The translations under genes and the position numbers were made by a program. The notes below the pieces were generated by a model, which was not told where the DNA came from, searched no databases, and was given only the letters and a program-made list of their open reading frames with translations. A stretch of DNA of 64,000 nt from an uncultured Pseudomonadota bacterium (GTDB lineage: Bacteria; Myxococcota_A; UBA796; UBA9615): contig CALAGR010000138.1 in the NCBI GenBank assembly GCA_937891735.1, positions 1 to 64,000 on the forward strand, in the 5' to 3' direction. Of the stretch, positions 1 through 64,000 are shown one piece after another (the first letter of the stretch is position 1; each line of letters begins with the position of its first letter).

Positions 1-810
1 GACCTCAAGCAGGTGGCGGCCTGGCTTCCTCCGACGCTGCGGGCTCCCCTGGCCAAGGCCCACCCATGGGGGACGCTGGAGCTCAAGGTCCACGCGCGCG
101 GCCGCCTCCCCGGGAGCGGCCCCCGCGAGCACCCCGGTCTCGTGCAGGTAGTGCAGCCGGTACAGCTCCACGAGCGCGTCCGCGGCCCCCACCAGCGCCG
201 CGTCGGCGCCGTCCCCCAGCACCGCGTCCACCCCACCCTGGAGCGCCGCCAGCCCCGCCGCCGCGGAGCTGCCCAGGGCGAGGTACGGCCCCCGGAGTCC
301 GAGGGTGAGGGCGGCGTGATACAGCGCCATGTTGGGCAGCGTCTTGAGGGGGGACAGGGGGTTGTAGGCAGCGCGCCCCTCGGAGAACAGGCGCGCCACG
401 GACAAGCGGGACGGATCCGCCGGATCCCGCGACGCCCGGAACATGTCCAGCACCTCGTCCAGCGGCGTCACCTCGTAGCCCGCCGCCGCGAACGCCCCGA
501 ACCGCTCCGGGGCGACCCCCAGGGCCGACGGCGCGGTCACCGAGCCGGCCTCCACCGCCGCGTACACCAGGAGCTGCGCCTCGCGGCTCATCAGCTTGAC
601 GGCCTTGCGATCCGGCAGCTGCTTGCGGGGCTGGAAGCCCGGAACGGTGGCCACGTCGTTTCGCGCCAGGCCGTCGGTGGGCACGTCGGCGGGGCGGGGA
701 GCGGACACGCCCGCGATCCAGGCCTGCACGGTGGCCTGCACCCCCAGGCCCAGGGGTGTGGCGAGGCCGACGCCGCGGATCGCCACCGGGCCCGAGGCGA
801 CGGCGCTCAC
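1..810 (-). CDS. Beta-ketoacyl synthase-like protein lacking the active-site Cys (chain-length-factor-like), C-terminus cut off by the window edge
   Basis: Reverse-strand translation from GTG at 810: VSAVASGPVAIRGVGLATPLGLGVQATVQAWIAG...GLRGPYLALGSSAAAGLAAL. The start overlaps the stop of the upstream ketosynthase (GTGA). Not in the supplied ORF track because it runs off the window. Confidence 0.75.
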   Translation of the reverse strand, partial: MSAVASGPVAIRGVGLATPLGLGVQATVQAWIAGVSAPRPADVPTDGLARNDVATVPGFQPRKQLPDRKAVKLMSREAQLLVYAAVEAGSVTAPSALGVAPERFGAFAAAGYEVTPLDEVLDMFRASRDPADPSRLSVARLFSEGRAAYNPLSPLKTLPNMALYHAALTLGLRGPYLALGSSAAAGLAALQGGVDAVLGDGADAALVGAADALVELYRLHYLHETGVLAGAAPGEAAARVDLELQRPPWVGLGQGSPQRRRKPGRHLLEV

Positions 811-2096
811 CCGCGCCCCAGCGCCAGCGTGGCGTTGCTCCCGCCGAAGCCGAACGCGTTGCTGAGCGCCACGTCGAACCCGCCGGGCACGACCCGCGCC
901 ACGCCGGGCACGTAGTCGAGATCGCAGTCGGGATCGGGGTGCTCGAGGTTGCGCGTGGGGGCGAGGATCCCGTCCCGCAGTGACAGCACGGTGGCGATCG
1001 CCTCGACGGCGCCGCAGGCGGCCACGAGGTGTCCCAGCATGGACTTGTTGGACGACACGGCGACGCGGTCGGCGTGGGACCCCAGGGCGCGGCGGATCCC
1101 CCGGGTCTCCGAGACGTCGTTCATCTGCGTGCTCGTGCCGTGGGCGTTGATGTACGCCACCGCCTCCGCCGGCAGCCCCGCGTCCACCAGGGCCAGGCGC
1201 ATCGCGGTGGCGGGCCCGGCGCCGTCCGGCGGCGAGTCGGTGACCCGGAAGGCGTTGTTGGACAGCCCGGCCCCCAGCAGGCGGCCCAGGATCGGCGCGC
1301 CGCGGGCCTTCGCGTGCTCCTCCGCTTCGATCACCAGGATCCCCGCCCCCTCGCTGAGCACGAAGCCGTCGCGATCGATGTCGAAGGGGCGCGAGGCCCG
1401 GGCCGGGTCGTCGTTGCGCTCGGACAGGGCGCCCAGGAGCGAGAAGCCCGAGACCATGAAGGCCTCCACCAGCGTGTCCGTTCCGCCGCACACGGCCACG
1501 TCCACGACCCCTGCGCGCACCAGGTACAGGGCTTCGGCGATGGCTCCGCCCGAGCTCGTGCAGGCGGTGCAGACGGTGCGGGTGGGCCCGCAGATCCCGA
1601 GCTCCGTGGCCAGCACGCGGGTGGGGTGCGAGGCGCGCATGCGGGCCCACTCCCCGCGAGGCAGGTGGGGCACGACCTCGGCGATCGGCACGTCCCGGAA
1701 GCGCACGGCCCGCACCGCGACCTCCTCCAGGAGCCGCCGGCCGCCCTCGGATCCCAGGCACAGCGCCACCCGGTGCGGGGGGGCGATGCGCGTGGTGCTG
1801 CCGTGCTCGCCGCCCGCCTGGGCCCACGCTTCGGCCGCCGCGCCCAGCGCGAGTCGGGTCTTGCGGTCGAGCAGGTCCGCCTCGTCCCAGCGGGCGCGGG
1901 CCGCCTCCCAGTGGGGCGGCAGCTGGGGAAGCTCGGCGATCTGGCCGGCGAAGCGGGTGGCAAACCCCGACGCGTCGAAGTCCTCGATGGAGCGGATCCC
2001 GGACTTGCCGGCCTTGAGACGGGTCCAGGTCTGCTCCGCCGTCGAGCCGAGGGGAGTGATCGCCCCGACCCCGGTCACCACGACGCGTCGGCTCAT
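807..2096 (-). CDS. Beta-ketoacyl-[ACP] synthase (KAS I/II family)
   Basis: MSRRVVVTGVGAITPLGSTAEQTW...; active-site motif TVCTACTSSGGAI; NAHGTSTQMND and NKSMLGHLVAACGAVEA motifs. Confidence 0.93.
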   Translation of the reverse strand: MSRRVVVTGVGAITPLGSTAEQTWTRLKAGKSGIRSIEDFDASGFATRFAGQIAELPQLPPHWEAARARWDEADLLDRKTRLALGAAAEAWAQAGGEHGSTTRIAPPHRVALCLGSEGGRRLLEEVAVRAVRFRDVPIAEVVPHLPRGEWARMRASHPTRVLATELGICGPTRTVCTACTSSGGAIAEALYLVRAGVVDVAVCGGTDTLVEAFMVSGFSLLGALSERNDDPARASRPFDIDRDGFVLSEGAGILVIEAEEHAKARGAPILGRLLGAGLSNNAFRVTDSPPDGAGPATAMRLALVDAGLPAEAVAYINAHGTSTQMNDVSETRGIRRALGSHADRVAVSSNKSMLGHLVAACGAVEAIATVLSLRDGILAPTRNLEHPDPDCDLDYVPGVARVVPGGFDVALSNAFGFGGSNATLALGRG

Positions 2097-2581
2097 GCGG
2101 GCTCCGGGGGCTGCCAGGGCGAGGCGAGGGCGGCGAAGTTGGCGCGCTCCCAGGCCTCCAGATCCTCCTGGATGGACGGCGGCTTGCCATCGGGGTCGAA
2201 CACGAAGATCAGGCTCATGGTGGCGTGACGCTTCGACCCGATGTGCACGCTGGCCCGGCACTCCGCGGACTCGGGCCGCAGGGAGGTCAGGCTGGCTCGC
2301 AGCTCGACGTCGGCGTGGGGCGGCACGAACGCCCGAAACTTGCTCTCGCGCACGATCGACAGGATCGGATACACCCACAGGCCGTGGCCCTGGACCATCG
2401 AGGCCTCGATGAGCTTGCCGCACAGCTGGGCGCACATCTCGATCAGCAGGACGCCGGGCGTGACGGGGAATCCGGGGAAGTGATCACCGAAGAGGGTGTC
2501 GGGGAAATCAGTCCGGGCCGTACCGGCGATGCACTCGCCAGGGCTCAGCTCGGTGATTGATTGAAGCAGGAGCCACCGCAT
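2093..2581 (-). CDS. FabZ/FabA-like hotdog 3-hydroxyacyl-ACP dehydratase
   Basis: GDHFPGFPVTPGVLLIEMCAQ motif; 4-nt overlap with the downstream ketosynthase. Confidence 0.85.
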   Translation of the reverse strand: MRWLLLQSITELSPGECIAGTARTDFPDTLFGDHFPGFPVTPGVLLIEMCAQLCGKLIEASMVQGHGLWVYPILSIVRESKFRAFVPPHADVELRASLTSLRPESAECRASVHIGSKRHATMSLIFVFDPDGKPPSIQEDLEAWERANFAALASPWQPPEPA

Positions 2582-2667
2582 CGCGGGAAGGGTACCGGAC
2601 CGCTCGCATGCCGGCCCGACCCCCTTGCGGACTGTCGCCGCCAGACCCGTGCGGTAGGATTCCGCCG

Positions 2668-3126
2668 ATGCATCGCCTCACGCTCCCGCTCGCGCTCTGC
2701 GCGGTCCTCCTGCTGCTGGCCGTGACCCCGGGCTGCGGCGCCATCCGTTCGACGGTGAGCATCGTCCAGGCGGACAAGGTCATCCGGCAAGCGCGGGACG
2801 CGGGGGCGGCGACCGCGGCTCCGTACCCCATGCAGGTCGCTGAGGACCTCCTGATGAAGGCGCGGGAAGAGCAGGGCTACGCCTCCTACTCGCGCTCGTT
2901 CGCGCTGGCCCGCGAGGCGCGCGCGGTGGCCCAGACAGCGCTCGACGCCGCCCCCGTGGCGGTGATCACGCCGGAGCAGACGGGGGATCTGGAGATCGAG
3001 CCGGCGTTGTGGGATGGCGCCGCGGGCGACGACGACGACTCCGCCGCCGGGGACGACGACGACTCCGCCGGGGACGATGACGATTCCGCCGGCGACGATG
3101 ACGATTCCGCCCGGAGCGCACCGTGA
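2668..3126 (+). CDS. Putative lipoprotein with C-terminal GDDDDSA repeats
   Basis: Lipobox-like MHRLTLPLALCAVLLLLAVTPGCGA; Ala-rich helical body; C-terminal (GDDDDSA)x4. Confidence 0.75.
   Translation: MHRLTLPLALCAVLLLLAVTPGCGAIRSTVSIVQADKVIRQARDAGAATAAPYPMQVAEDLLMKAREEQGYASYSRSFALAREARAVAQTALDAAPVAVITPEQTGDLEIEPALWDGAAGDDDDSAAGDDDDSAGDDDDSAGDDDDSARSAP
3025..3111 (+). repeat. Tandem GDDDDSA-encoding repeats (4 copies)
   Basis: Repeats of GG(C/G)GACGAYGACGAYTCCGCC read directly. Confidence 0.9.
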
Positions 3127-4124
3127 GGCGCCTGCTGGCCCCGGTGCTCGCGGCGGCCCTGCTGAGCGGCTGCGCGGCCTCCCTGCCCGCCATCCGTGGC
3201 TACGAGGCGACGCTGCGGGAGAACATCCACAAGGCCAAGCACCTCGGCGGCATGCAGTGCGCGCCGGTGGAGCTCGCGCGGGCCCAGACGGCGTACCGGT
3301 TCGCCCTGCAGGAGATCAGCGACGGAGATCTGTCCCGCGCCGCCGACCACCTCGAGGAGGGCCTGCGCGCCGCCGACCGGATCATCCTGCTCGCGCCCAC
3401 CTGTCCGGCCCGGGGCGCCCCGGTGAAGGACCCGGCCGCCGATCCCTGGACCGACGCGGACGGTGACGGCTCCCCGGACGCGGACGACAAGTGCCCCTGG
3501 GAGCTCGAGGACGTGGACGGCTTCGCGGACGGCGACGGCTGCCCGGAGCCGGACAACGATGGCGACGGCGTGCGCGACGCCGACGACGGTTGCCCGAACG
3601 ACGCGGAGGACATGGACGCCTTCGAGGACGAGGACGGCTGCCCCGAGCTGGACAACGACGGCGACGGCTTCCCCGACGACGCCGACGGCTGCCCGATGGA
3701 TCCCGAGACCGTCAACGAGATCGACGACTTCGACGGTTGCCCGGACTTCGCGCCGGTGCACACCCGGCTCGACGACGACCGGCTTCGCTTCGTGAAGCGG
3801 CTGCCCTTCGCCGAGGGCACGCCCATCCTGCTCGGCACGGCCCACGAGCCCCTGCGCGAGGTGGTGCAGATCCTCGGGTTCAACCCCCAGTGGCGGATCC
3901 GGATCGAAGCCCACACCGACAACCGGGGCACGACGGTGCAGCTGATGGCGCTGTCAGGCCAGCAGGCCAAGGCCATCTACGACTTCTTGATGACCGAGGG
4001 CATCGCTCCGGAGCGCATGACCTTCGAGGGCATCGGCCCGGCGAACCCCCTGACGACCAACCGCACCGAAGGCGGCCGTGCCACGAACCGTCGGGTGGAG
4101 ATCGTCATCGTTCAGGGGCTCTGA
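3123..4124 (+). CDS. OmpA-family outer-membrane protein with thrombospondin type-3-like Ca-binding repeats
   Basis: DTDADGDGSPDADDKCPWE...DNDGDGVRDADDGCP... repeats followed by IRIEAHTDNRGTTVQLMALSGQQAKAIYDFLMTEGIAPERMTFEGIGPANPLTTNRTEGGRATNRRVEI. Confidence 0.92.
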   Translation: MRRLLAPVLAAALLSGCAASLPAIRGYEATLRENIHKAKHLGGMQCAPVELARAQTAYRFALQEISDGDLSRAADHLEEGLRAADRIILLAPTCPARGAPVKDPAADPWTDADGDGSPDADDKCPWELEDVDGFADGDGCPEPDNDGDGVRDADDGCPNDAEDMDAFEDEDGCPELDNDGDGFPDDADGCPMDPETVNEIDDFDGCPDFAPVHTRLDDDRLRFVKRLPFAEGTPILLGTAHEPLREVVQILGFNPQWRIRIEAHTDNRGTTVQLMALSGQQAKAIYDFLMTEGIAPERMTFEGIGPANPLTTNRTEGGRATNRRVEIVIVQGL

Positions 4125-4128
4125 GACC

Positions 4129-4833
4129 ATGAGGCGGGCAGCCCTGCTGCCGCTCGGTGTCGCGCTCCTCTTCCTCTTCGCGACCCCCGCGCGCGCCCAG
4201 GGCCCGCTGGATCAGTGGATCGCGGGGCTCGATCCGGCCCACCCCGCGGGCGGCGACGTCGCGCTGTACGACGGCGGCCTCCCCCTCCCAGGCGCCCAGG
4301 CCGAGCTGCTGCTGACGATGCTGTGGTCGTCGGATCAGCGCGTGTCGGCGGTCGCCGTGGACGAGCTGAGCGCCTGGGGCGTGCCCGGCGGCGAAGCGGC
4401 GCTGCTCGCCGTGACCGCGGATCCGCGGTGGCCAACGCTGGACCCGGACCTGCGGGTGACCGTGCTGGCGGGGCTGCTGGACATGCGCTCGGGACGGGCC
4501 CTGGTGCCCTTCGCGCACGCCGCGCTGGAGGAGGACGGGGCCGTGTCGCGGGAGGGGATCCGGGGGCTGTGCGCCCTGGACGCACCCGAGGCCGAGCCCG
4601 TGCTGCGCCTGGTGACCGAGCAGGGTGACCGCCGGAAGCAGAGCTGGATCGTGCGGTCGCTGCGCCGGTCGGGCGCCCGGGACGCGGCCCGCACCGCCCG
4701 CACGGAGATCCGTTTCGAGCGCAAGGAGACCCGCAGCGACCGACGCGAGGACCGCAAGGAGAAGCGGCAGGACCGCAGGGACGAGCGCCGGGGCGATCCC
4801 GACGACGACGACGGTCCCGACGACGACGAGTGA
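4129..4833 (+). CDS. Secreted HEAT-repeat-like protein with charged/poly-Asp tail
   Basis: Signal peptide MRRAALLPLGVALLFLFATPARAQ; helical repeats; C-terminus GDPDDDDGPDDDE. Confidence 0.6.
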   Translation: MRRAALLPLGVALLFLFATPARAQGPLDQWIAGLDPAHPAGGDVALYDGGLPLPGAQAELLLTMLWSSDQRVSAVAVDELSAWGVPGGEAALLAVTADPRWPTLDPDLRVTVLAGLLDMRSGRALVPFAHAALEEDGAVSREGIRGLCALDAPEAEPVLRLVTEQGDRRKQSWIVRSLRRSGARDAARTARTEIRFERKETRSDRREDRKEKRQDRRDERRGDPDDDDGPDDDE

Positions 4834-4843
4834 ACAACGCCGA

Positions 4844-7666
4844 TCAGGGCGTGTACAGGTACACGTCGATCTGGCGCTGGTCGGTGTTGTCGCTGAAGAA
4901 ATCGTCCTCGTTGGCCAGCGTCATCGCCCAGGAGCCAGCGCCGATGGGCCGGCTCTCCAGGGGGAGCAGGCAGTCGCCGGTGAAGCCGGTGTCGACGCGC
5001 GCGACGCCGTCGTTGCCGGGCTGCCCGTCGCCGTCGAGGTACACGCCGTACCCGCCTCCGCCAAAGCCGCACTGCACCGTCTGGATCAGCAACCGCTGGC
5101 CCGACGTGGTGGCGACGGACGCCTGGGACAAGGTCGTGTCCTGGGCCCCCACGTCACTGCCGAGCACGAACGTGGCCGTGGACGGGTCGAGCTGCTGGCC
5201 GTACACGAACTCCAGCGCGAGCCCATCGATGCCCGTGTTGTCGGCGCCGCCGGTGGGGTCGTAGTCGATGTCGAAGGTGACCGTGCCGACGCTCGGATCG
5301 AGGTTGAACTCCACGTCCGTGCTCGGCCAGCCCGCGGTCACCACGCCGTCGTAGGCCCAGTCGCGGTAGCCCGTGAACACCCAGGTGACGCCCATGCCCA
5401 GCGTGTCCAACGTGAACACGCCGTCGCGGCTCGCGTCCGGGTTGCTCATCGTCGCGCGCAGCAGGCCCGCCATGGGGGGCGTGAAGGTGATGTTCGTGGC
5501 CGCGGGGTTGGCCGGGTCGAGCACGATGATCCCCCCCAGGGGCATCGCCCCCGCGAAGACGGTGTCGGAGCCCGGCCCCCCGCTCTGGGACCCGTCGCTC
5601 GCCGTCACCCAGCAGGTCCACTCCTCGCCCTCGGCGGTCAGGGCGCTCGGCAGCACGCCGGGGAAGCTGCTGAACGTCTGGCCGGAGGGCACCTGATCCA
5701 CGAGCCACTGGCCCGAGTAGGTGACCGTGGCGCCCTCGGGATCGACCGCGGGGGTCGTCAGCGAGCAGCTCAGGTCCTGGGAGAGCAGGGGATAGTCCGG
5801 GCTGACCGCGACCACCGGGGCCGTGGGCGCCTGGTCGTTGGCGCAGGTGGAGTCGGACAGCGCGAAGACCGCCGGGCTCGTCAGCGCGCCGTCGTGCCCG
5901 CCGCCCGACAGATCCTTCGCCTCGGCGCCGTCGGCCTCCTCGAAGCCCCACCACGCCACGGTGTCGCCGTCCGCGCCCAGCTGCGAGGCGGGAACGAAGG
6001 GCGCCGAGTAGCGCACCACGTCGCTCAGGCGCACGTCGTCGATCAGCCCGTCGAAGGGACCTCCGCCCGCGCTGTTGCCCAGCAGCAGCGGCGCGGTCGA
6101 AGTGGCGCTGGGAGCGGGCATGGGCGCGGAGCCGGCGTTGGCGCCGCCGATCCACGCCGTCATGAGGCCCGAGCCCGCGTCCCAGGTCGCCGCCACGTGG
6201 GTCCAGACGCCGGAAAGGACAGTGGTGCCGCCGGCGTGGGAGGAGGCCCCCACGTCGATCTGCAGCAGGCCCGCGGAGGTCAGGCCCATCTGCCACCCCG
6301 CGCCCCCGCCGTACTTGCTGGCGAGCACCCGGTCCGTCGCCCCGGTGGGCTTGATCCACGCCTCGATGGTGAAGTCGCCGCCCCCCAGGCGCAGCGCGGT
6401 GCTGTCGGGCACCACGACCTCGCCGCCCGCAGCGGGCACCGACAACGACGCGCAGCCCGCCACGATCAGCACCGCAGCGGCGCCCGTCGGCCCGTCATCG
6501 TCTCCGTCGTTCGGCGTGACCACGCACGTCCAGAGCTCGCCCGGATCCGTCTGCTGCCAGTCGAGCGTGTCCCCCGTGAACCCGGTGGGCGCCCCGCCCA
6601 GCTGCCACGCGAAGTCGTAGGTGACGGTGTCGCCGTCGGCGTCCACCGAAGGCGCGTCCACGGCGCACGCCAGGTCCAGGGCCTGGGTCGGTGCCAGGGG
6701 CGTGACGGAGATCCCGGGCGCGGTGGGCGGCGAGTTGGCCACGGTGGTGAACGCCTGCACCGCCGCGGACGAAAGACCCGTCTGGTCCTGCGCGATCACC
6801 GTCACCCACCACAGCTCCCCCTTGTCGAGCTCGCTGGCGGGCACCACGGCGCCGGTCAGGGGGACGTCGGCGCCGTCCTCAGTCCAGGAGATCACGTAGG
6901 TGACGTCGGTGCCCTCGGGATCCACGGACTCCGTGGTGATCTGCAGAGCGAGGTCATCGAACGTCGTCGGAGGGTTCGGGCTCAGGGCGATGGTGGGCGC
7001 GGACGGCGGCTCGTTCGCGTCGAGGACGACGCTGTCCTCACACGTCAGGCCACCCGTGTCCGTCACCCGCAAGGTGATCAGGTGGGGCCCGGCGCTCAGC
7101 GTGGGGTTGGCGGTGGCGCTGCCCGCGGAGCTCGGCGGATCCTCGTTCAGCACGCCGTCTTCGTCCGAACTCCAGCGGATCGCGAGGTCCTGGGGGGGAT
7201 CTTCCGCGTCCCCCACCGATGCGATCAGCGCGACGGGCTCGGCGGCGTTCACCGCCCCCTGCTGCGGCGCGGTGACGGCGCATGTGGGCGCGGTGTTGCC
7301 GAGCAGCGTCACGGTCACCGACGCGCTCGCGCTGGCGCCGCCGGGATCGATGACCGCCAGGGTGATCCGGTGCTCGCCCACGTCGGGCTGCTCCCACAGG
7401 AACCGCGCGTTCCCGGCGCCGTCCTGGGGCGCCCCGTCGAAGAGCACGCCGCTGACGTCGCTGCTCCAGGTCACCCGCAGGTCCGCCGCCTGGGTGCCGG
7501 TGTCCCCGACGACGCCCACCAGCTCCAGGGGCACCAGCGCCGAGCTCGTCGCCCCGTCCGCAGGCTGCAGGATCGTCGCGTTGGGCGGCGTGTTTCCGGT
7601 GGTGATGTTCCCGTCGCTGCAACCCAGCAGCAGCGCGGCGCACACCAGCCCCATGCAGGTCCTCAT
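4844..7666 (-). CDS. Large lipoprotein with repeated Ig/PKD-like modules and a LamG (ConA-like) domain
   Basis: MRTCMGLVCAALLLGCSDG lipobox; repeated AP.I.L.P..P...L...SVD.(D/E)G..VTY.I.W modules; LamG-like LRLGGGDFTIEAWIKPTGATDRVLASKYGGGAGWQMGLTSAG. Confidence 0.75.
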   Translation of the reverse strand: MRTCMGLVCAALLLGCSDGNITTGNTPPNATILQPADGATSSALVPLELVGVVGDTGTQAADLRVTWSSDVSGVLFDGAPQDGAGNARFLWEQPDVGEHRITLAVIDPGGASASASVTVTLLGNTAPTCAVTAPQQGAVNAAEPVALIASVGDAEDPPQDLAIRWSSDEDGVLNEDPPSSAGSATANPTLSAGPHLITLRVTDTGGLTCEDSVVLDANEPPSAPTIALSPNPPTTFDDLALQITTESVDPEGTDVTYVISWTEDGADVPLTGAVVPASELDKGELWWVTVIAQDQTGLSSAAVQAFTTVANSPPTAPGISVTPLAPTQALDLACAVDAPSVDADGDTVTYDFAWQLGGAPTGFTGDTLDWQQTDPGELWTCVVTPNDGDDDGPTGAAAVLIVAGCASLSVPAAGGEVVVPDSTALRLGGGDFTIEAWIKPTGATDRVLASKYGGGAGWQMGLTSAGLLQIDVGASSHAGGTTVLSGVWTHVAATWDAGSGLMTAWIGGANAGSAPMPAPSATSTAPLLLGNSAGGGPFDGLIDDVRLSDVVRYSAPFVPASQLGADGDTVAWWGFEEADGAEAKDLSGGGHDGALTSPAVFALSDSTCANDQAPTAPVVAVSPDYPLLSQDLSCSLTTPAVDPEGATVTYSGQWLVDQVPSGQTFSSFPGVLPSALTAEGEEWTCWVTASDGSQSGGPGSDTVFAGAMPLGGIIVLDPANPAATNITFTPPMAGLLRATMSNPDASRDGVFTLDTLGMGVTWVFTGYRDWAYDGVVTAGWPSTDVEFNLDPSVGTVTFDIDYDPTGGADNTGIDGLALEFVYGQQLDPSTATFVLGSDVGAQDTTLSQASVATTSGQRLLIQTVQCGFGGGGYGVYLDGDGQPGNDGVARVDTGFTGDCLLPLESRPIGAGSWAMTLANEDDFFSDNTDQRQIDVYLYTP

Positions 7667-9225
7667 CAGGCCCCAGCCGCTTCGTCGGGCGTGGTGATCG
7701 TCTTCGACACCGCCTTGGGGTCCCCATCGTCGCAGTCCGAGCCCGGGTCGGGCTCGTAGGTGATGCGCGACAGCCGCAGATCCGACGTAAACACCTCGGG
7801 CTTGTAGATGCTGGTCCCGAGCAGCATGCGCACGCAGTCCTGCACGGCTTCGGTGACCGCGGGGTGCGGGTGCAGCAGCTCGGCGATCTCGCGGATGGAG
7901 TGGCTCGCCTTCATCATCAGCGACACCGCCTCGATGGTGGTGGACGCGTGCACGCCCGCCGCGCGCATGCCCAGGATCTCCATCTTGTCGCAGTCGGTGG
8001 TGAGCATCTTCACGAAGCCGGACGTGGCGCGCATGGCGATGGCGCGGTTGTTGAGCGCGTATCCGTAGACCGCGACCTTGTAGGGGATCCGCTTCTCCTG
8101 GGCCTGCTGCTCGTTGAGGCCGATGGCCGCCACCTCGGGATCCAGGAAGTAGATCGAGCTGATGTTGTCGTAATTCATGCGCGTGGTGCTGCCCCCGAAC
8201 ATGCGCTCCACGGCGTGGCGCCCCTCGATCTCGCCGATCGAGACGAGGGCGATGTCCTGGGTGATGTCACCGACCGCGTAGATGTGGGGCTGCGAGGTCC
8301 GGGTGTCGTCGTCGTCGATGTATCCGCGCGACGTCAGCGCCACCCCCGCGGTGTCCAGGCCCAGCCCGTCGGCGCAGGGCTCGCGCCCCACGGACACGAC
8401 GGCGTGGTCCACGGTGATCGTCTCGCGCCCGCCGGTGTGGTGCTGGATGGTGTAGGCGACCCGCCCGTCCACGACCTTCATGTCGATGAGGGTCGAGCGG
8501 TGGTGGATCGTCACCCCCGCGCGCTCCAGGTTCATGGAGCAGTGGCGGGACACGTCCTCGTCCTCGAAGGGCAGGATTCGGCCGCCGCGGTCGATCAGGT
8601 AGACCTTCGTCTGGCCGTAGTTGCTGAAGATCGTCGCGAACTCGCAGCCCACCACGCCCGCGCCCAGGATCACCAGCGACTTGGGGAACCGCTGGATCCC
8701 CATGACGTGGTCGCTGGTCATGATGTAGTGGCCGTCCACCTTGATGCCCGGCAACGAGGTCGGGCGGCTGCCCGTGGCGATGATGAAGTGATCCGCGGTG
8801 AGGGTGCGGTCCGAGCCGGGCTCGTTGCCCTCCACGCGGACCCGGTGGGGATCCAGGAAGCGCGCCGTGCCCGACAGGAGCTGCACGAGGCCGGAGCGGT
8901 GCGCGGTGGGCCGGCCCAGTTCCTCCAGCTGGCGCCGCATCTGGGAGACCTTCTCGTCCACCGCGACGTTGACGCAGTGCACGACCTGGCGGAAGTCCAC
9001 CTCGACGTTGTCCGCGGTGTAGCCCCGGTCCCGGCGCTTGGCGTTGCGGTAGTCCCGGCTGAGCTCCCACAGCGTCTTGCTCGACAGGGCCCCGTTGTGC
9101 ACGCCGGTGCCGCCGAGCTCGGTCTTCTCGATGATGCAGACGCGCTTGCCGAAGTCCCAGGCGCGCATCGCCGCCGCGAAGCCGGCCGGCCCGGCTCCGA
9201 TGACGCACACGTCGTAGTCAGCCAT
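7666..9225 (-). CDS. FAD-dependent pyridine nucleotide-disulfide oxidoreductase family protein (SthA/Lpd-like) lacking the redox disulfide
   Basis: MADYDVCVIGAGPAGFAAAMRAWDFGKRVCIIEKTELGGTGVHNGALSSKTL; C-terminal HPHPAVTE; SD GGAGG 8 nt upstream of ATG at 9225 (ATG at 9234 also possible). Confidence 0.88.
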   Translation of the reverse strand: MADYDVCVIGAGPAGFAAAMRAWDFGKRVCIIEKTELGGTGVHNGALSSKTLWELSRDYRNAKRRDRGYTADNVEVDFRQVVHCVNVAVDEKVSQMRRQLEELGRPTAHRSGLVQLLSGTARFLDPHRVRVEGNEPGSDRTLTADHFIIATGSRPTSLPGIKVDGHYIMTSDHVMGIQRFPKSLVILGAGVVGCEFATIFSNYGQTKVYLIDRGGRILPFEDEDVSRHCSMNLERAGVTIHHRSTLIDMKVVDGRVAYTIQHHTGGRETITVDHAVVSVGREPCADGLGLDTAGVALTSRGYIDDDDTRTSQPHIYAVGDITQDIALVSIGEIEGRHAVERMFGGSTTRMNYDNISSIYFLDPEVAAIGLNEQQAQEKRIPYKVAVYGYALNNRAIAMRATSGFVKMLTTDCDKMEILGMRAAGVHASTTIEAVSLMMKASHSIREIAELLHPHPAVTEAVQDCVRMLLGTSIYKPEVFTSDLRLSRITYEPDPGSDCDDGDPKAVSKTITTPDEAAGA

Positions 9226-9373
9226 GTCGGTCATCCTCCGGGATCGCGAGTCTACCCCGCGGGCATTGCGCCGCCCGAGACCCCGGTTGCCCGGTCGCCC
9301 GGTACTGCGCTTGCTGGGTGTGGGGGCCAGACGCGGCGGGAGCGGGAGCCTCGACGCGCCAGGGGAGACAGCG

Positions 9374-10810
9374 ATGCGTATCTCACTGCAACACCTCGGT
9401 TGGACCACCGCGGCCCTCGGCCTGCTCGGACTCATCGGTTGCCCGATGTCCGGGGACGACGACGACATGGCGTACGGCGGAGGCGGGTACGGCGACGACG
9501 ACGACGACGTCGAGTCCGAGCGGGTGTTCGGGCCCGACGATGTCGAGGACGACGTCTGCGTCGAGGTGCCGGCCGAGCCCACGACGTGGTTCGTGTCAGC
9601 GGACGACTCGAACTCCATGGCCCAGCCGACGCTGTTCCGCAGGGCCATCGAGGCCGGCTACCCCATCCAAGCCGCGCCCCGCCTGTACGAGTTCCTCAAC
9701 TACTACAGCTTCGACTTCGGGCCGGGCAGCGAGGTGCGGCTGGTTCCCCAGCTGCGGCGCACCGAGGAAGGCGCGCTGAGCCTGCTCGTGGCGGTGGTCG
9801 CGCCGGACAAGGCGAACACTGCGCGGCGGCCCCTGAACCTGACGTTCAGCCTGGATCTCTCAGGCTCCATGGGCGATTACGGGATCGCGGGGCTGCAGTC
9901 CGCGGTGCGGGCGATCGTCGGCGAGCTCCAGAGCGGCGACATGGTCTCGATGGTCGAGTGGTCCACGAGCCAGACGGTGCTCGTGTCGTCCCGCACGGTC
10001 TCGGGGCCGAACGATCCCACGCTGCTGGGAGTCGTGGCGGGGCTGAGCCCCGGAGGCGGCACCGACCTGGACGGAGGGCTGGCCCGGGCCTACGCGCTGG
10101 CCTGGCAGAACTGGTCGGCGACGAGCCTGAACCGCGTGATCCTCATCAGCGATGGCGGCGCGAACGTCGGGGTGACCTCGGCGGAGCTGATCGCCCAGCA
10201 CGCCGAAGACGGCCAGTCCGACGGGGTCTACCTGGGGGCGATCGGCGCGGGCTCGATCCAGGAGTCGCTCATGGACACGATCACCGATTTGGGCAAGGGC
10301 GCGTACATGTACATCGACTCCGACGCCGAGGCCGCCAGGCTCCTGGGGGGCGACCGCTTCCTGGCCGCCGTGGATCTCGCCGCGCGGGACGTGCAGCTCG
10401 CCCTGACGCTGCCCGAGGGGGTGGTGATCGACCACTTCAGCGGGGAGGAGATCAGCGCGAACCCCGACGAGGTCCGGCCGCAGCACCTCGCCCCCAACGA
10501 CTCGATGCTCTACCACTTCGATCTGGTGGACTGCACGGAGGAGGCGTCGGGGCGCCTGGTGGGGCTGGAGGTGACCTGGCTCGAGCCCTTCACGGGCGAG
10601 CAGCGGTCCACGAGCATGACCGTGGACTGGGACGCGCTGCTGGCGGGGCCGTCCGACGCGGTGCTCAAGGCCGACGCCATCGTGAGGTACGCCCGGATCG
10701 CCGGCGGCGAGGCGCTGGACGCGCAGCTGGTCTACGACGCGGCGGCGGCGCTGCCGACCGACACGGACCTGGCCGAGGTGGCGGGGCTGACCCAGCTGGT
10801 CGCGCCGTAG
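9374..10810 (+). CDS. YfbK-like von Willebrand factor A domain lipoprotein
   Basis: Lipobox LLGLIGCPMSGDDDDM; ADDSNSMAQPTLFRRAIEAG...PAPRLYEFLNYYSFDF; MIDAS LTFSLDLSGSMG. Confidence 0.88.
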   Translation: MRISLQHLGWTTAALGLLGLIGCPMSGDDDDMAYGGGGYGDDDDDVESERVFGPDDVEDDVCVEVPAEPTTWFVSADDSNSMAQPTLFRRAIEAGYPIQAAPRLYEFLNYYSFDFGPGSEVRLVPQLRRTEEGALSLLVAVVAPDKANTARRPLNLTFSLDLSGSMGDYGIAGLQSAVRAIVGELQSGDMVSMVEWSTSQTVLVSSRTVSGPNDPTLLGVVAGLSPGGGTDLDGGLARAYALAWQNWSATSLNRVILISDGGANVGVTSAELIAQHAEDGQSDGVYLGAIGAGSIQESLMDTITDLGKGAYMYIDSDAEAARLLGGDRFLAAVDLAARDVQLALTLPEGVVIDHFSGEEISANPDEVRPQHLAPNDSMLYHFDLVDCTEEASGRLVGLEVTWLEPFTGEQRSTSMTVDWDALLAGPSDAVLKADAIVRYARIAGGEALDAQLVYDAAAALPTDTDLAEVAGLTQLVAP

Positions 10811-10823
10811 GGGGCGGCAGCGC

Positions 10824-11810
10824 TCAGGGCTCGTAGCCGCGCCAGTACAGGCGGCCGCACTCCGCACACTGGAACACCGCGTTCAGGTCCCACCCGTGCG
10901 CGGTGGCCCAGGGCTCCATCCCCTGCGCCGCCACCACCAGCGCCTCGATCTGCGCCGGCAGGCCCATGGGCAGCCCGATCGCGTCGGGCGACAGCCCCAT
11001 GTTTCCCTCCCACACCAGCACCGCCAGCCGCTCGTGGCACACCGGCCAGCTCATCCCGGGGAAGCGGAACGGCGAAGGCGCGCGCCGGATCGCCTCCTGG
11101 TGGGCCGGCAGGGAGTCCACCTCCGGCTTGTCGGCGGCGACCCAGCCCGCTCCAGCGCGCCGGGGCTTCCAGTCCCCCACGATGTCCGCGGTGGGCGCCT
11201 CGTCCAGCTCCCGCGCCGCCACCGGCGTCGCATGATCGCCCGCCCCCAGCTCGTCGTCGCCCAGGCCCAGGGGCGCTCCGTCGGCGCTTCCATCCCAGCC
11301 GTGGGGTCCCCACCGCACCAGGAACCACCGCCGCCACACCTGCCGCGACACCCAGGGCACCGCGGGCTCCGTGAACACGACTCCGGCCTCCTCGCGCTGG
11401 GCCTCGCGCTTGTCGAAGTACGCCACCAGCTGTGCCTCGCGCACCGCGAACTGGTCGCGCTTCTCCTCATCCGTGCGCCTGTCGCGGCCCAGCCAGCTGA
11501 AGCCGATCGACATCCCCGAGAAGGCCACGGACAGCACCTGGAACGACACCAGCGCCGTCGCCAGCCCCTCCCGACCCAGGGAGCGGGCCACCAGGATCCC
11601 GAGCAGCGCGCTCGCCCAGAAGGCGCCGGCGGCCCAGAACATCCCGTCCCGCTCGCGCTCCTTGCGCTTCGGGTCCGTCACCCCGCGCGCGCCGGCGTCC
11701 GCCAGGGCCCGCGAGCGGCGGTAGTCGTCGAACACCAGGTACGGGAACAGCACCGCCAGGAACGGCACGAACGCCGCCGCGATCACGACGTAGAAGGGCC
11801 CGCGCGGCAT
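10824..11810 (-). CDS. Hypothetical membrane protein with C-terminal CxxC
   Basis: N-terminal TM helix MPRGPFYVVIAAAFVPFLAVLFPYL; further TM segments; C-terminal FQCAECGRLYWRGYEP. Confidence 0.6.
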   Translation of the reverse strand: MPRGPFYVVIAAAFVPFLAVLFPYLVFDDYRRSRALADAGARGVTDPKRKERERDGMFWAAGAFWASALLGILVARSLGREGLATALVSFQVLSVAFSGMSIGFSWLGRDRRTDEEKRDQFAVREAQLVAYFDKREAQREEAGVVFTEPAVPWVSRQVWRRWFLVRWGPHGWDGSADGAPLGLGDDELGAGDHATPVAARELDEAPTADIVGDWKPRRAGAGWVAADKPEVDSLPAHQEAIRRAPSPFRFPGMSWPVCHERLAVLVWEGNMGLSPDAIGLPMGLPAQIEALVVAAQGMEPWATAHGWDLNAVFQCAECGRLYWRGYEP

Positions 11811-11811
11811 G

Positions 11812-13083
11812 TCAGTCCGTGTGGGGCACCGGCCGCGGCGTCACCGGCGTGGTGGGGATCTCCAGGCCGCCCTTGGGCCGCTGCTTCGTCGTGCGCACCC
11901 GGTCCCGGCGCTCCTTCGACTCCGTGGCGCGCGTGTTCTGCTCCGCCCGGACCTGCTCGAGCTTCACCCCGGCGCTCTTGAACTTCGGCCAGGCCGCCAC
12001 CGCCTGCTCCAGGTGGTGGATCGCCAGCTCGTAGTGGCGCTGTCGCCGCTCCAGCAGGCCCAGCCGGTAGTGGGTGTGGGCCTGATACTCCGGGAGCGGT
12101 CCGCTCTCCAGGTACTTCTTGAAGGCCTCCATCGCCGCCTCGTTGTTGCGCCGGCTCTTGTAGTGGGTCTCACCGATCTGCCACCACAGGCGTCCGTTCT
12201 CCGGGGCGATCTTCCGGGCCCCCTCCAGCGCCGCCAGCGCCTCGTCGTAGCGCTTCAGGTTCCGGTAGATCTGGGCGAGGGTCATCTCGTTGAGGACCGA
12301 GGTGGGGTAGCGCTCCCTGCACCACAGGGACTCCTTGAGCGCTCCTTCGTAGTCCTTGCTCTCCATCAGGGAGTAGGCCAGCGCGAGGCTCGCCGGCGCC
12401 GGCGCGAGCAGGCCCTTGTCCCGGGCGAGCCGCATCTGCGCCAGGCCCTCGGCCCGGTGGTCCCCGAAGCTCGGCAGGAACTCGACCTGGTCCGTGTAGG
12501 CCGTGCGCCAGTAGTTGTACAGACCCAGGGCGAGCTTCACGTCCTGGAACTCGGGGGCCAGGCGCTCGACCTTCTTGACGTTCTCCAGGGCCTCCCACGC
12601 CAGGTTGAAGCCGCTCAGGTAGTCCAGATGACGCACGTGATACATGGCCCCGACGCCCTGGTGCACGGCGAGCAGGAACAGGTTCCAGGCCTTCTTGTCA
12701 GGCGACCGGGCGACCCGCTCGAAGCGCTTGTCCGACTCCGCGGACTCCTGCAGGTAGGCGCGATCCAGCGAGAAGTCGTAGTTCTCGAACATGATCGCCT
12801 GGTACACGACGGCCAGCCCCACCGAGCCCAGGGGGGAGTCCGGGAAGTCCATGCCGGCCGCCTCGAACACGTCGAGCGCGTCCCCCAGGCGGCGCTGGTA
12901 GATCAGCTCCATGCCCTCCTGCGCGGCCTGGAACTCCGCCCGCGGCACGTCCAGCGGGTTCTCACCGGTGAAGTTCTTGCCGGACTTGTTCCGGTGCTTC
13001 GCCTCGGCGAGACCGGGCATCGCGAGGGCCATCGCCAGGGCAATGGTGATGATCTGCGGGGTGCGTACTGAGGTGGACCTCAT
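11812..13083 (-). CDS. TPR-repeat secreted protein
   Basis: Signal peptide ...ALAMALAMPGLAEA; repeated TPR-like A..L..A helices (NLKRYDEALAALEGARKIAPENGRLWWQIGETHYKSRR). Confidence 0.75.
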   Translation of the reverse strand: MRSTSVRTPQIITIALAMALAMPGLAEAKHRNKSGKNFTGENPLDVPRAEFQAAQEGMELIYQRRLGDALDVFEAAGMDFPDSPLGSVGLAVVYQAIMFENYDFSLDRAYLQESAESDKRFERVARSPDKKAWNLFLLAVHQGVGAMYHVRHLDYLSGFNLAWEALENVKKVERLAPEFQDVKLALGLYNYWRTAYTDQVEFLPSFGDHRAEGLAQMRLARDKGLLAPAPASLALAYSLMESKDYEGALKESLWCRERYPTSVLNEMTLAQIYRNLKRYDEALAALEGARKIAPENGRLWWQIGETHYKSRRNNEAAMEAFKKYLESGPLPEYQAHTHYRLGLLERRQRHYELAIHHLEQAVAAWPKFKSAGVKLEQVRAEQNTRATESKERRDRVRTTKQRPKGGLEIPTTPVTPRPVPHTD

Positions 13084-14042
13084 GGCTTCTCCTTGTCGTC
13101 CGGCTCCCGAAGCGGCCGGCTCAGCGCGGCATCGATGATGTCCGCCTCGATGTGGGACCCGTACAACCGCGTGCACTCCTGGAGCCCGGTGGGGCTGGTG
13201 ACGTTCACCTCGGTCAGCCAGCCACCGATGATGTCGATCCCCGTGAAGATCAAGTCGTTCTGTACGAGAAAGGGCTTCAGCGCGTCGCAGATGCGGAGGT
13301 CCCGCTCCGTCATCTCACACCCTTGGACGGTTGCCCCGGTGTGCATATTTCCCCGATGGTCGTTTTTCGTCGGAACCCGCAGGAACGCCCCCTTCGGCAC
13401 CCCATCCACCAGGATGATCCGCTTGTCCCCTTCGGTGATCTCGGGGATGTAGCGCTGCACCATCACGAAGTCCCGCCCATCTGCGGTCCCTGACTCGATC
13501 ATGGAGTTCAGGTTCCTGTCGCCTTCTTCGAGCACGAAGATCCCGCGACCGCCGTTGCCATCCCAGGGCTTGATCACCGCGCGACCGCCGTGCTCCGAAA
13601 GGAAGGATCGGATCCGACCCTGATCCCGGGTCACCATGCTCGGCACGATCAGCTCCGGGAACCGGGTGATCACCATCTTCTCGTTGGCGTCCCGCAGCGC
13701 GTGGGGGGCGTTGACGACGGGCACCCGGCGCGCGACGAGGTCGAGCAGGTAGGTGCAGAAGATGTAGGTCATGTCGAAGGGAGGATCGGTGCGCTTGAAC
13801 ACGACCCGACACGTCGACGTGTCGAGCTCGGCGGTCTGCAGGATCTCCGCCACCGCCGGCCGGGGACCCACCCGCAACCGGGACGCCGCCGCGAACACCC
13901 GGTCCCCCAACGACCAGAGATCGCCAGGGCCGCAGTGCCACACCTCGCCGCCGCGGGCCTGCCACTCGAGCATCAGCGCGTACGACGAGTCCTTGTCCAC
14001 GTGGATCGTGGAGAGGGGGTCCATCACAAACAGTGCGCGCAT
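13080..14042 (-). CDS. gshB: Glutathione synthetase-like ATP-grasp enzyme
   Basis: MRALFVMDPLSTIHVDKDSSYALMLEWQARG; VFKRTDPPFDMTYIFCTYLLD; KPWDGNGGRGIFVL; NVTSPTGLQE. Confidence 0.93.
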   Translation of the reverse strand: MRALFVMDPLSTIHVDKDSSYALMLEWQARGGEVWHCGPGDLWSLGDRVFAAASRLRVGPRPAVAEILQTAELDTSTCRVVFKRTDPPFDMTYIFCTYLLDLVARRVPVVNAPHALRDANEKMVITRFPELIVPSMVTRDQGRIRSFLSEHGGRAVIKPWDGNGGRGIFVLEEGDRNLNSMIESGTADGRDFVMVQRYIPEITEGDKRIILVDGVPKGAFLRVPTKNDHRGNMHTGATVQGCEMTERDLRICDALKPFLVQNDLIFTGIDIIGGWLTEVNVTSPTGLQECTRLYGSHIEADIIDAALSRPLREPDDKEKP

Positions 14043-14078
14043 CGGGCTTCCTGGGAGGTCGTCCTGAGCGGACGTCGT

Positions 14079-14924
14079 CTAGAGCGTCGCCGGAGCCGGA
14101 TCCATCGCGGAGCCGCCCTCCTGCACGTCGAGGTAGAGCAAGGTACCCGCTGTGACGAGGGCCGGCGCGAGGACCAGCTGCAGGAGGGGGACCAGCATCA
14201 CGAGGAGCAGGGCCGCACCGAACCCCAGCCAGGGTGCCATCGCGGCGCGCGCCCACCGCATCTTGTGGGGCAGGGGCAGCTTGCGACGCTCGAGCACCGG
14301 ATCCGTGAAGTTGAGCGCGAGGAAGAACGCCGAGTACACGACCGTTCCGGCCAGCCCCACGAGGCCCACCACGGGCACCAGGGACAGGAAGAACAGCGGC
14401 ACGTACATCGCCGCGAACAACCCCAGCCGCTGCACGGAGGAGCGGATGGCGCGCCCCGCGTCCCGGGTCAGGGTCGACAGGTTCAAGGGCTCGTCCGGCG
14501 GGGGCCGGCCGGTGGCGATGCGCTCCACCACCTCGGAGAGCTTCTCGTGAAACGGTCCCGCGATGACGGCGCCGACCAGGATCCCCGACAGCAGCGTGCC
14601 CCCGACCAGCAGCACCGTGGTGATGAGCCCGATCAGCCCGTTCAGGACGGCCCGCCCCGCCGTGGCGTACCAGCGCGCTCCCTCGCCGGCGGCCTCGGCC
14701 CAGTCGGGCTGGATGAGGGCGTACAGGCTGCTGAACTCGCTGAAGGCGTACACCCCAAGGCCGAGCAGGATCAGCCCGTTCACGAGCGCCGGAAGCACCG
14801 CGTAGGGCCAGGCGCCGCGGTTGCGCAGCAGCCACAGGATGCCCTTGAAGGGGTAGCTCGCGCCGCGCAGGAAGCCGGCCGGTCCGCCCCCGGGCGGAGT
14901 CAGGGTGTGGGTGGGTTCAGGCAC
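14079..14924 (-). CDS. EI24/CysZ-family membrane protein
   Basis: GTG start; RGASYPFKGILWLLRNRGAWPYAVLPALVNGLIL; four predicted TM helices. Confidence 0.75.
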   Translation of the reverse strand: MPEPTHTLTPPGGGPAGFLRGASYPFKGILWLLRNRGAWPYAVLPALVNGLILLGLGVYAFSEFSSLYALIQPDWAEAAGEGARWYATAGRAVLNGLIGLITTVLLVGGTLLSGILVGAVIAGPFHEKLSEVVERIATGRPPPDEPLNLSTLTRDAGRAIRSSVQRLGLFAAMYVPLFFLSLVPVVGLVGLAGTVVYSAFFLALNFTDPVLERRKLPLPHKMRWARAAMAPWLGFGAALLLVMLVPLLQLVLAPALVTAGTLLYLDVQEGGSAMDPAPATL

Positions 14925-14957
14925 GACGGCGACAACCTAGCGGCATACTCACTCCTC

Positions 14958-15605
14958 GTGACCTGGCGCCTCCCCCTCCTGCTCCTCGCCGCGCTGCTGT
15001 GCCTCGTTCCCGCGGCCGGCGCGCACACGGTGATGTTCCAGCGGCTGGTGCATGTGCGGATCCAGCCCGAGGGGATGGAGGTCGCGATGGCGATCACCAT
15101 CCACGCCGGCCCCGAGGCGCTGCGCCTGCGCCAGCGGTTCGACCTGGACGGCGACGAAGAGCTGTCCCGGGACGAGCAGGACCAACTGGCGAACTGGCTG
15201 GACGCCGAGGCGTTTCGGGACTTCGCGATCCACGTGCAGGGCGATCCCGTGTCGCTGGATGGGCGGGAGCGGTTCCTGGAGCTGACCCAGAACCACCGCT
15301 CCGACCTGGGGGAAGGCCTGCGCTTCCGGTCCGTGCACGAAGGGCGCCTGCTTCTCCGACCCGGCGCGCGGCAGGTCGTGCTGCACGAGGCCCCGGGCAA
15401 CGCGCGGGAGATGATCGCGCTCCGGCTCGATCTGCACGAGGGCCTGGAGCTGACGAAGTCCGACGGCCGGGAGGGGGCCAGCCGCCTCGTTCCGGCGGCG
15501 CAGCAGAGCTGGCAGGGCCTCATCCGGGGCGTGCCGGGCGACTTCGTCCTCGACCTGCAGGTCTCCCGGTTGGGGCTCAGCCCAGACGACGCAGCACCGC
15601 GCTGA
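14958..15605 (+). CDS. Hypothetical secreted protein with EF-hand-like loop
   Basis: GTG start; signal peptide; DLDGDEELSRDE loop. Confidence 0.6.
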   Translation: MTWRLPLLLLAALLCLVPAAGAHTVMFQRLVHVRIQPEGMEVAMAITIHAGPEALRLRQRFDLDGDEELSRDEQDQLANWLDAEAFRDFAIHVQGDPVSLDGRERFLELTQNHRSDLGEGLRFRSVHEGRLLLRPGARQVVLHEAPGNAREMIALRLDLHEGLELTKSDGREGASRLVPAAQQSWQGLIRGVPGDFVLDLQVSRLGLSPDDAAPR

Positions 15606-16431
15606 CGTAGCGCCGCAGCCCGGCGGGGCCCTGCGGAAAGAAGAGCGAGGGCTCGATGAGCTCCAGCTCCATCACCACCGGTGGCCCGGCCGGGCCCGGC
15701 GCCACGTCGATCCGGGCGTACAGCAGCGCGCCGTGGCGTTGGGCGACGGCCACCGCGGCGTGCGCCAGCGCCTCCTCCTCGGCCGAGATGGGCACCGACG
15801 TGGCGGTCACGGACTCGTCCTCGCCGTCCCAGCGCGGGTTCTTGCGGATGGCGTGGGTGAGGGCTCCGTCGATCCACACCAGGGCGCGCTCCCCGTGTCC
15901 CTCGACGGACTCCAGGTACGGCTGGATGAGCACGTCGCGCTCGGCCAGGAGGGCGGCGAGGTGGGCCTCTCCGAGCGCAGTGTCTCCGGGGCGCACCCGC
16001 AGCGTGCGAAAGGAGGCCGCCGAGATGGCCGGCTTCACGACGACGTCGCTCCACCCGCGCCGCGCCCGGACCTGCGCCAGGGTGTCCGTCCCGCCGCGCT
16101 CCAGGACCTCGGTGGGGGTGGTGGGCACGCCGGCCGCCTGCAGGTCCAGCAGGTAGCGCTTGTGCAGGTTCCACCGCACCACCGCGGGGGGGTTGACCAG
16201 CGTGGTCTGAAGTCCCACCGCGTCGATCCAGGCCGCGAACGCCTCGGGATGCTCGGGGTAGTTCCAGGTGGACCGGAGCAGGACGAGGGCGGCGTCATCC
16301 CAGCGCGCCGCCGGGTCGTCCCAGCCGCGCACGGCGACCGTGGCCCCGGCCTGCCGCAAGGCCTGCTCCAGGGGTGCAGCGTCCAGGTCCGGCTCGGGAA
16401 GATCACGACAAGAAGCGAGCACGATGGTCAT
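15577..16431 (-). CDS. ATP-grasp domain protein
   Basis: MTIVLASCRDLPEPDLDAAPLEQALRQAGATVAVRGWDD...STWNYPEH; WNLHKRYLLDLQAAGVPTTPTEVL; VVKPAISA. Confidence 0.8.
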   Translation of the reverse strand: MTIVLASCRDLPEPDLDAAPLEQALRQAGATVAVRGWDDPAARWDDAALVLLRSTWNYPEHPEAFAAWIDAVGLQTTLVNPPAVVRWNLHKRYLLDLQAAGVPTTPTEVLERGGTDTLAQVRARRGWSDVVVKPAISAASFRTLRVRPGDTALGEAHLAALLAERDVLIQPYLESVEGHGERALVWIDGALTHAIRKNPRWDGEDESVTATSVPISAEEEALAHAAVAVAQRHGALLYARIDVAPGPAGPPVVMELELIEPSLFFPQGPAGLRRYVSAVLRRLG

Positions 16432-16472
16432 GGCGGGGGAGGGTAGCTCCGGCCCCCAGCAGATCGGATGAG

Positions 16473-16500
16473 TTGACCCCTTCACATCTCGGTCTATATT
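16473..16500 (+). promoter_or_regulatory. Sigma70-type promoter for the HesB/IscA-family gene
   Basis: TTGACC (16473-16478), 16-bp spacer, TATATT (16495-16500). Confidence 0.65.
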
Positions 16501-16542
16501 CCTGTTCGACGGGGCCACCTTCACAGCCCCCCGGAGAGCACC

Positions 16543-16935
16543 ATGAGCGCGACCGAGACCATCAGCCTCGGCGGTCCGAGCCCGGCACCGCCGAGCAACG
16601 AGACCTATCCCATTCAGCTGACGGCGAAGGCCATCTCCGCCGTGAAGCTCGCCATCGAAGAAGAGGGCATGGAGTCCTCGACCGCCCTGCGCGTCGCCGT
16701 CGTCGGCGGCGGCTGCTCGGGCTACAGCTACGCCCTGGACTTCCTCGACGAGGAGCCCGACGAAGAGGACATGGAGCTGAAGTTCGAGGGGCTCAGCGTG
16801 GTCATGGATCCCCACTCCGCCGAGCTGCTCAACGGAGTCGAGATCGACTACATCGAGACGCTGCAGAAGAAGGGGTTCGTGTTCAACAACCCCAACGCCA
16901 CCCGCACCTGCGGCTGCGGCTCCTCCTTCTCCTGA
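16543..16935 (+). CDS. erpA: HesB/IscA/ErpA-family Fe-S cluster insertion protein
   Basis: LTAKAISAVKLAIEEEG...VVGGGCSGYSYALDF...FNNPNATRTCGCGSSFS with three conserved Cys. Confidence 0.92.
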   Translation: MSATETISLGGPSPAPPSNETYPIQLTAKAISAVKLAIEEEGMESSTALRVAVVGGGCSGYSYALDFLDEEPDEEDMELKFEGLSVVMDPHSAELLNGVEIDYIETLQKKGFVFNNPNATRTCGCGSSFS

Positions 16936-17014
16936 GTCTGACGCACCACGCACCCAGCGACCGCCGGACCCCGTGTCCGGCGGTTCTGCTTGGGGCGCGC
17001 TAGGGTTCCCCGCG

Positions 17015-17542
17015 ATGCTCAAGAAGATCCTCAAGCGCGGCCTGTCCGCCGCCAGAACGGCCAAGGAGATGGGCAAGGGGCTCATCCTCGGCGCGCCCGG
17101 CGTCGGACACGGGGTCGGCGAGTACGAAGACTTCGAGCGGATCCGCGCCGAGGCCGCCGCCCTGGACGCCAACGAGGGCGTCGACGCGGACGACGGCAGC
17201 GACATGGAGGCCATCTCGGGCGGCACCCGCGAGATCAGCGCCGAGGATCTGCGGATCCTGCTGGAGGTCGAGCAGCCCGAGGATCACCCGTTGATCCTGG
17301 ACGTGCGCGAAGCTCACGAGTGGGACTCCGGCCACCTGCCCGGCGCCATGCACGTGCCCCTCGGCGCCCTCGATGCACGCATCGGCGACCTGGCCCAGGG
17401 CAAGGCGGTGGTGACGTACTGCGCCAGCGGCGTGCGCTCGATCGACGCGAGCTACGTGCTCAAGCGCCACGGCTGGGCCGACGTGCAGGCCCTGGCGGGC
17501 GGGATCCAGGCATGGATCCGCGCCGGAAGCCCCCTGGAGTAG
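17015..17542 (+). CDS. Rhodanese-like domain protein
   Basis: LILDVREAHEWDSGHLPGAMHVPLGAL...VVTYCASGVRSIDASYVLKRHG. Confidence 0.88.
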   Translation: MLKKILKRGLSAARTAKEMGKGLILGAPGVGHGVGEYEDFERIRAEAAALDANEGVDADDGSDMEAISGGTREISAEDLRILLEVEQPEDHPLILDVREAHEWDSGHLPGAMHVPLGALDARIGDLAQGKAVVTYCASGVRSIDASYVLKRHGWADVQALAGGIQAWIRAGSPLE

Positions 17543-17583
17543 CCGTTCTCTGACGAGCCCTCAGTGCGCCGCGGCGCGCTCGG

Positions 17584-17931
17584 TCACCACGGGAAGCGGG
17601 CCGTCACCCGGCCCTGCACGCGCTCGACGCGGATCGCCCCGAACTGCCGGCTGTCGGTCGATGCGAGAGGATCGGGGTTGTCCCCGACCACGAAGAGCCG
17701 GCCGTCCGGCTCCACCCGCGCCACGCGCTTGACGATGAGGGTGTTCGCCACCGTGGGGTGGGACGCCAGAACGATGTGCCCCTCCTGCGGAGGGCGGCGC
17801 CGGTAGGCACGCGGATCCACCAGCACATCGTCGCCGTCGGCGTGGGTCGGGACCATGGAGGCGCCGACGATCTGGACTCGTCGGCGCCTCCTCAGGATCC
17901 AGAGCAGCGCCTCGATCAGGTGGTGTACCAC
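17584..17931 (-). CDS. sodX: Nickel-type superoxide dismutase maturation protease (S24/S26-like)
   Basis: VQIVGASMVPTHADGDDVLVD; Lys in NTLIVKRV; VVGDNPDPLASTDSRQFG; overlaps the end of sodN. Confidence 0.88.
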   Translation of the reverse strand: MVHHLIEALLWILRRRRRVQIVGASMVPTHADGDDVLVDPRAYRRRPPQEGHIVLASHPTVANTLIVKRVARVEPDGRLFVVGDNPDPLASTDSRQFGAIRVERVQGRVTARFPW

Positions 17932-18386
17932 TCGATCTTGCGGCCCTTGATGGCCCAGAAGATGTCGTGGATCTTCTGGATGTTGGCCAGGAACTGCTCG
18001 GCGGCGGCCACGTTGACCCCCTGCTTGGCGGAGCTGGCGAGCTTCGTGGTCTCCCAGATCAGCGTGTGCAGATCGGGGTGGGCCACCAGGTGCTCCGGCT
18101 TGAAGAAGTCGGTCCACAGCACGAGCACCTCCTCCTTCGCGAGGTGGGCCTGCTGCTCCTTGATCGCCACGTAGCGGGCGAAGTGGTTCAGGTAATGGGC
18201 CCAGGCGTGGGCGTCGTTGCTGTCCGGCACGGTGAGCGCGCTGAGCTTCTTGCTCATGGACAGCACGGCCTCCGCCGCGATGCGTGCGGACGCGGGGTCG
18301 TACACGCCGCAGGGACCATCACAGTGGGCCTCGGCCTGGGGCGCGGGGTTGTTCTGGCGGAACTCGCGGATGAGCTTGTCGATCAT
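17916..18386 (-). CDS. sodN: Nickel-containing superoxide dismutase
   Basis: MIDKLIREFRQNNPAPQAEA|HCDGPCGVYDPASARIAAEAV: propeptide then Ni-hook HCxxPCGVYDP. Confidence 0.94.
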   Translation of the reverse strand: MIDKLIREFRQNNPAPQAEAHCDGPCGVYDPASARIAAEAVLSMSKKLSALTVPDSNDAHAWAHYLNHFARYVAIKEQQAHLAKEEVLVLWTDFFKPEHLVAHPDLHTLIWETTKLASSAKQGVNVAAAEQFLANIQKIHDIFWAIKGRKIEWYTT

Positions 18387-18509
18387 CGAATGTCTCCAAA
18401 GGAGGCTTCCCGGGGGAAGCGGGGGGTGGATCTTTGGGGCCGGGTTCGGGGGTGTCAAGAACAGGAGGCGGCCGCCGGCCTCACTGCGCCGAGCAGATGA
18501 AACACCCAG

Positions 18510-19238
18510 TCAGAGTCCCAGGAGCGAAATGGCCGCGCCGCTGCCGGCGATGGCCAGGCCCGCGAACACGTCGGCGTGCTTCTCGAACCGGTGCAAGGAG
18601 AGCCGGCCGAGCCCCACGTAGGCGGCCCCCACCACCGCCATCATGGTGCCGATGGTGGTGATCCCGAAGGCCGCCGTGACCAGCACGACGACGCCCCAGG
18701 CGTGCTCCGCGGCCGGGAACATGAGCATCGGGATCAGGGCCTCGCAGGGGCCGAAGGCGAAGATCAGGAACAGCGACCAGAAGGCCATGAAGCCGAGCTT
18801 GCGCCCATCGACGGTGGCCTCGTGCGCGTGCAGGTGCTGCCGCGCGTGGTCGTGACCGTGCTCGTGCAGCGAGCCGTCGTCGTGCGCGTGCCGGTGGCTG
18901 TGGTGCTCTCCCCGGCGACCGCGAATGAAGCCCCAGGTGGCCCAGGTGAGCCCGAAGGCGATCAGCAGCCAGGCGGCCAGCGAACCCCGCACGCCCTCGA
19001 CGAGCTCCAGCCGCTCCAGGGCCACGCCCACGCTGATCCCGGCCACGCCGATCACCACGGAGCTGAGCACGTGGGCCAGCCCACAGGCCGCGGTGATGGC
19101 CAGCACCTTGCGCAGCGACCAGCCCCGGGCATGACCCAGAACCACGAACGGCAGCGAGTGGTCGACCCCGATCAGCGTGTGCACCAGGCCGATGCTGACA
19201 GCGGTGAAGAGCAGGACTGCGACGGACGATTCGGTCAT
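18510..19238 (-). CDS. Putative nickel/metal transporter, UreH/NicO-like, with His-rich loop
   Basis: Multi-TM; GLVHTLIGVDHSLPFVVLGHARGWS; His-rich loop GEHHSHRHAHDDGSLHEHGHDHARQHLHAHE; next to sodN. Confidence 0.75.
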   Translation of the reverse strand: MTESSVAVLLFTAVSIGLVHTLIGVDHSLPFVVLGHARGWSLRKVLAITAACGLAHVLSSVVIGVAGISVGVALERLELVEGVRGSLAAWLLIAFGLTWATWGFIRGRRGEHHSHRHAHDDGSLHEHGHDHARQHLHAHEATVDGRKLGFMAFWSLFLIFAFGPCEALIPMLMFPAAEHAWGVVVLVTAAFGITTIGTMMAVVGAAYVGLGRLSLHRFEKHADVFAGLAIAGSGAAISLLGL

Positions 19239-19284
19239 GGGCCGGCAACCTTAGCCCGGCCCTTTTGGCTCCGCAGCCCAAGCA

Positions 19285-19318
19285 CAAAAAGGCGCCGGTC
19301 CGTGAGGACCAGCGCCTT
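19285..19318 (-). terminator. Rho-independent terminator after rpmB
   Basis: Minus strand AAGGCGCTGGTCCTCACGGACCGGCGCCTTTTTG: stem plus T-run. Confidence 0.8.
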
Positions 19319-19338
19319 CCTGCTTGAATCAGGTCGAG

Positions 19339-19566
19339 CTAGCTGAGCTTGACGCCGGCGTCCTTGGCGGCCGCCTGCAAGCCCTTCTTCGTGATCGTGC
19401 GCAGCGCACGGGCGCTGATCTTGATCCGAACCCACTTGCCCTGGGTTTCATCCCAGATGCGCTTGCTCAACATGTTTGGCTTCTGCCAGTGCTTGGTCTT
19501 GTGGTTCGAGTGCGAGACTCGATTCCCGACCTTCGCACGCTTGCCAGTGAATTGACACTTGGCCAT
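19339..19566 (-). CDS. rpmB: 50S ribosomal protein L28
   Basis: MAKCQFTGKRAKVGNRVSHSNHKTKHWQKPNML... Confidence 0.96.
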   Translation of the reverse strand: MAKCQFTGKRAKVGNRVSHSNHKTKHWQKPNMLSKRIWDETQGKWVRIKISARALRTITKKGLQAAAKDAGVKLS

Positions 19567-19591
19567 GGGCGCTGCTCCCGCCGAACATCAG

Positions 19592-19750
19592 CTACTTGCT
19601 GATCTTCGACTCCTTGAAGAGGACGTGCTTACGAACCTTCGGGTCGTACTTCTTGAACGACAGCTTGCCCGTCGTCTTCCGCTTGTTCTTGGTCGTCGTG
19701 TAGAAGTAGCCGGTTCCGGCCGTCGACACGAGCTTGATCTTTTCGCGCAT
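19592..19750 (-). CDS. rpmG: 50S ribosomal protein L33
   Basis: [52 protein letters not shown]. Confidence 0.96.
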
Positions 19751-19779
19751 GAGTCACTCCCTCAGTCCAGGGACGGCGG

Positions 19780-19808
19780 ACGGTACTGACCGCTCCTGGG
19801 TCTGTCAA
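19780..19808 (-). promoter_or_regulatory. Promoter of rpmG-rpmB
   Basis: Minus strand TTGACA, 17-bp spacer, TACCGT. Confidence 0.7.
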
Positions 19809-19828
19809 GGTTGGGGCCCCAAGGAGAA

Positions 19829-19856
19829 GCCCCGAGGCGAACAATCGCCTCGGGGC
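19829..19856 (-). terminator. 12-bp perfect stem hairpin, likely terminator or processing site downstream of the parAB-bactofilin operon
   Basis: GCCCCGAGGCGA-ACAA-TCGCCTCGGGGC; no clear T-run, so the terminator role is tentative. Confidence 0.45.
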
Positions 19857-19985
19857 CGTTGCCTGACCGGGATGTCAGCGTTCGGTTCAGCTCAGCAGAA
19901 TCAGCACGACATCAGCATCCGCAGAACCCGGGCGGCATCTCCATCACGACGGCCAGTTGGGACCGGGGCCGTCGCGAAGCAGCTC

Positions 19986-20585
19986 TCAATAAACAGGCTT
20001 CATCAGGTCCGACGGATCGGGCGAGGCGGGGGCCGCCGCGCCGTTCTCCTTGTTCCCGCGAGGAGCCACGATGGGGGCGCGCTTGGTCGTCGCCCGCACC
20101 GCCTCGTCCAGCGCGGTGGACATGCGCATCGCGCCATCGAACCGCACTCCCTCTTCCATCGTGATGATCGATGAGGTGATGTTTCCGACCACGACGGCGG
20201 GGGCCCGCAGATCACAGCGCGAGCGCGCGCTGATGTCGCCGTTGACCCGCCCGGCGATGACCAGGGCGGCCACGTCGATCTGGGCCTCGATCTCGGCGTC
20301 CGGGCCAATCTCGAGCGTGTCGTTGGAGAAGATCTCCCCCGTGAACTTGCCGTCGATCCGCACCCGCCCCTCGAAGGTCAGCTTGCCTTCGTAGATGCAG
20401 CCGCGGCCCAGGAACGCGTTCAGCTCATTGCTCGCCCGGCGGGGCGTGGGCTGGGCCTGCTGGGCCACAGGAGCGGGAGAGGGAAACGCCGTCGGCTCGG
20501 GCAGCGAAGAGGGCTCCGCCGGTGGCGGCGAAGCGAACAGGGTGGAGTCGCGGCGTCCGAACTTCATGGAGGGCTCCTGAGACAT
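19986..20585 (-). CDS. Bactofilin (polymer-forming cytoskeletal protein)
   Basis: NAFLGRGCIYEGKLTFEGRVRIDGKFTGEIFSNDTLEIGPDAEIEAQIDVAALVIAGRVNGDI; internal ATG at 20567 (MKFGRRD) follows a better SD. Confidence 0.93.
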   Translation of the reverse strand: MSQEPSMKFGRRDSTLFASPPPAEPSSLPEPTAFPSPAPVAQQAQPTPRRASNELNAFLGRGCIYEGKLTFEGRVRIDGKFTGEIFSNDTLEIGPDAEIEAQIDVAALVIAGRVNGDISARSRCDLRAPAVVVGNITSSIITMEEGVRFDGAMRMSTALDEAVRATTKRAPIVAPRGNKENGAAAPASPDPSDLMKPVY

Positions 20586-20612
20586 CGGCAGATCTACAGT
20601 CGTGGTGCGGTG

Positions 20613-21500
20613 TCAGATGAGAGGGGATTCGAGGCGGCCGAGAAGCCGCTCCAGATCCTGGGACGAGTAATAGTCGAGGACGATCTTCCCGCCGCCACCG
20701 CGCGCACGCGGCTTGAGCTGGACCCGGGTGCCGAGGTGTCGCGCCAGCTTGTCCTGGACATCGACCAACGGAGTCGGCAATTCCTTGATGGTCTTGCGGG
20801 TCTTGCGACCCTCCTGGGCGCGGCGAACCTCCTCCTCCGTCTGGCGGACGGAGAGGCCTTCGCCGATGACCCTGGCGTACACGCTCAGCAGCGCGCTGTG
20901 GTCCGCGAGCCCCAGGAGCGCGCGACCGTGCCCCATGGAGATGGCCCCGCGCCCCAGCCCGTCGAGCACCTCTTCGGGCAGCTTGAGCAGCCGCAGCATG
21001 TTGGCCACGGTGGAGCGGTCCTTGCCGACCTTGCGGCTCAGCTCCTCCTGCGTGTAGCCGACGTCCTCGATGAGCTGCTTGTAGGCCTCGGCCTCTTCGA
21101 CGGCGTTGAGGTCCTCCCGCTGCAGGTTCTCGATGAGGGCCAGCTCCAGCGACTCGGTGCGACCCATGCGGCGAACGATCGATGGGATCGTGCGCAGACC
21201 GGCCTTGCAGCCCGCCCGGTAGCGACGCTCGCCCGCGACGATCTCGTAGCCGTTGTCGATGGGACGCAGCAGGATGGGCTGGATGACGCCCTTTTCGCGG
21301 ATCGAGGCGGTCAGCTCCTCCATGCCCTCGGCGGCGAAGTACCGACGCGGCTGGAACGGGTTGACCTTGATCTCGTCGATCGGGATGTGCACCACGGCGC
21401 CGCCGGCCAGCGCTGCGCGCGGACCTCCTTCGCCCTCTCCGGCGCGGGCGTCGGGGATGAGGGAGGCGAGGCCGCGTCCGAGGGTTCTTCGCTTCTGCAT
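20613..21500 (-). CDS. parB: Chromosome-partitioning protein ParB
   Basis: QPRRYFAAEGMEELTASIREKGVIQPILLRP...YEIVAGERRYRA...LIENLQREDLNAVEEAEAY. Confidence 0.96.
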   Translation of the reverse strand: MQKRRTLGRGLASLIPDARAGEGEGGPRAALAGGAVVHIPIDEIKVNPFQPRRYFAAEGMEELTASIREKGVIQPILLRPIDNGYEIVAGERRYRAGCKAGLRTIPSIVRRMGRTESLELALIENLQREDLNAVEEAEAYKQLIEDVGYTQEELSRKVGKDRSTVANMLRLLKLPEEVLDGLGRGAISMGHGRALLGLADHSALLSVYARVIGEGLSVRQTEEEVRRAQEGRKTRKTIKELPTPLVDVQDKLARHLGTRVQLKPRARGGGGKIVLDYYSSQDLERLLGRLESPLI

Positions 21501-21520
21501 TGCGATTGCTCCTTGGCCGC

Positions 21521-22321
21521 TCAGGCGCTCATCGCCGACGACAACTTCGCCACGCGCACACCGTGCTTCGCGAGGAGCTCGCGGGCGAGATCCATGTAGG
21601 CGACGGCGCCCTTGGCCTGGATGTCGTAGAGGATGATCGGCTTGCCGAAGGACGGCGCCTCACCGAGGCGTACGTTGCGGGGGATGTCGGTCTCGAACAC
21701 CTTGTCGCCGAAGTGGCGACGCACGTCGGCGCTGACCTGCTGGTTCAGGCGGTTCCGCCCGTCGTAGAGCGTCAGGAGCACGCCTTCGAGCACCAGCCGC
21801 GGGTTCAGGCGCCGCTGGATCAGCCGGATGGTGCGGGTCAGCTCGCCGAGGCCCTCCAGGGCGTAGTACTCGGTCTGCAGGGGGATCAGCACCGAGTCGG
21901 CCGCCGTCAGGGCGTTGACCGTCAGCAGGCCGAGGCTCGGCGGGCAGTCGATGAGGATCCAGTCGTACTCCGCGTCCAGCGCGGTGACCTGGTCGGACAG
22001 CCGATGCTCCCGGGACAAGACGCTGGTCAGCTCGACCTCCGCGCCCACCAGGTCGGTGTTGGACGGCGCCACGTGGAGACAGGGCAGCTCGCTCTGCACG
22101 ATCGCTTCGCGGAGCGGCATCTCGTGCACCAGCACGTCGTACATGGAGCCCGTGGCCGCCTGCTTGTCGATGCCGAGGCCGGACGTGGCGTTGCCCTGGG
22201 GGTCCAGATCCACCAGCAGCACCCGCTGCTCAGCGGCCGCGAGGCACGCGCCGAGATTCACCGCCGTGGTGGTCTTCCCGACTCCGCCCTTCTGATTGGA
22301 GATCGCAATGATGCGCGCCAT
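21521..22321 (-). CDS. parA: Chromosome-partitioning ATPase ParA
   Basis: MARIIAISNQKGGVGKTTTAVNLGACLA deviant Walker A. Confidence 0.96.
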   Translation of the reverse strand: MARIIAISNQKGGVGKTTTAVNLGACLAAAEQRVLLVDLDPQGNATSGLGIDKQAATGSMYDVLVHEMPLREAIVQSELPCLHVAPSNTDLVGAEVELTSVLSREHRLSDQVTALDAEYDWILIDCPPSLGLLTVNALTAADSVLIPLQTEYYALEGLGELTRTIRLIQRRLNPRLVLEGVLLTLYDGRNRLNQQVSADVRRHFGDKVFETDIPRNVRLGEAPSFGKPIILYDIQAKGAVAYMDLARELLAKHGVRVAKLSSAMSA

Positions 22322-22547
22322 GAGCGCCTTTCCCTGTTGTCTGTGCTGACTCGAAACCGGTGACTGAGGTCCCGCGAAGTGCTCGCGGACGTTTCGAGTG
22401 AAAAGACACTAAACCAGCGTCTTTCGTTCGAGCAACGAGTTTATGGGAAAAAAAGACATGCACGGCGAAGAGCGTCGCCCAGACGTCGATCTGGCGTTCG
22501 AGCGCAGCTCTCTTGCGCGAGGCAATCAGATCGCCGCGGCGGCGGTC

Positions 22548-23222
22548 TCAGGCGGCGGGGATCAGGAGATCGTGCTGGGAGCCGGATCGGATCCGGCGTG
22601 AATTCCCATTGGTCTCGCGCCAGCCCTGTGGAGGCCACTGCGGCTGCTGCGCGAGCAGGCTCTCCGACGTCGCGATCACCGCCGCGGAGGCGCCCCATCG
22701 GCTCGCCTCCGCCAGCGCGTCCGGGGGCGCCGCGAACGCGCGGGACACGAACACCGGCGCCTCCAAGGAGAGCGTTCCACGCACGACCTCGGAGCGGCCG
22801 TGGTGCACCACCACCTCGGGCAGCTCCATCGCCCGGGCGGCCTCGCGCAGGAACGCAGCGCGCTTGCGGCGGGCCTCCACCAGGTGCACGGCCCGCGTGG
22901 GAAAGGCCGCGGCGAGGACGAGACCAGGCAGGCCCGAGCCGGAGCCCACATCCACGATGGGCCGCTCCGCGAGGTCGGCGCGGTCGAGGAGTCCGACGTC
23001 ACACCAGCAGTCGGCGAGGCCCCGGTCCAGGAGCTCGGCGCCGGCACGCCAGCCCACCAGCCGCTGCGCGCGACTCCACTGCGTCAGGGTCCGCGACCAG
23101 GCGGCGAGCCGCTCCGCCGCCTCGGGGGTGATGGGGTGGATCTCCTCGAGCACCATCCGGATCGCGTCGGGCGTCAGGCTCAGGCGCGCGGCTCCACGGC
23201 TTCGAGGCGCTCGGGGGCTCAT
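22548..23222 (-). CDS. rsmG: 16S rRNA (guanine527-N7)-methyltransferase RsmG
   Basis: [37 protein letters not shown]; lies between mnmG and parA. Confidence 0.93.
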
Positions 23223-25108
23223 GGGGCGTCCGGCCGCAGACCGCCGCGGATCCGCCCCGCCAGGAGGGCGAGCGCCGCGGGGGTCATGCCCGGGATGCGC
23301 GCGGCGTCGTCCAGGGTGGGCGGGGCCACACGCCCCAGCTTCTCCACGAGCTCGTGCCGCAGGCCGGGCACCCCTTCGAAGCGGAAGCCGACAGGGATCC
23401 CCAGGGAGCCCAGCGCGCGCACCCGGTCCACCTCGACCTGCTGGCGGTCGATGTAGCCCGCGTACCGGCACTGGATGATCACCTGCTCCAGGTCCTCGTC
23501 TGCCAGGGTCGGACCGGTGAGGTTGGCGGCCTCGAGCAGGGGGCCCATCTGGATGCCCCTGCGCTGGCTCATCTCGGCGAGCGTTCGGGCCCGGGACAGG
23601 TCCGGCTCACCGAGCCCGTGCAGCAGGGCGTTCACGGCGGGGCTCGGCTCCACGCGGGTGGTCTGCATCCAGCGCAGACCCCGGGTGATGGCCTCCTGCC
23701 GCCGCCCGAACACGGCCCAGCGTTCCTCGTCTACGAGCCCCGCCCGCCGGCCGATGGGGGTCAGCCGCAGATCCGCGTTGTCCTCCCGAAGGAGCAGTCG
23801 AAACTCCGCGCGGCTCGTGAACATGCGGTAGGGCTCAGCGGTCCCCAGGGTCGTCAGGTCATCGACGAGCACGCCGATGTAGGCCTCGTCCCGGCGCAGG
23901 ATCAGGGGCTCGCCCTCCTGCACCGCGAGGGCCGCGTTGAGCCCCGCGAGCAGCCCCTGTGCGGCCGCCTCCTCGTACCCCGTGGTGCCGTTGATCTGCC
24001 CTGCGAGGTACAGGCCCGGCAGCAGGCGGGACTCCAGGGTGCGGTGCAGATCCCGCGGGTCCGAGAAGTCGTACTCGATGGCGTAGCCGGGCCGGATGAT
24101 CCGGGCCTGCTCGAGCCCCTGGATGGTGCGGACCGCGTCCCGCTGGACCTGCACCGGCAGGCTCGTGCTGAAGCCGTTGGGGTAGACCTCCCGGGTGGCG
24201 AGCCCCTCCGGCTCGAGGAACAGCCGATGGGACTCCTTGTCCGGGAACCGGACCAGCTTGTCCTCGATGGCGGGGCAGTAGCGCGGCCCGCTGCCGCCGA
24301 TGCGCGCGTGCTCGCCGTATAGCGGGGAGTGCCTCAGACCGGCCCGGATCACGGCGTGGGTGCGGGCGTTGGTGTCGGTGATCGCGCAGCGGATCTGGGG
24401 CAGTCGCGGGGTCGGGCCCACGAACGAGAAGCGGCCACCTGGGTGATCGCCCTCCTGGGGCTCCAGGCGTGCCCAGTCGATGGTCCGGCCGTCCAGCCGC
24501 GGGACCGTGCCGGTCTTGAGCCGGCCCAGGCGGTGGCCCACGGCCTCCAGCGCGGCCGACAGGTGCGCCGCGGCGGGGGCTCCGTTGCCGCCGCCCGAAC
24601 GATCCGCGAGGCCCGTGTACAGGCGGCCCCGCAGGAACGTGCCAGTGGTGACCACGGCCGCCCGGCACCGCACCACGGCCCCGCCCACCAGGGTCACGCC
24701 AGCCACCCGTCCATGTTCCACGAGAAACCCCGAGGCCTCGGCCTCGATCACCGTGAGCCCGGCGCACGCGGCCACGGTCTGGCCCATGGCCCGCTGGTAC
24801 AGGTGCCTGTCCACCTGGGCCCGGGACGAGCGCACGGCCAGGCCCCGCCGGGTGTTGAGGTACTTGAACTGGATGCTGGTGGCGTCCGTGGTGCGCGCCA
24901 TCTGGCCGCCCAGGGCATCGATCTCACGGACCAGGTGTCCCTTGGCCTGGCCGCCGATGGCGGGGTTGCAGGGCATGCGGCCGATGCCCCCCGCCACCAG
25001 GGTCACCAGCGCCGTGCGCAGGCCCATCCGGGCGCAGGCCAGCGAGGCCTCCGTGCCGGCGTGGCCGCCGCCGATGACGAGGACGTCGAATGGGTCGCGG
25101 GTCCGCAT
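23219..25108 (-). CDS. mnmG: tRNA uridine-5-carboxymethylaminomethyl modification enzyme MnmG
   Basis: [29 protein letters not shown]...[24 protein letters not shown]. Confidence 0.97.
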
Positions 25109-25154
25109 GAGCGGGCATTTGCGCCTGTCCGTGGCAGGCCGTCAAGGGGTCTGG

Positions 25155-25168
25155 GTTTCACGTGAAAC
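25155..25168. promoter_or_regulatory. parS site 1
   Basis: GTTTCACGTGAAAC perfect palindrome. Confidence 0.93.
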
Positions 25169-25224
25169 GGTCCGGGGACGGCGCTGTCGCCAACATCGCC
25201 ATATATTCTTGATATTGTTGGTTT

Positions 25225-25233
25225 TGTGGATAA
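25225..25233 (-). promoter_or_regulatory. Perfect DnaA box in an AT-rich island
   Basis: TGTGGATAA (TTATCCACA on minus) within CATATATTCTTGATATTGTTGGTTTTGTGGATAACTATC. Confidence 0.7.
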
Positions 25234-25247
25234 CTATCGGGCGGTCT

Positions 25248-25261
25248 GTTCCACGTGAAAC
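25248..25261. promoter_or_regulatory. parS site 2 (one mismatch)
   Basis: GTTCCACGTGAAAC. Confidence 0.85.
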
Positions 25262-25311
25262 GCGCCCGCCGGGAGGCCCTGGATCCGCGTCCAGAAAGCA
25301 GAAAACAACGC

Positions 25312-25325
25312 GTTTCACGTGAAAC
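25312..25325. promoter_or_regulatory. parS site 3
   Basis: GTTTCACGTGAAAC perfect palindrome. Confidence 0.93.
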
Positions 25326-25522
25326 ACGCCGAATCGGTCCCGCTGGGGTGGGGTCTGGACCCTCCCGGATCGGGTTCCTTGTTTTCGCTAAACAAGGATT
25401 CCTGGAGGAATCCCCTCGCCCCCTGACCCGCACGGCTCGGGTCCTGGCTCCTACCTGCGGGCCGCCTCGTCCCGGATCTGGGACGAGGGAACGGGCTAGA
25501 CTCCCTCGCCTGGAGGAACCAC

Positions 25523-26518
25523 ATGCATCTGTCCCGAGTCCTGATCGCCGCTGCCCTGCTCTCCATCCCCGCCGCCGCCTCTGCCGGCACAGCCGTCGAG
25601 CTGCGCCACAACGGCGCCGGCGAGCACTGCCAGGGGGATGGCGGAAAGAAGGGGGCGAAGCTCCTGGAGAAGTTCGGCTCCGCCCTCGGCGGCGAGGACA
25701 CCCGCAAGGCCTGGAAGTCCCTGCGGGACGCGGGCGAGCCCGGCTGCGACGCCATCGCCGCGTGGCTCAAGGAGGGGGCTCCGGGCGAAGAGACCGCAGG
25801 CATCGCGGACGCCGCCGCCCTGCTCGTCAAGAACGGCAACGACAGCCACGTCGCGGCCGCCCTGATGTGGCTCGGCGACGAGGATCCGGACGTGCTGCGG
25901 GGGATCCTGGGCGCCCTGGAGTACCGGCTCGGGGTGCTCGATCCCGACTCCACCGCCGCCATCGCCGCCGACACCCGCAAGGGGGTTGGGGACGCCGCCG
26001 TCTCGGTGTTCATCGGCTACCACTCCGTCGGCACCATGAAGACCGTCTACGGCATCCCGGTGTACGAGGAGATCGCGTACTGGGGCTCGGTCACGGCGCC
26101 GCCGGACCACTACGTCAAGGCCGTGGGCACGCTGCTGCAGGGCGCGACGCCGGACCGCAAGGAGGACGTGGCGAAGTACGCCGGCCGTCACTACCGCGAG
26201 GCGCACACGGGGCAGGACGCCTGGGCCCCCTTCCTGGTGGCGATGGTCGATTCGATGGACAAGGAGTCCCAGAAGGCCGCCAACATCGCGGCCAAGCACC
26301 TCGCCTGGGGTGAGCCCGCGGGCATTGACGAGGCGGTCACCAAGATCATCTCTTCGGGCAACGCAGAGACGATGGAGCACTTCCTGGATGGCTTCGAGGA
26401 GCGCCTGGGCGAGGGCCGCGGCACCGCCGCCACCATCGCGCGTCTGGAGACGATCGCCGCCGCCGGCGACAAGCGCGCACCCAAGATCGCGAAGAAGTTC
26501 GCCAAGAAGGTGCAGTAG
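25523..26518 (+). CDS. Secreted HEAT-repeat-like hypothetical protein
   Basis: Signal peptide MHLSRVLIAAALLSIPAAASA; SD GGAGG 6 nt upstream; helical repeats. Confidence 0.65.
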   Translation: MHLSRVLIAAALLSIPAAASAGTAVELRHNGAGEHCQGDGGKKGAKLLEKFGSALGGEDTRKAWKSLRDAGEPGCDAIAAWLKEGAPGEETAGIADAAALLVKNGNDSHVAAALMWLGDEDPDVLRGILGALEYRLGVLDPDSTAAIAADTRKGVGDAAVSVFIGYHSVGTMKTVYGIPVYEEIAYWGSVTAPPDHYVKAVGTLLQGATPDRKEDVAKYAGRHYREAHTGQDAWAPFLVAMVDSMDKESQKAANIAAKHLAWGEPAGIDEAVTKIISSGNAETMEHFLDGFEERLGEGRGTAATIARLETIAAAGDKRAPKIAKKFAKKVQ

Positions 26519-26531
26519 ATCCAGCGCGCGG

Positions 26532-27878
26532 CTACTTGCCGATGCAGAAGCGGCTGAACAGCTCGTCCAGCACGCGTTCCTCTGGCCACGCTCCGATCAG
26601 CTCCTCCAGCGCGCGCCCCGCCCGCCGCACCGCCACCGCCGACAGGACGACCTCCTCGGCCCCCGCGGTGATCGCGTCGTCCAGGGCGGCCACCGCCTCG
26701 GACAGGGCTTGGCCTTGCCGCACCGTGGTCAGCACGACGTCCTGGGTGGCCACCGCGGAGGCCCCGGCCGCTGCCGTGATCGCCTCCTGCACGGCATCGA
26801 GCCCCGCCCCCTGAGGCGTCGCCACCAGGAGCCACCCTCCGCCTAGCAGCCGCGACCTCGTCGACTCATCCAGCAGATCGGCGTGGGTCGCGACGCCCAC
26901 CCCGGATGCGGGTCCCTCGACCGCCCGCCCGTCCCGCACCACGACCACCACGTCGGCCTGCTCCACCGCCCGCCCGGTCCGCTCCACGCCCTCGGCCTCG
27001 ATGGGATCCGCGGCCTGCCGCAGCCCCGCCGTGTCCTCCAGGCGATACACCACGCCATCCCACTCCACCGACTCGGCGACCAGGTCGCGGGTGGTGCCGG
27101 GCCGGGGCGACACGATGGACCGGTCGTGCCCCAGGAGCGCGTTGAAGAGCGTGGACTTGCCGGCGTTCACGGGCCCCGTCAGCACCACCCGCACCCCCGC
27201 CAGCAGCAGGCGCCCCGAGCGCGCGGTGTCGGCGAGCCGCGCCATGGACGTGGCGAGCGCCACGAGCCGCGCCAGATCCTGGGCGATGTCCGCCTCGTCC
27301 ACGTCTTCGGGGAAGTCGACGGCGGCCTCCAGGGCCACCGCCACCGTGAGCAGGTCGTCCCTCCAGCGCTCGAGCCGCTGGGTCAGCTCCCCGCCGAGCT
27401 GGCGGGCTGCGAGCTGCACCGCGGCCCGGCCCGGCGCCCGGATCAGCGCGTCCACCCCCTCCGCGTCCAGCAGCGACAGCCGGCCGTTCTGGACCGCACG
27501 GCGGGTCAGCTCCCCCGGGCGAGCGGCCCGCGCACCGGCGTCCTGCAGCGCCTCCACCACCTGCGTCAACAGCACGGGGTTTCCGTGCAGGTGCAGCTCC
27601 GCGACGTCCTGGCCGGTGTAGGTCCGGGGACCGAAGAAGCGCACCACGAGCCCGCGATCCAGGACCGCGCCGGCGATGCGCACGGTCACCAGCTGCAGCT
27701 GTCGGTCGACCAGGCGCTGCGCCGGGGCGCCGATGAGGTGGTGGAGCAGCGCATCGACCTGCGGGCCGGAGCCGGAGATCCGCACGATGCCGATGGCGCC
27801 TCGACCCCGGGGAGTCGAGATCGTGACGATGGGATCATCGAGGAGGCCGTGCACCCGACCGAGCATGCTGTCGGGCAC
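26532..27878 (-). CDS. mnmE: tRNA modification GTPase MnmE
   Basis: DPIVTISTPRGRGAIGIVRISG; G1 GPVNAGKSTLFNALLG; C-terminal FCIGK. Confidence 0.96.
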   Translation of the reverse strand: MPDSMLGRVHGLLDDPIVTISTPRGRGAIGIVRISGSGPQVDALLHHLIGAPAQRLVDRQLQLVTVRIAGAVLDRGLVVRFFGPRTYTGQDVAELHLHGNPVLLTQVVEALQDAGARAARPGELTRRAVQNGRLSLLDAEGVDALIRAPGRAAVQLAARQLGGELTQRLERWRDDLLTVAVALEAAVDFPEDVDEADIAQDLARLVALATSMARLADTARSGRLLLAGVRVVLTGPVNAGKSTLFNALLGHDRSIVSPRPGTTRDLVAESVEWDGVVYRLEDTAGLRQAADPIEAEGVERTGRAVEQADVVVVVRDGRAVEGPASGVGVATHADLLDESTRSRLLGGGWLLVATPQGAGLDAVQEAITAAAGASAVATQDVVLTTVRQGQALSEAVAALDDAITAGAEEVVLSAVAVRRAGRALEELIGAWPEERVLDELFSRFCIGK

Positions 27879-27889
27879 GGGACCGGGCG

Positions 27890-28561
27890 CTACTCCGCGC
27901 CGGTGGGCTCAGGGGCGATCTCGACGGACTTGAGCCCGCCGCGCGCCTGGTCTGCGGATCGGGACACGAGCCCGCCGTGCTCCTTGACCATCTGGTGCAC
28001 CAGGCGGCGCTCGTAGCTGTTCATCTCGCGCAGGCGAACCGGCTCGCCGGTGCTCTCGACCTGCTCGATGGCCTCCTGGGTCTCGCTCTCCAGGCGGCCC
28101 TCGCGCTCGCCGAGGTAGCCGTCCACGTCCAGGAGCACGCGGGTGTCCGGGTCCGAGCCGCGCGTCACGGCCTTGTCGAGCAGGTGCTGGAAGGCCGGCA
28201 GGTTCTTGCCGTCCCGGCCGATGAAGAGCTTGCTGTCGCGCGCCCCATCGATGCTCAGCACGAGCTTCTCACCGCGGCTGCGGCTCGAGATGGACGCGCC
28301 GTCGTTGTGGAACCAGCCGAGCAGGGTGCGAAGCCAGCGGTGGGCGTCGGTGGTGGGCCCCTCGGTGGACTGGCGCGCGACGGGCTGTCCGGCGGCGGCG
28401 GCCTCCGCAGAGACCCTGACGCTCCAGGCCCCGCCGCGGAAGTGCTCCCGCTCGTAGTCCCACTTGAGGGAGTGCACCCCCTCCACGCCGAGCTGTGCGG
28501 CCGCGCTCTGCAGAGCGTCCCACAGGGTCGGTCCCTCACCGGAAATGCGTGTCGAGGTCAT
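27890..28561 (-). CDS. jag: Jag/KhpB-type KH-R3H RNA-binding protein
   Basis: KLFIGRDGKNLPAFQHLLDKAV; LREMNSYERRLVHQMVKEHGGLVSRSA (R3H); next to yidC. Confidence 0.9.
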   Translation of the reverse strand: MTSTRISGEGPTLWDALQSAAAQLGVEGVHSLKWDYEREHFRGGAWSVRVSAEAAAAGQPVARQSTEGPTTDAHRWLRTLLGWFHNDGASISSRSRGEKLVLSIDGARDSKLFIGRDGKNLPAFQHLLDKAVTRGSDPDTRVLLDVDGYLGEREGRLESETQEAIEQVESTGEPVRLREMNSYERRLVHQMVKEHGGLVSRSADQARGGLKSVEIAPEPTGAE

Positions 28562-30321
28562 GCCTTGCTCCCAGCGGGCACGGGCTCTCCGTGGCCCCGC
28601 TTGATCACCCACTGCTGCAGGATGCTGAGGATGTTGTTCACGAAGATGTACATCACGAGGCCCGAGGGCAGCGTGAACATGATCACCCCGAAGAACAGCG
28701 TCATGAACCGCATGATCTTCTGCTGCGAGGCGTCCATGGTGGGGCTCTCGTTCATCTTCTGGGTGATGTACATGGTCAGCGACATCAGGACCGGGAACAG
28801 GCCGATGGGGTCCTGAAGGGTCAGGTCGCAGAAGTACAGGAACTTGGCCTGGTACAGATCCGCCGACATCCACAGCACGCGGTAGAGCGCAAACCAGATC
28901 GGCATCTGCACGACCATGGGCAGACAACCGCCCATCGGGTTGACCCCGCGCTCCTTGAACAGCTCCATCATCTCCTTGTTGAGGGCCTCCTTGTCGCTCC
29001 CGTACTTCTCCCGCATCGCGGCGAGCTCGGGGTTGAGGTCCTGCATCTGCTTCATGGAGCGGTACTGCTTCTGCGTCAGCGGGAACAGCAGCAGCTTCAC
29101 GGTCACGGTCAGCAGGATGATGGAGAGCCCGTAGCTGCCCAGCAGGCCGTACAGGAACTTGAGGAAGGACAGGATCGGGATGGCGACGAGCCCGAAGATG
29201 CCGAAGTCCACCGACGAGGCCATGCGCATCTCGGCGCCTTCGAGCCCTTCGAGCGTCTTGGGGCCGGCCCACAGCTTGAACGGGTAGCTGACGCTCTCAC
29301 CGACCGCGAGCAGCTTGGGCGCCACCGTCACGGTGGACGCGAAGAGGCCCGCCTTCTCGTCCGCGACGGTGAACGCGGCCGTCCCCGTCATGGGCTCCGC
29401 CGGCTCGAGGCCGAGCATGAAGTACTTGCCGCCGACGCCCCACCAGCTCATCTGGCCGATGAACGGCAGCTCACCCTTCTTGCGCAGCTTCGCTTCGTCG
29501 GCGATCTCGTGGTCGTCGTCCACCTGCAGGTGGGTCTCGACCTTCGGTCCGTAGCGGCTCTCCGCCTCCGGCATGAGGTCGACGACGCCGAAGCTCGGGG
29601 TCACCTCCCGCGCCGTTCCGCCCACGTTGCGGATCGTCACGGTGTAGTCGGTGACGAAGCCGTCCTTGGGGAAGGCGTAGCTCTTCGTGATCTCGATGCC
29701 GTCGCGCGTGGTGGCGAACACCGCCGCATCCACGCTGCTGGAGACCACGGCGTACTGCACCGAGTCGCTGGCGATCCCGCGGCTGTCGATGCCCACGGGC
29801 AGGTGCGCGATGTCCGGGGCGCGGATCACGTCCACGAGCCCGTGGACCTCCTCCTCGGAGCAGGCCAGGGTGAACGGGCCGACATCCTCGCCCTTGATCT
29901 TGTGCAGCAGCCAGGTGGGCAGCCACGGCGTCTCGGGGGGCTGGGCGAGGTACCCGTCGAGCACGTACTCGGCCGGCCCGCCTCCGAGGCTGGACCACTT
30001 CGCCCCCACGCCGCTCCACCCGAACTCGAGCTCGCGCTTCGGGGCCTCGGGAACGACGGCGGCCACCGCGGGAGCCGCGCTGTCGTCGTCCCCACGGGCG
30101 CTGTCGTCGTCGTCGGCCTCTGCCGGCGCCGCGCCGTGGCTCGCGGGGCTGGGCGTGGCGGAGTCCACCACCGCCGTGGCCTCCGGATCGACCGGCTCTT
30201 CCGGTGCCTTCGGAGGCGGGAAGACGAAGCTGTAGAAGAAGAAGACAACCATGGCCGTGAGGCCCATGGCGACCAGCATTCGCCGGTCCTGGTGGGCCTG
30301 TTGGTTCGGGTCGAGATCCAT
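28558..30321 (-). CDS. yidC: Membrane protein insertase YidC
   Basis: MDLDPNQQAHQDRRMLVAMGLTAMVVFFFYSF; QYRSMKQMQDLNPELAAMREKYGSDKEALNKEMMELFKERGVNPMGGCLPMVVQMPIWFALY. Confidence 0.96.
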   Translation of the reverse strand: MDLDPNQQAHQDRRMLVAMGLTAMVVFFFYSFVFPPPKAPEEPVDPEATAVVDSATPSPASHGAAPAEADDDDSARGDDDSAAPAVAAVVPEAPKRELEFGWSGVGAKWSSLGGGPAEYVLDGYLAQPPETPWLPTWLLHKIKGEDVGPFTLACSEEEVHGLVDVIRAPDIAHLPVGIDSRGIASDSVQYAVVSSSVDAAVFATTRDGIEITKSYAFPKDGFVTDYTVTIRNVGGTAREVTPSFGVVDLMPEAESRYGPKVETHLQVDDDHEIADEAKLRKKGELPFIGQMSWWGVGGKYFMLGLEPAEPMTGTAAFTVADEKAGLFASTVTVAPKLLAVGESVSYPFKLWAGPKTLEGLEGAEMRMASSVDFGIFGLVAIPILSFLKFLYGLLGSYGLSIILLTVTVKLLLFPLTQKQYRSMKQMQDLNPELAAMREKYGSDKEALNKEMMELFKERGVNPMGGCLPMVVQMPIWFALYRVLWMSADLYQAKFLYFCDLTLQDPIGLFPVLMSLTMYITQKMNESPTMDASQQKIMRFMTLFFGVIMFTLPSGLVMYIFVNNILSILQQWVIKRGHGEPVPAGSKA

Positions 30322-30327
30322 CGCCAG

Positions 30328-30639
30328 CTACCGGGGTGCCGCCGCCGGTCCGTCGGCAACATGCACCGAGGACTCGCCGGAGTGGTCGTGATCACACAGA
30401 GGGTGAGCGTGTAGGTGAGGTGCGGGCAGCTCCGGCACGGGGTCGAACCCGCCGGGGTACCCCGGGTGGCATCGAGCGAGCCGCTTGACGCCCATCCAGC
30501 CCCCCCGCAGGGGTCCGAAGCGCTCAATGGCCTGGGCCGCGTAGATGGAGCAGGAGGGCTCGTACCGACATGCCGGCGGCAGGGCTGGGGAGATCCAGCG
30601 CTTGTAGCCGCGCAGCAGGAACAGGAGCAGCCACTTCAC
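30328..30639 (-). CDS. yidD: Membrane protein insertion efficiency factor YidD
   Basis: [70 protein letters not shown]. Confidence 0.93.
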
Positions 30640-31019
30640 GGTGAGTCCTGCCTCCGAGGGCTCCCAGGGCGGCGGTTCAGCCAGTCCCGGAGTTGGCCCA
30701 GCTCCCGATCGACATCCTGGAGCTTCAGGGTGGCGGCGCCGGGCCGAGCGATGATCACGAGGTCCCAGTTCTGCAGGAGACCGTGACGGTTGAGTCGGTA
30801 CCACTCACGCAGCAGGCGCTTTACACGCGAGCGTTGCGGCGAATTCCCGACCTTCTTGCTGACCGTGAGCCCGACCCGTCCGTGATCCAGCTGTCCCGGG
30901 CCGCGGGCCCAGGCGATCATGAAATGAGCGGTTCGGAACGTGCGGGATCGCCGACGGTGCCGACGGTATTCGGCGGATCGACGGATCCGTAGGCCGCGGG
31001 GAAAGTCGAAGTCGCCCAG
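30636..31019 (-). CDS. rnpA: Ribonuclease P protein component (start uncertain, apparent CTG)
   Basis: [75 protein letters not shown]; lies between rpmH and yidD. Confidence 0.88.
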
Positions 31020-31021
31020 CG

Positions 31022-31171
31022 CTACTTCGTGGCGATGGTCGGCACCAGGAGCTTGCGCCCCTTCAGCCGACGGCGCGTGATGATCCGCCGTCCGTTCTTG
31101 GTGGACATGCGGGCACGGAAGCCGTGGGTCCGCTTCCGGGAGAGATTCGAGGGCTGGAAGGTGCGCTTCAT
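31022..31171 (-). CDS. rpmH: 50S ribosomal protein L34
   Basis: [49 protein letters not shown]. Confidence 0.97.
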
Positions 31172-31217
31172 CGTCAGCTCCGTGACCCGCGGAAATGGCC
31201 GGGTCCAAAGGGCGCGC

Positions 31218-31246
31218 AAAATAGAGGCTGTCCATGAGGCTGTCAA
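31218..31246 (-). promoter_or_regulatory. Promoter of the rpmH operon
   Basis: Minus strand TTGACA, 17-bp spacer, TATTTT. Confidence 0.7.
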
Positions 31247-31720
31247 GACCACCGCCTCGCGCAGCGCGGCGCGCCCCACGGCTCCAGGATTTCCGCCTCC
31301 TTATATGACGCGCGTGCGAGCGCGCACGACACCTTGTGGGCCCATCGGTCCCCCCCGTGGATCGACGGGCTGGGATCGGCAGGGCGATCCCGGCTCGGGC
31401 AGAACCGGTGAGGGTCACTCCATTCGAGCCCTCCGGGCGAGCTGGTCCTGGTACCGAACAAATAGCGGACGCAAGTACCTGCCAACGACACCAGAAACGC
31501 TCGGAAGAACCGACCCCCTTCTTCCCATCAAGGATCCGGCCAACGCGACTTCGCGACGGAATTCGGCGCCACTCCCGGCGCACATTCCCACACGCCCAGA
31601 ACGGCTCCACGCCTGTTGGAATCGCTCTACAGAGCCCGTTGCGGGGCTACAGGTCGCGGAGTAGCTTCAGAGTCCCGGCGGCCTCCGGGACGCAGCCACC
31701 AACGCCAAAGGAAATCATCG

Positions 31721-33064
31721 ATGCTTCGTTCCACATGGGACGAGGTCTGCGCCAGGGTTCGTCGTGAAGAAGACCCCTTCTTCCACGATCCCTGGCTCAA
31801 CCGCCTCTCATTCATCGCGTCAGACGAGGACAGGATCATCCTGGCCACGCCGAACCGGCTGTACGTCGAGTGGATCCAGGAGAACCTGGAGCCCCGGCTG
31901 CACGGGCACATCCACGCGATCGCGGACCGTCCCTACGCCATCGACTACCAGCTCGACGATGCGGCCGGCTCGGAGCGAAACGCCTTCCAGCCGGAGGCCG
32001 CCGCCCCCGCCAGCCTGTCCACCGGATCCCGGGACACCCACCTCAACGTGCGCCAGGTCTTCGCGACGTTCGTCGTCGGCAGCGGAAACCAGTTCGCCAC
32101 CGCAGCCTGTCAGAACGTGTCCGACAACCCGGCGCGGAACTACAACCCGCTCTTCCTGTTCGGCGGGGTGGGGCTGGGCAAGACCCACCTCCTGAACGCC
32201 ATCGGGAACCGGATCCGCCAGCGGGATCCCCGGGCCCGGATCCTGTACCTGTCCGCGAACGACTTCACCACCGAGCTCATCAACTGCATCCGGTTCAAGC
32301 GGATGGAGGAGTTTCGGGAGAAGTTCCGTCGGAACTGCGACGTCCTGCTCATGGACGACATCGAGTTCCTGGCGGGCAAGGATCGGACGCAGGAGGAGTT
32401 CTTCCACACGTTCGAGGCCCTGCACGGCAGCGGACGCCAGATCGTGGTCACCGCAGACCGCTACCCGAAGGACATCGGCGGTCTCGAGGAGCGCCTGCGC
32501 AGCCGGTTCGACTGGGGCCTGGTGGCGGACATCCAGCCGCCGGACACCGAGACCAAGGTCGCGATCCTGCGCCGCAAGGCGGACGACGAGGGCATCGCCC
32601 TGCCCAACGAGGTGGCGTTCTTCGTCGCCCGGCACGCCACTGGAAACGTACGGGAGCTCGAAGGCACCCTCACCCGCCTGCTCGCCATGAGCAGCTTCCA
32701 CGCGGCTCCCCTGGACGTGGAGTTCGCCCGGCGCTCGCTGCAGGGCTATCTGCAGGTGGAGGAGCGCTCGACGAACATCGACACCATCCAGAGCGGCGTG
32801 GCCCGGTTCTTCGGGGTCAAGGTGCAGGACCTGAAGGGCCCACGGCGCACGCGCCAGATGGTCGTGCCCCGACAGATCGCGATGTACCTGGCGCGGCAGC
32901 ACACCGGCCTGTCGCTCCCCGAGATCGGAAAACGCTTCGGAAACCGGGATCACACCACCGTCCTGCACGCCGTCAGGAAGGTGAAGGCGACCCGGACGAA
33001 GGACTCCGGCTACCGAACCCGCCTCGAGGGAGTGACTCGCTCTCTGGGGCTGCCCGTCGAATAG
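31721..33064 (+). CDS. dnaA: Chromosomal replication initiator DnaA
   Basis: FLFGGVGLGKTHLLNAIGNRI; C-terminal LPEIGKRFGNRDHTTVLHAVRKV. Confidence 0.97.
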   Translation: MLRSTWDEVCARVRREEDPFFHDPWLNRLSFIASDEDRIILATPNRLYVEWIQENLEPRLHGHIHAIADRPYAIDYQLDDAAGSERNAFQPEAAAPASLSTGSRDTHLNVRQVFATFVVGSGNQFATAACQNVSDNPARNYNPLFLFGGVGLGKTHLLNAIGNRIRQRDPRARILYLSANDFTTELINCIRFKRMEEFREKFRRNCDVLLMDDIEFLAGKDRTQEEFFHTFEALHGSGRQIVVTADRYPKDIGGLEERLRSRFDWGLVADIQPPDTETKVAILRRKADDEGIALPNEVAFFVARHATGNVRELEGTLTRLLAMSSFHAAPLDVEFARRSLQGYLQVEERSTNIDTIQSGVARFFGVKVQDLKGPRRTRQMVVPRQIAMYLARQHTGLSLPEIGKRFGNRDHTTVLHAVRKVKATRTKDSGYRTRLEGVTRSLGLPVE

Positions 33065-33296
33065 CCGCGACAACGAGTAGGATCCCGCCGGGAGCGTCGC
33101 TGGGAGCTCTCATGGCATTCGCACACCCTCGACCCCCTGTGTACAACCCGGTGGACATGCTGTTGAAAGGCCCGTGGACGACTTGTTAACGTTCGCACCC
33201 GCACGCGACCCGGCCGGTTGTCCCCGACAGAATCCACGGCACCTTCCCCCGACCGCACACAGGCATTCAATCAACACAGTCAGCGACTTAGAGCCC

Positions 33297-33345
33297 CTAT
33301 CCACAGAAACAGGGCTCTCCAACAACAACAAGATCAATCAATAGA
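33297..33345 (+). promoter_or_regulatory. Candidate oriC core: near-consensus DnaA box followed by an AAC-type trinucleotide AT-rich stretch
   Basis: CTATCCACA GAAACAGGGCTCTCC AACAACAACAAGATCAATCAATAG between dnaA and dnaN. Confidence 0.5.
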
Positions 33346-33399
33346 AGATCTCCTTTCTGAGATCGTGGTTCTCAGGAGCCATCGGGAGCGCGCAGCCTC

Positions 33400-34530
33400 A
33401 TGGAATTCCGCATCGCCAAGGACGAGCTGATTCGAGCCCTCTCTCGCGTCCAGGGCATCGTCGAGAAGCGCTCGACGAATCCGATCATCGCCAACGTGCT
33501 GTTCGAGGTCTCGAGCGACGGCATGAAGGTCAGCGCGACGGACACCGAGGTGTCCCTGATCGGCCATTACGCCGTCGAGTGCATCCAGCCCGGCAGCCTG
33601 ACCCTTGGCGCACGCCAGCTGTACGAGATCGCGCGGCTGGTCCCCACGGACAGCGTGTCGTTCCGGTTGCCCGCCGGCTCGTTTCTGATGGAGGTCAACT
33701 CCGGCAAGGCGCAGTTCAAGGTGCTCGGACTGCCGGCCGACGACTTCCCGCCGATCCTGCCCGCCGACGTGGACGTGGGCGACGGGCTGGAGATCGAAGC
33801 CGCGGACCTCAAGGCGATCATCGACAAGACCCTGTTCAGCATCTCGTCGGACGACACCCGGACCGGCCTGAACGGCGCCCACGCCGAGTCCATCGAGCTG
33901 CCCGGAGGCCGAACCCACCTGCGGTTCGTGTCCACCGACGGACACCGTCTGTCCCTGGCCGGCCGGCCCCTGACGGGCACCTGGACGGCGCAGCGCTCGG
34001 TGCTGCTGCCGAAGAAGGGCCTCGCGGAGCTCCGCAAGCTCGTGGATGTGGGCGATGGCCCCTGGCGCATCGTGCTGGGCGAGACCCAGGCGGTCTTCAA
34101 CCGCGGCACCACCGCCTTCTCCATGCGTCTGCTGGAGGGGGACTTCCCGGACTACAAGCAGGTCGTGCCCGCGGGTTGGCAGCGGCGGATCCTGGTGGGT
34201 CGGGGGCACCTCGTCCAGGCTCTGCGCCGGGTCAGCATCCTCGCTTCGGAGAAGTCGCACCCCGTGCGCTTCCACATCACCGGCGGGACCCTGGTGATCA
34301 CCGCCAAGCAGCCCGAGGCCGGCGAGGCCCGCGAGGAACTCGAGGCCACGGTCGAGGGCAGCGATCTCGAGATCGGCTTCAACGCCCGCTACTTCCTCGA
34401 TGCGCTCGGTGAGATGACCACGGACGACGTGGCCATCGAGATCGGTGACTCGCTGTCGCCGTGCCTGGTCCGTCCCGGAGATGGGGACGCGGACGAGCTG
34501 TTCGTCGTGATGCCGATGCGGCTCGAGTAG
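33400..34530 (+). CDS. dnaN: DNA polymerase III beta subunit
   Basis: MEFRIAKDELIRALSRVQGIVEKRSTNPIIANVLFEV; C-terminal LFVVMPMRLE. Confidence 0.97.
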   Translation: MEFRIAKDELIRALSRVQGIVEKRSTNPIIANVLFEVSSDGMKVSATDTEVSLIGHYAVECIQPGSLTLGARQLYEIARLVPTDSVSFRLPAGSFLMEVNSGKAQFKVLGLPADDFPPILPADVDVGDGLEIEAADLKAIIDKTLFSISSDDTRTGLNGAHAESIELPGGRTHLRFVSTDGHRLSLAGRPLTGTWTAQRSVLLPKKGLAELRKLVDVGDGPWRIVLGETQAVFNRGTTAFSMRLLEGDFPDYKQVVPAGWQRRILVGRGHLVQALRRVSILASEKSHPVRFHITGGTLVITAKQPEAGEAREELEATVEGSDLEIGFNARYFLDALGEMTTDDVAIEIGDSLSPCLVRPGDGDADELFVVMPMRLE

Positions 34531-34546
34531 GGCGCCCGGACTTCAT

Positions 34547-35704
34547 CTGCGTCTGACCTCCCTGAGCCTGCGGGACTTCCGCAACATCGAGGGGCTGGAT
34601 CTGGAGCTTCCGCCGGGGATCTCCGTGTTCTGGGGGGACAACGGCCAGGGCAAGACGAACCTGCTCGAGGCCGTCTACCTGCTCGCGACCCTCAAGAGCT
34701 TCCGGGGCGCGAAGAACAAGGAGCTGATCCGCTTCGAGCGGACCGGCGCAGGAAGCACCACGGCCGCGGCCACCTGCACCGTGATCAAGGGGCGTCTGCT
34801 GGCAGCGGACCTTCCCCGGGACTACCAGGTCACCGTGGACGGCACGGGCAAGCGGGTTCGGATCGACGGCAAGGACCCCCGCGGCCTCCCCCACTACTTC
34901 GAGGGCATCAAGGCGGTGGCGTTCGTCCCGTCGGACCTGCGCATGGTGGACGGCGGTCCGGAGCTGCGTCGCTCGTTCCTGGATCGCGCCTCGTTCACGC
35001 TGGATCCGACCTACCTGGAGCTGGCCCGGGACTACGCCGCGGCGCTCAAGCAAAAGAACGCCCTGCTCAGACAGGCCAAGAGCACGGGCCGCCCGCCGGA
35101 TCGTGCGCTGATCGACGTCTGGAACGACAAGCTCATCGTGGCCGGGGTCTCGGTGGTGGTGCGGCGAGTCGCCTTCCTCAAGGCGTTCGCGCCGGTGTTC
35201 CGGGGGGTGCACGAGGGGATCACGGGCGCCGCCAAGGGACGGGCCGAGATCCGGTACCGGGGCCCGGTCAGCGCCGAGGCCGTCAACGGGGGCGAGGTGG
35301 GCATCGCCGCGGAGCTGCGTCGGAAGGTGGAGGGGGCCCTCGCCCAGGAGGTGCGGCGCGGCCACGCGACGGTCGGTCCCCACCGGGACGACTGGGAGCT
35401 GCGGGTGGGCGGAGAGCCGCTGCGCAGCTTCGGCAGCCAGGGGCAGGTGCGTTCGGCGGCGCTGGCGATGCGCATGGCCGTGATGGTCCTGACGAAGCAG
35501 GCCGCCGGGGTCTGCCCGCTGTTCCTGCTGGACGACGTCAGCTCGGAGCTCGACGCGAGCAGGAACCGCCAGCTGATGGAACGGTTGACGGAGCTTCAGG
35601 CCCAGGTGCTCGTGACCACCACCTCGCTGAGCAACCTCAAGCTCGCCGGGGCGGGGTATTCGGCCTTCCGGGTGTCGGACGGAAGGGTCGACCTCGACGT
35701 CTGA
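34547..35704 (+). CDS. recF: DNA replication/repair protein RecF (apparent CTG start)
   Basis: LRLTSLSLRDFRNIEGLDLELPPGISVFWGDNGQGKTNLLEAVYLL; GSQGQVRSAALAMRMA; LLDDVSSELD. Confidence 0.93.
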   Translation: MRLTSLSLRDFRNIEGLDLELPPGISVFWGDNGQGKTNLLEAVYLLATLKSFRGAKNKELIRFERTGAGSTTAAATCTVIKGRLLAADLPRDYQVTVDGTGKRVRIDGKDPRGLPHYFEGIKAVAFVPSDLRMVDGGPELRRSFLDRASFTLDPTYLELARDYAAALKQKNALLRQAKSTGRPPDRALIDVWNDKLIVAGVSVVVRRVAFLKAFAPVFRGVHEGITGAAKGRAEIRYRGPVSAEAVNGGEVGIAAELRRKVEGALAQEVRRGHATVGPHRDDWELRVGGEPLRSFGSQGQVRSAALAMRMAVMVLTKQAAGVCPLFLLDDVSSELDASRNRQLMERLTELQAQVLVTTTSLSNLKLAGAGYSAFRVSDGRVDLDV

Positions 35705-35728
35705 GCGGCCGAAGGACGCGCTCGCTAG

Positions 35729-38311
<2,583 letters not shown>

Positions 38312-38323
38312 GGGCCTGAATCG

Positions 38324-39334
38324 ATGACGGGATTGACTGCCGCGAGCAAGATCCTCGGGACGGGGCACTACGTCCCGCCCACGGTGGTCACGAACGCCGA
38401 TCTGGCGAAGCGCTTCGACACATCGGATGAGTGGATCCAACAGCGCTCGGGGATCAAGGAGCGGCGGTACTCGACCGAGGAGGATCCTACCTCCGTCATG
38501 GGGGCCAAGGCGCTGCGCGCCGCCTGCGCCGACGCGGGCATCGACGTCGCCGAGATCGACTGCATCGTGCTCGGCACCCTCAGCCCAGACTACGACTTCC
38601 CGGGCAGCGCGGTGCTCGTCCAGGATCTGCTCGGGCTGAACGGGATCGCCTGCATCGACGTGCGCAACCAGTGCACGGGCTTCCTGTACTCCCTCGCCAT
38701 CGCCGACAGCTTCGTGCGGGCGGGGATGTTCAAGCGGGTGGCGGTCATCGGGTCCGAGGTGCACAGCACCGGCATCGACTTCAGCGACGAGGGCCGCGAC
38801 GTGACCGTGCTGTTCGGTGATGGCGCGGCCGCGGCGGTGGTCGGTCCCACGGACGACCCCAACGTCGGGATGCTGACCCATTGCCTGCACGCCGACGGCT
38901 CGGGCGCGCAGCAGCTGTGGATCCCGAACCCGGGCAGCCGCAACTTCCCCCACCGCGCTCCCCAGACGATGTACGCCGACCGGTCGGTGTACCCGCAGAT
39001 GAACGGGCGCGCGGTGTTCAAGTGGGCCTGCACGAAGCTGCCCGAGGTGATCAACGAGGCGCTCGAAAAGACCGGCTACACGCTGGACGACATCGATCTG
39101 CTCGTGCCCCACCAGGCCAATCGGCGCATCAACGAGATGGTCGCCAAGCAGCTCGGCTTTCCGCAGGACAAGGTCGTGCACAACATCGAGATGTACGGGA
39201 ACACCACCGCAGCCTCGGTAGGGATTGCGCTGGACGAGGCGCGGCGCGATGGTCGGATCGTGGCCGGCTCGCTGGTGTGCCTGGCGGCGTTCGGCTCGGG
39301 CTTCACCTGGGCCGCCACCATCGTGCGGTTCTGA
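38324..39334 (+). CDS. fabH: 3-oxoacyl-ACP synthase III-family protein
   Basis: SKILGTGHYVPPTVVTNADLAKRFDTSDEWIQQRSGIKERR; catalytic DVRNQCTGFLYSL; VPHQANRRI; YGNTTAAS. Confidence 0.9.
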   Translation: MTGLTAASKILGTGHYVPPTVVTNADLAKRFDTSDEWIQQRSGIKERRYSTEEDPTSVMGAKALRAACADAGIDVAEIDCIVLGTLSPDYDFPGSAVLVQDLLGLNGIACIDVRNQCTGFLYSLAIADSFVRAGMFKRVAVIGSEVHSTGIDFSDEGRDVTVLFGDGAAAAVVGPTDDPNVGMLTHCLHADGSGAQQLWIPNPGSRNFPHRAPQTMYADRSVYPQMNGRAVFKWACTKLPEVINEALEKTGYTLDDIDLLVPHQANRRINEMVAKQLGFPQDKVVHNIEMYGNTTAASVGIALDEARRDGRIVAGSLVCLAAFGSGFTWAATIVRF

Positions 39335-39353
39335 ACCGCAGCCGGAGGATCCG

Positions 39354-40334
39354 CTGACTGAGGTCCCCCCCGTCGCCGCGAGCATCCGCTTCGGCAACAA
39401 GCGCGTCTTCTTCCTGAGCGGAAAAGGCGGCACCGGGAAGACTGCGGTCTCGGTAGGACTGGCCCGCGCGCTGGCCCGTCGAGGCAAGCGCTGCCTCATC
39501 GTGGAGATCGACGCGCCGCGCCCCAACCTGCCCGCCTACTTCGGTGGCGAGATCAGCGCGCAGCCCCGCAAGGTCGCCACGCGCATCGACGGCTGCAACG
39601 TGGACTTCTTCGCGGCGCTGCGGGCCTACGTGGAGTCGGTGGTGCCGGCGAAGCGGGTGGTGGGCCTGATCCTGCGCAACCGGGTGGTGAAGATCTTCCT
39701 CACCGCGACCCCCGGCGCCCGGGAGCTGGTGCTGCTGTCGCGGATCTGGGAGTTCAGCTGGGATCCCCGCTGGGACCACATCATCGTGGACCTGCCCGCC
39801 TCGGGCCACGCCCTGGCGCTCATGCGGTGCCCGTTCCTGGCCAAGCGCACCTTCGCCCGGGGCCCCCTGCGCAAGCGCGCGGACGAGATCATCGAGCGGT
39901 TCAGCGATCCCAACGTGGCCGGCCTGTACTTCTGCGCGCTGCCCGGCGAGATGCCGATCAACGAGACGCTGGAGACCCGCCAGATCCTGGTGGGGCTGGG
40001 CATGCCGCCCATCGGCGGCGCGTTCCTGAACCAGTTCCCCGACGAGTCCTTCGAGCACTCCCAGAAGGACCTGCTCACCGCTCTCGAAGACCTCGTTGAG
40101 GCCGAGGGCGGCGAGGGACCCAACGGCACGACCCGCGCGCCGATGCCCCCGACGGTGCGCGCCGCGGTCGAAGCGGCCGGCGAGACGCGACGAAACCAGG
40201 TCATCGCCAAGGACGGCCTGAAGCGGCTGCGCGCCGCCTTCGGGGACACGCTGGTGGGCAAGCTCCCGGTCCTGCCGGGCACTCACAGCCAGGTGGCGGA
40301 CGCCGTCTCCCTCATCATCCTGGACTGGCTGTGA
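39354..40334 (+). CDS. ArsA/Get3-like P-loop ATPase, copy 1 (apparent CTG start)
   Basis: KRVFFLSGKGGTGKTAVSVGLARALARRGKRCLIVEID; SD GGAGG 5 nt upstream of CTG. Confidence 0.8.
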   Translation: MTEVPPVAASIRFGNKRVFFLSGKGGTGKTAVSVGLARALARRGKRCLIVEIDAPRPNLPAYFGGEISAQPRKVATRIDGCNVDFFAALRAYVESVVPAKRVVGLILRNRVVKIFLTATPGARELVLLSRIWEFSWDPRWDHIIVDLPASGHALALMRCPFLAKRTFARGPLRKRADEIIERFSDPNVAGLYFCALPGEMPINETLETRQILVGLGMPPIGGAFLNQFPDESFEHSQKDLLTALEDLVEAEGGEGPNGTTRAPMPPTVRAAVEAAGETRRNQVIAKDGLKRLRAAFGDTLVGKLPVLPGTHSQVADAVSLIILDWL

Positions 40335-41548
40335 ACGAGACCTTCGCCCTGCAGGCCGCAGCCCAGGCGGAGCTCCGGGCGGCGGTGCACGAGCGGCAGC
40401 TGGTGGTCTGCGTCGGCAGCGGCGGGGTGGGCAAGACGACCACCGCCGCGGCCCTTGGGATCCAGGCGGCGCTGGACGGCCGCCGGGTCATCGTCGTGAC
40501 CATCGATCCGGCCAAGCGGCTCGCCAACTCGCTGGGACTCGAGGCCCTGGGCAACGACCAGCGGCAGATCGATCCGCAGCGCTTCCGGGACTTCGGGCTG
40601 GAGCCCAAGGGCACGCTGCACGCGATGATGCTCGACACGCGCGCCACCTTCGACGAGGTGATCAACCGCGTGTCGCCCGACGAGGCCACGCGGGACCGGG
40701 TGCTCGGCAACCGGATCTACAAGCACATCAGCGACACCCTGTCGGCCAGTCACGACTACATGGCGTCGGAGAAGCTGCACGACCTGTACAGCTCGAAGAA
40801 GTACGACCTGATCGTGCTCGACACGCCGCCCATGAAGAACGCCATCGACTTCCTGGAGGCGGGGGGTCAGCTCGCGCGGTTCCTGGACGACTCGATCATC
40901 AGCTGGTTCCTCAAGCCCCACGAAGGCGGACGCCGCATCGGCAGCTCGCTGATCTCGGGCACCGGCACGGTCGTGTATCGGCTGCTGGGGCGGGTGTTCG
41001 GCAACGACTTCATGGACGAGATCTCCGAGTTCTTCCTCGCCACGAAGGACCTGCTGGCGGGGTTCCGCGAGCGCGCCGAGACGGTCGGCCGTCTGCTGCA
41101 CGACCGCACGCTGACGCGCTTCGTGGTGGTCTGCACGCCGCGCTCGGTGTCGATGGACGAGGCCCGGTACTTCCACAAGCAGCTGCTGGAGCGGCGCATG
41201 CCGGGAGGGCTGTTCATCGTCAACCAGGCGGGGCGCTACGCGGAGTGCGCTCCCGCGGCGGACGGCGATGGCCTGCAGTACCTCGGCCGGGCGGACCGGG
41301 ACTGGATCGCCGAGGCGCTGGCGGGCACGGGCACGAGCAGCGCCCAGCGGCTCTTCATGGACATGCTGGACACGCACCTGGAGCGCAGCGTGGCGCTGGA
41401 TCGGAACGATCTCGGTGCCATCCAGGGGCTGCGGGCGTTCGCCGGCAGCGGGGCCCAGGTTTGCGTGGTGCCGCGCCTGCCCAAGGACATCTACGACCTG
41501 GACGGGCTGCTCGCCATCGACCGACACCTCTTCGGAGGCGATCCGTAG
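40331..41548 (+). CDS. ArsA/Get3-like P-loop ATPase, copy 2
   Basis: QLVVCVGSGGVGKTTTAAALGIQAALDGRRVIVVTIDPAKRLANSLGL; 4-nt overlap with copy 1. Confidence 0.87.
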   Translation: MNETFALQAAAQAELRAAVHERQLVVCVGSGGVGKTTTAAALGIQAALDGRRVIVVTIDPAKRLANSLGLEALGNDQRQIDPQRFRDFGLEPKGTLHAMMLDTRATFDEVINRVSPDEATRDRVLGNRIYKHISDTLSASHDYMASEKLHDLYSSKKYDLIVLDTPPMKNAIDFLEAGGQLARFLDDSIISWFLKPHEGGRRIGSSLISGTGTVVYRLLGRVFGNDFMDEISEFFLATKDLLAGFRERAETVGRLLHDRTLTRFVVVCTPRSVSMDEARYFHKQLLERRMPGGLFIVNQAGRYAECAPAADGDGLQYLGRADRDWIAEALAGTGTSSAQRLFMDMLDTHLERSVALDRNDLGAIQGLRAFAGSGAQVCVVPRLPKDIYDLDGLLAIDRHLFGGDP

Positions 41549-41576
41549 CGTCCCTCGAGAACCCATCTTTCTGAAG

Positions 41577-41605
41577 AAAGGTCGGCCCTCACGCCGGCCT
41601 TTTTC
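41577..41605 (+). terminator. Rho-independent terminator after the ArsA-like pair
   Basis: AAAGGTCGGC-CCTCAC-GCCGGCCTTTTT. Confidence 0.85.
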
Positions 41606-41674
41606 CGTCTGGGGCCACGGGACTCCCGACCGGCGCGATCCCCGCGTCGCGGCAGGAGCCCCCTTGGCGGAATC

Positions 41675-42649
41675 ATGGGACAGGTCGAACGAAACGAGAC
41701 GAGCCGGACCGGGCGGGCGATCCGGACCGCGCAGGGCATGGCGTCGGCGCTCGTGATCCTGGGACTCATCGCAGCGAGCGCTCCCGCGGCGACAGCGGCG
41801 CCGGTGCCGCCCCCGGTGCGGTCAGCGGAGCCGGCCAGGCGTCTCCTCGAGGCGGTCGCGTCCCACATGCAGGACCCGGACTTCGACTCCCTGGGCGCCG
41901 CGCTGGCGGGAGCGGGGATGACCCGGCAGTGGTGGGACGAGCACGTCGACGTACGCCTGTACCGTCCGGCGGCCCTGAACCTGCCGGGCTGGGACTTCGA
42001 CCTGCTGATGTTCCTGCAGCTCGAGGGGATCCGGGAGGGCGTGATCTGCGCGTTCGCGCTGCCGGATGTGGATCCCGCCGGCCCCCCGGCGATGGCGGCT
42101 GTCTCCGTGGATCAGCTCACCCGTTGCTCCGAGGCGTCCGCCAAGGAGGTCGCTTCGCCGCTGCCCGGCACGGTCCTGATCCTGGACAACGCCGGGCTCA
42201 TGGACGCGCTGTGGCCCCTCGATCTGTCCCTGCCGAGCGCCGTGGACACCGGCATCGACCCGATCGGGCTGCGCAGCTACACCTGCTCCGACCTCCGTTG
42301 GAACAGCACCGGGAGCCGCGAGGCAGGGGCCCGGGCGGCGGCGGTGGCGGGCGGTGCGTCAGCGGAGGCGATCTCGACGACCCTGATCGGGCTCACCGAC
42401 CGGTGGCTCGCGTCCGGAGACCTCGTGCCGCTGCAGGACCTCACGGGAGGGCTGGTGCCCGGCGCGCTCCTCGTCGGCGCGGCGGTGGGGGGCGCCTGGA
42501 CGGGTCGGGCGGCGCACGCCGAGATCACCCAGGGCTGCGCGGGCTGCGCGGATCGGGCCGGACGCGGGGAGGTCTGCGAGGTCCGGGGCGACGAGTGCAT
42601 GTGCGGCCCCCAGGCCCCTTGGATGGCCTCGGACGACTCGTCCAGCTGA
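41675..42649 (+). CDS. Hypothetical secreted protein, Cys-rich C-terminus
   Basis: Hydrophobic N-terminus MASALVILGLIAASAPAATAAP; C-terminal GCAGCADRAGRGEVCEVRGDECMCGP. Confidence 0.55.
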   Translation: MGQVERNETSRTGRAIRTAQGMASALVILGLIAASAPAATAAPVPPPVRSAEPARRLLEAVASHMQDPDFDSLGAALAGAGMTRQWWDEHVDVRLYRPAALNLPGWDFDLLMFLQLEGIREGVICAFALPDVDPAGPPAMAAVSVDQLTRCSEASAKEVASPLPGTVLILDNAGLMDALWPLDLSLPSAVDTGIDPIGLRSYTCSDLRWNSTGSREAGARAAAVAGGASAEAISTTLIGLTDRWLASGDLVPLQDLTGGLVPGALLVGAAVGGAWTGRAAHAEITQGCAGCADRAGRGEVCEVRGDECMCGPQAPWMASDDSSS

Positions 42650-42661
42650 GGGGCCGGGTCT

Positions 42662-43753
42662 CTACCTCTTGCCGATGAGGAGCGTCGCGCTGACCTGGCG
42701 TGGCGCTGCCTTCTCCTGCCGCAGGTCTTCGGGCACCTCGCCCCGCCACCGCGAATCGGCGTCCTCCTTGTTGCGCCACTCGACCCACCTGCGCAGGGCG
42801 CCTCGCCCGCGACTGGGGCGATGCAGGGCGAACAGGCCTTCGAGGCGGTCGAAGACCTCTCCTCCTTCGGCGGGTCGCCCGGCGGGATCCGGGGCCAGCA
42901 GGTCGCGGATGAGGGAGACGAGTTCCTCCGTCGAGTCCGCCGTCGGGTCGAGCTCGTAGCGCCGCTCCAGGGCCGCCCGCAGCACGCCCTCCCGCTGGTC
43001 GAAGGTGGTGGACAGCGCCGACTCCAGGGGCGAGCGGGCGGGCCACCCGCCGTGCAGCCGCACGTACGACTCCCCCGTCAGGAACTCGTAGGCGATGGTG
43101 CCCAGCGCGTACAGATCGGAGCGCCCGTCGAGGTTCTCCGCCCGCAGCTGCTCGGGGCTCATGTGCAGGGGCGTGCCCTTGGTCAGGCCGCTGTCCGTGT
43201 CCCGGCCCAGCCGCCGCTTCGCCCAGGCGATCCCGAAGTCGAGGATCTTGACGCGTCCCTCGTTGGTCACGTGGATGTTCGCGGGCTTCAGATCGCGGTG
43301 CACCAGGCCCACGTGGCGTCCCGCTTCGTCCTTGAGGCGGTGGGCGAAGTGCAGGCCGTCGGCCACCTCGCTCATGAACAGCAGGGGCGCCTCGATGGGC
43401 AGCGGGCGGGTCGCGTCTCGATCCCAACGCATGAGGCGGCGCAGGGACTGGCCGCGCACGAGCTCCAGCACGAGGAACCACGTGTCCCCCAGCGCTTCGT
43501 CGGACACGCGCCGGAAGTGGCGGGCCTGGACGATGTTGGGGTGCTGCACCTGGCTGAGGATCCGGGCCTCGTTGGCCAGGGACGCGACGTTGTCAGGATC
43601 CTGCTCGGCGCGCCCCGCGTCCAACACCTTGATCGCCACCTCCTGCTCGAAGCCCAGGCCTCCGTAGATCACCGCGCGGTACACGGCGCCGAGGGAGCCC
43701 ACGCCGAGGAGCTCCAGGAAGCGATAGCCAGCGATGGTGCGAGGAAGTCGCAT
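42662..43753 (-). CDS. Hanks-type Ser/Thr protein kinase
   Basis: LLGVGSLGAVYRAV...EVAIKVL; GLVHRDLKPANIHV; ILDFGIAW; GTPLHMSPEQL. Confidence 0.93.
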   Translation of the reverse strand: MRLPRTIAGYRFLELLGVGSLGAVYRAVIYGGLGFEQEVAIKVLDAGRAEQDPDNVASLANEARILSQVQHPNIVQARHFRRVSDEALGDTWFLVLELVRGQSLRRLMRWDRDATRPLPIEAPLLFMSEVADGLHFAHRLKDEAGRHVGLVHRDLKPANIHVTNEGRVKILDFGIAWAKRRLGRDTDSGLTKGTPLHMSPEQLRAENLDGRSDLYALGTIAYEFLTGESYVRLHGGWPARSPLESALSTTFDQREGVLRAALERRYELDPTADSTEELVSLIRDLLAPDPAGRPAEGGEVFDRLEGLFALHRPSRGRGALRRWVEWRNKEDADSRWRGEVPEDLRQEKAAPRQVSATLLIGKR

Positions 43754-43938
43754 GGCTCGGCAGGATAGCGATGCCTCGCCTCGGGTGATCCGCGCGTCGA
43801 TCTACGAGCTCCGGAAGAGCCTCCGATCACCCCGTGCGCGACCCCTGGGAGGGCCCCGTTTCGGGCCTGCCTCCAGCGCGGCGACGGGGCGGGGATTTCG
43901 CAGTAAATTTCTTCAATGAAATCAACAACTTAAGATGC

Positions 43939-43967
43939 TTGACCGGGTGATCGCAGGGGGGTACCAT
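43939..43967 (+). promoter_or_regulatory. Candidate gyrA promoter
   Basis: TTGACC, 17-bp spacer, TACCAT. Confidence 0.5.
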
Positions 43968-43996
43968 TCGCCGTCCCGAGGACGACTGGAAAATGC

Positions 43997-46645
43997 ATGA
44001 CCTCTACTGATTTCGCCTCCTCGGTCGTCGGCACGAACATCGAAGATGAGATGCGGTCCAGTTATCTGGACTACTCGATGTCCGTGATCGTCGGCCGGGC
44101 CCTGCCTTCAGCGCGCGACGGGCTCAAGCCCGTGCACCGCCGGATCCTGTACGCGATGTTCCGCGAGGGGTTGCTCCACAACCGGCGCTACAGCAAGTGC
44201 GCGGGCGTGGTCGGCGAAGTGCTCAAGAAGTACCACCCGCACGGTGACAGCGCGGTCTACGACGCCCTCGTCCGCATGGCCCAGCCCTGGAACCTGCGCT
44301 ACCCGCTGGTGGACGGTCAGGGCAACTTCGGCTCCATCGACGGCGACTCGGCCGCCGCCTACCGGTACACCGAGTGCCGGATGACGCGGATGGCGGAGGA
44401 TCTGCTCACCGACATCGACAAGGACACGGTCGACTTCACGCCGAACTACGACGGCACGACCTTCGAGCCCCTCGTCCTGCCGTCTCGCGTGCCGAACCTG
44501 CTCATCAATGGCGCCAGCGGCATCGCCGTCGGCATGGCCACGAACATCGCCCCGCACAACCTGGGCGAGGTCGTCGCAGGGACCATCGCCCTCATCGAGA
44601 ACCCGGATCTGGATCCGGAGGAACTCCTGGAGATCATCCCGGGTCCCGACTTCCCGACGGGCGGCGTGATCTACGGAGCCTCCGGCTGCCGGGACGCGAG
44701 CCTCACCGGTCGCGGCCGCGTGATCATGCGCGGCGTCGCCGAGATCGAGCGGGACGAAAAGGGTGACGACAAGGCGATCATCATCACCGAGATCCCCTAC
44801 CAGGTGAACAAGGCGCGCCTGGTCGAGAACATCGCGGCGCTGGTCCGGCACAAGAAGATCGACGGGATCCGCGACCTGCGGGACGAGTCGGACCGCACCG
44901 GCATGCGGGTGGTCATCGAGCTCAAGCGCGACGCCATCGGGCAGGTCGTCCTGAACCTGCTCTTCAAGCACACCGCGCTGCAGAGCACCTTCGGTGTCAT
45001 CAACCTCGCGCTGGTGGATGGCCGTCCCGAGGTGATGGGGGTCAAGCGGCTCCTCCTGGAGTTCATCGCCCACCGCAAGGAGGTGACGATCCGGCGCTGC
45101 CGCTTCGAGCTGGCCCAGGCCGAGGCGCGGGCCCACGTCCTGGAGGGGTACCTCAAGGCGCTCGACCACATCGACGAGATCATCAAGATCATCCGGGCGT
45201 CGTCCGACGTCGAGATCGCGCGCGCCAGCTTGATGGACCGGTTCGAGTTCACCCATGTGCAGGCCCAGGCGATCCTGGACATGCGGCTGGCCCGGCTCAC
45301 CGCCCTGGAGCGGGACAAGCTGGAGCTCGAGCTGGCGGAGATCAACCAGAAGATCGAGCGGCTGCGCAGCATCCTGGGCAGTGAGGCCCTGATCTTCCAG
45401 GAGATCCGGGGCGAGCTCGAGGCGATCCTGGAGCGCTACGGCGACGCGCGTCGCACCACGATCGTCGCGGCCTCGGCGGACCTGTCCATCGAGGACCTGA
45501 TCGCGGACGAAGAGGTCGCGGTGACGCTGTCCAGCCTGGGCTACGTCAAGCGGACCCCGCTGCGCGAGTACGAAGCCCAGCGCCGCGGCGGCAAGGGCAA
45601 GAAGGGCATGAGCACCCGGGAGGAGGACTTCGTCCGGGACCTGTTCGTGGCGAGCACGCACGACAAGCTCATGGTGTTCACCAAGCAGGGCCAGGCGTTC
45701 CTGCTGCCGGTGTACGAGGTGCCCGAGGGTGGACGGGCGGCGCGCGGCCGACCGATCATCAACCTGGTGCCCATGGCCCCGGACGACGAGGCCGCAGGGG
45801 TCATCACGATCCGCGAGTTCGATGAGCGCTCGGTGTTGTTCGTGACCCGCATGGGCAAGATCAAGCGCACGAGCCTGGAGCGGTACAAGAACATCCGGAG
45901 CAGCGGGATCATCGCGTGCGGCCTCCAAGAGGGCGACGAGGTGCTCGCGACGCAGCTGGTGGGCGACTGGGAGAACGACTCGGTCCTGCTGAGCACCGCC
46001 CAGGGCTACTCGATCCACTTCAAGATCCACGACTTCAACGAGGCCACCGGCTACGACGACGGCGTTCGCGAGATGGGGCGTGGGGCGCGGGGCGTGCGCG
46101 GGATCTCGCTCAACGACGGGGATCGGGTCGTGGGCATGGAGCTCGTACCGGGCGATCTGCCGGAGCCCGAGATCAGCGAGTCCCGTCGGTTGGTCGATGG
46201 TCAGGCGCTGCTGACGATCGTCGAGAACGGCTTCGGAAAGCTGACCCCGGTCAGCGAGTACCGGACCCAGAGGCGCGGTGGCAAGGGCCTGATCGACATC
46301 AAGACGCGCACCCGGGACGGGGAGCGGCTCGTGGTCGGCGCGGCCCTGTGCGGGGTCCGCGACGAGGCGATGATCATCACCGACGGCGGCAAGCTCATCC
46401 GGATCCGCCTGCACGAGGTCAGCGTCATCGGCCGGAACACCGTGGGCGTCAAGCTCATCGACGTGGACGCGGACGAGACCGTGGTGGCGTTCCAGCGGGT
46501 CGGCGAGACCGAGGAAGAGGACGAGGACGAGGAGATCGACGAGGACGGCGAGGCCGTGGTCGATGCCGACGGCGAGGACGCCGAAGACGCCGAAGCGACG
46601 ATCCAGGACGACGCTGACCGTCCTGCGGACGACGAAGCCGAGTAG
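43997..46645 (+). CDS. gyrA: DNA gyrase subunit A with long acidic C-terminal tail
   Basis: [48 protein letters not shown]; GyrA-box-like QRRGGKG (twice). Confidence 0.97.
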
Positions 46646-46653
46646 CGGGCGGC

Positions 46654-47472
46654 GTGCGGGCTCTCGCTCTGGCGGTGCTCCTTCTGGGTCCGTGGAGCTG
46701 CTCGGACCCGGACGCAGACGCAGTGCGCGCCGCGGATCGGCTCTACCGCACCCAGAACTGGGAGGAGGCGGCGACGGCCTATGCGGCGCTGCCGGCCGGC
46801 TCGGGCGACTGGCGCGGTTACGGGGCCTGGCGCGCGGGGGTGATCTACCGCGATCCGCTGGGTGATCGGTCCCGCGCCAAGGAGCAGTTCTCGTCGTGCG
46901 CCAAGGAGTTCGAGGACGGCGATTGGGGCTACTCGTGCCTGGTGGAGCTGGGAGATCTCGCCCGGGACGGGGCGGATCCGCGGGCCTCCATCGACGCCTA
47001 TCGCCGCGCGATCGAGCTGCGGCCGATGGGCCAGTGGACCGAGCATTGCCTCATGGAGTCGGGCAGGGCGTACGGCGCTCTGGGGGAGCACGAGCAGGCG
47101 CGGTCCGACTGGAGCGAGCTGCTGGCTCGGTTCTCGCGCTCCGCGCGGGCGCCGGAGGTGGAGCTGGCGATCGCCCGGAGCTGGGATCTGGAGGGCAACC
47201 CCAAGGAGGCGCGTCGCGCGTTCCGGACGCTCTACCGGAAGAACCCGAAGCACTCGATCGCCCCGCTGGCCATGTTCGGCGAGGCGGAGGCGCTGGAGCA
47301 GCTGGGGGAGCTGGACGAGGCGCTGGCGCTGTACGAGCGGGTGCGCGCGGCCCATCCCAACCCCCGCGCTGTGGACTTGAAGATCGAATCGATCCGTGAC
47401 CGCCAGGAACGGCGGGACGTCGAAAACCACGCCAGCGAAGTGCCCGACAGCGGGCACCTCTACCGGAGATGA
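46654..47472 (+). CDS. TPR-type lipoprotein
   Basis: GTG start; VRALALAVLLLGPWSCSDPD lipobox; tetratricopeptide-like repeats. Confidence 0.7.
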   Translation: MRALALAVLLLGPWSCSDPDADAVRAADRLYRTQNWEEAATAYAALPAGSGDWRGYGAWRAGVIYRDPLGDRSRAKEQFSSCAKEFEDGDWGYSCLVELGDLARDGADPRASIDAYRRAIELRPMGQWTEHCLMESGRAYGALGEHEQARSDWSELLARFSRSARAPEVELAIARSWDLEGNPKEARRAFRTLYRKNPKHSIAPLAMFGEAEALEQLGELDEALALYERVRAAHPNPRAVDLKIESIRDRQERRDVENHASEVPDSGHLYRR

Positions 47473-47476
47473 CGCC

Positions 47477-48793
47477 ATGACCGATAGCTCTGCCGCACAG
47501 ACCACCTGGGAGCGAAACCCGCGCAGCGTCGCCTTGATGGAGCGGGCGCAGCAGCGGATCCCCGGCGGTGTGAACTCGCCGGTCCGCGCCTTCTCGAGCG
47601 TCGGCGGCAAGCCGCTGTTCCTGGTCAAGGGCGAGGGGTGCCGGGTGCAGGACGCAGACGGCCACTGGTACATCGACTATGTGGGGAGCTGGGGGCCGCT
47701 GATCCTCGGCCACGCCCAGGCCCAGGTGAACGCCGCCGTGGCCGCCGCCCTCACCTCCGGGACGTCCTTCGGGGCGTGCACGGAGCGCGAGATCCAGTTC
47801 GCCGAGACGGTCTGCAGCCGGGTCCCGGGCTGCGACATGGTGCGCATGGTGAGCAGCGGCACGGAGGCGTGCATGAGCGCGATCCGGCTGGCGCGCGGGG
47901 CCACTGGCCGGGACCTGATCATCAAGTTCGACGGCTGCTACCACGGGCACAGCGACGGTTTGCTGGTGGCGGCGGGCAGCGGCGCCGAGACGCTCGGCGT
48001 GCCCGACTCGCCCGGCGTGCCGGCGGCCATCGCCAACCTCACGCTGTCGCTGCCCTACAACGACCTCGGCGCGGTGCGGGCGGCGTTCGCGGCCCACGAC
48101 GGTCAGATCGCGGCGGTGATCCTCGAGGCGGTGGCCGGCAACATGGGCTGCGTGCCGCCGGACCCAGGCTTCCTGCAGGGCCTGCGCGACGTGTGCACCG
48201 CGGACGGCGCGGTGCTGATCGTGGACGAGGTGATGACGGGCTTCCGGGTGGCGCGGGGCGGCGCGCAGGAGCGGTTCGGCATCACGGGCGACCTGGTCTG
48301 CCTGGGCAAGGTGATCGGCGGAGGGCTGCCCGCGGCGGCCTACGGCGGGCGGCGCGACCTGATGAGCCGCATGGCCCCGACGGGCCCGGTGTACCAGGCC
48401 GGCACGTTGAGCGGGAACCCGCTGGCGGTGGCGGCGGGGCAGACGATGCTCGACCTGTTGGATGCGGATGGCGTGTACGAGGGGTTGGAGCGCGCGGGGG
48501 CCCGGTTGGAGGCGGGCATCGCGGCGGCGATCGCCAAGACCGGCGGCGGGGCCCGGGTGCAGCGCGTGGGCGCGATGATGGGGGTGTACTTCCGCGATGC
48601 GCCGGTGCGGAACCTCGACGACGCGCGCACCTGCGACGTCGCGCGGTTCGGGCGCGTGTTCCACGAGCTGCTGGCGCGGGGCGTGTACATCGCGCCGTCG
48701 GCGTACGAGGCCGGCTTCATCGGAGCGGCCCACGACGACGCCGCCATCGACGAGACGATCACGGCGTGGGAGGGCGCCCTGGCAGCGAGCTGA
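47477..48793 (+). CDS. hemL: Glutamate-1-semialdehyde 2,1-aminomutase
   Basis: RIPGGVNSPVRAFSSVGGKPLFLVKGEG; MVSSGTEACMSAIRLARGATGRDLIIKFDGCYHGHSD; CLGKVIGGGLPAAAYGG. Confidence 0.96.
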   Translation: MTDSSAAQTTWERNPRSVALMERAQQRIPGGVNSPVRAFSSVGGKPLFLVKGEGCRVQDADGHWYIDYVGSWGPLILGHAQAQVNAAVAAALTSGTSFGACTEREIQFAETVCSRVPGCDMVRMVSSGTEACMSAIRLARGATGRDLIIKFDGCYHGHSDGLLVAAGSGAETLGVPDSPGVPAAIANLTLSLPYNDLGAVRAAFAAHDGQIAAVILEAVAGNMGCVPPDPGFLQGLRDVCTADGAVLIVDEVMTGFRVARGGAQERFGITGDLVCLGKVIGGGLPAAAYGGRRDLMSRMAPTGPVYQAGTLSGNPLAVAAGQTMLDLLDADGVYEGLERAGARLEAGIAAAIAKTGGGARVQRVGAMMGVYFRDAPVRNLDDARTCDVARFGRVFHELLARGVYIAPSAYEAGFIGAAHDDAAIDETITAWEGALAAS

Positions 48794-48830
48794 CGCGGGC
48801 CCCATGCTCGGGGCCTGGGAGGGGACGGTG

Positions 48831-50972
48831 ATGCGGGGGATCTTCGAGGCTGGAGTGCTCGGGCTGGTGGTGGGGGCGGCGACGCCGAGCGCTGCAAGCG
48901 GGGACCTGAACAAGTGGTGTGTCGACGCGACGGTCTCAGGCATCGTGCCCGGCTGCGGGATCCCAAGGCCATGCGACAACGCCACGCCATTCGCGAGCAT
49001 CGCGGAGGCCCTCGGTGCTGCTGCGGCTGCCCCCGATGTCTCTCCTGGCGTCCGTCCAGCGCTTCAGGAGATCTGCGTCGCCACGCCGGGGCTGCACACC
49101 GAGGACATCACGCTGGACAACACCTCCGGGGTCTACGGAGGCACCGTCAACGTGGTCTTCGAGCAGGACGTGGCTCCCACCTGGTGTCCGAGCGCCGACG
49201 GAGTCACCCTCACGGGCGACGGTTCGTCGTCGGTCGTCGGCCTGTTGAACCTGTGGTTCGACTCGGCTCTCTGTCCTGCCTCGGTGGGCGGTCCATTGGT
49301 GAGCGTTCGGGACGCGTTGCTCTCGGGCGGAAACGTCCGCGCCATCGGGGGCACCGGTCCATTCCTCGTGCAGACAGGGTTCGGCGGCACGTCCCTCACC
49401 AAGCTTCGAGTCGAGGGGAGGGCGGGTGTCGCCATCCAGGCAGAGGCCGGTGTGTTCCTCACGGCGAGCGAGATCTCCGCGATCCAGCCGCCATCAGGGG
49501 AGGCCGTGGTCACCGCCCGGCTTCTCGACTTCTGGGATTCGGCGATCTTCGGGAGTGTCACCTCGGGCGGAGCACCGCTGGTCGAGGCTGAGGGTGGCCT
49601 GTTTCGCTCATCCGTGATCGCCGGGAACGTGGCGCTCGATGGTGCCCCGTTGATGCGCTTCCAGCGCCCCGCTGCGGGCGGCGAGGACCGCCTCTCGATC
49701 CGGTCGACCGTGATCTCCCGAAACGCGCTGGTGGCCGTCGGCGGCTCGGCGACGCCGGTCGGCGTCCAGGGGCCGAGAGCGCCAGATCCGGGACACATCA
49801 CCAACTTCTGCCTGCCGGAGGCGTCGGACAATCTCGCTTTCGGGGGCCGCGCGACGCCCCAATACTCCGGGGACATGTCCTCGGCTGCGCTCATCGCCTT
49901 CGACGGGGGAAGCGCGGTGTCGCCATTCGATCTGGACCTGATGGGGAACGTGATCGTGGACAACGATCTGAGCGACTCGTCAGCGCTCGTCCGCGCGGGC
50001 GGCTCCGGGTACGCGCTCACGCTTCACCTGATCCACAACACGGTGACAGTCAGCGATGAAGCGGTCGTCGAGTACCTGGGGGCGTCCACCGGAGTCCGGC
50101 TCGTCAGCGCGAAGAACCTGTTCCTGGGGCCGCCGCGGCTCGGGGTGATGGGGCCGAGTCCCCGTTTCGAGATGACGATGGACGAGTCTTCCGGCGGTGT
50201 CGCCGCGTGGAGCGGCGCGGTCTCCACCCAGGGTGGCCTCGCGGGTCCCGAGCCGACGGCCGTTGACTGGTCCCTCGGGACTTCGTTCAGGCCCTCGTCC
50301 GAGCTCGAGGCCTTGGACGGCTGCCTGCGCGCGCGGCTGCTGTGCCCAGAGCTCACCTGTCCGACGACGGTCAACCTCAGAGAACAGCTCTGTGCTCTCG
50401 ATGCAGCATCCGCCTACGTTCCGTCGTCGGCCGCCGTGTCTCAGGGTCCCGCCTGGCCATGGGCGACGGACTACTTTGACAGCCGAGCGACCGGGGATCC
50501 CTACAACACCCCCGGCGCCTCCGGGTGGTTCTGCGAGGAGCGGGAGCCTCCCTTCGACCGCGACGGGGTCGTGGGCGACGGAGACGGTTGGACGACCCTC
50601 GTGGACTGCGACAACGAAGCCGTGAGCACTCCGTCGGTGCCGGGCGCGGACGGGTTCAACAGCGAAGACTGTTGGGACGTCACAGACGACTGCTACGAGT
50701 GCCCGCAGGGGAGCAACCTCATCGATCCCCCGCTCGGGGACGACGACGACTCGGGTGACGATGACGACGACGACGACGACGATTCGTCATCCGGCTCCGA
50801 CGACGACGACTCCTCTGAGGCCGACGACGACCCGGCCCTGCCGACGGCCCCGACCGGCTGTCAGAAGGGAACGGGGTGCGGTGCGCCGATTTCTGTCGGC
50901 TTCCTCTTCGTGGCTCCCCTCCTCCGTCGGCGTCGCTACCGCCCGGCCTCGTCAAGCGCCCCTTCGCGGTAG
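48831..50972 (+). CDS. Secreted beta-helix-like protein with DDDDS linker and C-terminal sorting-tag-like end
   Basis: MRGIFEAGVLGLVVGAATPSAAS; repeated beta-rich segments; GDDDDSGDDDDDDDDDSSSGSDDDDSSEADDD; GTGCGAPISVGFLFVAPLLRRRRYR. Confidence 0.7.
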   Translation: MRGIFEAGVLGLVVGAATPSAASGDLNKWCVDATVSGIVPGCGIPRPCDNATPFASIAEALGAAAAAPDVSPGVRPALQEICVATPGLHTEDITLDNTSGVYGGTVNVVFEQDVAPTWCPSADGVTLTGDGSSSVVGLLNLWFDSALCPASVGGPLVSVRDALLSGGNVRAIGGTGPFLVQTGFGGTSLTKLRVEGRAGVAIQAEAGVFLTASEISAIQPPSGEAVVTARLLDFWDSAIFGSVTSGGAPLVEAEGGLFRSSVIAGNVALDGAPLMRFQRPAAGGEDRLSIRSTVISRNALVAVGGSATPVGVQGPRAPDPGHITNFCLPEASDNLAFGGRATPQYSGDMSSAALIAFDGGSAVSPFDLDLMGNVIVDNDLSDSSALVRAGGSGYALTLHLIHNTVTVSDEAVVEYLGASTGVRLVSAKNLFLGPPRLGVMGPSPRFEMTMDESSGGVAAWSGAVSTQGGLAGPEPTAVDWSLGTSFRPSSELEALDGCLRARLLCPELTCPTTVNLREQLCALDAASAYVPSSAAVSQGPAWPWATDYFDSRATGDPYNTPGASGWFCEEREPPFDRDGVVGDGDGWTTLVDCDNEAVSTPSVPGADGFNSEDCWDVTDDCYECPQGSNLIDPPLGDDDDSGDDDDDDDDDSSSGSDDDDSSEADDDPALPTAPTGCQKGTGCGAPISVGFLFVAPLLRRRRYRPASSSAPSR

Positions 50973-52514
50973 CCGGTCGCGTCCCCCGGCTCGAGCCTGG
51001 ACAGGACCCCCTCGACCTGTTCGAGATCGCGGTTGCACACCACCCAGAGCGCTCGACCGACCGAGACCCGATCCAGGGCCGGGTTCGCCGCCATCTCCGA
51101 TTCGAGTGCTCGGGCCAGTGGCTCATCGGCGCAACGGGCTCCGCAGCGGTCTTCGTCGTACCCACCAAGCGCGAAGTCCAACCGGCGGGCGAACTGCTGC
51201 CTGCAATCCCCCAGGCGGGTCACCAGGCCCATGTCCTTGGCGGCTCGACCCTCGTCCACGATGCGATTCCAGAAGGGCAGCTCGTCGATGTCCAGGGAGT
51301 CCAGTCGGAGTTCGCGCGCCAGCCGTGCCCCGTCGTAGGGAGTCTGGCTCCACGTTGAGGGGGAGATCGCTCGGAGGCCATCAGCGATCCCGAACGCCAG
51401 CAGGAGCGCCCCACAGAGCCCTGCCGCCAGATGCACGGGTCGTTTCGGGCTGAGCCCCGCGACGGTCAAGGCCAGCAGCGAGGCATAGAACGCCTGGAGC
51501 AGGTACTCGGGCTTGGCCTGGCCGGAGATGACCGGGGCGGCAGCCCCGAGGGCGGCCCACACGACGGCGAAGCGGGCCACGCGCCGCAGAGGTCCGGCGT
51601 CCCCGAGTGCGACGCCCGCGCACAGAAGCACGGACCCGAGCGAGAGCAGCCGCGCCACGCTCTGAAGTCCTGGGGCTCCTCGCGGTGCGGCGGGCCAGGA
51701 CGACCGCGCGAGGCGCTCGATCCCACCGAGGATCGCCTGGGGGTCGGCGGAGAGCGCCGGAAGCGCGACGTCCGTGACGTCCCCAGCACCGGATCGCGCC
51801 AGCAGGGTCGCGAGGAACCCCACCCCGAGCCCGAGCAGGACCACTGCAATCGACCGGACTCGTACGGAGGGAGAGCCCTCCAGGAGCACGACGACGCCGA
51901 ACGCCAGGACCGCGGCGAGATTCAGTCGGTACAGGAAGAACCCGGCCGCGACCACGCACGTGAGGCCGATGAGCCGGCGGAGGTGCGCGCCTGGGGTGCG
52001 GCTCGCGGCCAGCGCGAGGAGCCACGGAACGGCCAGGAACTCGGTGTGGTTGCCGTAGGGCATCGACTGGAACGCGACGGCGAAGAACGGTGGGAAGACG
52101 ATCAGCGAGATGGCGGCGAGCGCGCCCCGCCCTCGACCGAGCCCAAAGCCCAGGTGGGCGGCGAGCACCAACAGGAGCGCCTCGAACCCCAGTCCGACAG
52201 CGTGGAGCGCGATGGTGGTCGGGCCAAACAGGAGGCTCGCGGGGACGGCGAGAAGGGAGATCAGGAGCGTGCCCTGAGCGTGATCGCCGTAGGCATAGAA
52301 GGCGTAGAAGTCGCTGACCGAACCAGGCCAGACGTCGCGCCCTGAGGCGAGATCGGCCGCGAGGTTCGCGAACTGGGCGAACTCGGGCGAGTACAAGAGC
52401 GGGGCGAGGGTGCGGAGCTGCAGCGTCCGGACGGCCACCAGCAGGACCACCCCGGCGGCGATCCACAGGAACTCCTGCCTGCGTCGCAGCCTGACCTCGT
52501 TCTCTGGCGTCATC
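50936..52514 (-). CDS. Polytopic membrane protein, glycosyltransferase-39-like
   Basis: Multi-TM; YSPEFAQFANLAADLASGRDVWPG; MPYGNHTEFLAVPWLL. Start chosen from the upstream TATCGT hexamer (longer ORF from 52543 possible). Confidence 0.6.
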
Positions 52515-52563
52515 GGCATCACGATACTGCTGCGCTCGCCCATCGGCCTGCGGCGGCGCCGGA

Positions 52564-54018
52564 CTACAGCGCGATCCGCATCCGCCTGACCGCCTCGACC
52601 AGCTCCTCCTCGTTCAGGGCGGCGTAACCCAGGCGCAGGTGCCGCGGGTCCTGACCCCGGAAGTGCAGCTCGCTGCCGATGCGGAAGACCACCCCGCGCT
52701 CCTCACATCGACGGTGCCACGCTGCGATGTCGATCGTGTCGTCGAGCACGCGCACCCAGAAGGCCAGCCCGCCGGGGGGCGGACTTGGCAGCAGCACGTC
52801 CCCCAGCTGGTCCGTCAGCGTCTCGGCGAGGGCCTGACGCCGTCCGCGGTACACCCGCCGGACCCGGCTGATGTGCCGGAGCACCGTGCCGTCGGCCAGC
52901 AGCTCCGCCATCGCCGCTTCGCTGATCTGGTCGCCCTGCCGGTCCACGACTCGCCGCACCCGCGCGATCGCCTCGATCACCGGCTGCGACGCGACCACGT
53001 AGCCCAGGCGCAGCCCCGGCGCGAGCACCTTGCTCATCGTTCCGACGTACACCACCACCCCCGCGCGGTCCGCCGCCGCCAGGGGCCGCACGGGCTGCCC
53101 CTCGAAGTGGAACTCGTTGTCGTAGTCGTCCTCGATCACCGCGAACCGGTGCTCCGTCGCCAGCCTCAGCAGGTGGGCCCGTCGGCCCGGTCCCAGCGCG
53201 GTCATGGTCGGATACTGGTGATGCGGCGTGACGTAGATCGCCCGGGGCGCACCGTGCTGTTCGATCCACCGCTCGACCGCCGCCACGCTCAGGCCGCCTT
53301 CGTCCACGGGCATGGGGACCACCGTCGCCCCTGTCGATCCGAGCGCCGCCCACGCCGGCGGGAACCCCATTTCCTCGACCAGCACCGTGTCGCCTCGCCG
53401 CACCAGCGCCTGCGCCGTGAGGAACAAGGCGTGCTGGGCCCCGCGGGTGACCACGATGCCCTCCTCGTCGGCGGCCAGTCCGCGCCGCGCCGCGAGCATC
53501 GCCGTGAGCTCCCGCCGCAACCTCTGCAGCCCGCGCGGATCGCCGTACGCCAGCACCTCCCGGGCCCGCCGAGGCGACGCCAGCACCCGCCGCCACGCCC
53601 GCCCCAGCAGATCGCCGGGCACGAGCCGCAGGTCCGGCTTGCCCGCCTCCAGCTCCAGCGCTCCTGCCGGCACGTCGCCGTAGCTGCCCACGAACGGAGG
53701 CAGGTCCACCGAAAAGCCCGCCTCGCCGGCCACTCGCGTCACCGCGGCTGTCGCGGGAAGCGGGGGCAGATCCGCCGTGACGAACGTGCCGCTGGAGGGC
53801 CGGGTGGCGATCCACCCCTGCGCCTCCAGCTCCTGCCACGCCGCGAGCACGGTGTTTCGATGCACGCCCAGGCTCTTCGCCACCGCGCGCGTGCCCGGAA
53901 GGCGGTCGCCCCGACGCAGCACGCCGGTCCTGACGTCCTCCTGGACGGCGCCCGCGATGTGCAGATAGACGGCGCCCTCAGTGGGCCGCTCCAGGTGGAT
54001 CCTCGGTGTCCAGGCCAT
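52564..54018 (-). CDS. PdxR/MocR-family transcriptional regulator (GntR HTH + aminotransferase-like)
   Basis: VRTGVLRRGDRLPGTRAVAKSLGVHRNTVLAAWQELEAQGWI; VTPHHQYPTMTALGPGRRAHLL; VVYVGTMSKVLAPGLRLGYVV. Confidence 0.93.
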   Translation of the reverse strand: MAWTPRIHLERPTEGAVYLHIAGAVQEDVRTGVLRRGDRLPGTRAVAKSLGVHRNTVLAAWQELEAQGWIATRPSSGTFVTADLPPLPATAAVTRVAGEAGFSVDLPPFVGSYGDVPAGALELEAGKPDLRLVPGDLLGRAWRRVLASPRRAREVLAYGDPRGLQRLRRELTAMLAARRGLAADEEGIVVTRGAQHALFLTAQALVRRGDTVLVEEMGFPPAWAALGSTGATVVPMPVDEGGLSVAAVERWIEQHGAPRAIYVTPHHQYPTMTALGPGRRAHLLRLATEHRFAVIEDDYDNEFHFEGQPVRPLAAADRAGVVVYVGTMSKVLAPGLRLGYVVASQPVIEAIARVRRVVDRQGDQISEAAMAELLADGTVLRHISRVRRVYRGRRQALAETLTDQLGDVLLPSPPPGGLAFWVRVLDDTIDIAAWHRRCEERGVVFRIGSELHFRGQDPRHLRLGYAALNEEELVEAVRRMRIAL

Positions 54019-54087
54019 GAATCCGGACTAGCACAGTTTGGTGAGCTGGATCTTCTTGACGATCCGGATCCGTTTCACCATGCGTCC

Positions 54088-54594
54088 ATGATCACCATCT
54101 CCACCCACTCTCCCGCGACCGCTCACCCCCTCCTTCGGCCCCACCTGCAGGCGCTCGCGCAGGAGGTCGAGGCCCTCGTCAGCGATGTGTACTGGAACCG
54201 GACCCACGAGCCGGGCCGCATGGCCGCCGCCCACCTCGGCTCCAGCGCCTGGGTCCTCGCCCACGAGCGCGACCGCATCGTCGGCACCGCCCGAGCGATC
54301 AGCGACGGAGCCAAGTGTGCGTGGGTCTACGACGTCGTCGTGGCGGAGCATCTGCGCGGCGAGGGCGTCGGCACCCGGCTCATGAGCGCCCTGCTGGCCC
54401 ACGACACAATGACGGGCGTGCGCTGGGTGCACCTGTCCACGCGCGACGCCGATCCCTTCTACGCGCGCCTGGGCTTCGGCCTCAGCGAGGAGGTGTGCCG
54501 GGTCCCCTGGCGCCGCGTCGCCATGAGCCTGGACCGGGGCCGGGTACCCTTTGCGGCGTGGGACGATCCTGGCCGCTCGCCGCTTGCCTCCTGA
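54088..54594 (+). CDS. GNAT-family N-acetyltransferase
   Basis: WVYDVVVAEHLRGEGVGTRLMSALLAHDTMTGVRWVHLSTRDADPFYARLGF. Confidence 0.88.
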   Translation: MITISTHSPATAHPLLRPHLQALAQEVEALVSDVYWNRTHEPGRMAAAHLGSSAWVLAHERDRIVGTARAISDGAKCAWVYDVVVAEHLRGEGVGTRLMSALLAHDTMTGVRWVHLSTRDADPFYARLGFGLSEEVCRVPWRRVAMSLDRGRVPFAAWDDPGRSPLAS

Positions 54595-56645
54595 GCCTGC
54601 TGGTCTCGCCGGTCCTGGCCAACGAGACGGTCGGCCTGCTCAACCAGCCGAGCCTGCCACCGGTGGAGCGCCAGGCCCTCGTCTCCGACCTGTGCGATGC
54701 CGAGGCCGCCCCGGTGGCGCTGATCGAGGAACTCGCCCTGGATCCCTCCTCCCTCCGCGAAGCGCGCATCAGCGCCGCCCGGATCGCCGCCTGCCATGAC
54801 GATCCCGCGCTCGTGCCGGTGCTCTGGCAGGCGTTCCTGGAGAGCAAGCTCGACGTCGCCATCCACGATCCCGACATCTTCGAGCGGCACCTGCGCACGC
54901 TCCAGCGCCTTCCCCGAGAGCAGGTCGACGCGGCCCTCCTCGCCGCCGATCCGGACCCCATCGTCGACCTCGCCTGGAACCACCTGCTCGGCACCTGGCT
55001 GTCGCCCATCGCGGAGCAGGCGGGCGAGGCCGAGGCCGTACTGGCACGCCAGGATCCCCAGGCCCGGGCCCGCGCCGCGGACGTCGTGCGCGCGTGGATC
55101 GTCGAGCTCCTGCAGGACCCCGATGGCCTCGTGCGCCTGCAGACGGACAGCGGCGATGCGGCCTTCGATCTGCTCGACCGCGTGGCCGCCGTGCTGGTCG
55201 CCGAGCTGATCCGGGCCGGCTCGGACGCCGAGGTGCGCATGGCCCTGGAGCTGATCCGGCAGCGCGTGCCCAACGGTCCGCGGATCCGGGATGCCATCCA
55301 GGCCCGCCTCCAGGTCACCACCGATCCCGCGCTCCCCGCGCTCGCCGCCGACCTGCCGGAGCTGCCGGCGTTCCGCCTGCGCCGGGGCGCGATGCTGTAC
55401 CCCGTGCAGGCGCCGATCCGGGTGCCGCCGCCGGGTCGGTCCTTCGCGGTGGACGCGCGCGCCGAGGCCAGCCCCGAGGCGACGGTCCGGCTGCCCTTGT
55501 TTGCCCTGCTCGGGGCCATGGCCGTCCTGTCCCTCGGGCTGTGGCTGCTGCTGCTGCGCCTGCTGCCTTCCCGTCGGAGCCTGCTGTTTCGCCTGGGCGC
55601 CCTCGCGCTGGCGCCGCTGGGTCTGCTGGTGTTGGAGGGCCTGCTCGCGCTGCTCGGATACCACCCGCTGATCGCCCAGCGCCCCAGCTTCGATCCGACC
55701 CGGGCGCCCCGCCTCATCAGCGAGCAGGTCGACCTCGACGACGGCGATCCGGCGGTGCGCATCACGGACCCGGAGGCCCGCTACGCGCTCTTCTCCTCCC
55801 GCGCCCGGCGCCCGCGCGTGGTGACGTTCGGGGGCTCGTCGGCGCACGGAACCCACTACCTCGCCGAGGAGACGTTCTCGTCCCTGCTGCAGGAGCGGAT
55901 CCCCGGGGTGGAGGTCATCAACGCGGGGCTTGGCGGCGTGCTGTCCGACCAGGTCGCCTTCCTCGCCTTCGAGGCGCTGGACCGCTGGGACCCGGACCTG
56001 CTGATCCTGTACCTGGGCAACAACGACCTGGAGCACCTGCATCGGCAGGTCGCCTTCCGGGCGTTCGATGCGGACAACCTGTACGCCCGCTACATCGTCG
56101 ATCGCCTGCGCGTCGCGCGCCTGCTGCGCGCTGCCCTCCCCCGGCCCGCGCTGGACCGAGCCGCCGACGCAGGCGAGGACGCAGCGATGTTGTCCCCCAT
56201 GGACGACGACCCCGCCGGGCGTCCGGCCGTGGCGCGGCTCGCCCGGTGGAGTGCCACGTGGAACGTCGTGCGCGTCGCCTCCCGGGCCAGGGCCCAGGGG
56301 GTGCAGGTGCTGTTGGTGGTGCAGGGGCAGAACGGCGAGGCCTGTCCGCTGCTGCCCGAGCAGATCACGCCGGACTGCTTCCCCCAGGAGCTGCGCAGGA
56401 TCGCCGTGGACGCGGCGGCCGTCACCGACTCGGTCGTGGTGGATGGGGCCGGCGCCCTGCGCGCCCACGCGGCCGGGGACTGGGGTGATGCGCCCACCGG
56501 CGCCGAGGGGATCGCCGGCTACCCCTACTACTGGGACACCGTGCACCCCACGCGGCTGGGCCACGCCGTGTTGGCCGCGGCCATCGCCCCCGAAGTGGCG
56601 CGCCTCCTGGGCCTGAGCCCTGGGAGCCCCGAGCCGTCGCCCTGA
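54558..56645 (+). CDS. Membrane-anchored protein with C-terminal SGNH/GDSL-hydrolase fold
   Basis: VGRSWPLAACLLSLLVSPVLA; central TM helices; VTFGGSSAHGTHYLAEETFSSLLQ; LILYLGNNDLEH; TVHPTRLGHAVLA. Confidence 0.75.
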   Translation: MGRSWPLAACLLSLLVSPVLANETVGLLNQPSLPPVERQALVSDLCDAEAAPVALIEELALDPSSLREARISAARIAACHDDPALVPVLWQAFLESKLDVAIHDPDIFERHLRTLQRLPREQVDAALLAADPDPIVDLAWNHLLGTWLSPIAEQAGEAEAVLARQDPQARARAADVVRAWIVELLQDPDGLVRLQTDSGDAAFDLLDRVAAVLVAELIRAGSDAEVRMALELIRQRVPNGPRIRDAIQARLQVTTDPALPALAADLPELPAFRLRRGAMLYPVQAPIRVPPPGRSFAVDARAEASPEATVRLPLFALLGAMAVLSLGLWLLLLRLLPSRRSLLFRLGALALAPLGLLVLEGLLALLGYHPLIAQRPSFDPTRAPRLISEQVDLDDGDPAVRITDPEARYALFSSRARRPRVVTFGGSSAHGTHYLAEETFSSLLQERIPGVEVINAGLGGVLSDQVAFLAFEALDRWDPDLLILYLGNNDLEHLHRQVAFRAFDADNLYARYIVDRLRVARLLRAALPRPALDRAADAGEDAAMLSPMDDDPAGRPAVARLARWSATWNVVRVASRARAQGVQVLLVVQGQNGEACPLLPEQITPDCFPQELRRIAVDAAAVTDSVVVDGAGALRAHAAGDWGDAPTGAEGIAGYPYYWDTVHPTRLGHAVLAAAIAPEVARLLGLSPGSPEPSP

Positions 56646-58067
56646 CTAGCCGCGCCGGGTGGCGTGTCCGGCGAGCACGTCGGTGATGCAGCAGGTCAGC
56701 TTCTTGGCGTAGGGCACGTGCAGGAACTCGTTGGGTCCGTGCGCGTTGCTGTTCGGCCCGAGCACGCCCGTCACCACGAACTGCGCGTCGGGGAACTTCG
56801 CGTTGAGCATGCCCATGAAGGGGATGGAGCCGCCCTCGCCCATGTGCAGGCAGGGCTTGCCGTAGTAGGTGATCGAGGCCTCGTCCAGCGTCTGCTCCAG
56901 CCACGGGGCCAGGGGCGGGGCGTTCCACCCGCCCGCCACATCGCTAAAGTCGCCGATGACCTGTGCGTTGTAGGGGATGTCGTCCCGGAACAGCGCGGTC
57001 AGCACCTCGCCCGCGGCCTCGCCGCTCACGGTGGGCGGCAGGCGCAGCGACAGCTTCAGCTTCGTGTGGGGCCGCAGCACGCTGCCGGCGTCGCTCGTGG
57101 AGGGCACGCCGTCGATGCCGGTGATGGACAGCGCAGGGCGCCAGGTGCGGTTGAGCACGCACTCCGTCGGATCCTCGCTGGTGGGCTGCATTTCCCCGGC
57201 CCAGGGGAAGCGCTGGTGCACCGCTGCGCCCAGGGTCTCGCCCGCGCGCGCCGCCTGGCGCCGCCGGTCTTCGGGGATCTCGGCCCACAGGGCCTCGGGC
57301 AGGATCCGTCCCGTGTCCGGATCCTCCAGCCGGGACAGGAGGTTTCGCGCGATCCGGAAGCTGCTCGCCACCACGCCGGATGCGTCGCCGCTGTGCACGC
57401 CCTGGGTGAGCACGTTCACGTCCAGCGTGCCGCCGAGGATCCCGCGCAGCGAGGTCGTCGACCACATCTGCTCGAAGTTGCCGGCGCCGCTGTCCAGACA
57501 CACCACCAGATCCGGGGTGCCGATAACGTCCTTGAAGTGGTCCACGTACGCCGGCAGATCCGGCGAGCCGGACTCCTCGCAGAACTCGATCATCACCACG
57601 ATCCGCGAACGGGCCACGCCCTGCTCCGCGAGGGCGAGCAGCGAGCACACCGAAGCGAACAGGGCGTACCCGTCGTCGGCGCCGCCACGGCCGTACAGCT
57701 TGCCGTCCTCGTACTTGGGCTTCCAGGGGCCCAGATCCTCGCGCCAGCCGGTCATCTCGGGCTGCTTGTCGAGGTGTCCGTACATCAACACCGTGCCCTC
57801 GACCCCGCCCACGGCCGGCACGTCGAGCAGGATCAAGGGCGTGCGCCCCGGCAGTCGCCCCACCTCCACCTGCATTCCGGCGACCGGGTGGGCCCGCAGC
57901 CACGCCAGGGCCAGCTGCAGCGCAGCCTCCATGTGGCCGTTCGCCTCCCAGTTCGCGTCGTACGCGGGGGACTTGTTGGGGATGCGGATGTAGTCGGTGA
58001 TCGTCGGGACGATGTGCTCGTCCCAGAAGGCTCCGACGAAGGCGGCGGTGGCTGTGGGATCGGTCAT
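56646..58067 (-). CDS. M20-family metallopeptidase/dipeptidase
   Basis: VLMYGHLDKQPEMTGWREDLGPWKPKYEDGKLYGRGGADDGYA; VMIEFCEESGSPDL; MGEGGSIPF. Confidence 0.92.
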   Translation of the reverse strand: MTDPTATAAFVGAFWDEHIVPTITDYIRIPNKSPAYDANWEANGHMEAALQLALAWLRAHPVAGMQVEVGRLPGRTPLILLDVPAVGGVEGTVLMYGHLDKQPEMTGWREDLGPWKPKYEDGKLYGRGGADDGYALFASVCSLLALAEQGVARSRIVVMIEFCEESGSPDLPAYVDHFKDVIGTPDLVVCLDSGAGNFEQMWSTTSLRGILGGTLDVNVLTQGVHSGDASGVVASSFRIARNLLSRLEDPDTGRILPEALWAEIPEDRRRQAARAGETLGAAVHQRFPWAGEMQPTSEDPTECVLNRTWRPALSITGIDGVPSTSDAGSVLRPHTKLKLSLRLPPTVSGEAAGEVLTALFRDDIPYNAQVIGDFSDVAGGWNAPPLAPWLEQTLDEASITYYGKPCLHMGEGGSIPFMGMLNAKFPDAQFVVTGVLGPNSNAHGPNEFLHVPYAKKLTCCITDVLAGHATRRG

Positions 58068-58125
58068 GACCGCGGAGTGTATAGGCCGAGCGCGATGGTA
58101 GTCTCGCCGCCTCCGGGGAGGCGAC

Positions 58126-60219
58126 ATGACGAACGAAGACGAACAGACCCTGCTCGAGAAGCTGGTCGCCGCAAGCGGCGATCCGGAGAACATCCCGTCC
58201 GCCGTGATGCAGGCCTACCGGGCCGGTCGCATGGACGCCGCGCGCAGTCTCCTGCTCAAGCACAGCAAGAACGAGCGAAACGGCGTGCGCAAGGCGTTTC
58301 AGGAGCAGGTCCTGCGCGAGCTGCGCTACTGGGTCAAGCCGGCGAAGGCGCCCACGATGTACACGCTCAACGGTGTGGGCTCGATGCTGTACGGCAGCTA
58401 TCAGAAGGGCGAAGACGGCCTGCACATCGCCACGCTGTGGTTCACGATCCTGTTCGTCCCGTTCTTCCCGATCAGCGCCTACCTGTGCGCGAAGGCGGAA
58501 GAGGGCGGGTACTACTTCTTCGGCAAGGCGCCGCTTCCCCCCGTCGCTCGCTTCATGCGCGGCCTCGTGGGCGCAGGCGTCCTGGGCTCGATCCTGGTCG
58601 CGCTGTTCGGCTCGTTCATGGCGACCACCCGGACCGACGTCATCGCCTACAACGGCTTCGACGTGGACATCGAGGTGGCCGTCGGGGAGGACACCGCGAC
58701 CCTGCCGCCGCACAGCGATCACACGTTCCGGCGCGTGCCCGCCGAGGCGTTGATGGTCAGCGCGAGCGCGAACGGCAAGGAGATCGAGGCGCTGGAGGCC
58801 GACCTGAACGGGACCAGCGGCGACACCGTGCTCTACAACGTGGGCAGCCGGGGCGTGCACGAGAAGCTCTGGGTGCGGTACGGCGCTGGCGATCCGCCGG
58901 ACGGCGACCTGATCAGCGGTGGACCCATCATCGTGCTCGACGAGATCGACTACCCCTTCACCGAAGCGCCCGAAGAGAAGCAGGTCGTCGAAGGGGGCAC
59001 GATCGACAACACGGTGCTCGAGTCCCTCGATGAGGAGATCCCGGTCGTCAGCCTGCTGATGCTGCTCATCGAAGAGGACCGCCGCGACGATGGTCTGGCG
59101 ATGATGGCCTCGGAGCTCAAGGTGAATCCGGACGCGGCCTTGTACGCTGGCTGGGTCACGGACATGGCCCTGGGCGGCGACGCGCAGGCCGGCAAGGAGT
59201 GGCTCCGGCCGATCCTCGACACGCAGCCCGACTCCCTGGATCTGCACCGCGCCTGGCAGGAGCTGCACACCCCCGCCGAGCAGGAGGCCCTGCAGAGCGA
59301 GTACCGCGCGCGCATGGAGGCCGCGCCCGGGTCCGCGGACGCGATCTACCTGTTCGCCCGCCTGCTCGACGCCCGCAAGCCCGACACGCTGGCGCTCCTG
59401 GAGAAGGCCGTCGCGTTGGACGCCCAGCACGCCCGCGCGTGGGGGGCGCTCGGCTGGAACCGCGCCATCGCTGGCGACTACCCCGGCGCGCTGGCCGCGT
59501 ACCACACCCAGGTCGAGCTGAGCCCCGACGAGTTCACGGGGATCCAGGGGGAGCTCGTGCGCTTGACCGGTCTGAACGGCGCCTCCCTGGACGAGCAGCT
59601 GGCGGTCGCCGACCAGGGCATGGACGAAGGTGAGCCCTCCTGGCTCGGCACGCACATGCGGATCGCCGCGCGCCCCTCCAAGGCCGACCAGCTCATCGAG
59701 GACTGGGTCGCCGGGGACGAGGTGGACGTGTACGTGCTGGCCGACATGATGATCACCGCGGGTCGCCTGGACACGGCCCGGGAGTACATCGCCGGCTCCG
59801 AGGATCGGCTCTCCGTCGACAACCTCGCCCTCCAGGTGCCGCTGCGGCTGGCGGTCAGCGATGGCGCCACAGACGCGGACCGGGCGTTGGTCTCGGCGAT
59901 CCTCTCGGGCGACGAGCTGCCGTCGATGAGCGAGGAATTTCAGCTCCTGGCGCTGTCCTTCGCGCGCAAGAACGGCCTCGATGCGGCCGGGGCCATCGAA
60001 GCGCAGCTCCAGTCGAGCGACCTCGTGACCGTCATCCCGTCGCTGGCAGGGGGCGTGGACGTGCAGGCCACCGACGACGCCCTCGGGGCGCTCGGGTTGC
60101 GCCAGCATGCGGCGGCCGCTGGGGCCATCGCCTACTCCTCGACGGGAGCGGCGCGTGACCGGTGGCGGGCCCAGGCGCGCAAGCTGGGCACCGCGGACGA
60201 GCTGCCGTCCTGGAGGTAG
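58126..60219 (+). CDS. Hypothetical membrane protein with TPR-like region
   Basis: TM segments LWFTILFVPFFPISAYLC and GLVGAGVLGSILVALFGSFM; TPR-like C-terminal half; SD GGGGAGG. Confidence 0.65.
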   Translation: MTNEDEQTLLEKLVAASGDPENIPSAVMQAYRAGRMDAARSLLLKHSKNERNGVRKAFQEQVLRELRYWVKPAKAPTMYTLNGVGSMLYGSYQKGEDGLHIATLWFTILFVPFFPISAYLCAKAEEGGYYFFGKAPLPPVARFMRGLVGAGVLGSILVALFGSFMATTRTDVIAYNGFDVDIEVAVGEDTATLPPHSDHTFRRVPAEALMVSASANGKEIEALEADLNGTSGDTVLYNVGSRGVHEKLWVRYGAGDPPDGDLISGGPIIVLDEIDYPFTEAPEEKQVVEGGTIDNTVLESLDEEIPVVSLLMLLIEEDRRDDGLAMMASELKVNPDAALYAGWVTDMALGGDAQAGKEWLRPILDTQPDSLDLHRAWQELHTPAEQEALQSEYRARMEAAPGSADAIYLFARLLDARKPDTLALLEKAVALDAQHARAWGALGWNRAIAGDYPGALAAYHTQVELSPDEFTGIQGELVRLTGLNGASLDEQLAVADQGMDEGEPSWLGTHMRIAARPSKADQLIEDWVAGDEVDVYVLADMMITAGRLDTAREYIAGSEDRLSVDNLALQVPLRLAVSDGATDADRALVSAILSGDELPSMSEEFQLLALSFARKNGLDAAGAIEAQLQSSDLVTVIPSLAGGVDVQATDDALGALGLRQHAAAAGAIAYSSTGAARDRWRAQARKLGTADELPSWR

Positions 60220-60220
60220 C

Positions 60221-60595
60221 TCAGCCCCGGGTGGAGGCGCCGCTCCGGCGCAGCACGAGGGGGTACTCCACGTCGGCGACGGAGCCGGCGGGCTCGACGT
60301 TCCAGTTCAGCGTCAGGAGGCCGTCCAGGGCCGAGTCCTGCTCGAGCGCGCGCTCGTAGCACGCCCTGACCCGCGGCATCTGGCGCCGGATCGCGGTGAG
60401 CACCGCGTCGGGCTTGAGCTCGCGACGGGGCACGCGGGCCTCCTTGCTGCGGGACGGGCTGGCCATCGAGGTAGCCTTGGGGGGCGCTGCGGGCGGCTTC
60501 GGCAGGGGTCTGGGCGGGGCCGCCTGACCAGGGCAGCACCCCGCGGCGAGCAGGGTGACGGCGAGGGGGAAGGCGAAGACAATGCGGTTGCTCAT
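60221..60595 (-). CDS. AgmX/PglI C-terminal-domain-like lipoprotein (shortened domain)
   Basis: LLAAGCCPGQ lipobox; AVLTAIRRQMPRVRACYERALEQDSALDGLLTLNWNVEPAGSV. Confidence 0.65.
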   Translation of the reverse strand: MSNRIVFAFPLAVTLLAAGCCPGQAAPPRPLPKPPAAPPKATSMASPSRSKEARVPRRELKPDAVLTAIRRQMPRVRACYERALEQDSALDGLLTLNWNVEPAGSVADVEYPLVLRRSGASTRG

Positions 60596-60719
60596 GACGA
60601 TCTCCAGGGCGGTTGCCTCCTCTCATCGCAAGCCGCGTGCCAGCCACCTCCCATGGGGGCGAGCATGCCGTCAGGCACTGGCTGATCGGCACACGTTCGT
60701 GCGGGCCGGGGCCGGCTTC

Positions 60720-61169
60720 GTGTGGTTGCTCGGACGTTCACGGACGTCCGCGCTGTGTCTGCTGGTGGTGTTGCTGGGGTGCCGGTCCGAGCCGGCGGCC
60801 GACGACGACGCCCGGAGTGCGCCCAAGGCCGTGATCGGCGCGGCGGCCACGGGTTCGGTGATCGACCCCGCCGCCGTGTTCCCCGGGTCCTGGGCCTGCC
60901 CGGACTCGTCTGCGGTGTGGCAGCTCGGTGCGGCGGGCGGGGCGATGTCCGTGGCTGGCGTGGATGTGCGGGACGGCGAGGCCTTCGAGGTCGGCGAGGT
61001 GACCTGGGACGGAGGCTCCGTGCTGCGCTTCAGCGCCCGGATGCCGTCCACGGACTGGACAGTGGTGTCCACGCTGCGGGTGCTGGACAGGAACACGCTG
61101 AAGGCCGAGCGGGACGGGGCCGCGCCCTGGTCCTGCGTGCTGAGCCGGACCGCCGACCCCGCGCAGTGA
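60720..61169 (+). CDS. Small hypothetical lipoprotein
   Basis: GTG start; SALCLLVVLLGCRSEPAADDDAR. Confidence 0.55.
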   Translation: MWLLGRSRTSALCLLVVLLGCRSEPAADDDARSAPKAVIGAAATGSVIDPAAVFPGSWACPDSSAVWQLGAAGGAMSVAGVDVRDGEAFEVGEVTWDGGSVLRFSARMPSTDWTVVSTLRVLDRNTLKAERDGAAPWSCVLSRTADPAQ

Positions 61170-61305
61170 AGGGGTGGCGGCGCGCGTAGGCGCCCCTCAA
61201 CGGCGAAAGTGCCCCCCAACGCGCGCAGCGTTGAGAGCTCCCCCCGGTTCCGTGGCATCTTGCCGGCCGCGCTCGGCGGCGTCGCCATCCCCCAGGCCGG
61301 CGGAC

Positions 61306-62043
61306 TCAGCCCCGCGTTCCCCGGCCGACCTCCACCCACAGCCGCAGCATCTCCAGCACCGTCTTTACGATGACGTCGGGCCGGCCGCCCTTGGCCTGCC
61401 CCCCCTGCCGCGGCCGGTACACCGACGGCACCTCCACCACGCGCCCTCCGCGCTCCCGGGTGCGCACCAGGATCTCCTCCAGGAAGAACACCCCCCGCGA
61501 CTTCGGCTCCAGCCGGTCGAAGATCTCGCGCCGCCACAGGTGCACCCAGTTCACGTCCTGGAACTGGTGATCGAACAGCCGGTTGCACATCTGCAGGAAC
61601 ACGAACGAGCTCAGCCGCCGGTACAGCGTGTAGTCGTGGCGGCTCAGGCGGTGCCCGATGACGATGTCCGCGCCGTCCTCGGCCGCGTTGACGTACATCG
61701 GGATCTCGCCGTGGTCGAACTGCCCGTCGGCCGGCACGTAGATCACGTAGCGGCCCCGTCCCGCCTGGATCCCCGTCCAGATCGCCTGACCGGAGCCCTG
61801 GTTCGTCCGGTGCCGGAGCAGGCCGACCCGCGGCTCCCGCTCCCGCTGGTAGCGCGTCGCGATCTCCGCCGAGGCATCCCGGGATCCGTCGTCCACGACC
61901 AGCACCTCCCAGGTGAACGACGCTTCATCCAGCACGCCGCACAGCTCGTCCAGGGTCGGCTCCAGCGTCTCCTCCTCGTTGAAGCACGGCACGATCACCG
62001 TGACCAGGGGCGCGTCCTCGGCCGATGCCGCGGGGTGCGTCAC
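61306..62043 (-). CDS. Family 2 glycosyltransferase
   Basis: VTVIVPCFNEEETLEPTLDELCGVL...EVLVVDDGSRDASAEIA; IYVPADGQFD. Confidence 0.92.
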   Translation of the reverse strand: MTHPAASAEDAPLVTVIVPCFNEEETLEPTLDELCGVLDEASFTWEVLVVDDGSRDASAEIATRYQREREPRVGLLRHRTNQGSGQAIWTGIQAGRGRYVIYVPADGQFDHGEIPMYVNAAEDGADIVIGHRLSRHDYTLYRRLSSFVFLQMCNRLFDHQFQDVNWVHLWRREIFDRLEPKSRGVFFLEEILVRTRERGGRVVEVPSVYRPRQGGQAKGGRPDVIVKTVLEMLRLWVEVGRGTRG

Positions 62044-63803
62044 GCGCCGAGCCCCGGCTTGACCAGCACGCACGGTCCCAGCACGAGCCGGTCCAGCCCC
62101 GTGCTCGCCCAGCACCGGATCGCGTCGTCCGGCGTGCCGACGATGGGCTCTCCGCGCACGTTGAACGACGTGTCCAGCACCACCGGAACGCCGGTGAGCT
62201 CCCCGAACGCCGTGATGAGGCGGTGGTACAGCGGATCGCCCGACGCGCTGACCGTCTGCAGCCGCGCCGTGCCGTCGATGTGGGTGACGGCGCCCAGCTG
62301 CGCGCGGGCCTCCGGCCGCACGACGAACACCTTCTGCATGAAGGGCACGCAGTCGTCCGACGAACGGCTCTCGGGCAGCTCGAACAGCCCCGCCGCGGCC
62401 TCGGCGATCACCGACGGGGCGAACGGCCGGAACGGCTCCCGGAACTTCACCCGAGCGTTCAGCACGTCCTTGTTCTCGGCCTTGCGGGGATCCGCGAGGA
62501 TGCAGCGGCTGCCCAGCGCCCGCATGCCCAGCTCGGCCCGACCCTGAAACCACCCCACCAGCTCGCCCCGGACCAGCGCGGCGGCCGTGTCGGCGGCGAT
62601 GTCATCGGGCTCGGTCCACGCCCAGCCACCCCGGCGCAGCGCGGCGCGGCACGCCTCCGCGTCGAAGGACGGTCCGAACCGGTCGTTGATCCAGCGGTGC
62701 CGCTCGGTGCGCCCCTCCAGCCCGTGCCAGACATGCAGCGCCGCGCCCACCGCCGTGCCGCCGTCGCCCGCCGCGGGCTGGATCCACACGTCCCGGAACG
62801 GCCCCTCCAGCGCGAGCCGGCCCCCCGCCGCGGAGTTCATCGCCACCCCGCCGGCCATGACGAGATCGGGCAGATCGGTCCTGTCGTGCAGGCGCCGGGC
62901 CATGCGCAGCAGGGCTTCCTCGGTGGCGCGCTGCAACGCGTGGGCGACCGCCTTGTGGTTGTCGTCCAGCGGCGACTCGGGGGCGCGTCCAGGCCCGAAC
63001 ACCTCGACGAAGCGGGCGCTGACCCGGTCGGGCGTGTCCAGCGTGTACGCGAACCACGTCGGGTCCACCCGATAGGCCGGCCCGTCGTGCGGATCCACCT
63101 CGGGATCGACCCCCAGCATCTTCAGGAAGCGCCAGACGTGGCGGTCGTCCCCGTAGGGCGCCAGGCCCATGACCTTGCCTTCGCCGTCATTGGGGCGGAA
63201 GCCCAGCCAGCCCGTCACCGCGGCGTACACCGCGCCCAGCGACTGGGGGAAGTCGAGCTGCTCGATGGCCTCGTACCGGTAGGCCCCGTCCTGCATGCGC
63301 CACGCCCCGAGGGTGGTGGCGGCGCGCTCGCCGTAGCCGTCCACGGTCAGCACCGCGGCCTCCTGAAACGGCGACGGGAAGAACGCGGCGGCGGCGTGCG
63401 TGCGGTGGTGCGTGACGTAGTGGATCGTGAGCGGCTCGCGGCCGTCCAGGTGGATCATCTGCGTCATGTGGCCGCTGGAGATCCCGCCCAGGGGGGCCCG
63501 CAGCGCGCCGAGCAGCCACGACGGGGCCATGTGCAGGTAGTCGCCGTGGTGCCGGTAGGTGTTGCTGCGCCCGCCGTGGGGGAAGTCGAGCTGCAGCGCG
63601 GGGTTCCAGAAGAACGCGATGGAGTCGACGTCCGCGAGGCTGATGCCCCCTTCGGCCAGACACCACCGGATCGCCTGGCCGGGCCACGCGCGGTCGTGCT
63701 TGATGCGGGTGAAGCGCTCCTCCAGCGCCGCCGCGACGGTCACTCCGTCCCGCAGCAGCGCGGCGGACGTGTCGATGCCGAAGCTGATCCCGAGGATGTG
63801 CAC
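62040..63803 (-). CDS. Carbamoyltransferase, NodU/CmcH family
   Basis: VHILGISFGIDTSAALLRDGVTVAAALEERFTRIKHD; HHRTHAAAAFFPSPF; MAGGVAMNSAAGGRL; NVRGEPIV. Confidence 0.93.
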   Translation of the reverse strand: MHILGISFGIDTSAALLRDGVTVAAALEERFTRIKHDRAWPGQAIRWCLAEGGISLADVDSIAFFWNPALQLDFPHGGRSNTYRHHGDYLHMAPSWLLGALRAPLGGISSGHMTQMIHLDGREPLTIHYVTHHRTHAAAAFFPSPFQEAAVLTVDGYGERAATTLGAWRMQDGAYRYEAIEQLDFPQSLGAVYAAVTGWLGFRPNDGEGKVMGLAPYGDDRHVWRFLKMLGVDPEVDPHDGPAYRVDPTWFAYTLDTPDRVSARFVEVFGPGRAPESPLDDNHKAVAHALQRATEEALLRMARRLHDRTDLPDLVMAGGVAMNSAAGGRLALEGPFRDVWIQPAAGDGGTAVGAALHVWHGLEGRTERHRWINDRFGPSFDAEACRAALRRGGWAWTEPDDIAADTAAALVRGELVGWFQGRAELGMRALGSRCILADPRKAENKDVLNARVKFREPFRPFAPSVIAEAAAGLFELPESRSSDDCVPFMQKVFVVRPEARAQLGAVTHIDGTARLQTVSASGDPLYHRLITAFGELTGVPVVLDTSFNVRGEPIVGTPDDAIRCWASTGLDRLVLGPCVLVKPGLGA

Positions 63804-63870
63804 GGCTGAAGAGTAACCGCTGGCAACGGGGGCCGTTTCAATCCACCCTCACCCCGTCACCGGAGGTGCG

Positions 63871-64000
63871 ATGGCCTGGACACGACGTCAGATCCTGGAG
63901 TTGTCCGCGAAGCTGGGGCTGCTGTCCCTGGCGCCGATGGGCGTCGGCTGCGAGCCCGAGCCGGACGACGACGACTCCACCCCCAGCGCCAGCGGCTGGC
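63871..64000 (+). CDS. Tat-signal/lipoprotein-like N-terminus with DDDDS linker, truncated by window end
   Basis: MAWTRRQILELSAKLGLLSLAPMGVGCEPEPDDDDSTPSASGW; SD GGAGG. Confidence 0.65.
   Translation, partial: MAWTRRQILELSAKLGLLSLAPMGVGCEPEPDDDDSTPSASGW

Follow-up and report, generated by a model that had tools for sequence, protein, structure and literature searches.

In Myxococcus xanthus, the bactofilin gene bacM is located directly after parAB, and the ParABS system of this organism is organised by BacNOP, not by BacM (PMC5703909). In the same organism, several parS sites are clustered near the origin, some kb upstream of parA (PMC3899335). In Caulobacter crescentus, DnaA is reported to act at the centromere and DnaA boxes are found together with parS (reviewed in PMC6399470), and in Bacillus subtilis one site, parS-359, is placed inside parB (spo0J) (PMC4442127). 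Here we describe the region upstream of mnmG in a stretch of 64,000 nucleotides from an uncultured bacterium, which was analysed as a whole and is called the window. This locus is very probably the ParABS centromere of the chromosome, situated in the leader of an mnmG-rsmG-parA-parB-bactofilin run, with the origin of replication 7.7 kb off and with an AT-rich island that would be a lineage-specific spacer or promoter. Order and identities of the genes in this run, as well as the statement in a preliminary description that it reads away from the island, were confirmed by Pfam matches. The genes concerned are the following:

19986 to 20585, minus strand: bactofilin gene, directly downstream of parB (Pfam PF04519)
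20613 to 21500, minus strand: parB, with N-terminal, HTH and C-terminal dimerisation domains (Pfam PF02195, PF17762, PF23552)
21521 to 22321, minus strand: parA (Pfam AAA_31/CbiA)
22548 to 23168, minus strand: rsmG (gidB; Pfam PF02527)
23219 to 25108, minus strand: mnmG (gidA; Pfam PF01134)
25523 to 26518, plus strand: open reading frame of 331 amino acids between mnmE and mnmG, no Pfam match
31709 to 33064, plus strand: dnaA (Pfam PF00308, PF08299)
33400 to 34530, plus strand: dnaN (Pfam PF00712)

To the right of the 331-aa open reading frame, mnmE, yidC and other genes are encoded on the minus strand and are followed by the plus-strand genes dnaA, dnaN and gyrB. In relatives, mnmE and mnmG are direct neighbours, and the 331-aa open reading frame was not seen between them there.

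A cluster of parS sites had been claimed upstream of mnmG, and three sites, with cores at 25155, 25248 and 25312, indeed occupy exactly 171 bp. A further, degenerate site that had escaped the preliminary description was encountered inside mnmG:

24715 to 24728: degenerate fourth parS, GTTCCACGAGAAAC, inside mnmG, in codons for FLVEH
25155 to 25168: parS 1, GTTTCACGTGAAAC, 47 bp upstream of the mnmG ATG
25248 to 25261: parS 2, GTTCCACGTGAAAC
25312 to 25325: parS 3, GTTTCACGTGAAAC, aligned with ATTTCACGTGAAAC in the genus mate (locus L081)

Compared to the 16-mer TGTTTCACGTGAAACA, parS 1 and parS 2 show two mismatches each and parS 3 shows one. Three exact matches to the 14-mer GTTYCACGTGRAAC were counted in the 7.87-Mb assembly as a whole, each of them in the cluster upstream of mnmG, versus about 0.04 expected from base composition; as the assembly is fragmented (542 contigs), further parS sites could be missing from it. 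Terminator-like matches in the intergenic region upstream of mnmG correspond to the palindrome of parS 3 itself. The locus thus combines palindromes with a GTTYCACGTGRAAC core (three exact, one degenerate), parA and a complete-domain parB nearby, and a distance of 7.7 kb between the cluster and the dnaA-dnaN gap, as known for ParABS centromeres near the origin, and the parS cluster is an ordinary, well-formed chromosome-segregation site of known type. Judged from known ParABS biology and from the intact domains, ParB from the adjoining gene run would load on the three intergenic sites and on the weaker site inside mnmG and would spread along the DNA from parS, while ParA would move the origin region. 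As in M. xanthus, parAB is followed by a bactofilin gene and clustered parS sites lie near the origin. However, M. xanthus has 22 parS sites in 3 kb with the consensus TGTTCCACGTGGAACG, whereas the window holds three to four, mostly GTTTCACGTGAAAC, which are located immediately upstream of and inside mnmG.

The fourth site shares with B. subtilis parS-359 its position within an origin-proximal coding gene, but it lies in mnmG and is degenerate. In the genus mate, the identical 14-mer GTTCCACGAGAAAC is present at equal distance from the mnmG start codon. The MnmG protein is variable around FLVEH, and other family members lack this peptide. Moreover, the codons employed are rare in these genes (TTT 6%, GAA 10%, CAT 6%), and the joint probability of exactly those five codons, given the amino acids and the local codon usage, amounts to 7e-5. 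Rare codons, together with conservation at the nucleotide level within a variable stretch of the protein, point to selection acting on the DNA at this intragenic site. In one family of the same class (f5), mnmG contains a perfect parS, GTTCCACGTGGAAC, about 1.2 kb downstream of its start codon; the position of this site is shared and the site is conserved in seven genomes of several genera (L087, L103, L105, L110, L112, L114, and L115). In the literature, we found nothing direct on parS in connection with mnmG, nor on intragenic parS.

In members of the family that retain parAB at this locus, parS sites were found beside or upstream of the mnmG start, with two one-mismatch sites in L081 and two sites each in L082 and L085. 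Similarly, L086, which belongs to another family, has parAB at the locus and one parS. In contrast, the family members L083 and L084 have neither parAB nor parS at mnmG, so that parS appears to be kept or lost together with parAB. No exact parS was detected in the genomes to which L083 and L084 belong (G003 and G005), and only a distant ParB-like match was noticed elsewhere in each of them. Apparently, the chromosomal ParABS system has been lost or replaced in these two genomes.

Between parS 1 and parS 2 lies the island, which forms part of a segment peculiar to this lineage:

25109 to 25269: lineage-specific intergenic segment that holds parS 1 and parS 2, the island and the DnaA box and is not covered by the local alignment with L081
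25199 to 25241, minus strand: AT-rich island, about 70% AT over 40 bp, possible promoter of the mnmG operon
25225 to 25233, minus strand: DnaA box, TTATCCACA

The region from 25109 to 25400 gave no match in the genus mate. The local intergenic alignment with L081 starts near 25270 and takes in parS 3, with a score of 78 versus a null maximum of 53, and the island was not found in relatives, the genus mate included. The island had been presented as the most AT-rich stretch. At a scale of 30-40 bp, however, it ranks second after a richer stretch at 43.9 kb, and at the 100-bp scale the richest AT in the window is in the dnaA-dnaN gap, at 33264. A likeness of the island to words of E. coli oriC was considered and dropped as unsupported. 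We read the island as a lineage-specific spacer that most likely contains the promoter of mnmG-rsmG-parA-parB-bactofilin; since no promoter passed in a strict sigma-70 scan of the intergenic region upstream of mnmG, we infer this promoter role from known ParABS biology.

Alternatively, the island could belong to an origin element, second or bipartite, that lies upstream of mnmG like those of E. coli and many gammaproteobacteria; its position, its AT-richness and its perfect DnaA box might speak for this. Evidence on where replication starts points to another region, at which a box array, an AT-rich stretch, conservation and a skew minimum (sharp in G005) coincide:

33065 to 33399, plus strand: dnaA-dnaN intergenic region, probable oriC, with TTGTACACA (33138, minus strand), CTATCCACA (33297, plus strand) and AT-rich CAACAACAACAAGATCAATC

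Skew was computed on contigs, not on whole genomes. For contig C21 of G005, the cumulative GC skew had the shape of a clean V, lowest at 22228, and the keto minimum was at 22238; both are about 100 bp from the dnaA-dnaN gap (22334-22692), with the mnmG start at 29480. In the contig of the window, where skew is weak and noisy, GC skew reaches its lowest value at 33970, which is 570 bp beyond the dnaA-dnaN gap, and the keto minimum is at 40.8 kb. Contig C58 of the genus mate (G004) showed no skew minimum at dnaA-dnaN and was uninformative, and a simple left/right split of mean skew worked for C21 only. Genes co-oriented with replication amount to 15-16 of 17 for an origin at dnaA versus 12 of 17 for one at mnmG, and gene divergence is centred on dnaA, not on mnmG. 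Between dnaA and dnaN, the window and L081-L084 have a common layout in which TGTGTACAA or CTGTGGA is followed by TGTTGA, GTGGAC and TGTTAA, then by a box ending in CCACA and finally by an AT-rich stretch, and 68 bp of this gap are 90% identical to the genus mate. DnaA-trios read 3'-GAT-5' (PMC6669920), and as expected for them, CTACTA occurs after late oriC boxes in L082 and L084; in the gaps of the window and of L081, CAACAACAA stands in its place. The dnaA-dnaN intergenic region, 7.7 kb from the parS cluster, is therefore the probable oriC, and replication would start there.

By comparison, the region upstream of mnmG holds a single box in the window, even when one-mismatch matches are counted, and no array. 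The matches listed in a search for MnmG-related loci were almost all gammaproteobacterial, and 53 such loci served as a positive control for mnmG-type origins. In 42 of these 53, mnmG is preceded by at least three boxes; the mean is 4.3 boxes (2.0 exact), and none of the 53 has a parS there. After the island box there is no 3'-GAT-5' DnaA-trio (CTA), which is a weak test since CTACTA is likewise missing from the dnaA-dnaN gap of the window. The island and its box are both missing in the genus mate, and skew, gene orientation and conservation all favour dnaA-dnaN. Therefore, although the locus resembles an E. coli-type oriC in lying beside mnmG with a TTATCCACA box in AT-rich DNA, it differs by the missing box array, by the missing support from skew or gene orientation and by the presence of parS, and we consider an origin element at this place extremely improbable.

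The consensus DnaA box reported for the island is nonetheless present, at a distance of 56 bp to parS 1 and of 14 bp to parS 2. The window contains no second TTWTNCACA, with 0.21 expected in total. When the 414-bp intergenic region was shuffled by dinucleotides, about 1% of the shuffles held such a word; its presence in this region is modestly significant if post-hoc choice is left out of account. We regard it as quite possible, within the preferred reading of a ParABS centromere, that the parS cluster is real and that the box arose by chance in an AT-rich promoter spacer. By our own estimate, base composition predicts about eight copies of TTATCCACA for a genome of such size, which is the number observed, and the mnmG-upstream box is not conserved. 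On the other hand, the reversed control has no copy at all in the genome, such words are rare in the shuffles, and of the seven other copies, five belong to intergenic clusters with several boxes; in view of the reversed control and of this clustering, chance as the sole reading of the eight copies was given up. Counts of the looser TTWTNCACA overall are not clearly enriched (11 versus 6 for controls in G000, the genome of the window, and 6 versus 10 in G004), so that the enrichment is confined to the TTATCCACA form.

Several box clusters were observed away from both dnaA and mnmG. A convergent pair of TTATCCACA, 101-103 bp apart, occurs in the interval between iscS and an adenosine-deaminase-like gene (L153:9804-9913 and L160:4011-4122). 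It is conserved between G000 and its genus mate and is a candidate auxiliary DnaA site; iscS-iscU were identified by Pfam (class V aminotransferase, NifU_N). A class II (B12-dependent) ribonucleotide reductase gene is preceded, at a distance of about 350 bp, by a cluster of three DnaA-box-like sequences (L155:2249-2280), and a pair of DnaA boxes upstream of a histidine kinase gene (L156:803-831) has a counterpart at the orthologous position of the genus mate (L159:3708-3727). The TTATCCACA clusters upstream of these genes indicate that DnaA probably has binding sites outside oriC in the G000 lineage, and conservation of the iscS and kinase clusters in the genus mate indicates that real DnaA sites are recognisable across such a distance. 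The box upstream of mnmG is neither clustered nor conserved.

These observations bear on the proposal that the island contains an auxiliary DnaA site or a promoter controlled by DnaA and ParB. Such a role has a low probability: the box has the full consensus and other TTATCCACA copies look real, but it is a singleton and lineage-specific. In the stronger form of the proposal, DnaA on TTATCCACA would act either on the centromere or on the mnmG-parAB promoter and couple initiation to segregation. The closeness of the box to parS 1 and parS 2 and the contrast between eight copies and none in the reversed control are in favour of such a dual role, and the C. crescentus precedent (Mera et al. 2014, as reviewed in PMC6399470) keeps it alive at low probability. 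As in C. crescentus, a DnaA box, here a predicted one, adjoins parS near but outside the probable main origin; in that organism, however, binding was shown experimentally, whereas the window offers a single box, known from sequence and not conserved. The exact box was absent upstream of mnmG in the genus mate and in the other class members scanned, with one-mismatch versions in L126 and L130. The same genus mate does retain the iscS and kinase clusters, and the looser word shows no clear enrichment in either genome. We therefore judge the dual role unlikely, and a recently evolved DnaA switch within the centromere, by which the single box would control ParB loading or mnmG-rsmG-parAB transcription outside Caulobacter, appears a little less probable still. 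With the locus read as a ParABS centromere, the single box may serve DnaA as a regulatory or accessory binding site without making an origin.

In summary, centromere and likely origin of an uncultured lineage can be placed 7.7 kb apart, and a false lead of a second origin is removed. Within one family, parS and parAB vanish together from the mnmG locus. If functional, the DnaA box in the island would make this locus a second, compact case in which to test how DnaA acts at a centromere.
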